A DNA stretch of 32,226 nt from Flavobacterium cyanobacteriorum (lineage in GTDB: Bacteria; Bacteroidota; Bacteroidia; Flavobacteriales; Flavobacteriaceae). Every line of letters starts with the position of its first letter. Positions within the stretch are counted from its first letter, which is position 1. The notes under the pieces were generated by a model, which saw only the letters and a list, made by a program, of their open reading frames with translations, did not search any database and was not told the origin of the DNA. Made by a program: the position numbers and the translations under genes. Shown here piece after piece: positions 1-32,226 of this stretch. The DNA is taken from the NCBI RefSeq assembly GCF_002251835.1, contig NZ_NOXV01000293.1, positions 21,135-53,360 of the forward strand, in the 5' to 3' direction.

Positions 1-1429
1 ATTTGCATCTGTAGCACGTACCCATATTTCCTGACCATTAGTACCCAGGTAAGATACTGGGTTAGGTATTGCCGGAGCACCTGCAAGGGCAGCGGCTTCA
101 GTAGTGAAATAACGTATGATGTACCCTGTGCCTATTGCAGCTGTAATTACTGGATTTTGTTGAGTAAGGTTAACAGCGGTTTGCCCATTATTGTTATTGT
201 CTTCATCACAGAGTACAATAGGATCAAGATCCGGCAGCTGCGGCGCAAGGTTTACACGTAGTTGGAATGAATAATCTGACCGCACACAGCCTGTAACCGT
301 ATTTACAGCACGTACATAAATTATATCATCCGGACTTAGCGTACTGTAGCTGGCCAGGTTCGGTATGGGGTTATTGCCCAACTGTGCGTCAATGGCGGTA
401 TAATGCATAGTCACCTGTATGGATGGGCCATTATTAATCATATCGGCTATAAGCGCCTGTAAATTAAATACGGCAATTCCATCAGCATCGGCATCACAGG
501 CCGTTATATCTTCCTGATCCGGCATAGTAAGCTGAGGAAGCGGCTCTACACGTACATCCAGCAGCACTATACGGTAGCAGCCTGAAACAAGATTGGTAAC
601 TCTCACAAAAATAGACTGCACAGTAGCTTCGTTGATGAAAGCTGTGGTATTGGCTATAGCATTCGTGTTTGCTGTTGCCTGGGCAGCTGTCCTATGGAAT
701 GTTACCGCTACACCATTTGCACCGCCGGTGATTTCAGAAATCTTTGTAGTAAGGTTAAAGGCCTCGCGCTCGTCACCAGGGCTGTTTACATCGCATAGCG
801 TGTAAGGCACCGGCTGGTTAGCTACAGGAAGTGGATTTACTATCAGTTGCAGCGCTACCACATCAAAACAGCCCGTAGCATTACTTTGAAGGCGAACAAA
901 TATTGTGGTGCTATTGCTGTTGTAGTTAGCAGGATTGTTGATACGCCCCGTAGCAGTACCGGCAACTGCGTCTGACTGTGACAGGTAATACGTTATGATA
1001 TGTTCAGCGGGATTTAACGTGCCAAGTATTCCTGAATTTGCTGAAGTAAGGTTGAAAATAGCAAATCCATTATTATCCTCGCCATCACATACCTGTAGTG
1101 GATCCGGTATATTGGCTACAGGCCTGTTATTAACAAAAAGTTGTAGCGGAACAATCGAAAAACAGTCAGATACGGTAGACTGGAGACGTATATATACCGT
1201 CTGATTATAGGCCACAATGTTTGTATAGTTGCCAGGATTTACTATCACAGGGCCGTTAAATTGTGCATTTTCAATAGTTTCATGTATTGTAACAGCCGTA
1301 AATGGCTGCCCACCTAATGCAAAATTCATTGCAGGCAACAAGTTAAATATACCATTACCCTGGTTATTTATACCACACACTGTAATAGGTGCAGGCTGAT
1401 TGACTTGTGGGGCAGTTATTATAGTCACA
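1..1429 (-). repeat. Tandem ~97-residue CD..FNLT modules
   Basis: After the 73-residue array the protein changes to a second module type. It is marked by a Cys-Asp near the start, followed by an AVFNLT-like segment, and by an IFVRVTN/IWVRATD-like segment near the end. The Cys-Asp markers fall near plus positions 205, 490, 790, 1082 and 1375, a spacing of roughly 290-300 nt. Two related modules sit upstream at about 5150-5660, so the 73-residue array is bracketed by the same module type on both sides. The array continues out of the window. Confidence 0.8.
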
Positions 1430-4400
1430 GTGAAGTCATCCTGGTCAAAACATACCACTGTAGACCCCGCACTTGCATATACATATATTGTTTGTGTAGA
1501 AGTAATAACGGTACCCGCAGGAAGGATAGTGCCTGTACCATTAGGACCTGTATAATAATTACCCGAAGCTAAGGCTGGTAGAATATATTGCCCACAAATG
1601 GTAATATCAGACGGTGCCGTAACATCAACAATATTTACATCAACAAAAAATGTGTGCTGGTCAAAGCAGAGGCCTGCCGGCCCTACGCCCGCATAAACAT
1701 ATACCTGGGTAGGAGAAGTTATCACTGTTCCCGGAGCCAGTTGGGTTCCCGTACCATTTGGGCCTGTATAGTAGGCCCCGGAACTAAGTGCAGGAAGTGT
1801 AAAAGGAGTACACTGGGCCACATCACCTTGTGAATCGTCTACTACCGGAGTCTGGAATATCGTTACCGTAAACTGGTTTTCATCGGTACAGTTAGTTCGT
1901 CCTCCAGTTTCCGCATATACATACAATGTATTGACTCCCAAAGTTGAGATTACGGTACCAACAGGTATTTCGGGATTAGCCGAGGGATTAAGCAGGTTTG
2001 GCCCGCCAGGATTAGCGTAATATCTGCCAACGGTAAGCGGGGGCAGCACATAGCTGTCACAGGCTACAACATCTGCAGGATCATCAGCAGTTATATTAAA
2101 CACCTCAACCAGGAAACTACTTTCTGTAAAACAGGCAGGATTACCTGGATTAGCTGCATAGATATAAATAGTCTGGGTAGATGTAATCTCTTGACCTTCC
2201 TGAAGTTGTGTACCCGTACCGCCTGGACCTGTAAAGTAGTTGCCTACTATAAGCTCATCAAGGATATAGCTACCGCAGACAGGAATGTCAGACCTTGCAT
2301 CGGCTATCGGGGTTGGGAAAATTATTACCTGGAAATTGTCTTCAGCCGTACAATTCGGTGAAGTACCTGTTTCCGCATACCTGTATATAGTTTGTGTAGA
2401 TGTTATTATAGTCCCCGGCGGAAGAAGTGTACCCTGACCCGCAGGCTGTGTATAATAGTTACCTACAGGCATTGCTGGAAGTTCATAACTGTCGCAACGC
2501 GTTATAACAGGATCTACCGGGTTCAGTACCGGAGACGGAATTATATTTATAGTAAAGCTATTATTATCGGTACAGTTTGGAGTTGTAGTTAATGATACAT
2601 ACACATACAATACCTGTGTAGTATTTATGGTAGTCCCGGGTGGAATTTGTATTCCTGAACCGGCAGGACCTGTAAAATAATTACCAATAGGTAATACAGG
2701 CAGCACATAAGCATCACATGTGGTAATATCCGTTGGAGGCTCGGGATTGATAATGATATTAAATACATTCTCAACCACACAATTAGGCACCCCTCCGGTT
2801 TGCGCAAAAATATACAGCTGTGTATTTTGAGTTATTACTTGTCCAGGTAAAAGTTCAGTTCCTGTACCGCTGGGGCCAGTAAAGTATCTGCCGCTCGTGA
2901 GTACCGGCAACACGTAATTACCGCATGAACCGACTGTACCGGGGTTATCTATAACTGGTGTAGGTTTAATAGTTACAGTAAACATTTCCTGATCTGTACA
3001 AATAGGAGGCGTTGTAGTAGCCGCATATATGTATATATTTTGTGATGTAGTTATAACCTGTCCCGCAGTTAGCATTGTACCTGTACCATTGGGGCCGGTA
3101 TAATAATTACCAACGGCAAGTGGAGGAAGTTCGTAACCCTGGGCAGCACAAACTGTTACATCAGGTAAGTCAGTAACATTAATATCAAGTATTTCTACAG
3201 TAAAACTATTTTCAGCAACACAGTTGGCTACCCCTGGCGTTGAATTATAAACATAAATTGTCTGGTTTGATGTTATAAGCTGTCCTGGCAAAAGCAGGCT
3301 GCCTGTTCCATTGGGGCCTGTATAATACTGTCCATTCGTAAGCGGAGGTAGAAAATAATTAACACATGACCGTACATCAGCCGGGTCGTCAACAAGAAGT
3401 GAGGGAATGATAGTAATTGTAAAACTATCATCATCAGTACAATTTGTACCCGAAGCCACAGGTGAATAAACATATAATGTTGTTGTCGCAGTAATTGGCG
3501 TACCTGCAGGTATTACGGAACCGCCGCCGTTAGGTGCAGTTCGGTATTGGCCTACCTGGAGTGGCTGTAGGTTGTAAAACCCACAAGCGGTAACATTTGG
3601 AGGAGCTATCGAAGTATTTATTATTGTAACACTGAACGACCTGTTGCGGAAACACGGTGGAGTTACAGGTATTGTAGATTCAGCATATACGTGCAATGTC
3701 TGGCTAGACGTAATTATAGTACCAGCATTAAGCATAGTACCGGTTCCGTTAGGCCCTGTATAGTAATTACCTATAGTTAATGCCGGCAGGGTATATTGGT
3801 TACACGAAACAACATCCTGTATTGCAGGTATAACCGGGCTTGGCACAATAGTAACCTGGAAACTTTCCTGTACCGTACACACAGGCGTCGTACTGCTAGC
3901 TGCAAATATGTATATAGTCTGCGTACCAGCGTTAGTTATAGTACCTGTTGTCCCAATAAGACCGGTACCATTGGGGCCTGTAAAATATCTTCCGACAGAT
4001 AACGGTGGAAGCGTATAGCTGCCGCAGGCCACCTGGTCGCCAGGGTTAGTAATATTTATAACTGTAACCGTAAATGTCCTAGTTGCGGAGCATCCTTCCG
4101 GAGATACTGCATAAATATATAAGGGCTGTGTTTCTGTAATAACATCCCCTGCATTAAGCTGGACCCCGCCGCCATTAGGCTCTGTAAAATAATTTCCCGG
4201 ACCGACAATAGCAGGAAGTGTATATGATCCGCATACTGTAACACTAGCGACAGGCGCTAATACAGGAGGCTGATTTATTGTTACCAGAAAGTCTTCCTGG
4301 TCGAAGCAGCTCGGGTCTGTAGGACTCTGTGCATATATATAAATAACTCTCGTTGATGTGATAACATTACCAGGAAATAGTTGCTGGCCAGTTCCGTTAG

Positions 4401-6786
4401 GGCCAGTAAAATAGCCCCCAACTGTAAGAGGGCCTAAAAAGAAGGAACCACACCTTGTAACATCTTGTCTGTCAACAACATTAACATTATTTACCGTTAC
4501 CACAAAACTACTTTCTGCCGTACAGGCAGCATTGTTAGGGTTGGTAGTATATATATATATAGTTTGGCTGTTATTTATTACCGTCCCGTTAGCGAGCTGT
4601 GTACCTGTACCACCCGGCCCGGTGTAATACTTTTCACCGTTAGGGAGCGTGGGAAGGGTGTATGGGCCGCAAGAGCTTACATCAGGCAGGTCTGTAACTA
4701 CCGGTGTCGATGTAATGGTAACCGTAAAATTATTATTCTGAGTACATTCTGCCGATGTAGGTACATAATAATATATTGTAGTAAACGGAGCTGTTATTAC
4801 AGTGCCTGCATTAATAATTGTACCGCCTCCTGCAGGCGCAGTCCTATACTCACCTATTGTTAATGGAGGGAGTGTATAACTTTGGCAGGCTGTAACATTA
4901 GGCGGGGCAGTAGCCGAAGTGATAATATTAATTGTAAGTTGTGACTGGTTTGAACAGTTTGGCGTTCCACCAGACTGAGCGTAAACATAAAGTGTTTGTG
5001 ATGTAGTTATCTGGGTACCGGCGGCAAACATTGTACCTGTACCGGCGATACCTGTATAATACGCCCCACCCGGAACATCGGGAAGTATGTATACGTTGCA
5101 GGCATTAATTGTAGATGTTGGCGGCAATACCGGAAGTGGTTTTACAACAATATTAAATTGTGTAACTGTAAAACAGGTAGTGTCAAATACCTTCTGAACT
5201 CTGGCAAATATGGTCTGTGTACTACTAGTATAGCTTTCAGGAGTTGTAATAGGTGAAGTACCTGCATTAGCCGCTGCTAGAGACGTAAAGTAAAGCACCT
5301 GGTTTTGTGCGGGATTCTGTGTACCTAGTATTGTTGCCGTCTGCTGGGTAAGGTCAAAAATGGCACTGTTTGAACCCTGCGCGCTTTCGCATTGCGTTAC
5401 CGTCTGGGGTGCGGTTGCAACAGGTGGGGGCGATATAAGCAATTGGAAGGGCCTTGTGGTGTAGCAGCCGTTCGGCAGCTGGACACGCGCCCATACTGTA
5501 GCACCCGGCACGCTTACATAAGACAGGTTTAATGGATTTGCCCCACTGTTAGCAGTTGCCTGGTTACCATGATAGGTAACTACTGCGGCCGGGTCAAGCC
5601 CCTGTTTTAGCAGAGGCGTATTTACTGAAAGATCATATGTATAGGTTACTGAACCGTTATCACATTTAAAAATGTTTTGCGGTGTTCCGGCCAAAATTTC
5701 CGGATTGTACTCTATATTTATGGTTTGGGTAGTGACACAGCCTATATCGGGCCTTGTTATGGTAACAGCGTATTGCCCGTTTTCCGTAACTGTTATCGCC
5801 GGTGCATTACCTCCGGGGAAAGGGCTGCCATTCCTGGTCCAGGCAAAATCATATGTAGCATCATCAAGATTACTGTTTAGAATAAAGGACTGCCCAAAGC
5901 AAAGTGCATTCCCGTTTGCCGTAGTAAGGTCCTGTGGAAAAACACGCTGGCCCAGGTTAAGGCTTCCTGCCGGTATAAAAACAGCCGAGTCATAATCCCC
6001 GTCAGTACCGTCAGCTCCGCCGTCATCGGCAATAACAAAGCGTATGCGGTAAGTAACATTGGGTATTAGCGTAGCTGTAGCCGTCATAAGCCTTGTCTGC
6101 CCGTTATAGTTTATAGGCGAAGCGGCAGCAGCACTACCTCCATTAAATGCCCCAAAGAATGTTTCGTTAGCCGAAGGGCAACCGGAGTTGTACAGGTTGC
6201 TCCTGATTGTGCCTACAGTTATCGGTATATTAGTTGACGGTATTACTGCAACATTTTGTGTTGTGGCACCCTGTGTCAGCAATACTGCAAAAGCATCATT
6301 TGATTCACACTGAAAAGGACCATATTCGTCAGATGCAAATAAAAACTTAAATGAAAAATTGGGCGAATTGGGTATAAAGTCAAATTCAAGTACTGTAGCA
6401 TTTTTTGAATTGATATTGATACCAGCAGAAGCCAGTGCCGCCTCAAGGCCCGCATCACCATCCCATGTTGTAGAAGAATTTCCACCGTTTAACACTGATG
6501 TATTTGGCCCCGGAGAGAGTACAGCATTTCCGGTAGTAAGTATTACACCACTGGATGTCACCGGGAAGTTGCTGTTGGTGTTCTGGTAGTAGCCTACACC
6601 ATTAACTGACCCAAAATTAGTACCCGTGCTGACCGATATATTAGAAATCTGTACAAGGCACGAATTCTGCACTAAAACATTATTAACCAGTTGAGCCGGT
6701 GTAAATGTATTTGAGTTAACTGTGATAGCCTGAGAAAACGCATTAAACGATGCAAATCCAAGCAATGTGAGTAATAATTTTTTCAT
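1..6786 (-). CDS. Giant secreted choice-of-anchor L repeat protein (5' part, C-terminus outside window)
   Basis: The minus-strand frame stays open from an ATG at 6786 to the window edge: I read all 2262 codons and found no stop. The protein starts with a signal peptide (MKKLLLTLLGFASFNAFSQA). Residues about 20-270 match the choice-of-anchor L domain, including the FLFASDEYGPFQC-type segment and the IRFVIADDGGADGTDGDYDSA-like end. A PKD/Ig-like domain follows at about 290-380, then two roughly 90-residue CD..DL-type modules, then 17 tandem 73-residue modules (about 560-1785), then at least five modules of about 97 residues. Proteins with this architecture in Flavobacteriia usually end in a type IX secretion (CHU_C, type B) sorting domain. 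That end is not visible here, so secretion by T9SS is an inference. The likely role is a surface or extracellular adhesin; the ligand is unknown. Upstream DNA is AT-rich and the gene stands divergent from the radical SAM gene. Identity of the architecture is well supported; function is not. Confidence 0.93.
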   Translation of the reverse strand, partial: MKKLLLTLLGFASFNAFSQAITVNSNTFTPAQLVNNVLVQNSCLVQISNISVSTGTNFGSVNGVGYYQNTNSNFPVTSSGVILTTGNAVLSPGPNTSVLNGGNSSTTWDGDAGLEAALASAGININSKNATVLEFDFIPNSPNFSFKFLFASDEYGPFQCESNDAFAVLLTQGATTQNVAVIPSTNIPITVGTIRSNLYNSGCPSANETFFGAFNGGSAAAASPINYNGQTRLMTATATLIPNVTYRIRFVIADDGGADGTDGDYDSAVFIPAGSLNLGQRVFPQDLTTANGNALCFGQSFILNSNLDDATYDFAWTRNGSPFPGGNAPAITVTENGQYAVTITRPDIGCVTTQTINIEYNPEILAGTPQNIFKCDNGSVTYTYDLSVNTPLLKQGLDPAAVVTYHGNQATANSGANPLNLSYVSVPGATVWARVQLPNGCYTTRPFQLLISPPPVATAPQTVTQCESAQGSNSAIFDLTQQTATILGTQNPAQNQVLYFTSLAAANAGTSPITTPESYTSSTQTIFARVQKVFDTTCFTVTQFNIVVKPLPVLPPTSTINACNVYILPDVPGGAYYTGIAGTGTMFAAGTQITTSQTLYVYAQSGGTPNCSNQSQLTINIITSATAPPNVTACQSYTLPPLTIGEYRTAPAGGGTIINAGTVITAPFTTIYYYVPTSAECTQNNNFTVTITSTPVVTDLPDVSSCGPYTLPTLPNGEKYYTGPGGTGTQLANGTVINNSQTIYIYTTNPNNAACTAESSFVVTVNNVNVVDRQDVTRCGSFFLGPLTVGGYFTGPNGTGQQLFPGNVITSTRVIYIYAQSPTDPSCFDQEDFLVTINQPPVLAPVASVTVCGSYTLPAIVGPGNYFTEPNGGGVQLNAGDVITETQPLYIYAVSPEGCSATRTFTVTVINITNPGDQVACGSYTLPPLSVGRYFTGPNGTGLIGTTGTITNAGTQTIYIFAASSTTPVCTVQESFQVTIVPSPVIPAIQDVVSCNQYTLPALTIGNYYTGPNGTGTMLNAGTIITSSQTLHVYAESTIPVTPPCFRNRSFSVTIINTSIAPPNVTACGFYNLQPLQVGQYRTAPNGGGSVIPAGTPITATTTLYVYSPVASGTNCTDDDSFTITIIPSLLVDDPADVRSCVNYFLPPLTNGQYYTGPNGTGSLLLPGQLITSNQTIYVYNSTPGVANCVAENSFTVEILDINVTDLPDVTVCAAQGYELPPLAVGNYYTGPNGTGTMLTAGQVITTSQNIYIYAATTTPPICTDQEMFTVTIKPTPVIDNPGTVGSCGNYVLPVLTSGRYFTGPSGTGTELLPGQVITQNTQLYIFAQTGGVPNCVVENVFNIIINPEPPTDITTCDAYVLPVLPIGNYFTGPAGSGIQIPPGTTINTTQVLYVYVSLTTTPNCTDNNSFTINIIPSPVLNPVDPVITRCDSYELPAMPVGNYYTQPAGQGTLLPPGTIITSTQTIYRYAETGTSPNCTAEDNFQVIIFPTPIADARSDIPVCGSYILDELIVGNYFTGPGGTGTQLQEGQEITSTQTIYIYAANPGNPACFTESSFLVEVFNITADDPADVVACDSYVLPPLTVGRYYANPGGPNLLNPSANPEIPVGTVISTLGVNTLYVYAETGGRTNCTDENQFTVTIFQTPVVDDSQGDVAQCTPFTLPALSSGAYYTGPNGTGTQLAPGTVITSPTQVYVYAGVGPAGLCFDQHTFFVDVNIVDVTAPSDITICGQYILPALASGNYYTGPNGTGTILPAGTVITSTQTIYVYASAGSTVVCFDQDDFTVTIITAPQVNQPAPITVCGINNQGNGIFNLLPAMNFALGGQPFTAVTIHETIENAQFNGPVIVNPGNYTNIVAYNQTVYIRLQSTVSDCFSIVPLQLFVNNRPVANIPDPLQVCDGEDNNGFAIFNLTSANSGILGTLNPAEHIITYYLSQSDAVAGTATGRINNPANYNSNSTTIFVRLQSNATGCFDVVALQLIVNPLPVANQPVPYTLCDVNSPGDEREAFNLTTKISEITGGANGVAVTFHRTAAQATANTNAIANTTAFINEATVQSIFVRVTNLVSGCYRIVLLDVRVEPLPQLTMPDQEDITACDADADGIAVFNLQALIADMINNGPSIQVTMHYTAIDAQLGNNPIPNLASYSTLSPDDIIYVRAVNTVTGCVRSDYSFQLRVNLAPQLPDLDPIVLCDEDNNNNGQTAVNLTQQNPVITAAIGTGYIIRYFTTEAAALAGAPAIPNPVSYLGTNGQEIWVRATDAN
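1430..5105 (-). repeat. 17 tandem 73-residue Ig-like modules
   Basis: A conserved core, YYTGPNGTGT followed about ten residues later by SQTIYVYA, recurs 17 times. In plus coordinates the cores lie near 1540, 1755, 2000, 2220, 2437, 2660, 2870, 3085, 3307, 3525, 3745, 3968, 4171, 4396, 4612, 4831 and 5041. The mean spacing is 219 nt (73 codons) with little variation. Each module has one Cys near its start (C.xYxLPxL) and one near its end, suggesting disulfide-stabilised beta-sandwich units. Three modules (near 3525, 4171 and 4831) carry a GGG version of the core in place of GTG. The copies differ extensively at the DNA level, so the array is old or diversified rather than freshly duplicated. 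Confidence 0.9.
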
Positions 6787-6872
6787 ATTTTTTAATAAAT
6801 AGCGCAATTATCTTTAAGATTTTTGCCACAACTGTAGTAAAAAGTTAGTTTACAGCAATTTAAAACAGCCGG

Positions 6873-6880
6873 CAAATATA
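6873..6880 (-). promoter_or_regulatory. Candidate -7 element for the giant surface protein
   Basis: The minus strand reads TATATTTG here, matching the Bacteroidetes -7 consensus TAnnTTTG. This would give a leader of about 80 nt. No TTG occurs at the expected -33 spacing, so support is only moderate. Confidence 0.4.
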
Positions 6881-7182
6881 AAACTAAAAGTTAAAATTAT
6901 TATAAAATTTTTTAAATAAAAACACACCAATCCAGTCCTTCACACCATTTTTATTGTATTATCAAAAAAATAACAATCCTGCATGTAAAAAAAATTAATT
7001 TATAATATTAAAACTGGAATTATAAAATAACTAACAAAAAACAACCAAAATTTTATATTTTTTTAATTGTATTTTAACTCCTCAATAATAAGTAAACAGG
7101 TACAACCTTAATATCCCTAACTAGACATTAGTTAAAATTTAAAATTTTTTAAGAGTGCAAAATATGCTTTTGAAAATATTCA

Positions 7183-7190
7183 TATATTTG
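7183..7190 (+). promoter_or_regulatory. Candidate -7 element for the radical SAM gene
   Basis: TATATTTG matches TAnnTTTG and lies 16 nt before the ATG at 7207, which would leave a leader of about 10 nt. There is no TTG at the expected -33 position. Confidence 0.45.
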
Positions 7191-7206
7191 TTAGAAAAAA
7201 TTACGC

Positions 7207-8466
7207 ATGTATGATAGGATAAGGGAAAAACTGAATATATTAGCTGATGCGGCAAAATATGATGTTTCGTGTGCTTCAAGCGGCAGTACCCGAAAAAATG
7301 ATAATAATGGCATTGGCAACAGTTCCTCAGGCATTTGCCACAGCTATACCGAAGATGGACGTTGTGTATCATTACTTAAAATACTGCTTACCAACCACTG
7401 TATTTATGACTGTGCTTTTTGCGTATCAAGGAAAAGTAATGATATAAAAAGGGCCGCGTTTACCGTTGATGAAGTAGTGGAACTGACCATGAGCTTTTAC
7501 CGCCGCAACTATATCGAGGGGCTGTTCCTTAGTTCAGGTATTTTTAAAAATGCGGATTTTACCATGGAACGGCTGTTGCGGATTGTAAAAAAGCTGCGGC
7601 TGGAAGAGCGTTTTAATGGGTACATACACCTAAAAACCATTCCCGGGGCGAGCCCGGAACTGCTTATAGAAGCTGGATTATACGCTGACAGGATGAGCAT
7701 AAACCTGGAAATGCCCACTGAAGCGGGGCTTAAGCTGCTGGCTCCGGATAAATCGCATGAAGAGGTAAAAAAACCGCTCGGTTTTATACAGCAAAATATA
7801 ACACAATTTAAAGATGAAAAAAAGACAGGCCTGATAAAGCATGTCCCAAAATTTGTACCTGCAGGGCAAAGCACCCAGATGGTTATCGGCGCCACCCCTG
7901 AAACCGACATGGAAATTATGTACAGCGCCAATGAGTATTATAAGAACTATTCGCTGAAGCGGGTATATTATTCGGGCTACATCCCCATTAGTTATGACAG
8001 CCGTATGCCCGCTATAGGCACGCAGCCGCCCCTGCTGCGTGAAAACCGCCTGTACCAGACTGATTGGCTCATGCGGTTTTATGGCTTTGAGGTACAGGAA
8101 CTGCTAAACCCTGCCAACCCGCACCTGGATACTGATATAGACCCCAAACTTAGTTGGGCGCTGCGTAACCTGGATCAATTCCCTGTTGATATTAATAATG
8201 CTGATTACAGGATGATACTCCGTATACCCGGTATAGGGGTGCGGTCAGCACAAAAAATAATCCAGGCCAGGAAGTTCGGGAAGCTGCGCAGCGACCAGCT
8301 GCAAAAAATAGGGGTTGCTTATAACCGGGCAAAACATTTTATAAAATGTGCCGACAGCCCCTACCTGCTCAGAGAACCTGACGCGCCGCACCTGAAGAAC
8401 CTTATAGTAGCTGAAAGCAGCAGCAAATACCTGAAGACCCCGCAAAACCAGCTGTTGTTATTTTGA
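7207..8466 (+). CDS. Putative DNA modification/repair radical SAM protein (TIGR03916 type)
   Basis: This 419-residue protein has the radical SAM cluster motif CxxxCxxC at residues 65-72 (C65, C69, C72), which would hold the [4Fe-4S] cluster that cleaves S-adenosylmethionine. Earlier cysteines (C22, C44, C53) precede it. Near the C-terminus a helix-hairpin-helix segment (RIPGIGVRSAQK, residues 339-350) suggests non-specific contact with DNA. This combination and the overall sequence fit the TIGR03916 family, which is called putative DNA modification/repair because it travels with a uracil-DNA-glycosylase-linked partner. The partner gene begins 24 nt downstream on the same strand, so the two are almost certainly co-transcribed. 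The substrate and chemistry are not established. The ATG at 7207 is the only good start: it sits just after a -7 box and upstream sequence is non-coding. Confidence 0.92.
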   Translation: MYDRIREKLNILADAAKYDVSCASSGSTRKNDNNGIGNSSSGICHSYTEDGRCVSLLKILLTNHCIYDCAFCVSRKSNDIKRAAFTVDEVVELTMSFYRRNYIEGLFLSSGIFKNADFTMERLLRIVKKLRLEERFNGYIHLKTIPGASPELLIEAGLYADRMSINLEMPTEAGLKLLAPDKSHEEVKKPLGFIQQNITQFKDEKKTGLIKHVPKFVPAGQSTQMVIGATPETDMEIMYSANEYYKNYSLKRVYYSGYIPISYDSRMPAIGTQPPLLRENRLYQTDWLMRFYGFEVQELLNPANPHLDTDIDPKLSWALRNLDQFPVDINNADYRMILRIPGIGVRSAQKIIQARKFGKLRSDQLQKIGVAYNRAKHFIKCADSPYLLREPDAPHLKNLIVAESSSKYLKTPQNQLLLF

Positions 8467-8490
8467 ATTGGGGATATAAATTAAACAACA

Positions 8491-9267
8491 ATGGTAACAT
8501 TTGTTTTTGACGGGAGTTTTGAAGGGCTCCTTACTGCCGTATTTGAATTTTATGAACGTAAGCCGGGGCAGGTGCAGCTGGTGTGGGATAAATATTACCA
8601 GCCGCTAATGCTGGAGGAGTCCATTGAAATTATAAATGATGAAACTAAAGCCACGCGGGTTTGGGAAGGGCTTAAAAAAAAGCTGGACCCACAGTGGCTG
8701 CAGACCTTTTATAAAGTGCACCTGGCGGAAGATGCGCAAACATTTAGTGATATGTTTGATTTTGCACGGTATATATTTGATAACCCTAAGGGTGCAGAGG
8801 CTAACTTTAGCAATGAGCATGTTATTGCGCTAAGCAAAATGGAACGGAAAATAAGCCGGGAGCGCCACCGTATGAAGGCATTCATACGTTTCCAGAAAAC
8901 AGCTGACGGTATTTACTACTGCCCTATTGAGCCGGACTTTAATGTGCTGCCGCTCGTAGCAAAATTCTTTAAAGACAGGTATGCTGACCAGCAATGGATT
9001 ATTTATGACGTAAAGCGGCGCTATGGGCTGTACTATGACCTTACTACCGTGCAGCAGATAACTTATGAATTTGTTTCTAATATAGATACCCGTAAAGTAC
9101 AACTCCCCGCAGAACTAACTGATGAGAAGGAAGAGCTGGCCTCTTTACTCTGGAAAGATTATTTTAACAGCACCAATATACCGGCACGGAAAAACATGAA
9201 GCTGCACATACAACATGTGCCGAAACGCTACTGGAAATACCTCAACGAAAAAGAAGGGAAGAATTGA
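8491..9267 (+). CDS. TIGR03915 family putative DNA metabolism protein
   Basis: This 258-residue protein opens with the family's typical VTFVFDGSFEGLLTAVFE segment and continues with a mostly helical, charged sequence ending in KRYWKYLNE. The match is to TIGR03915 (DUF4130-like), found next to TIGR03916 radical SAM proteins. In many other genomes this domain is fused to a C-terminal uracil-DNA glycosylase-family domain (TIGR03914). At 258 residues there is no room for that fusion here, so this is the stand-alone form. It lies 24 nt after the radical SAM gene in the same orientation, consistent with a two-gene unit. No catalytic residues are recognisable to me. A DNA repair or DNA processing role is inferred only from this association. 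Confidence 0.88.
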   Translation: MVTFVFDGSFEGLLTAVFEFYERKPGQVQLVWDKYYQPLMLEESIEIINDETKATRVWEGLKKKLDPQWLQTFYKVHLAEDAQTFSDMFDFARYIFDNPKGAEANFSNEHVIALSKMERKISRERHRMKAFIRFQKTADGIYYCPIEPDFNVLPLVAKFFKDRYADQQWIIYDVKRRYGLYYDLTTVQQITYEFVSNIDTRKVQLPAELTDEKEELASLLWKDYFNSTNIPARKNMKLHIQHVPKRYWKYLNEKEGKN

Positions 9268-9284
9268 ATAAATCCTTGTACATT

Positions 9285-9320
9285 AAGCCAGCATAATGAG
9301 AGTAAAAATCATTCTGGCTT
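9285..9320. terminator. Imperfect hairpin between convergent genes
   Basis: AAGCCAG (9285-9291) pairs with CTGGCTT (9314-9320), and AATGA (9295-9299) pairs with TCATT (9309-9313), leaving a 3-nt bulge and a 9-nt loop. It lies where the TIGR03915 gene and the minus-strand AsmA-like gene converge, and its right side contains the stop codon of the latter. Neither side has a clean T-run, so a bidirectional terminator is plausible but unproven. Confidence 0.4.
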
Positions 9321-11780
9321 GTTAGGCTTTTTGTTGCTGCCCAGGCGGACCTTCACTTTGCCATCCTTATCGTCAGCTGCCACAAGGTGCAGTACAATAC
9401 CACGGTTACGCCTCCTGGCCAGGGTAGCCGCGTCAGTAATATCTTTATCTTTTTTTGGGTTACGCAGCGGCACGTCAATCTGTATCCTGGTCCCTTTCCC
9501 AAAAGAATATATACCGGCAACGTCCATGTTCAGCACGCTTGAATTCACCTGCATCGGATAAATAACCACCTTCTCCCCTTTAATAGCAAACCTGCCCGAA
9601 AGCGCTGAAAAAGTTATTGTATCCATCTCCCGAAAGGGAAAAGCTAAACGGCCTATATGCCGAACCGGCTCAAAATTAAGCAACGCCCCTTTTTTGAGGC
9701 TGAATGACAGCTTGCCATATACAGAGCCCGGCACCAACGCTCCATTTTGGCTGATACGGCCCGAAATACTGGCAGCTGATGAAAGGTAGCCGCTTATATT
9801 GCGGGCATTTAGTGACTGCATGCCAAAATTGTCAAAAGCATGTAAAAAACGGCTTACATTTACATTTGCCGCTTTTGCCTTAAGGTTATACCTGTTCTGC
9901 CTGCCCTGTTGCCGCACCTGTATGCCAAGCAATAAACTTCCCCCCGCGTGCCTTAGCCCCGCATGCCTTATAAAGATAGCATTGCCAGTAAATAGTATAT
10001 TTGTGGTAAGGCGGGTAGCCATAAACTTTTTATAGTGTAATGTGTCCACCTTTACCTTCATATCCAAGCGGCATTTTTCGAATAACAGCCTGATATCTTC
10101 CGTAAAATTGCCTTTCCGTTTCAGGGGGACAATATAGTTATTGACAGCGTGCTGGCCTATGAAACTTACCAGTTCCCCCAGATGAAGCCTTTGGCTGTAA
10201 ATGTTGGCACGGCAAACCATTTTTTCCGGGCTGGTATAGTACAGATTCAGAAAATTCCTGATGCTGCCATCAATACTTATCCTGCTTTTACCGGTCGACA
10301 GGCTTAAACGCTTCAGGTTAAGATTGTCTTCAGCAAAATCCAGTACCGCCGATATTTTATCCAGGTTCAGGCTACGGGGCCTGTAAAGCAGCGCTGCATC
10401 AGTAATAGCTATTGCGCCACTAATTTTTGGCCGTGCCAACCTAAAATTAATAATATCAGCTGAAAAATTAAGTGAAACAGCCGCTTTGCCTTTATTAAAG
10501 TGCAACAGGCTGTCATCAATAAGGTTATTGAGGGCCACCATATTAAAATTTGTGGTAAAATTACCTGATGCCACAGGCCTTTTGAGGTTAACTACTGATG
10601 CACTACGCATTTGTATTGGTATTCCGGAATATTCCCCTGTAAAATTGCGGAGTATAATAGCTGAATTAAGATCACCTAATCCTTTGCCATCTATATAATT
10701 ATTGGTAAACCAACCGGTAAAGCCACACCGGGTGATAAGTCCGCCGGGGGTGTGAAGCACATTCCCGGCAACCGTTGCCTTTACATTTATGAGCGGGTCA
10801 CCCTTTCGCTTAAAGCCGCCTTTGAGCATGCATACCACCGCCAGGGGTTGTTCAATATCATATACCATAAGTTTGCGGGAAATATTAGGCGAAAGCATTA
10901 GCGCAGCATCTTTCCACCGTATTGAAGGAGCTTCAATGTTTATGCTGAAGTCTTTCCATGGCGTTTCCGTATATATTCGTGCGCCGGCATAAAAAACTTC
11001 ATCCCCAATCTGTAGCCTGTTCCTGCTAAATGTAATAATTTGCTCCGCAGCAGAATAAATAATATTGAAATTGCCCCTCACCCTCCTGCCTTCAATAAAA
11101 CTCCCTCTCACTGTATTAAAGGCGAGGCTTTTAACCAGAACATCGGCTTCCATGTTTACTTTTTTCCGTTTTTCATCTCCACCTAATGTCCCTTTAAGCC
11201 TATGAATATGAAAAGCATATTTTTTCTTACGGAACCTGTCGTCTACTACCAGGTACACATTTCTTAGTACCAAGGCATTAAATTCGGGAAACGAAACATT
11301 TTTCATAGAATTTTTGTGGGTTCTTGTTCTAAATAAAGATGTGTTGCTATAGCCTTTATCATCTGTATAAAGAAATATCCTGGTATCCCTGATTTCCATA
11401 TGCTGTACCTGCAGAATGCCCCGGGCAAGGGAAAATGCATTTACAGCAAGTGTAATGTCACCCCCCTGTAAAAGGGCCTGCCTGTGCAATCCATACAGGC
11501 TGTCCTTTATCACAACGCCACTCAGCCGGAGGGATATCCGGGGAAACCCTTTTAGGAGTACTGTTTCCATATTATTAACAGATACCCTTCCTGAAATATT
11601 TTTATTCAGCGTAGCTGTAACCATAGTGAGTACCTGTTGCTTATGATAACGTATATACCACGTTAAACCCAGGTAAAACATGATTAAAACCAGCATAATA
11701 GCAAAGGCAGCCTTGAGTAACGGCAACAGCAGGCGGATTACAACTTTGCGGGACAATATTGCTTTAAGCAGCTGTGTCAT
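9309..11780 (-). CDS. AsmA-like family protein
   Basis: This 823-residue protein has one hydrophobic anchor near the N-terminus (about residues 16-46), preceded by basic residues, and a long beta-rich remainder. The segment after the anchor (ATLNKNISGRVSVNNME, then FPRISLRLSGVVIKD) and the C-terminal part resemble the AsmA superfamily, large inner-membrane-anchored periplasmic proteins related to TamB and YhdP. Those relatives are linked to outer-membrane biogenesis and lipid transfer, and a similar envelope role is inferred here. The C-terminal 20 residues are strongly basic (GSNKKPNKPE). The gene is monocistronic and convergent with the repair pair. I find no consensus promoter directly upstream of the ATG. 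The family call is confident; the specific function is unknown. Confidence 0.82.
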   Translation of the reverse strand: MTQLLKAILSRKVVIRLLLPLLKAAFAIMLVLIMFYLGLTWYIRYHKQQVLTMVTATLNKNISGRVSVNNMETVLLKGFPRISLRLSGVVIKDSLYGLHRQALLQGGDITLAVNAFSLARGILQVQHMEIRDTRIFLYTDDKGYSNTSLFRTRTHKNSMKNVSFPEFNALVLRNVYLVVDDRFRKKKYAFHIHRLKGTLGGDEKRKKVNMEADVLVKSLAFNTVRGSFIEGRRVRGNFNIIYSAAEQIITFSRNRLQIGDEVFYAGARIYTETPWKDFSINIEAPSIRWKDAALMLSPNISRKLMVYDIEQPLAVVCMLKGGFKRKGDPLINVKATVAGNVLHTPGGLITRCGFTGWFTNNYIDGKGLGDLNSAIILRNFTGEYSGIPIQMRSASVVNLKRPVASGNFTTNFNMVALNNLIDDSLLHFNKGKAAVSLNFSADIINFRLARPKISGAIAITDAALLYRPRSLNLDKISAVLDFAEDNLNLKRLSLSTGKSRISIDGSIRNFLNLYYTSPEKMVCRANIYSQRLHLGELVSFIGQHAVNNYIVPLKRKGNFTEDIRLLFEKCRLDMKVKVDTLHYKKFMATRLTTNILFTGNAIFIRHAGLRHAGGSLLLGIQVRQQGRQNRYNLKAKAANVNVSRFLHAFDNFGMQSLNARNISGYLSSAASISGRISQNGALVPGSVYGKLSFSLKKGALLNFEPVRHIGRLAFPFREMDTITFSALSGRFAIKGEKVVIYPMQVNSSVLNMDVAGIYSFGKGTRIQIDVPLRNPKKDKDITDAATLARRRNRGIVLHLVAADDKDGKVKVRLGSNKKPNKPE

Positions 11781-11859
11781 ACTATGTAATTAAAAGCGGT
11801 AAATAGCCATCCCCCCGTGCATGTACTTTCTCCATTTGTTAAAAAAGGCAATATACTTT

Positions 11860-11883
11860 GCACTTAATCTAAAAAATAAGTGC
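11860..11883. promoter_or_regulatory. Inverted repeat with TTAATCTAA word
   Basis: GCACTTA (11860-11866) and TAAGTGC (11877-11883) form a perfect 7-bp inverted repeat with a 10-nt spacer. The spacer region contains TTAATCTAA (11864-11872), the reverse complement of the TTAGATTAA word found at the hmuT and hmuR promoters. It directly follows a TATACTTTG box (11852-11860), a near match to the -7 consensus with one extra base. The hmuT leader also begins TTTGCACTTA and holds the same word in the other orientation. It could serve the plus-strand ORF that starts inside its right arm, or the minus AsmA-like gene. Confidence 0.4.
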
Positions 11884-12368
11884 CTTTGTCGATTTATGAC
11901 ACATTAAAAATTCTAAAAGCCGTACATTGCGCTCCCCTAAAGATACAGTTATTTTTACGAAGGAATAAACAACCACAAAAAATATATACTGTGTTTAACA
12001 ATGTTTTTTTTCAGTACCAGATAATAAGCAGGATGCTCAGGCTCCTGCCGAGGAGAAGCAGGTCGCTAAGGCTGGTTTATTTTCAGCACTCACTGTCATC
12101 TGATGAAAAATTTGTAATCGTCAGGTATCGCTTCAGCAACGCCGCATACTATAAAGTAGGCAATATCCGGCTGCTTTCCAGAAGTATAAAAATTGGTGTG
12201 ACCGAGACTGAGCAGAACATCAGCATGACTGTTTACGGTTTTTTCCGGAAAACAGCATACATTCTCACCGTTAAAAAAAACGATGTATATCTTACAAGAG
12301 TAGCGAAAAACAGCATTACTCCAGCCAATTATGAAAATAACTACCCCCATATAATGCTCCCGGTGTAA
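11880..12368 (+). CDS. Hypothetical protein, 162 aa, doubtful
   Basis: I do not recognise this protein. The frame opens at a GTG at 11880, and the next in-frame ATG is about 50 residues in, so the start is uncertain. The N-terminal half is rich in Arg/Lys and hydrophobic residues (RMLRLLPRRSRSLRLVYF). The C-terminal half (about residues 75-145) looks like a run of beta strands with alternating polar and hydrophobic residues. No signal peptide, metal site or repeat is visible. In favour of a real gene: it is the only substantial frame in a 700-nt gap and it follows a promoter-like box. Against: the GTG start lies within an inverted repeat, and Arg content is high. An overlapping minus ORF (12096-12350) is even less protein-like. 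Confidence 0.4.
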   Translation: MPLSIYDTLKILKAVHCAPLKIQLFLRRNKQPQKIYTVFNNVFFQYQIISRMLRLLPRRSRSLRLVYFQHSLSSDEKFVIVRYRFSNAAYYKVGNIRLLSRSIKIGVTETEQNISMTVYGFFRKTAYILTVKKNDVYLTRVAKNSITPANYENNYPHIMLPV

Positions 12369-12430
12369 TATGATTGGTTCATACGGTGTTTAGGTGCAGG
12401 CAGATTTTAATTATTAATCCAGCAAATAAA

Positions 12431-12476
12431 TTGCATATCATAAGATTATTTTCTTAATTTGTAAATGAAAATAATC
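12431..12476 (+). promoter_or_regulatory. umuC promoter embedded in a perfect 10-bp inverted repeat
   Basis: TTG at 12431-12433, a 20-nt spacer and TTAATTTG at 12454-12461 form a Bacteroidetes-type promoter with one deviation from TAnnTTTG. GATTATTTTC (12444-12453) and GAAAATAATC (12467-12476) form a perfect 10-bp inverted repeat with a 13-nt spacer. The left arm fills the -33/-7 spacer and the right arm covers the expected transcription start, ending 8 nt before the umuC ATG. The centres of the two arms are 23 bp apart, about two helical turns, as for a dimeric repressor. I infer a damage-responsive operator; the repressor is not identified. Confidence 0.65.
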
Positions 12477-12483
12477 CTGCTAT

Positions 12484-13755
12484 ATGTTTGCCCTTATTGA
12501 CTGCAACAATTTTTATGTGTCCTGCGAAAGGGTATTCCGTCCGCAGCTGAACGGAAAGCCTGTTGTAGTGCTTTCCAATAATGACGGCTGCATCATTTCG
12601 CGCAGCGAGGAAGCAAAAGCGCTGGGTATCGGCATGGCAGTGCCTGAATTTAAGGCAAGGCCGGTACTTAAAGAACACAATGTGGCCGTATTTTCATCAA
12701 ACTACCCGCTGTATGGCGATATGAGCGCACGCCTTATGGAGACTATGCGCCAGTTTACCCCAAATGTAGAAGTGTACAGTATTGATGAGGCATTTCTTGA
12801 TTTCAGCGGCGTGCAGATAGATGATTACCATAATTACGGGCTGCAAATAAAAAACCGGGCATGGAACTGGCTGAGCCTGCCCGTGTGCGTAGGCATTGCC
12901 CCCACCCGCGTACTGGCAAAAGCAGCCAACCGCATTGCAAAAAAATACCTGGCCAGGACAGGCGGCGTGTATGTGATTGATACGGACGAAAAACGGGTAA
13001 AAGCACTTAAGTGGCTGGATGTTGGCGATATATGGGGCATAGGCCACAGGATGGCAAAGAAGCTGAAGGCCCGTAATATACACACAGCCCATGATTTTAT
13101 ACAGCCACACGCCGAAGCATGGATAAAGAACGAGTGGGGCGTAGTAGGGCTGCGCATTAAGTACGAGCTGGAAGGAAAACCGGTACTAGAACCAAGCCCT
13201 ATAGATAACGACAAAAAAAGCATTGCCACAACGAGGAGCTTCCCTAAGCTGCTAAGCGATTATGACCTTATACGTGAGCGTGTATCAACTTTTGCCACAG
13301 TAACCGCAGAAAAGCTTCGCAGGCAAAAGTCGTGCTGCCATACCATTATAGTGATGCTGGTGGCCGACAAGCACAGTATAGATAACCCAAGGTACCACTA
13401 CAGCCGGGGCATGGTGCTGCCTTTTGCTACCAATTCAGCAATCACCCTGAGCAATGCTGCCATACAGCTGCTGAAAGAGATAATGAAGAGCACCGGCACG
13501 ATGATCTTTAAGAAAGCGGGGGTGATTACGGGCGACCTTATTCCTGAAAACACGAAGCAATTCAACCTGTTCCTGGATGAGAATCCCAGGCATATGGCGC
13601 TAATGAAAGCAATGGATGCCACCAACCGGAAAATGGGCGGCAGGATTATACGCCTCGGCACACAGGCTGAAAAGACCTGGGATATGAAACAGGAGAAACT
13701 TTCACGGCGGTACACAACCAATTTTAATGAAATACTTGTGGTAAAATGCGAATGA
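12484..13755 (+). CDS. umuC: Y-family DNA polymerase V catalytic subunit UmuC
   Basis: This 423-residue protein matches UmuC along its full length. The N-terminal palm motif FALIDCNNFYVSCERVF supplies the first catalytic aspartate (D6), and SIDEAFLDF supplies D101 and E102, the second metal-binding pair. The thumb carries the helix-hairpin-helix-like DVGDIWGIGHRMAKKL segment, and the C-terminal UmuC-specific region is present and complete. The enzyme performs error-prone translesion synthesis and normally needs UmuD' for activity. Here umuC comes first and umuD second, the reverse of the E. coli umuDC order, and the two overlap. Expression is probably controlled by the inverted repeat that straddles its promoter. 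The ATG at 12484 fits the family start exactly. Confidence 0.96.
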   Translation: MFALIDCNNFYVSCERVFRPQLNGKPVVVLSNNDGCIISRSEEAKALGIGMAVPEFKARPVLKEHNVAVFSSNYPLYGDMSARLMETMRQFTPNVEVYSIDEAFLDFSGVQIDDYHNYGLQIKNRAWNWLSLPVCVGIAPTRVLAKAANRIAKKYLARTGGVYVIDTDEKRVKALKWLDVGDIWGIGHRMAKKLKARNIHTAHDFIQPHAEAWIKNEWGVVGLRIKYELEGKPVLEPSPIDNDKKSIATTRSFPKLLSDYDLIRERVSTFATVTAEKLRRQKSCCHTIIVMLVADKHSIDNPRYHYSRGMVLPFATNSAITLSNAAIQLLKEIMKSTGTMIFKKAGVITGDLIPENTKQFNLFLDENPRHMALMKAMDATNRKMGGRIIRLGTQAEKTWDMKQEKLSRRYTTNFNEILVVKCE

Positions 13756-14189
13756 AAGATAAAACCCCCGCGCTGTCTTTTTACACGCCTGCCCCCGGCA
13801 GGGGCATAACTGCGCCATTTATTACTGCGCTTGTACCGGCAGGTTTTGCATCGCCGGCGCAGGATTTTATGGAATGCAGGATAAGCCTGGACGAAACGCT
13901 TTGCCGCAACAGTGAGACAACCTTTTTTATACGGGTATCGGGTAATTCCATGGTTAATGCCGGAATTGATGACGGCGATATACTGGTTGTGGACCGCAGC
14001 CTTGAACCTGCCGACGGTAAAATTGCCATTTGCCTTATTGATGGCGATTTTACGGTAAAACGATTAAAGACCGAAACAGGCTGTGTATACCTGATGCCTG
14101 AAAATCCTGATTACCCCGCCTTAAAAGTTACTGAATACAACCAGTTTAGCGTATGGGGCATTGTTACTTATCTTATAAAGAAAGTTTAA
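13746..14189 (+). CDS. umuD: UmuD, self-cleaving S24 (LexA-like) peptidase subunit of Pol V
   Basis: This 147-residue protein has the complete UmuD layout. A cleavage site Ala32-Gly33 lies in PAGFASPAQD, comparable with the Cys-Gly site of E. coli UmuD. The catalytic serine is S68 in SGNSM and the catalytic lysine K105 in DFTVKRL. There is no N-terminal helix-turn-helix, so it is not a LexA repressor. RecA-stimulated self-cleavage to UmuD' would license UmuC for translesion synthesis. The start overlaps the end of umuC by 10 nt if the ATG at 13746 is used. The in-frame ATG at 13752 would give a classical ATGA overlap and lose only two residues. Either way translation is probably coupled to umuC. 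Confidence 0.95.
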   Translation: MRMKDKTPALSFYTPAPGRGITAPFITALVPAGFASPAQDFMECRISLDETLCRNSETTFFIRVSGNSMVNAGIDDGDILVVDRSLEPADGKIAICLIDGDFTVKRLKTETGCVYLMPENPDYPALKVTEYNQFSVWGIVTYLIKKV

Positions 14190-14243
14190 CATTACCCGCA
14201 TAAAATTCCGCTGGTTCTTCTTTTCACGGTTAAAAAAAATATG

Positions 14244-14275
14244 TAGTTTTGCACTTATTTAGATTAAGTAAAAAC
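14244..14275 (+). promoter_or_regulatory. hmuT promoter -7 box and operator-like sequence
   Basis: TAGTTTTG (14244-14251) matches TAnnTTTG. Five bases later comes ATTTAGATTAAG (14257-14268), which holds the TTAGATTAA word. At the hmuR promoter a related sequence, ATTTAGAATTAATCTAAGT, begins at the same 5-nt distance from its -7 box. ACTTA (14253-14257) and TAAGT (14265-14269) also form a small inverted repeat around it. No TTG is found at the -33 position. I infer an iron- or haem-responsive operator. Confidence 0.5.
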
Positions 14276-14291
14276 AACATACATTAACCAA

Positions 14292-15182
14292 ATGAAAAAA
14301 ATTCCTGCCCTGCTGGCCATTGCATTTGTAATGTTCGCCGGTGTTTCCTGCAAAAAAGAATCCAAAACAAGCATTGAAGAAACTACTGTTACTGATACAG
14401 TTACCAGGAAAAAAACACAAAAAATTGTTTCGCTTAACGGAGCTGTTACCGAGGTAATAGCTGCACTGGGCCATGAAAAAGAAATTGTAGCTGTTGATGT
14501 TACAAGCACCTACCCTGAAACCTTAAAAGCAACCGCAAAAGACCTGGGGCATGTGCGAAGCATTTCAATAGAATCAATAATGGCGCTGCAGCCTACGCTT
14601 ATACTGGCTACCGAAAAAGACATGAGCCCGGAGCTGCTGCAAAAGATAAAATCATCAGGGGTTGAAGCGCATGTGCTTAAACAGGATTTTACCGTAGACG
14701 GCACCAAAAAACTGGTAGCTGACGTAGCCGGTATACTTAAGCATGAAGACTATAAGGCGATAGGCGAAAAGATAGACAGTGACCTTAAAAAAGTGGGGGC
14801 ATTGCCTAAATCTCCTAAAGTATTGTTTATCTATGCCCGTGGCGCAGGAACACTTATGGTAGCCGGAAAAAATACGCCGGTAGAAAAAGTAATAACACTG
14901 GCCGGCGGACAAAATGCCATAACTGAATTTGAAGATTTTAAGCCCCTTACACCCGAAGCGCTTATAAAAGGCAACCCTGATGTGATACTTATGTTCGACT
15001 CCGGCCTTGGCAGCCTTGGCGGCCCGCAGGGAGTGCTTAAAATACCGGGAGTTGACAAAACCAATGCCGGTAAAAATAAAAAGATAATTGCTATGGATGG
15101 CGGCCTGCTTTCAGGCTTTGGCCCGCGTGTGGGCGAAGCAGCAGTGCAGCTAAACACCCTGCTGAAAGAAAATGCAAAATAG
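14292..15182 (+). CDS. hmuT: Haem ABC transporter substrate-binding lipoprotein
   Basis: This 296-residue protein begins with a lipoprotein signal ending in the lipobox AGVSC, so C20 would be acylated and the protein anchored in the periplasm. After a short linker, the segment KIVSLNGAVTEVIAALGHEKEIVAVDVTS starts a periplasmic-binding domain of the HmuT/BtuF/FhuD class, with the long central helix around residues 130-170. It would hand haem to the HmuUV transporter. The class also serves vitamin B12 and siderophores, so haem specificity rests on the neighbours: permease, ATPase, a haem-degrading-factor homologue and a convergent HmuY operon. It is the first gene of the operon and has its own promoter. 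Its stop overlaps the hmuU start by 11 nt. Confidence 0.9.
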   Translation: MKKIPALLAIAFVMFAGVSCKKESKTSIEETTVTDTVTRKKTQKIVSLNGAVTEVIAALGHEKEIVAVDVTSTYPETLKATAKDLGHVRSISIESIMALQPTLILATEKDMSPELLQKIKSSGVEAHVLKQDFTVDGTKKLVADVAGILKHEDYKAIGEKIDSDLKKVGALPKSPKVLFIYARGAGTLMVAGKNTPVEKVITLAGGQNAITEFEDFKPLTPEALIKGNPDVILMFDSGLGSLGGPQGVLKIPGVDKTNAGKNKKIIAMDGGLLSGFGPRVGEAAVQLNTLLKENAK

Positions 15183-16206
15183 GCTTTCATTATACATGAT
15201 ATCCGGGATGCTGCTGCTGGCTGTGCTGGCAGTAGTATCGTTATATATGGGTGTTTATGTATTTGAAAAGCATTCTCTTGCCGAAGTGATAAGCAGCCTT
15301 ATCACAAACGACGAATCCCTTTCAGAAAGTGACCGTTTTGTAATGATGGGCCTGCGGCTGCCCCGCATCGTTATGGCAATACTCATTGGCAGCGCGCTTG
15401 CCGTATCGGGTACCTGCCTGCAGGGCATGTTTAAAAATCCGCTGGCCACGCCCGACCTCATTGGTATTACATCGGGCGCCTCATTATTTGCTGCGCTGGC
15501 CATAGTTTTAGGCAGCTCATTAAAAGCTTATATCCCGGAAATATTCCATTTCTCGTTCCTGAGCATAATGGCATTTGCGGGGGCGCTCCTTACTATGATG
15601 CTGGTGTACCGCATATCAACTTCAGGCGGAAAAACCAATGTAGTGGTGATGCTGCTCTCGGGTGTTGCTATCACAGCACTGGGATTTGCCATAACAGGCT
15701 TCCTCATTTATATATCTAAAGAAGAACAGCTGCGCGACCTTACCTTCTGGAACCTGGGCAGCCTGGGTGGCGCCACCTGGACAAAAAATGTGATACTGGC
15801 TACAATTGTGCTGGTTTCTTACCTGTTCCTCATCAATAAAGGCAAAGCGCTCAATGCGATGATGCTGGGTGAAAGAGATGCACAGCACCTGGGCATACCG
15901 GTAGAAAAAATCAAAAAGCAGATAGTAGTGCTTACAGCGCTTATGGTAGGCACATCGGTAGCTTTTGCCGGCACCATAGGGTTTGTGGGTCTTATAGTAC
16001 CTTACATCCTCAGGATGGTGTTTAGGTCTAACTACCATATAATATTGCCTATGTCGGCCGTATTTGGTGGCGTTTTGCTCCTTTCTGCCGATACTATAAG
16101 CCGTACGGTGGCAGCACCGTCAGAAATTCCCATCGGCATACTTACTGCCTTTATGGGAGCACCCATATTTATTGCCATACTTGTTAAAACCAGGAACACC
16201 ATGTAA
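15172..16206 (+). CDS. hmuU: Haem ABC transporter permease (FecCD family)
   Basis: This 344-residue, highly hydrophobic protein is a FecCD/BtuC-type permease. It has the family's RLPRIVMAILIGSALAVSGTCLQGMFKNPLATPDLIGITSGAS segment (split by the first transmembrane helices) and the late GTIGFVGLIVPYILRM motif that contacts the ATPase. Around ten membrane helices are expected. As a dimer it would form the inner-membrane channel for haem delivered by HmuT. The ATG at 15172 overlaps the hmuT 3' end by 11 nt, implying translational coupling. hmuV follows 9 nt later. The family is certain; haem as the substrate is inferred from the locus. Confidence 0.92.
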   Translation: MQNRLSLYMISGMLLLAVLAVVSLYMGVYVFEKHSLAEVISSLITNDESLSESDRFVMMGLRLPRIVMAILIGSALAVSGTCLQGMFKNPLATPDLIGITSGASLFAALAIVLGSSLKAYIPEIFHFSFLSIMAFAGALLTMMLVYRISTSGGKTNVVVMLLSGVAITALGFAITGFLIYISKEEQLRDLTFWNLGSLGGATWTKNVILATIVLVSYLFLINKGKALNAMMLGERDAQHLGIPVEKIKKQIVVLTALMVGTSVAFAGTIGFVGLIVPYILRMVFRSNYHIILPMSAVFGGVLLLSADTISRTVAAPSEIPIGILTAFMGAPIFIAILVKTRNTM

Positions 16207-16215
16207 CCGGAAACC

Positions 16216-16992
16216 ATGTTAGAAGCTTATAAAATATCATACGCACACCGCAAGTCTCTTATACTTCAAAATATTGATGTTTCTGTTAATTATGGTGAAC
16301 TGCTGGTAATAGTGGGGCCTAACGGTGCAGGCAAATCTACCCTGCTGAGCATGCTGGCCAACGAAATGGGCAAAAATGAAGAGCCGATATTCTTCAAGAA
16401 AAAGACCTTTGAAGAATGGGATGAAAAAGAACTGGCCCACAGCAAGGCTAAATTTTCGCAGAACAACAATCATGATATACCACTGTCAGTAAAAGATGTG
16501 GTGCTTATGGGGCGTTACCCTTATTTTAATGCCAGGCCACATAAAAACGACCTGGAAGCCGTAGTGAAGGCTATGGAAGAAACCGATGTAGCCACACTGA
16601 AAGACCGTGACTACACTACGCTTTCAGGTGGCGAAAAACAGCGTGTGCACCTGGCGCGGGTACTGGCACAGCTTGATAATGATATAGCCCATAAGCTGGT
16701 TTTCCTTGATGAGCCCCTTAACAACCTTGACGTACTGCACCAGCACCGCATACTGCACACCGTGAAGAACTTTACTGAAAAGGGAAACACAGCCGTGATG
16801 GTGCTGCATGACCTTAATCTTGCCGCCCAGTTTGCCGACAGGATAATGCTGCTGAAAAAAGGGAAGATAGTAGCCCACGATGTTCCTGATAAAGTATTTA
16901 CCAAAGAAATCATAAGTAAAGTGTATAATTTTCCCTGCACTATATGCCCCAACCCCGTAAACAAAAACCCTTTAATAATTTTCGGAATATAA
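16216..16992 (+). CDS. hmuV: Haem ABC transporter ATP-binding protein
   Basis: This 258-residue protein carries every ABC ATPase motif: Walker A GPNGAGKST (residues 34-42), a Q-loop glutamine at about 81, the signature LSGGE (136-140), Walker B LVFLDE (161-166), and the H-loop histidine at H198. The MGRYPYF segment near residue 100 is typical of the FecE/HmuV/BtuD branch. The C-terminal tail (YNFPCTICPNPVNKNP) contains two cysteines and proline/asparagine-rich sequence. It would power haem import through HmuU from the cytoplasmic side. It sits 9 nt after hmuU and 12 nt before hmuS in one operon. Confidence 0.93.
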   Translation: MLEAYKISYAHRKSLILQNIDVSVNYGELLVIVGPNGAGKSTLLSMLANEMGKNEEPIFFKKKTFEEWDEKELAHSKAKFSQNNNHDIPLSVKDVVLMGRYPYFNARPHKNDLEAVVKAMEETDVATLKDRDYTTLSGGEKQRVHLARVLAQLDNDIAHKLVFLDEPLNNLDVLHQHRILHTVKNFTEKGNTAVMVLHDLNLAAQFADRIMLLKKGKIVAHDVPDKVFTKEIISKVYNFPCTICPNPVNKNPLIIFGI

Positions 16993-17004
16993 AAACATCT
17001 CCAC

Positions 17005-18042
17005 ATGAATACTATGACCCATACATTACGATCGCAGTGGGAAGCGCTCAAAGCTGAAAACCCACACCTGAGGATACGCAATGCCGCTGAAAAACTCGGT
17101 GTTAGTGAAGCTGAGCTTGTAGCTACCCAGGCAGGCGAAAACGTGACAAGGCTGCGCCCTGAATTTGCCAATATTTTATCAGAAATTGAAAAACTCGGCA
17201 AAGTAATGGCCCTGACACGTAATGAGGAATGCGTACACGAGCGCAAAGGCATTTACCTTAATCCTGATTTTACTTCACCCCACGCGGGCCTTTTTGTAGG
17301 TGAGGATATTGACCTTCGGATTTTCCTTTCACACTGGGATAAAGCCTTTGCCGTAGCCGAAACAAGCGAGCATGGTGACAGGAAAAGCCTCCAGTTCTTT
17401 GGTAAGGACGGTATGGCCATCCATAAAGTATACCTGACAAAAGACAGCAATGAAGCTGCTTTTGACGCCCTGGTAGAAAAATATAAATCTGACAACCAGC
17501 AACCGGAAGAGGCCACCGTAGAAGTACCTTTTGTACTTGATGAGAAGCCGGACAGCGAAATCGACGTGAAAGGCTTTCAGGAAGCATGGACAGACCTCAA
17601 AGATACCCATGAGTTCTTCGGTATGCTGAGAAAGTTCGGCGTTACCAGGACACAGGCGCTGCGCCTTGCGCCCGGTGAAACCTATGCACAAAAAATTGAT
17701 AAAGACGCTATAGTTACAATGCTTGAAGGCGCTGCAGCACAAAAGCTGCCTATTATGTGCTTTGTAGGCAACAGGGGCAATATACAGATACATACCGGCC
17801 TTGTGCGCAAAACCATGTGGCACAACCAGTGGTTTAACGTTATGGACCCTGACTTTAACCTGCACCTTGACATGAGCAAGATTGCGCAGACATGGATTGT
17901 GCGCAAGCCTACTGAAGATGGCATGGTTACGGCTATTGAGGTGTTTAATGAAATGGGTGACATCATTGTGCAGTTCTTTGGGAAAAGAAAACCCGGAATA
18001 CCTGAACTGCAGGAGTGGAGAGACCTGGTAGCTTCTTTATAA
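17005..18042 (+). CDS. hmuS: HmuS/HemS/ChuS family haem-degrading factor
   Basis: This 345-residue protein matches the HmuS/ChuS family, built from two tandem structural repeats of about 170 residues each. The N-terminal segment LRIRNAAEKLGVSEAELVATQ is a family hallmark. The second half contains FFGMLRKFGVTRTQALRLAPGETYAQKI and the haem-pocket-adjacent VGNRGNIQIHTG segment. Family members bind haem in the cytoplasm and act in its degradation or transfer. Which of these applies here cannot be read from sequence. The gene is 12 nt after hmuV. Two ATGs lie close together (17005 and 17014); the first is taken. It is the last gene of the hmuTUVS operon, followed by a hairpin-forming region with a T-run. 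Confidence 0.93.
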   Translation: MNTMTHTLRSQWEALKAENPHLRIRNAAEKLGVSEAELVATQAGENVTRLRPEFANILSEIEKLGKVMALTRNEECVHERKGIYLNPDFTSPHAGLFVGEDIDLRIFLSHWDKAFAVAETSEHGDRKSLQFFGKDGMAIHKVYLTKDSNEAAFDALVEKYKSDNQQPEEATVEVPFVLDEKPDSEIDVKGFQEAWTDLKDTHEFFGMLRKFGVTRTQALRLAPGETYAQKIDKDAIVTMLEGAAAQKLPIMCFVGNRGNIQIHTGLVRKTMWHNQWFNVMDPDFNLHLDMSKIAQTWIVRKPTEDGMVTAIEVFNEMGDIIVQFFGKRKPGIPELQEWRDLVASL

Positions 18043-18068
18043 TTACAATATCAGCTTATAGTTAAAAG

Positions 18069-18162
18069 AGCTGTTTCAAAGGTGCTTTCATTCTGACGAA
18101 GGAAGAGATTTTTCACTTCACTGCATTACGTTAAGAATGATACTGCTGAGACAGCCCTTTTT
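18069..18162. repeat. Long imperfect inverted repeat with T-run, possible dispersed element and hmuS terminator
   Basis: GCTGTTTCA near 18070 pairs with TGAGACAGC (18147-18155), and TCATTCTGACG near 18088 pairs imperfectly with CGTTAAGAATGA (18129-18140), giving a stem about 87 nt long. TTTTT follows at 18158-18162, so on the plus strand it can end hmuS transcription. The CATTCTGACGAAGGAAGAG stretch resembles short intergenic repeats I associate with Bacteroidetes genomes. A dispersed REP-like element that doubles as a terminator is therefore possible, but copy number cannot be tested inside this window. Confidence 0.5.
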
Positions 18163-18174
18163 ATTGTTTATAAT

Positions 18175-18200
18175 AAAAAAAATCCCGGCGGGGCCGGGAC
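18175..18200 (-). terminator. Rho-independent terminator of hmuR-hmuY
   Basis: On the minus strand TCCCGGC and GCCGGGA form a perfect 7-bp GC-rich stem with a 3-nt loop (18183-18199), followed by eight T (plus-strand A-run 18175-18182). It starts 26 nt after the hmuY stop codon. Confidence 0.88.
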
Positions 18201-18225
18201 AAACAAACCAATTAACTATAAACAA

Positions 18226-19320
18226 TTAATCTAACAATTCATACCGGAATACCGGGTTACCCCTTTCACCAGCCTGGTTAACCATAGTAATGAACTGCAC
18301 CTTGTAAATATTACCGGCAGCATCCTTAACTACATAAAAACGGTCATCCCTGACACTTGGCAGTGAAGTTGGCCCCCCGCCGTTCCTCCAGTTAGCACCG
18401 ATAACCCTTTGGTCTGCAGCGGCGCCAGCGGTAAATTTGGAGGCGTCTACATTAGCAGTAGTGAAGGCTTCATAGGTAATACCCGCGCTGTTCAGCACTT
18501 CATAAGCCCTTGTGCCGCCTTTGGCATTGGTAAGTACAAAATCAGAATAAAAATAAGATACAGTTCCACCGGGCCCCATGCTAAGGGTATTGGTAAATGT
18601 GGTAAAATTAAGGTCCCAGTTTTCTTTTTGCGGCTCAACATTTACCGGTGTGTTGCCGGTAAGGCTAAAGAAAGTAAAATTAAAAGCATTGTTTTTAGCG
18701 ATAGTAACTTCCTGGAACGTGGTAGCTTCGGGGCTGGCATATTGCAGCTTATAGCCATTGCCGCTCCTTAGTACGCGTATCTTCCTCCAGCCACGCTGAG
18801 CACCAAAAATGTTAATAGTACCTATGGCAGGCTGTTCTGCTGGTATAGCGTTGCCGAGGTTCACAAGGTAAACCCTATTATCGGCATCGTTGGCTGAAAC
18901 TTCAGCAATAGCCGTACCTGTTATAGCCCCAGAAGGCGCATCAACATAAGCGGTATTACCGTTTTCAATATTGCCTGAACCCTGGTTAGGAGCGCCAACA
19001 GCAACACTGTTATCAATAGCTACAGGCTGGGTAATATCCGTGGAAGCCGTTTGCTTTACGGCCATACGGATGGCACTGTTAATCACAACCCTGTATTCGG
19101 TGCCGCTGTAAAAGCCTAACTCCCAGCCCGTCCTTAAAACCGGTGTTGAAGTTTCCCCGCTAAGGTCCACATATACCTGGTTAGGCTGTGTGGCACCACC
19201 CACTGCAGGTGTTAATATAGCGCCTGTTGAGGGGCCTGATATGGTAGGGGCAGTATTATCGTCGTCACTGCAGGCTGCAAGCGAAAGGAGTGAAAAAACA
19301 AAAATCAGACTTTTTTTCAT
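18226..19320 (-). CDS. hmuY: HmuY family haem-binding surface lipoprotein
   Basis: This 364-residue protein starts with a lipoprotein signal, MKKSLIFVFSLLSLAAC. C17 is followed by SDDD, the acidic signal that directs Bacteroidetes lipoproteins to the cell surface. The mature part has the HmuY family pattern: QVYVDLS, then RTGWELGFYSGTEYRVVINS, then a beta-rich remainder. HmuY of Porphyromonas gingivalis binds haem and passes it to the TonB receptor HmuR. The haem-ligand residues are not conserved in the family, so affinity cannot be judged here. The start was moved to the ATG at 19320, because the longer frame from 19383 would place 21 unrelated residues before the signal peptide and overlap hmuR. 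The start lies 16 nt after the hmuR stop. A strong terminator follows. Confidence 0.9.
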   Translation of the reverse strand: MKKSLIFVFSLLSLAACSDDDNTAPTISGPSTGAILTPAVGGATQPNQVYVDLSGETSTPVLRTGWELGFYSGTEYRVVINSAIRMAVKQTASTDITQPVAIDNSVAVGAPNQGSGNIENGNTAYVDAPSGAITGTAIAEVSANDADNRVYLVNLGNAIPAEQPAIGTINIFGAQRGWRKIRVLRSGNGYKLQYASPEATTFQEVTIAKNNAFNFTFFSLTGNTPVNVEPQKENWDLNFTTFTNTLSMGPGGTVSYFYSDFVLTNAKGGTRAYEVLNSAGITYEAFTTANVDASKFTAGAAADQRVIGANWRNGGGPTSLPSVRDDRFYVVKDAAGNIYKVQFITMVNQAGERGNPVFRYELLD

Positions 19321-19336
19321 TATATTGGTATTTAAG

Positions 19337-21466
19337 TTAAAAATTAAAGTTATATGATAATCTGAGGAAATACGAACGGCCATAACCCAACAGTATATCG
19401 GTTGAAGCGGCGTGCGCTGACCCAGCCGTGTTTTGTGTTTGCTGTATGTTTACAATGTCCAGCAGGTTCCTTGCCCCAAGGGTTACATCAAACCGGTCTT
19501 TAAAAAATGTTTTGCGTATGGAAGCATCCAGCCAGCTGTAAGCATCAAGCGTTGATATTTTATATACCGGGTCTCCGTTCCCGTTGGTAGATTCATAAAA
19601 ACGCTGCTGCCTGCCATTGAATTTATAATATACTGAAAACAGCGTGTTCCACTTTGGCAGGTTGTATGACAACACTGTGTTGAGCTGAAGCGAATACAGG
19701 AACTTATCATCAGAAACGGCAGACCCGTTGTTTATTTCCTGCGATATACCAATAAGGGAAGCGCCAAGCCTTGCATTAAAATTATTAAAAGCGTACTGGT
19801 GCGTGGTGGAAATGTTCCACATCCGGTACTTGCTTATGTTTATGTACTGGTATATAGGTGTATTGCCTGATGGCTCAAAGCCTACCAGAGCCATATCAAT
19901 TTTATCATCAATATCAAGGAAGCTTACTATAAGTGAGTTTGAGAGCATGCCACCGGCGCTGAATGAGGTATTTTTTTTAAGGCTTACCTCATAAGACAGG
20001 CCTGCCTCAGGGGAAAGCGACGGATTGCCTATAAAGTAATGGCCTGAAAATACCAACCTGCTGTACAGCTCGTCAAAGTTAGGTGTGCGGTATGACCTGC
20101 CTACAGATGCCCTTGCCTCCATACCGTGATTTAAAAGCTGGCGAAGGCCGAGCGAAACGGCATGCTGGTCATTAAATGCCGACTGGAATGAGTAGCGGTA
20201 TCCCGGCCTCATGGAAAACCGATCAGTAATATTTACTTCTCCCGAAAGGAATATATCATAATTTTCGAGGCGGCGGCGCACTTCCACAGGTATCTGGTTT
20301 TCACCGTCTACAAGGGCAAAGCCATTGGTATTGACTGTTTCATAGCCCAATTGCAGGTTAACTTTCTTACTTTCAAAAAAGTTGCTGAAAGTACCCGTAG
20401 AATATAATACCTCAACGGCATTGTTGGTTACCCTGCTGTTATTCACCTCATCATCCGTTTCAATATAATACTTAAACTTTTCATAATCGCGTTCCTGCTT
20501 CTGGTGAGATACTGAGACATTATAATTGACCCTGTTCCACAGCCTGCCGGTACCGTTCAGGTGGTGGTAAAACCTTTCGGTTAAAAAACGTTCGTCATTA
20601 GAAAATTTAAGGATGGTGGAAGGCGGTATAAAATCAGACTGTACGGCAAAGTTGTAATAACTTATAGCTTCGGTAAGATATTCAAACTTATAAAACGCCC
20701 GGAAGCCATTCTTTTTGTAGCTCAGCATGGCATTGGTAACAAGCTGTTCTTCCGGCAGCCAGATGTAGCCCCTGCGGCCGTCGTTAACCGTATGCTCCTT
20801 ACCTTCCCTGTCGCCATAAAAGCCGGCGAATTGTGTGCGGTTTGCGCCTATTGAGGCAAACCAGTTATCATTAATGTTATTAGATATTTTTAAAGACTGT
20901 ATATGCCTTCCTTTGTCAAACCAGGCATACTCTTTACCGGCAGTTTCTTCCTGTATGGCGGCAAAAGCCTCCCACTTGTACTTTGAACTCTTTTTGGTTA
21001 TAATATTAAGGATACCGCTTACGGCATTGGCACCGTGGGTTACCCCCATTGCCCCTTCAATAATCTCAATCTGTTCAACATCATCAAGATTAATTTGCGA
21101 AAGGTCAGTATTGTTGCCCAGGCCTGTATCGCTTACCAGCGGCACGTTATCCACCAGCACTTTCATATATTGCCCATCGAGCCCAAACATGGAGATGGTG
21201 GAGCGCCCGTTGGTACTGTTTGGCATAACCGTAATATTTATATACTGGTTCAGCAGGTCGGCCAGGTTTACGGCTGCCTGCTGTTGTATGTCCTGCCTTG
21301 TAATGACCCTTACGTTAAATACAGATTTTTTTAGCGACTGGGGTTCAATCTGGCCTGTAACCACCACTTCTTCAAGCGTAGTTCTTGTAGTGTCGGTTTC
21401 CTGCGCACAAAGAAGCGCCGGAAAAAGGATTATTAAGTAGTATATTGCTTTAGTTACAGACTGCAT
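19337..21466 (-). CDS. hmuR: TonB-dependent haem receptor
   Basis: This 709-residue outer-membrane receptor starts with a signal peptide (MQSVTKAIYYLIILFPALLCAQ). A TonB-box-like LEEVVVTGQ segment follows. The plug domain contains LADLLNQYINITVMPNSTNGRSTISM in two parts and the typical QIEIIEGAMGVTHGANAVSGILNIITK region. The remaining ~550 residues are alternating beta-strand sequence of a 22-strand barrel, ending in an aromatic residue (SYNFNF). Haem as substrate is inferred from co-transcribed hmuY and the convergent hmuTUVS operon. I chose the ATG at 21466. A longer frame from a TTG at 21502 would start inside the -7 box and read through the operator. The receptor precedes hmuY, whereas in P. 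gingivalis hmuY comes first. Confidence 0.9.
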   Translation of the reverse strand: MQSVTKAIYYLIILFPALLCAQETDTTRTTLEEVVVTGQIEPQSLKKSVFNVRVITRQDIQQQAAVNLADLLNQYINITVMPNSTNGRSTISMFGLDGQYMKVLVDNVPLVSDTGLGNNTDLSQINLDDVEQIEIIEGAMGVTHGANAVSGILNIITKKSSKYKWEAFAAIQEETAGKEYAWFDKGRHIQSLKISNNINDNWFASIGANRTQFAGFYGDREGKEHTVNDGRRGYIWLPEEQLVTNAMLSYKKNGFRAFYKFEYLTEAISYYNFAVQSDFIPPSTILKFSNDERFLTERFYHHLNGTGRLWNRVNYNVSVSHQKQERDYEKFKYYIETDDEVNNSRVTNNAVEVLYSTGTFSNFFESKKVNLQLGYETVNTNGFALVDGENQIPVEVRRRLENYDIFLSGEVNITDRFSMRPGYRYSFQSAFNDQHAVSLGLRQLLNHGMEARASVGRSYRTPNFDELYSRLVFSGHYFIGNPSLSPEAGLSYEVSLKKNTSFSAGGMLSNSLIVSFLDIDDKIDMALVGFEPSGNTPIYQYINISKYRMWNISTTHQYAFNNFNARLGASLIGISQEINNGSAVSDDKFLYSLQLNTVLSYNLPKWNTLFSVYYKFNGRQQRFYESTNGNGDPVYKISTLDAYSWLDASIRKTFFKDRFDVTLGARNLLDIVNIQQTQNTAGSAHAASTDILLGYGRSYFLRLSYNFNF

Positions 21467-21475
21467 TACAGCTTT

Positions 21476-21552
21476 ACTTAGATTAATTCTAAATTGCTGC
21501 AAATTTAAATGTCGCGATTGTTATACGCAAACTATTTTTATTAATTCTAAAT
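21476..21552 (-). promoter_or_regulatory. hmuR promoter flanked by two copies of an operator-like sequence
   Basis: On the minus strand TTTG (21531-21528), a 20-nt spacer and TAAATTTG (21507-21500) form a consensus promoter. Site A (21476-21494) lies 5 nt downstream and reads ATTTAGAATTAATCTAAGT, an imperfect palindrome with 7 of 9 pairs and arms TTAGA/TCTAA. Site B (21540-21552) repeats 13 bp of it exactly (ATTTAGAATTAAT) just upstream of the -33 box. The promoter is thus sandwiched between two copies 58 bp apart. Site A covers the expected transcription start, 10 nt before the ATG. The arm-and-spacer form resembles DtxR-family operators; Fur or another metal regulator is equally possible. 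Confidence 0.7.
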
Positions 21553-21585
21553 AAATTTGATAAAGATTCTTTATTGGAATACATT

Positions 21586-21615
21586 AAAAGAAAAGGCAGG
21601 CATAAGATGCCCGCC
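21586..21615 (-). terminator. Rho-independent terminator downstream of the sdh operon
   Basis: On the minus strand GGCGGGCAT, loop CTT and ATGCCTGCC form a 9-bp stem with one G-U pair (21595-21615), followed by TTTTCTTTT. It lies about 150 nt after the sdhB stop. I see no gene or other structure in the sequence between them. Confidence 0.8.
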
Positions 21616-21769
21616 CTATTCCAATATTTTTAATCAAACAGCCAGATTCAGCCTACTTTCAACCCGCTGTACACTAATATGGCAACGCCTCAACACAATC
21701 GCTACTTCGCACATTGGATGCATCTGGACTGATAGCTATAGATTCGTTTTGGCCCAAATGATTTTTGCC

Positions 21770-22516
21770 TTACGATTTAACGCTTGCAAACAGGTACTCC
21801 CTGTTCATCCGGGCAATATTTTCAAGTGAAATCCCTTTAGGGCATTCCACCTCGCAGGCGCCGGTATTTGTACAGTTACCAAAGCCTTCTTCGTCCATTT
21901 TCTTAACCATGTTCAGTACGCGTTCGTGCGCTTCAACCTTACCCTGGGGAAGGAGAGCGAACTGTGATACTTTAGCCGAAACGAAAAGCATGGCTGAAGC
22001 ATTTTTACAGCTGGCCACACAAGCGCCGCAACCAATGCACGTAGCCGCGTCAAAAGACCTGTCGGCATCATGTTTCTTAATAGGAATGGCATTGGCATCA
22101 ATAGTATTGCCTGATGTATTTACCGAGATAAAACCACCGGCCTGCTGGATCCTGTCAAAGGAACTCCTGTCAACTACAAGGTCTTTAATTACAGGGAAAG
22201 CTTTAGCACGGAAAGGCTCAATATAAATAGTATCGCCATCCTTAAATTTCCTCATGTGCAGCTGGCAGGTAGTTACGCCCCTGTCAGGGCCGTGTGCCTC
22301 ACCATTAATGAACAGCGAGCACATGCCGCAGATACCTTCACGGCAGTCATGGTCAAAAGCAACAGGGTCTTCGCCCTTGTTGTTAAGCTCTTCATTTAAC
22401 ACGTCAAGCATTTCAAGGAATGACATGTCAGGAGAAACGTTGCTGATGTTGTAATCAACCATTTTCCCCGCTTCCCTGGCGTTTTTTTGGCGCCATATTT
22501 TAAGTTTTAAATTCAT
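21770..22516 (-). CDS. sdhB: Succinate dehydrogenase/fumarate reductase iron-sulfur subunit
   Basis: This 248-residue protein carries all cysteines for the three clusters. C58, C63, C66 and C84 (CREGICGMC and a later C) bind the [2Fe-2S]. C160, C163, C166, C170 ([11 protein letters not shown]) with C215, C221 and C225 ([11 protein letters not shown]) bind the [4Fe-4S] and [3Fe-4S]. The length and the N-terminal [12 protein letters not shown] suit the type-b enzymes of Bacteroidetes. It passes electrons from the flavoprotein to the cytochrome b and menaquinone. It is the last sdh gene but is separated from sdhA by 432 nt, owing to an inserted four-helix-bundle gene cassette. Without that cassette it would sit about 20 nt downstream of sdhA. 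Confidence 0.96.
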
Positions 22517-22529
22517 GTTAATAGTTTTT

Positions 22530-22949
22530 AGCCACTAGCCACCAGCCAAAAGTTATTTGCTGAGTGTCTTAATAAAGGCGTTTAACATTTTACTTTCTTC
22601 GGTAATCAAACCGGATATTTCCGTAAATTTTAAATCTTCAATATAATTTAGTTCTTTGGCTATAATCAGTTGTGTTTCCAGTTCCATGAGTGAACCTCTT
22701 GAAACGCGGAGAAACTGAAGGTAGCTTTGTGTAGAATCTCTTCCCCAGCCTTCAGCTATGTTAGAAGGCACAGAAACAGCTGACCGCTTCATCTGACTCT
22801 GTAAACCAAAGATCTCGTCTTTAGGGAAAGACCCAAAGCACAAATAAACTGCTTTAACAATCTGAATTCCCTTTTGCCATATAAGTAAATCTTTATAATC
22901 TTTAATTTCACTCATATAGCTAATGCCTAATGCCTTATGGCTGGTGGCT
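22530..22949 (-). mobile_element. Four-helix-bundle gene cassette bounded by inverted heptamer arrays
   Basis: The 12-bp sequence AGCCACCAGCCA occurs at 22537-22548 and, inverted, at 22938-22949. It bounds a 413-bp segment that holds one gene and almost nothing else. The outer copies belong to 7-nt arrays. On minus from 22949: AGCCACC, AGCCATA, AGGCATT, AGGCATT, AGCTATA, running into the ATG. On plus from 22530: AGCCACT, AGCCACC, AGCCAAA, AGTTATT, ending at the stop codon. The segment begins at the last base of the sdhA stop codon and ends about 20 nt before sdhB. No transposase, and no obvious target duplication. I interpret it as a small non-autonomous mobile cassette (inference). Confidence 0.6.
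22553..22915 (-). CDS. Four-helix-bundle protein (23S rRNA IVP / TIGR02436 family)
   Basis: This 120-residue protein matches the family of four-helix-bundle proteins first seen in intervening sequences of 23S rRNA genes. The hallmark is FGLQSQMKRSAVSVPSNIAEGWGR (helix 2 and the following turn, residues about 36-60). After it come two amphipathic helices (SYLQFLRVSRGSLMELETQL and a C-terminal one). The N-terminal YKDLLIWQKGIQIVKAVY is the family's first helix. Members form small oligomers; Avd of diversity-generating retroelements is a structural relative. The general function is unknown. Here it sits between sdhA and sdhB in the same orientation, within a cassette bounded by inverted heptamer repeats, so a role in succinate dehydrogenase is unlikely. 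The heptamer array reaches the ATG itself. Confidence 0.93.
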   Translation of the reverse strand: MSEIKDYKDLLIWQKGIQIVKAVYLCFGSFPKDEIFGLQSQMKRSAVSVPSNIAEGWGRDSTQSYLQFLRVSRGSLMELETQLIIAKELNYIEDLKFTEISGLITEESKMLNAFIKTLSK

Positions 22950-24949
22950 TATTTGTAACTTCTCTGAACTAATTTTACGTTTTCAAAAACAAGAGGCTCT
23001 TTGTGCAGCACTGCTTCGCTTGGTTTACCTCTGTATTCCCACGCTGCAACGTAGGCAAAGTTCTCGTCATCACGCTGTGCCTCACCCTCCTCGGTCTGGT
23101 ATTCCTCACGGAAGTGGCCTCCGCATGATTCGTTCCTGTGCAGGGCATCCTTTGCAAAAAGCTCGCCAAGTTCAAGGAAATCGGCTACGCGCATAGCTTT
23201 TTCCAGCTCCTGGTTAAGGCCATACATATCGCCGGGCACTTTTACATCACGGTAAAACTCATCACGAAGTGCCGCAATTTCGGCAATGGCTTCAGTAAGA
23301 CCCTGCGCATTACGCGCCATACCTACCTTGTCCCACATTATCTTACCAAGGCGCTTATGGAAATAGTCAACCGTATGCGTCCCCTTATTATTAATAAGGC
23401 TCTCAAGCTGTGTCCTTACATTATTTTCAGCCTCCTCAAATTCAGGAAGGTCTGTTGATATTTTACCTGTACGTATATCTTTGGCAAGGTAATCACCAAT
23501 AGTATATGGCAACACGAAGTAACCATCGGCAAGGCCCTGCATCAGTGCCGAAGCACCAAGACGGTTAGCCCCGTGGTCAGAGAAGTTAGCTTCACCTATG
23601 GCGTAGCAGCCTTCCACTGTTGTCATAAGGTTATAGTCAACCCAAAGGCCACCCATAGTATAGTGCACTGCGGGGTATATCATCATTGGGGTTTCATACG
23701 GATTTTCATCCACAATCTTTTCATACATCTGGAAGAGGTTACCGTACTTATTCTCAATAACTTCCGTGCCCAGTTGTTTTACCAGTTTTTCATCGTCGGG
23801 ATTAAGCCCTTTTATCTTTGCCTGTTCCTTACCGTAGCGTATAATGGATGAAGCAAAGTCAAGGTAAACAGCCTCACCTGTTTTGTTAACGCCAAAACCG
23901 GCATCGCACCTTTCCTTGGCAGCGCGCGAAGCCACATCTCGAGGTACAAGGTTACCAAACGAAGGATATCTCCTTTCAAGGTAATAGTCCCTGTCTTCTT
24001 CAGCTATTTGTGTAGGCTTCAGCCTTCCTTCACGGATGGCCTGTGCGTCTTCCAGTTTTTTCGGTACCCAAATACGCCCGTCGTTCCTTAGCGATTCTGA
24101 CATCAGCGTAAGCTTACTCTGGTGGTCACCTGAAACAGGGATACAGGTGGGGTGAATCTGCGTATAGCATGGATTGGCAAAGTATGCTCCTTTTTTGTGT
24201 GCTTTCCATGCGGCGGTTACGTTACTTCCCATAGCGTTGGTAGACAGGAAGAAAACGTTGCCGTAACCTCCTGTGCCCAGTACTACAGCGTGAGCAGAAT
24301 GCCTTTCAATTTCACCGGTTACCAGATTACGGGCTATAATGCCGCGTGCTTTTCCGTTTACAATAACAAGGTCCAGCATTTCGTGGCGGTTATACATCTG
24401 TATCTTGCCACGGCCTATCTGGCGGTTCATGGCAGAGTACGCACCCAGTAAAAGCTGCTGGCCTGTCTGGCCTTTAGCATAGAAAGTACGGGATACCAGC
24501 GTACCACCGAAAGAGCGGTTATCAAGCAGTCCGCCATATTCCCTGGCAAGCGGCACACCCTGCGCGACACACTGGTCAATAATATTTGTTGAAACTTCGG
24601 CAAGGCGGTGTACGTTGGCTTCGCGGGCGCGGTAGTCACCTCCTTTAACCGTATCATAGAACAGGCGGAACACTGAGTCTCCGTCTCCCTGGTAGTTTTT
24701 AGCTGCATTGATACCACCCTGTGCCGCAATTGAGTGCGCACGGCGTGGCGAGTCCTGGAAACAGAACGCCTTAACGTTATATCCCAGCTCAGCCAGTGTA
24801 GCCGCAGCTGACCCACCTGCAAGCCCGGTACCTACAACAATAACATCAATATTACGTTTGTTGGCAGGGTTTACCAGGTTGATCTTGTTTTTATAGTCTG
24901 TCCATTTTTGAGAAATAGGACCATTTGGTATTTTAGAATCTAATGCCAT
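22949..24949 (-). CDS. sdhA: Succinate dehydrogenase/fumarate reductase flavoprotein subunit
   Basis: This 666-residue protein is a full-length SdhA/FrdA of the type-b class. The dinucleotide-binding segment [22 protein letters not shown] lies at about residues 35-56. [15 protein letters not shown] contains H72, the histidine expected to carry covalent FAD. Substrate-site segments include [14 protein letters not shown] and [16 protein letters not shown], and the late [20 protein letters not shown] segment contacts FAD. It oxidises succinate to fumarate (or the reverse) on the cytoplasmic face and reduces SdhB. It starts 4 nt after sdhC. Its stop codon abuts the four-helix-bundle cassette, so the operon is interrupted immediately after it. 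Confidence 0.97.
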
Positions 24950-24953
24950 ACAA

Positions 24954-25796
24954 TTAAGCTTTTAGAAAGAAATGAATGTATAACGGAATTATAGCAAACA
25001 GTAGCGGTACTACAATTGAAAACGCTATCCCGAAATTTTTGATCAGCATGTTATAACGCGGGTTATTTATGCCCAGCGACTGGAATGCACTGCCGAAACC
25101 GTGGTACAGGTGGAAACCTAAAACCGCCATGGCTATAACATATAGTATACTGGCTATAAGGCCGTATCGCGGGTGTTTGAAAAACTCAACAGTTATTTTG
25201 TAAAGGTCCATGTACCCTTCCTTTATTTTTACATTGGCCTGCGCATCATAAAAGTACTTACGGTCTTTAATTACTACCATACCCTGGTCAACCTGGGCTT
25301 TAGGCAGGTAGCCGCCATCAGTAGTAAGGTAAAAAAGCTGCTTCATGCCGCCTGCATTGATTTCAACAGTCTGCAAAGGCATGTTCTTATCAAAATGCAT
25401 CCGGCTCCAGAAGTTTACCATGTGCGTTACAATAAACACCAGGATTAGCGTACCCAGCACCGCCATGTTCCTGGAAGCCCATACAGTATTGGTTTCCGGC
25501 CTGTTCTTAGCATACTTTACCGGCCTTGCCTTCTGGTTTTGATAAGCAAGAACTATACCGTCAACAGCGTGGAACAGAATTGAAAAGTAAGTGAGGTATG
25601 ACAGTATTTTTATAGCAGGGTTTGTGGTCATGAAAAGCGCATATTCATTAAAGCGCAGTGATGGGTTTTCCCCTCCGTAAAGTAACTGAAGGTTACCTAT
25701 TAAATGCCCCACTAAAAACAGGCACAGGAATAAACCTGTCAGCGCCATCCAATACTTTTTTGCAATTGATGACTTTAATAATGCAGATTTTGCCAT
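24954..25796 (-). CDS. sdhC: Succinate dehydrogenase cytochrome b558 subunit
   Basis: This 280-residue membrane protein matches the single-subunit cytochrome b of type-b succinate:menaquinone reductases, so no separate sdhD is expected and none is present. Five membrane helices are readable, near residues 15-35, 62-82, 110-130, 207-230 and 250-275. A polar insert of about 60 residues lies between helices 3 and 4. Histidines within or next to the helices (for example [27 protein letters not shown] and GFHLYHGFG) are candidates for the two haem ligations. It anchors SdhAB and transfers electrons to the menaquinone pool. It is the first gene of the operon and has a consensus promoter upstream. 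Confidence 0.94.
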
Positions 25797-25834
25797 AGTA
25801 TCTGATTGATATATAAGTTTTTTTAAAAATCAAA

Positions 25835-25865
25835 CAAAAATAAGGTGAAATCACTATAACTACAA
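25835..25865 (-). promoter_or_regulatory. sdhC promoter
   Basis: On the minus strand TTG (25865-25863), a 20-nt spacer and TATTTTTG (25842-25835) match the Bacteroidetes consensus TTG-N20-TAnnTTTG. The expected transcription start gives a leader of about 30 nt before the sdhC ATG at 25796. Confidence 0.7.
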
Positions 25866-26003
25866 CCTTTTCAGGCTTATTTATAATCAATATAAAGTGT
25901 TTAATTTGTTTTACGTTTTGCCACCAAAACTTAAACAGTTTTTGCTGCTTTCCCCAGTCCAGGGAAGGCAGCAGCTAAACTATTTTATAATACAGCCTCT
26001 AAC

Positions 26004-26150
26004 CCGAAAAGCAGTCTGCTTTTTTTGCGGAGCAGCCCGGGCTTTGGCATTTTTGTCAAAGCCCGGTCCCGCTATCCACTATATCTCCCCGCCGCGAAAG
26101 CGGGCGGCGGGGAGGATGCCGTTTCTATCGGGGCTATGCAAAAAGTTTGC
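26004..26150. repeat. GC-rich double-hairpin intergenic element, possible dispersed repeat
   Basis: This lies in the 456-nt gap between sdhC and the ketosynthase gene. CCGGGCTTTG (26037-26046) pairs with CAAAGCCCGG (26057-26066), a perfect 10-bp stem. CTCCCCGCCGC (26085-26095) pairs with GCGGCGGGGAG (26104-26114), a perfect 11-bp stem. Around the second are CGCTATCCACTATATC and GATGCCGTTTCTATCGGGGC. The composition is far more GC-rich than flanking intergenic DNA. The arrangement resembles dispersed intergenic repeats I recall from flavobacterial genomes. The plus-strand frame through it (25897-26661) overlaps the ketosynthase antisense and is not a gene. Apart from the sdhC promoter, the rest of the gap shows nothing. 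Confidence 0.6.
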
Positions 26151-26252
26151 GCATTATTTGCCCACACCTGCTACCGAGTTACGTATTGAGCCTTTTAGCG
26201 GATATCGTTGGCTTCACCACCATTATGGCCCTGATGTAAATGCATTACCTTA

Positions 26253-27413
26253 TTACGGCCTGGCAATAAGTACACTTACAGCATTGCCGCCAAAACCAAC
26301 CGCATTTACGAGTATCTTTTTAAGGTTACCCTGCTGTGGCCTGCCTTCAGTAAAAGGCACGCCTATAAACTTGTTGTTGAGGAGCATCAGGACAGCCATT
26401 TCAAGGCTCAGGAGGCCCGAAGCGCCAAAGGTGTGGCCTATTTTCCATTTGTTGGTGGTGAGCAGTGGCATGGCATCACCAAAAACTTTTTGTATGGCGG
26501 CATGCTCCGCACTGTCGCCTTTTAATGTTCCCGGAGCATGCATTACTACAGCATCAACAGCTGAAGGCGGAGTGCCTCCCAGCGCCATAAGCATAGCCCG
26601 CTGCATACATCCTGCATCAGCAGAAAGGAAAACACTGTGTTCCAGCATTTCAGTCGCATAGCCGACACCGTCAATAGTAGCAAGGGCACCGTCAACAATA
26701 CCCGGCTCAAGGCACACAGCAGCAGCCCCTTCACCCAACACCATGGTATTTACCTTTTTAAGGAGGTCAGACGCAAGGCAGGGATACGCGCCACCCGAAG
26801 CCTTTGCATATATTTTCATGGCCTGCATCTGGGCAATGGTAAAAGGCGTAAGCGGCGCTTCGGCACCGCCGGCAAGAAATTTTCGTGCCATCCCCGCACG
26901 TAGCCATGCCACGCCGTTTAAAACAGCATGCAGGGCTGTTGAACAGGTTATGGAATGGGAAATTTCAGGCCCACTGCTCTTCAGGTCATGCGCCACCCAT
27001 GATGATATATTGCCCAGCGTGGTGGAGGGAGATGCCTGCACAGCAGCCTTGCCGGTTTCCAGGTAATTGCGGTAATGCTCCTCGAACTGGTGGGTTGCCC
27101 CGCGTGAAGAACCGATATTTACGCCAAAATCATCGCCAATGCCCCAGCCGGCTTTACTCACTGCGGCCCTTGAGGCAAGTATAGCATAAAGCACAGAGTC
27201 ATCAAGATGCCTGTATTTAGCGTCAGACTCACGCAGCAGCGTCGTTTTTTCCTTTAAGGCCGGTGGAACAGCCGCAACAGGCACAATGGCGCTGCCTATA
27301 GCGGTATTTGTAATAAGCGTCCCGATGTGGTTATAATTTTTCCAAACGGTTTCGGAGCTGTCGCCAAGCGGAGAGAAAGAAGCTATGGAGGTTATGGAAA
27401 CAGGTATACCCAA
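26253..27413 (-). CDS. Beta-ketoacyl synthase (FabB/FabF-like) near biotin genes
   Basis: This 386-residue protein has the Cys-His-His triad of condensing enzymes: C157 in ITCSTALHAVL, H292 in VVMHAPGTLKGD, and H327 in NKWKIGHTFGASG. The second motif deviates from the usual HGTGT, reading HAPGT. The C-terminal VNAVGFGGNAVSVLI is the expected last strand and glycine-rich turn. It would extend acyl chains by decarboxylative condensation with malonyl-ACP. Its position directly downstream of bioD-bioA suggests a role in making the pimeloyl precursor of biotin, or another specialised chain; this is inference. No ATG is available in frame: the reading frame begins at a TTG (27413), about 18 nt after a TACTTTTG box, so an unusual start codon is likely. 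Confidence 0.87.
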   Translation of the reverse strand: MGIPVSITSIASFSPLGDSSETVWKNYNHIGTLITNTAIGSAIVPVAAVPPALKEKTTLLRESDAKYRHLDDSVLYAILASRAAVSKAGWGIGDDFGVNIGSSRGATHQFEEHYRNYLETGKAAVQASPSTTLGNISSWVAHDLKSSGPEISHSITCSTALHAVLNGVAWLRAGMARKFLAGGAEAPLTPFTIAQMQAMKIYAKASGGAYPCLASDLLKKVNTMVLGEGAAAVCLEPGIVDGALATIDGVGYATEMLEHSVFLSADAGCMQRAMLMALGGTPPSAVDAVVMHAPGTLKGDSAEHAAIQKVFGDAMPLLTTNKWKIGHTFGASGLLSLEMAVLMLLNNKFIGVPFTEGRPQQGNLKKILVNAVGFGGNAVSVLIARP

Positions 27414-27430
27414 TGCAAAATTAATTTTTG

Positions 27431-27438
27431 CAAAAGTA
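27431..27438 (-). promoter_or_regulatory. Candidate -7 element for the ketosynthase gene
   Basis: TACTTTTG on the minus strand matches TAnnTTTG and lies just after the terminator of the upstream operon, 17 nt before the TTG start. This supports separate transcription. A second box, TAATTTTG (27423-27416), lies too close to the start to be used with it. No TTG is present at the -33 position. Confidence 0.45.
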
Positions 27439-27445
27439 CTAAACT

Positions 27446-27470
27446 AAAAAAACCGCAACTTAACTGCGGT
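27446..27470 (-). terminator. Rho-independent terminator overlapping the SET-gene stop codon
   Basis: On the minus strand ACCGCA (27470-27465) and TGCGGT (27457-27452) form a 6-bp stem with a 7-nt loop, followed by a T-run. The stop codon of the SET-domain gene (27462-27460) lies within the loop, so ribosomes finishing that gene would cover the hairpin. Confidence 0.72.
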
Positions 27471-28062
27471 CAAGAATTTTCTGCTCAAAATAACAGGTTT
27501 TTATGGAGCGGAGCGGCGCTTCGCCAGAAAGCACTTTACTGAACTCTGCCCAGTTGGCCTGCGGAATAAACCTTAGTAGCGGCTGGCTGACAACCCCTAT
27601 GTTTGCCATATTATCTTTTATGGCCCCGTCCCATACTTCGTAGTAATTCAGTATATCATCAGGATAAACCACTTTACGTTCAGTACCTTCATCTTCCGCT
27701 TCAAAAGGTTCTGATACGTTAAGGTAGCCATAATCATCGGTAAGCTGCTCACCGGGCTGTATATCCCGGATGGCAATTTCAAAATCATAAGCGGTACTCA
27801 TGCAACTGGGATTAAAACTATGGTTTACATATTTGGCATGGTCCCAGCACAAAACCTTCTCGCCACGGCTGTTCGTAAAGCTGTAGGTGTCAAGGTAAGT
27901 TTGCATAACAGGGTTTATCCGCCGTATGTCTTCCGGCGTATATACCTGATCCAGATCGTCCTGAACCCATGTAATGGTACCTTTAGGGATAAACTTCTTG
28001 GCTACAACTCCATAGCCAACTACATCATTGATAAAACGGAGTTCAGTATCAGGATGGATCAT
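27460..28062 (-). CDS. SET domain-containing protein
   Basis: This 200-residue protein contains the SET methyltransferase core. GYGVVAKKFIPKGTITWV (residues 16-33) is the N-terminal strand pair. YVNHSFNPSC (78-87) supplies the NHS..P.C S-adenosylmethionine-binding motif. IRDIQPGEQLTDDYG (98-112) supplies the catalytic tyrosine region. SET proteins methylate lysines, mostly in eukaryotes; bacterial homologues are scattered and their targets are mostly unknown. The C-terminal ~85 residues show no post-SET cysteine cluster. The gene begins 24 nt after bioA in the same orientation and ends in a terminator, so it is probably the last gene of the bioDA operon. A functional tie to biotin is only suggested by position. 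Confidence 0.88.
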   Translation of the reverse strand: MIHPDTELRFINDVVGYGVVAKKFIPKGTITWVQDDLDQVYTPEDIRRINPVMQTYLDTYSFTNSRGEKVLCWDHAKYVNHSFNPSCMSTAYDFEIAIRDIQPGEQLTDDYGYLNVSEPFEAEDEGTERKVVYPDDILNYYEVWDGAIKDNMANIGVVSQPLLRFIPQANWAEFSKVLSGEAPLRSIKTCYFEQKILDRS

Positions 28063-28086
28063 ACAACATAAATTAATTAACCTAAT

Positions 28087-29394
28087 TTACGTTATTTTTT
28101 CAACAGCTTCCTCAACAACATCATAAATATTTCTTAACAAATCATCCGTGATGATGTAAGGCGGCAGGATATATACAATATTTCCCACCGGCCTGAGGAT
28201 GATTCCCCTGCTGATAAAGAAATTATACAGCCTGTTCCTGAAGCCTCCATAATATTCTTCTTTGCCTTCGCGGGCAATTTCAAGTGCCAGTATAACGCCC
28301 CTTACCCTTACTTCCTTCACCCTCGGGTGGTGCTGCATCTTTTTCATGAAGGCAAGGTGATTTTCATTAATGCGCCTTATATTCTGCTGCATTTCATCCG
28401 ACAACAGCAGGTCAAGGGAAGCCAGGGCTGCGGCGCATCCTGTAGGATTAGCCATGAACGTGTGCCCGTGGAACAGCACCCTGTTTACATCATCGTCATA
28501 AAATCCCTTAAATATTTTTCCTGTAAAAGTAGTTACGGCCATAGGTATGGTGCCCCCTGTAAGGGCTTTGGAGAGGCACATCATGTCGGGCTTATTTTCC
28601 AGGTGGCCTGATGCAAAAATTTTACCTGTTTTGCCAAAACCGGTCATTACCTCATCTGCTATGGTAAAAACACCATGATCCCTGCAAACGGCAATGAGCC
28701 TGTCCAGCGCCTGCGGCTCATACATCACCATGCCGGCGGCACCCTGTACCAAAGGTTCGAAGATAAAAGCGGCATATTCACCCGTTGCGGCCAGGGCTTT
28801 AAGCACTGCCAAGGCTTCATCCTCGCTACCTTTTACAGGTACGGGTATGTGTGTAACCTCAACAAGCGAACCCCTGAAAGCCTCGGTAAAAAATGTTATC
28901 CCGCTGGCTGCCATAGCTGCAAAAGTATCGCCATGAAAGGCATTTTCCAGTGCTATTATCTTTGTGCGCTTTTCACCTTTATTATAATAATATTGCAATG
29001 CTGCCTTTATGGCTACTTCCACGGCTGTTGACCCGTTATCGCTAAAAAACAGTTTTTCCTGCCCTGGCGGAAGAAGCGGCACCAGCCTCTCAGCCAAAAG
29101 TATGGCAGGCTCATGGGTAAAACCGCCAAAAAGCACGTGCTCCAGTGTAGTAAGCTGCCTGTATATGGCATCAGCTATATAGGTATTACTATGCCCGTAT
29201 GGATTTACCCACCACGAGGCAATGGCATCAATATATTGTTTACCCTCTTCATCCCAAAGTAGCGCACCCTGTCCCCTCGTTATGGCAATATGCTCCGGAG
29301 CGGTCTTGTGCTGGGTATAAGGATGCCACAGGTAGCGCCTGTCTCTTTCACGAAGGCTCTCTTGCCCGAGAGGAGCCTGGTTTCCTGCAATCAT
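28087..29394 (-). CDS. bioA: Adenosylmethionine-8-amino-7-oxononanoate aminotransferase
   Basis: This 435-residue class III aminotransferase converts 7-keto-8-aminopelargonate to 7,8-diaminopelargonate with S-adenosylmethionine as amino donor. Visible motifs are WHPYTQH at residues 23-29 (typical BioA substrate region), FSDNGSTAVEVA (117-128) for PLP phosphate binding, D247 in ADEVMTGFG contacting the PLP ring nitrogen, and the Schiff-base lysine K276 in CLSKALTGG. The IASWW segment (residues 58-62) also favours BioA over other class III enzymes. The ATG at 29394 overlaps the bioD stop as ATGA, so the two are translationally coupled. The SET-domain gene follows 24 nt later. Confidence 0.96.
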   Translation of the reverse strand: MIAGNQAPLGQESLRERDRRYLWHPYTQHKTAPEHIAITRGQGALLWDEEGKQYIDAIASWWVNPYGHSNTYIADAIYRQLTTLEHVLFGGFTHEPAILLAERLVPLLPPGQEKLFFSDNGSTAVEVAIKAALQYYYNKGEKRTKIIALENAFHGDTFAAMAASGITFFTEAFRGSLVEVTHIPVPVKGSEDEALAVLKALAATGEYAAFIFEPLVQGAAGMVMYEPQALDRLIAVCRDHGVFTIADEVMTGFGKTGKIFASGHLENKPDMMCLSKALTGGTIPMAVTTFTGKIFKGFYDDDVNRVLFHGHTFMANPTGCAAALASLDLLLSDEMQQNIRRINENHLAFMKKMQHHPRVKEVRVRGVILALEIAREGKEEYYGGFRNRLYNFFISRGIILRPVGNIVYILPPYIITDDLLRNIYDVVEEAVEKIT

Positions 29395-30008
29395 AACTTC
29401 AATATATTTTCACGAAACCTGTCGGCATAGTCAAGGACTACATTTTTGTCAAAATAGGGTTCATTGTCAATCCGCCCGATGAAGGTAATGCCTGTACGTT
29501 TCAGGATAATACTTTCTGTAGAAGGGTTTTCATCACCATTAAATATAATCCCGGCCGGGTTGATGCCATGGCTCTTCAGGGTTTCAATAGTCATCAGGGT
29601 GTGATTGATGCTGCCAAGGTAATGCCTTGACACTACCACAACTTTATACTCCGGCTTTATGAGGCTTAAAATGGTATCTTCATCATTAAGCGGTACCAAC
29701 ACCCCGCCGGCCCCTTCAATAACCAGGTGATTATCTGTCTGCGGTTCTGTTACCTGCTGCCTGTTTATGGTTATACCGTCTATTGCCGCAGCCAGGTGCG
29801 GGCTGGCCGGTGTAGTAAGGGCATAGCTGTTTTTATGGATAACCGTTTTTTTGTTTGATATGTACCTGCTTACCTTGTGGCTGTCTGAATTGTCCAGGTC
29901 GCCGGCCTGTACCGGTTTCCAGTAATCTGCCTCGAGCGCTTCGGTTATAATGGCCGATGCCACTGTTTTGCCTACATCGGTGCCAATTCCCGTGATAAAT
30001 AGTTTCAT
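29391..30008 (-). CDS. bioD: Dethiobiotin synthase
   Basis: This 205-residue protein has the ATP-binding P-loop GIGTDVGKTV at residues 7-16, typical of BioD. Next comes YWKPVQAGD (residues 30-38), which contains the conserved lysine near the active site. VIEGAGGVLVPLN (central) is the second signature, and VVVVSRHYLGSINHTL follows it. It forms dethiobiotin from 7,8-diaminopelargonate, CO2 and ATP. The start codon directly abuts the stop of the upstream DUF2007 gene with no intervening base, and the stop overlaps the bioA start by 4 nt, so all three are one operon. A stand-alone bioB is not in the window. Confidence 0.95.
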   Translation of the reverse strand: MKLFITGIGTDVGKTVASAIITEALEADYWKPVQAGDLDNSDSHKVSRYISNKKTVIHKNSYALTTPASPHLAAAIDGITINRQQVTEPQTDNHLVIEGAGGVLVPLNDEDTILSLIKPEYKVVVVSRHYLGSINHTLMTIETLKSHGINPAGIIFNGDENPSTESIILKRTGITFIGRIDNEPYFDKNVVLDYADRFRENILKL

Positions 30009-30416
30009 TTATAGAAATTGATTTTTACAATTGTTACAACAATATTTATATTTTACGTAGAATGGAAGTAATCCCAGTAGTAAAGAGAATAGGAAAGAAA
30101 ATAAAGATTTTAAATCTTTGATGGTGGAAACCAAATCTACCTGGCTACTACTGCATTGAGGGCATATAACCGGATTTCCGGAATCGTCGACAGAATACCT
30201 GTTGATTGCAAAAAGTATTTGCTTAGCTTTACCAGCGTCTACATTTCTTACAAATAGCTTAACCCCTCCTATTGCATTACTTATCAACGGATCAAAATCT
30301 ATCGTATGGTTATCGGCCATAAAAACATCTATACCCTCAGACTGAAGCTTTCCTTTGATAATCAGTGCCTCTGAAGTATATTGGTAAGCGCCTATTTTCG
30401 TAAACATACTTTCCAT
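30009..30416 (-). CDS. DUF2007 putative signal-transducing protein with zinc-ribbon-like tail
   Basis: This 135-residue protein starts with a DUF2007 domain (residues about 1-75): FTKIGAYQYTSEALIIKGKLQSEGIDVFMADN, split by a turn, then GVKLFVRNVDAGKAKQIL. The C-terminal part has CPQC (residues about 86-89) and CCNNC (about 128-132), a possible zinc ribbon. Between them is a hydrophobic stretch (LFSFLFSLLLGLLPFYV), a likely membrane segment. The zinc-ribbon halves would then be separated by a membrane helix, which is odd. It heads the bioD-bioA operon and its stop touches the bioD start. No biochemical function is known for DUF2007; a regulatory role is a guess. The ATGs at 30416 and 30407 are both possible starts. 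Confidence 0.82.
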   Translation of the reverse strand: MESMFTKIGAYQYTSEALIIKGKLQSEGIDVFMADNHTIDFDPLISNAIGGVKLFVRNVDAGKAKQILFAINRYSVDDSGNPVICPQCSSSQVDLVSTIKDLKSLFSFLFSLLLGLLPFYVKYKYCCNNCKNQFL

Positions 30417-30420
30417 AGTG

Positions 30421-30428
30421 CAAACTTA
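30421..30428 (-). promoter_or_regulatory. -7 element of the DUF2007-bioD-bioA operon
   Basis: TAAGTTTG on the minus strand matches TAnnTTTG. It ends only 4 nt before the first ATG (30416), so the transcript would start at or within that codon. Either the mRNA is leaderless or translation begins at the ATG at 30407. No -33 TTG is visible. Confidence 0.5.
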
Positions 30429-30508
30429 CTTAAATATGGGTGTTTATTTAAAAATTGGGGGCCACCAATTTTAATATAATATTACCAATAGGCAATATTT
30501 ATATTCTA

Positions 30509-30516
30509 TAACTTTG
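30509..30516 (+). promoter_or_regulatory. Candidate -7 element of the AI-2E transporter gene
   Basis: TAACTTTG matches TAnnTTTG and lies 38 nt before the ATG at 30555. No TTG stands at the expected -33 distance. Confidence 0.45.
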
Positions 30517-30554
30517 AGAGTAAAGACATTAAATTAACACGTCTTCCCTTATGC

Positions 30555-31673
30555 ATGGAAACCCTTAAAGTGCCTAATTACATAAAAACCGTGTATATAG
30601 CCCTGCTCATTATCATTATTATCTTCTTTATGATAATGGCAAAACAGCTTTTGGTACCGTTGCTTATATCAGGATATTTAGCCATGCTGCTAACCTCAAC
30701 CTGCAACAGGCTGGAACGCCGTAAAATTCCCCGGTCATTCTCAGCATTTGTTGTACTTTCAGGCTTCCTTATCCTGTTAGGCGGGATATTTTCCCTCATA
30801 TACATCCAGGTGAGGCAGTTTGTTGATGACCTGGGTACCGACCTTACCCAAAAGCTCAACCACTTTATCATTAAGGCTAATACATGGTGCTATGATACGT
30901 TTGGTTTTGACCTTGGCATGAAAGACGGGTTTGAAATGAAAAAAGCGGTAGAAATTGTGCAGCCGGAAAACAGCAGCGCCACCCAACTCGTATTTTCAAC
31001 ACTCAACACGCTGTCGGATGTCATCCTGCTGCCGGTGTTCATCTTTTTCCTGCTGATATACCGGGACCACCTGGCCATATTTATTACCAAAGTGTTCCGC
31101 AGGCATGACAACAACGGCCTGCTGGCAAAAATGACGCAGCTGCGCAAAATTGTACACGCCTATATTGTTGGCGCGGGCAAAGTTATGCTTATCCTTGCCA
31201 TAGTGAACACGGCAGTGCTTTTTGCGCTGGGTATTGAGCATGCCATATTTTTCGGTGTGCTTGCAGGCGTGCTTAATATCATCCCTTACCTCGGCCCGTC
31301 GCTGGGCGCTGTATTGCCTTTCCTGTTTGCGCTGTTGACCAAAGACAGCCTGTTTTACCCCATAGCCGTGCTGGTGGCTTTTACGTTTATACAATTGCTT
31401 GAAGGAGCTTTCCTCACCCCTAAAATTACCGGTGGCAATGTAAACCTTAACGCGCTGGTTACCTTTTTAGGGCTGCTTATTGGCGGCGCTATATGGGGCA
31501 TTATGGGCATGATACTTATAATACCCACTATAGCCATACTTAAAAAGCTGTTTGAGCTGAGCCCCGATACGCAGCCGTATGCCTACCTGTTTGGTGAGGA
31601 AGACAGCAACTGGTTTAAACGGCGGAAACGGCGAAAGAAGCCTACTGATGAAGCAGTTCCCGGAAATGCGTAA
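30555..31673 (+). CDS. AI-2E family transporter (TqsA/PerM-like)
   Basis: This 372-residue integral membrane protein fits the AI-2E transporter family (formerly UPF0118). Paired hydrophobic helices lie at residues 10-45 and 58-88. An extended, mostly soluble helical stretch follows (about 90-145). Further helices come at about 150-170, 210-245, 250-275 and 295-335. The family signature is present in the LAGVLNIIPYLGPSLGAVLPFLFAL region and in GGAIWGIMGMILIIPTIAILK. The name comes from TqsA-mediated AI-2 export, but many members transport other things and the substrate cannot be inferred. The tail is basic (WFKRRKRRKKP), as expected for a cytoplasmic end. The last 32 nt overlap antisense with the end of bioF. 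Confidence 0.92.
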   Translation: METLKVPNYIKTVYIALLIIIIIFFMIMAKQLLVPLLISGYLAMLLTSTCNRLERRKIPRSFSAFVVLSGFLILLGGIFSLIYIQVRQFVDDLGTDLTQKLNHFIIKANTWCYDTFGFDLGMKDGFEMKKAVEIVQPENSSATQLVFSTLNTLSDVILLPVFIFFLLIYRDHLAIFITKVFRRHDNNGLLAKMTQLRKIVHAYIVGAGKVMLILAIVNTAVLFALGIEHAIFFGVLAGVLNIIPYLGPSLGAVLPFLFALLTKDSLFYPIAVLVAFTFIQLLEGAFLTPKITGGNVNLNALVTFLGLLIGGAIWGIMGMILIIPTIAILKKLFELSPDTQPYAYLFGEEDSNWFKRRKRRKKPTDEAVPGNA

Positions 31674-32226
31674 GCACTGTGGTAACCTGCTGCTTTGTGT
31701 TGTAGCTGTGCAGGCAAAAACGCAGGCGCTCCTGCCCGGCAGGCACTGTAGGCGACAGTATGGCCCGAACATCGAATCCGCGCTCCTGCAAAGCCGTTGA
31801 TATAGCCTTTACTTTTATTGTGCCCGGCACAACGGCACAGTGTATGGCGGAGGTGCTATTGATAAAGCAGCCTAAGCCGAGCCTTTCTGCCTCAGATGAA
31901 AAAAAGCCGATGATTTCCCGGAGCCCGTTTTGCGCAGAAACATCACCAGCAAGCTGGTTATATGCTGCAAGCACTGTGGCTAAGGCATGGGGCGGCAGCC
32001 CTGTTGTGAATATAAAACTGCGGGCAAAATTTACAAGGTAATCCCTCAGCTTTATGTGGCCTAAAACTGCTGCGCCATGGCAGCCGAGCGCTTTGCCGAA
32101 AGTAACAACCCTGGCAAAAACCTCATCCTGCAGGCCAAGTTCCTGTACCATCCCCCTTCCCCTGCCGGATACCCCCACAGCATGGGCCTCATCTACTACC
32201 AGATAAGCATTATACCGGCTGCACAG
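31642..32226 (-). CDS. bioF: 8-amino-7-oxononanoate synthase, C-terminal part (5' end outside window)
   Basis: The frame is open from the right edge to a TAG at 31644-31642, giving the last 194 residues of a PLP-dependent alpha-oxoamine synthase. YLVVDEAHAVGVSGRGRGM begins near the edge; its Asp and His are the PLP-stacking and ring-nitrogen residues. VVTFGKALGCHGAAV holds the Schiff-base lysine. The C-terminal domain (RGFDVRAILSPTVPAGQERLRFCLHSYNT) matches BioF, which condenses pimeloyl-ACP or -CoA with alanine in the first ring-forming step of biotin synthesis. With bioA and bioD nearby the assignment is safe, although related synthases such as Kbl share the fold. The gene converges on the AI-2E transporter and overlaps it by 32 nt. 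Confidence 0.92.
   Translation of the reverse strand: MCSRYNAYLVVDEAHAVGVSGRGRGMVQELGLQDEVFARVVTFGKALGCHGAAVLGHIKLRDYLVNFARSFIFTTGLPPHALATVLAAYNQLAGDVSAQNGLREIIGFFSSEAERLGLGCFINSTSAIHCAVVPGTIKVKAISTALQERGFDVRAILSPTVPAGQERLRFCLHSYNTKQQVTTVLTHFRELLHQ

Follow-up and report, generated by a model that had tools for sequence, protein, structure and literature searches.

Between sdhA and sdhB of Flavobacterium cyanobacteriorum lies a small gene framed on both sides by short, inverted tandem repeats, which raises the question of whether this arrangement is an accident of an ordinary operon or a DNA element in its own right. The locus was analyzed within a stretch of 32,226 nucleotides (contig NZ_NOXV01000293.1, positions 21,135 to 53,360; hereafter the window), on whose minus strand the gene order is sdhC, sdhA (22949-24949), the small gene (22553-22915, 120 amino acids; referred to as the IVP gene) and sdhB (21770-22516). 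The 5' arm (22915-22949) starts with the final base of the sdhA stop codon, the single base that it shares with this gene, extends to the A of the IVP ATG and, read on the minus strand from 22949 to 22915, consists of the five heptamers AGCCACC, AGCCATA, AGGCATT, AGGCATT, and AGCTATA. The 3' arm (22530-22557) is inverted relative to the 5' arm, reads AGCCACT, AGCCACC, AGCCAAA, and AGTTATT on the plus strand, overlaps the IVP stop codon and ends 13 nt before the sdhB start. All nine heptamers are composed of AG followed by five bases. Both arms were recovered by inverted-repeat searches, by TRF and as period-7 runs. A 21-nt inverted repeat of 86% identity (plus-strand halves 22537-22557 and 22929-22949), whose outer 12 nt are perfect (AGCCACCAGCCA at 22537-22548, reverse complement at 22938-22949), was the sole inverted repeat reported by the repeat finder between 22300 and 23200 at a minimum length of 12. 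Two of the three period-7 rows that TRF lists for the 32-kb window are the cassette arms. The third (7120-7147) is an AT-rich, TTAAAAT-like run without an IVP gene. The original prediction of a perfect 12-bp inverted repeat with opposed arrays of 7-nt units around a single TIGR02436 gene, forming a segment of 413 nt, is thereby confirmed.

The encoded protein matches the profiles PF05635 (4.6e-37) and TIGR02436 (1.5e-35) and lies far above the curated cut-offs of both families (TIGR02436, 121.7 vs. 24 bits; PF05635, 126.9 vs. 33.8 bits). A relative in the PDB is 2gsc (1.1e-19), and five chains each are listed for 2gsc and 2rld. A solved relative, Xcc0516, is described as a homopentameric ring of four-helix bundles (PMC10053308 and PMC4990558). 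Some 23S rRNA intervening sequences likewise code for proteins of this family (PMC10053308), and S23/IVP proteins are without known function (PMC4990558). Avd, the accessory protein of retroelements, is a related four-helix bundle, as indicated by the profile matches (NF033474, 6.7e-8; PHROG Avd phrog_3206, 1.1e-11) and by PMC10053308; however, the IVP protein remains below the Avd model cut-off (32.8 vs. 80 bits), and the genome's single RVT_1 match lies on contig C192 and not on that of the window (C304). Values of omega between 0.04 and 0.16 in the 12 pairs tested point to strong purifying selection on IVP, so that of the two roles originally suggested, cargo or accessory factor, passive cargo does not fit. 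In contrast to these pairs, which come from elsewhere, three of the 14 IVP genes in this genome look broken, two of them (L006 and L009) by an in-frame TAG and one by division into two pieces (L014/L015). A reading of the cassette as an anti-phage defense system was rejected, as none of the PADLOC models matched the cassette gene at E <= 0.01.

If the framed gene is more than a local curiosity, similar arrangements should recur. The genome contains 14 TIGR02436 genes (15 rows, L014 and L015 being two fragments of the same gene), and by eye nearly all of them are flanked on both sides by inverted short-period arrays with a different unit each time. AGCCACC had been proposed as a common heptamer next to TIGR02436 genes; when it was looked for at the other loci, each cassette was found to carry a unit of its own. 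The arms were compared by scoring the 150 nt that precede the gene against the reverse complement of the 150 nt that follow it in 103 loci, comprising the 14 own loci and the 89 better-scoring of 127 rows from 30 relatives. Own pairs reached a mean of 22.25 vs. 12.07 for mismatched pairs, and a score of at least 17 was obtained for 85/103 loci vs. 1.9% of 2348 background windows taken from the same loci in the same geometry, so that the window locus is not an isolated case. The window cassette scores 18. Within its own genome, 9/14 loci reach 17, while L005 and L015 score 16, L009 and L011 14, and L010 9. The true arm partner was the sole best match for 32/103 loci and ranked among the top three for 62, with units being shared between orthologous and related loci.

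Over the 103 loci, autocorrelation of both flanks has maxima at 7, 14, and 21 and a minor one at 8 (lag-7 z of 28 and 20), and the best period is the same in both arms in 79/85 pairs, namely (7,7) in 58 and (8,8) in 16. Runs of four units with at least 70% identity occur in 121 left and 122 right flanks of 183 loci vs. 1.1% of shuffles; the left arms are rich in G relative to C (0.24 vs. 0.10) and contain AG within the unit consensus in 68/121 cases. The number of units per arm peaks at 4-5 (180/224 loci, by a lenient rule and with three duplicates counted in). The order of units also matches between arms (overall p = 1.3e-9, n = 135), but the effect is small and absent at the window locus. 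Arms match better within than between species in four of six orthologue groups (sdh, p = 5e-5, n = 13; O1, 0.005; O3, 0.03; O6, 0.025), with no significant difference in O4 (0.25) and O5 (0.75). These comparisons indicate a common build for most IVP elements, as we call the cassettes: a single S23/IVP gene is flanked on each side by a tandem array, the two arrays are inverted relative to each other, and each usually has 4-5 units of 7 or 8 nt.

As judged by a crude ORF-based caller, both neighbors are co-directional with the IVP gene in 91/103 loci and in 65 of the best 80 loci of a wider scan (see below). Co-direction is weaker in a mixed and cyanobacterial set of 41 loci, with 18 loci in the same direction and 5 antisense to two co-directional neighbors, an arrangement found zero times in either of the other two sets. 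Measured from the upstream stop codon, the 5' arm has its outer edge at a median of +2 nt (quartiles -4 and +14.5, n = 162), and the downstream start follows the 3' arm at a median of 6 nt (n = 158). The upstream stop codon is TAG in 75/162 cases vs. 24/133 for the downstream genes (p = 2.9e-7, related loci being non-independent). Host gene pairs in this genome, as judged from 10/27 neighbor proteins submitted to annotation, include hemF/hemB, sufC/sufD, a sufA-like gene/sufB, the halves of metH, and scoA/scoB. Two of these cassettes lie on contig C304 outside the window, L003 (3821-4138) between sufC and sufD and L006 (592-912), the copy with the in-frame TAG, between the sufA-like gene and sufB. 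The junction of split metH genes is a third recurrent cassette site (L005, L216, L234, and L349). A role of the cassette in causing this split was rejected: among the 30 metH loci that were read, 26 show the split without an IVP match, two contain an IVP gene and two are fused.

Gain or loss of a cassette should be visible at orthologous junctions. Of 50 sdhA-sdhB junctions from 61 genomes of the genus with sdhB, the genus being assigned to comparison genomes by inference from neighbor homology with named Flavobacterium loci, 48 were readable (all except L080 and L090). Five carry an IVP cassette, 10 are empty and 33 contain short spacers. The original prediction had anticipated an empty sister site of about 20-30 nt; such sites do exist, but they measure 6-12 nt from the stop to a start codon. 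The short spacers read as 45-95 nt and many appear by eye as back-to-back inverted arrays, with a three-unit run of period 7 or 8 in 24/33 vs. 2.4% of shuffles and a median z of -2.98 for the predicted RNA fold of the 33 spacers. Covariation of these gene-less hairpins as proof of an RNA function was rejected, as compensatory change was found at just 1/14 pairs. At the gmk-nadD junction, 30 of 59 matched genomes were read; eight carry an IVP gene, five appear by eye to contain gene-less arms and the rest contain short spacers or other repeats. The gmk stop codon is TAG in 7/8 filled vs. 3/22 other loci. In L315, L317, L319, L321, L326, L327, and L330, the spacer of about 105-111 nt is filled by a different repeat family (CGCAGAGAT...CACAAAGA...AGATTCGCAAAG plus the inverse). 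A target-site duplication was not definable at any of the sdhA-sdhB and gmk-nadD junctions read.

IVP genes between sdhA and sdhB were also found in Polaribacter, Arcticimaribacter, Lacinutrix, Winogradskyella, Capnocytophaga, and others. The same gene with non-heptamer flanks in such distant flavobacteria would have argued against a cassette; the sdh-site copies that were scored have arms built from other units (arm scores of 17 in Polaribacter, 16 in Lacinutrix, 15 in Winogradskyella, and 25 and 18 in two Capnocytophaga). In a tree of IVP proteins, which is based on a short alignment with unsettled bootstrap and is rooted at the midpoint, the 15 sdh-site rows need six changes of site, at least three of which are forced by well-supported branches, and cassettes from gmk-nadD and from another site are nested within an otherwise sdh-site clade. 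Therefore, the sdhA-sdhB site seems to have been both inherited and repeatedly re-used, and the claim of an insertion would hold for part of this history. Taken as a whole, the original interpretation is partly supported.

A mobile cassette would be expected to carry its ends along. In a comparison of 24096 locus pairs without detected flank homology, in which duplicates and related loci are not independent and short contigs may hide orthology in some cases, arm similarity rose with protein identity from 20.0 (<30%) to 28.2 (60-70%, n = 172) and 45.2 (at least 70%, n = 48). One example is the pair of L115, from the genus of the window, and L268, from a cyanobacterial class, which share 75% protein identity and the unit AATTACG and whose alignment covers the gene and the 3' arm only. 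Cassettes at different sites can be aligned up to or into the arms, and no further, in L028/L163, L030/L164, and L142/L148; in L103/L108 and L130/L152, the alignment stops inside or short of an arm. By comparison of genomes, inverted ends delimit a segment that is present at non-homologous sites, as in transposons and MITEs. The end sequences differ between copies. Sister sites without the cassette, cassettes of the same kind at non-homologous loci and homology ending in or at the arms support the predicted discrete cassette, to which the arms belong. The pattern further indicates that the unit varies between cassettes, is common to both arms and goes with the protein lineage.

The family reaches far beyond flavobacteria. 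A wide scan used an alignment of 17 IVPs as query, and among the best 80 loci, 11 of them from named Flavobacterium, 54 score at least 17 (background 2.1% of 3961) and 26 score below. Loci at or above 17 in this set stem from Bacteroidota, Cyanobacteria, Chloroflexota, Bosea, Clostridia, Planctomycetota, Patescibacteria lineages, and Desulfosarcina. Two archaeal loci are also among the best 80, one from Methanophagales (L183) with a score of 18 and a second (L175) with a score of 7. In the IVP tree, Bosea groups with two cyanobacteria. The mixed and cyanobacterial set of 41 loci was obtained from 58 further loci by removing 11 duplicates, five partial genes and L237, which itself scores 26; it retains L240, L249, and L254, which duplicate loci of the best 80. 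The TIGR02436 family is present in 15/39 genomes of a cyanobacterial class. Among 27 cyanobacterial loci, 16 score at least 17 and arrays are found on at least one side in 21 and on both sides in 11, with units that include AATTACG, GGGAGTC, and AAAAGGC. Such units are of the type known from cyanobacterial heptamer repeats.

Arrays are not confined to loci with the gene. In 331 kb of TIGR02436-free contigs of this genome, 17 rows of heptamer or octamer arrays were detected, and five of the ten that were inspected are located at a stop codon or immediately ahead of a start. Two rows, L302:1736 and the AT-rich L301:6482, have an inverted partner that scores 14, compared with 14-15 for the window arms, and the other 15 score at most 13. 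The array at L302:1736-1787 with its adjacent inverted partner near 1685 lacks an IVP gene and is a candidate gene-less double arm. Solo arrays of 7- or 8-nt units, with partner scores of 8-11 and no TIGR02436 gene, are found at L307:3852-3916, L309:4674-4749, L305:16048-16100, and L294:17564-17606. The gene-less arrays may be decay products of cassettes or an independent feature.

Stem-only forms are known for rRNA intervening sequences (IVSs), and the gene-less arms at operon junctions resemble them. The window cassette itself shares with the 23S rRNA IVSs of Leptospira and Coxiella the protein family and the layout of one S23 ORF between terminal inverted repeats, which form the terminal stem of its predicted RNA (z = -5.19). 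The Coxiella IVS of 444 nt is described in PMC4990558 as having a 28-bp terminal stem and an S23 ORF and as being cut by RNase III, and the 413 nt of the window cassette come close to the 428-444 nt of Coxiella IVSs given there. Unlike these IVSs, the cassette here lies in a protein-coding operon between a stop and a start codon. Its arms are tandem arrays of 7- or 8-nt units. A search around the fetched loci with three 23S rRNA motifs, allowing up to three mismatches, gave five matches in four loci, all to the shortest motif and judged to be due to chance; the fetched loci thus yielded no rRNA-borne IVP gene for comparison.

Together, these observations make it reasonably probable that the window locus is a copy of a widespread class of small mobile cassettes (about 400-500 bp), the IVP elements, which have unit-variable array ends and would be the operon counterpart of the 23S rRNA IVSs. 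In this model, the IVP homopentamer would bind the tandem units of both arms, with about one unit per subunit, and the bound ring would bring the ends together for movement by some enzyme. In the transcript, the arms would pair with each other and leave the IVP ORF in the loop of the resulting stem, much like in the 23S rRNA IVSs, and insertion between a stop codon and the next start would therefore be tolerated. Selection on pairing or binding may maintain the match between the arms, as may template switching within the hairpin, and gene-less arms may represent cassettes after loss of the gene.

Several of the same observations can be read differently. The arms might act at the RNA level only, with RNase III cutting the stem and thereby tuning the mRNA of the host genes, so that the cassette would be a kept regulatory module and not a mobile one. 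The predicted fold with the arms as terminal stem, the sense orientation, the low omega values, and the cleavage of the Coxiella IVS by RNase III (as described in PMC4990558) would all fit such a module. However, cassettes at unrelated genes in many phyla and their repeated gain or loss at sdhA-sdhB argue against it, and we consider it unlikely. It was also considered that the inverted heptamer hairpins might predate the cassettes as independent intergenic features, made of repeat arrays spread by slippage and hairpin template switching, into whose loops IVP genes drop. Arrays and double arms without a gene do exist, as seen in the 24/33 short sdhA-sdhB spacers with a three-unit run (vs. 2.4% of shuffles), and the inverted partner at L302:1736 is as good as the window's own arms (14 vs. 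14-15). Yet the unit type tracks the protein lineage in the absence of flank homology, even between L115 and L268 (AATTACG), and different copies have arm sequence in common, with homology stopping at or within the arms, which makes an origin from pre-existing hairpins distinctly unlikely.

The similarity to Avd and the one RVT_1 match in this genome raise the idea of a retroelement accessory, in which IVP would act in an Avd-like manner with a reverse transcriptase provided in trans. In an RVT_1 profile search, 12 of 31 IVP-positive genomes gave no match; a host reverse transcriptase is thus not supported as partner enzyme and, with the protein also below the Avd cut-off, this role is highly improbable. 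As the search for a partner enzyme covered reverse transcriptase, the cassette may or may not be non-autonomous, as originally predicted. Any single arm pair is short and, taken alone, might be dismissed as a coincidental inverted repeat next to an unremarkable small gene; this is refuted by the 85/103 loci vs. 1.9% of background windows and the 54 of the best 80 wide-scan loci vs. 2.1%, leaving it a negligible probability.

Returning to the IVP elements as mobile cassettes, their closest parallels outside rRNA are repeats and small transposable elements. Cyanobacterial heptamer repeats (STRR) are intergenic tandem arrays, and cyanobacterial IVP cassettes use arms of such 7-nt arrays. MITEs and REP/RAYT elements are short, have inverted ends and give rise to gene-less derivatives; the cassettes here differ from them in that their ends vary between copies of one genome. 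To our knowledge, no transposase goes with IVP cassette ends. Intergenic 7-nt arrays are likewise described in two papers: the TAACTGA arrays of Beggiatoaceae, located mostly just upstream of start codons and with no mechanism evident for their spread (PMC4679880), and the GGGAATC repeats of Xanthomonas with 70-75 convergent pairs per genome and GGGGA(C/T)T, a heptamer repeat of Nostoc (PMC4692102). In contrast to the cassettes, these reports describe arrays alone, and a word search of the two papers gave no mention of “S23” or “four helix.” Within the open full-text literature, subscription papers being outside this scope, no report was found that links TIGR02436/S23 genes with heptamer arrays.

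Mobility of the 23S rRNA IVSs has been suspected for decades (PMC4990558, citing work of 1990 and 1993), and the IVP cassettes resemble a family of mobile DNA that has attracted little notice. As a tentative extension, it is possible that IVP elements form a class of minimal mobile elements, found in bacterial phyla and also in at least one archaeal genome, the ends of which are lineage-private arrays of 7- or 8-nt units read by the encoded pentameric ring; the arms and their decay products would then be a main source of the cyanobacterial, Beggiatoaceae, and Xanthomonas heptamer repeats, and the 23S rRNA IVSs would be the same elements residing in rRNA. One structure may thus tie together the function of S23/IVP proteins, the mobility of 23S rRNA IVSs and the spread of TAACTGA arrays. 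Each of the three thereby becomes testable, through the unit specificity with which the ring protein would bind, through the appearance and disappearance of cassettes at particular operon junctions, and through the processing of transcripts from host operons, for example sdhAB, suf, sco, and hem.
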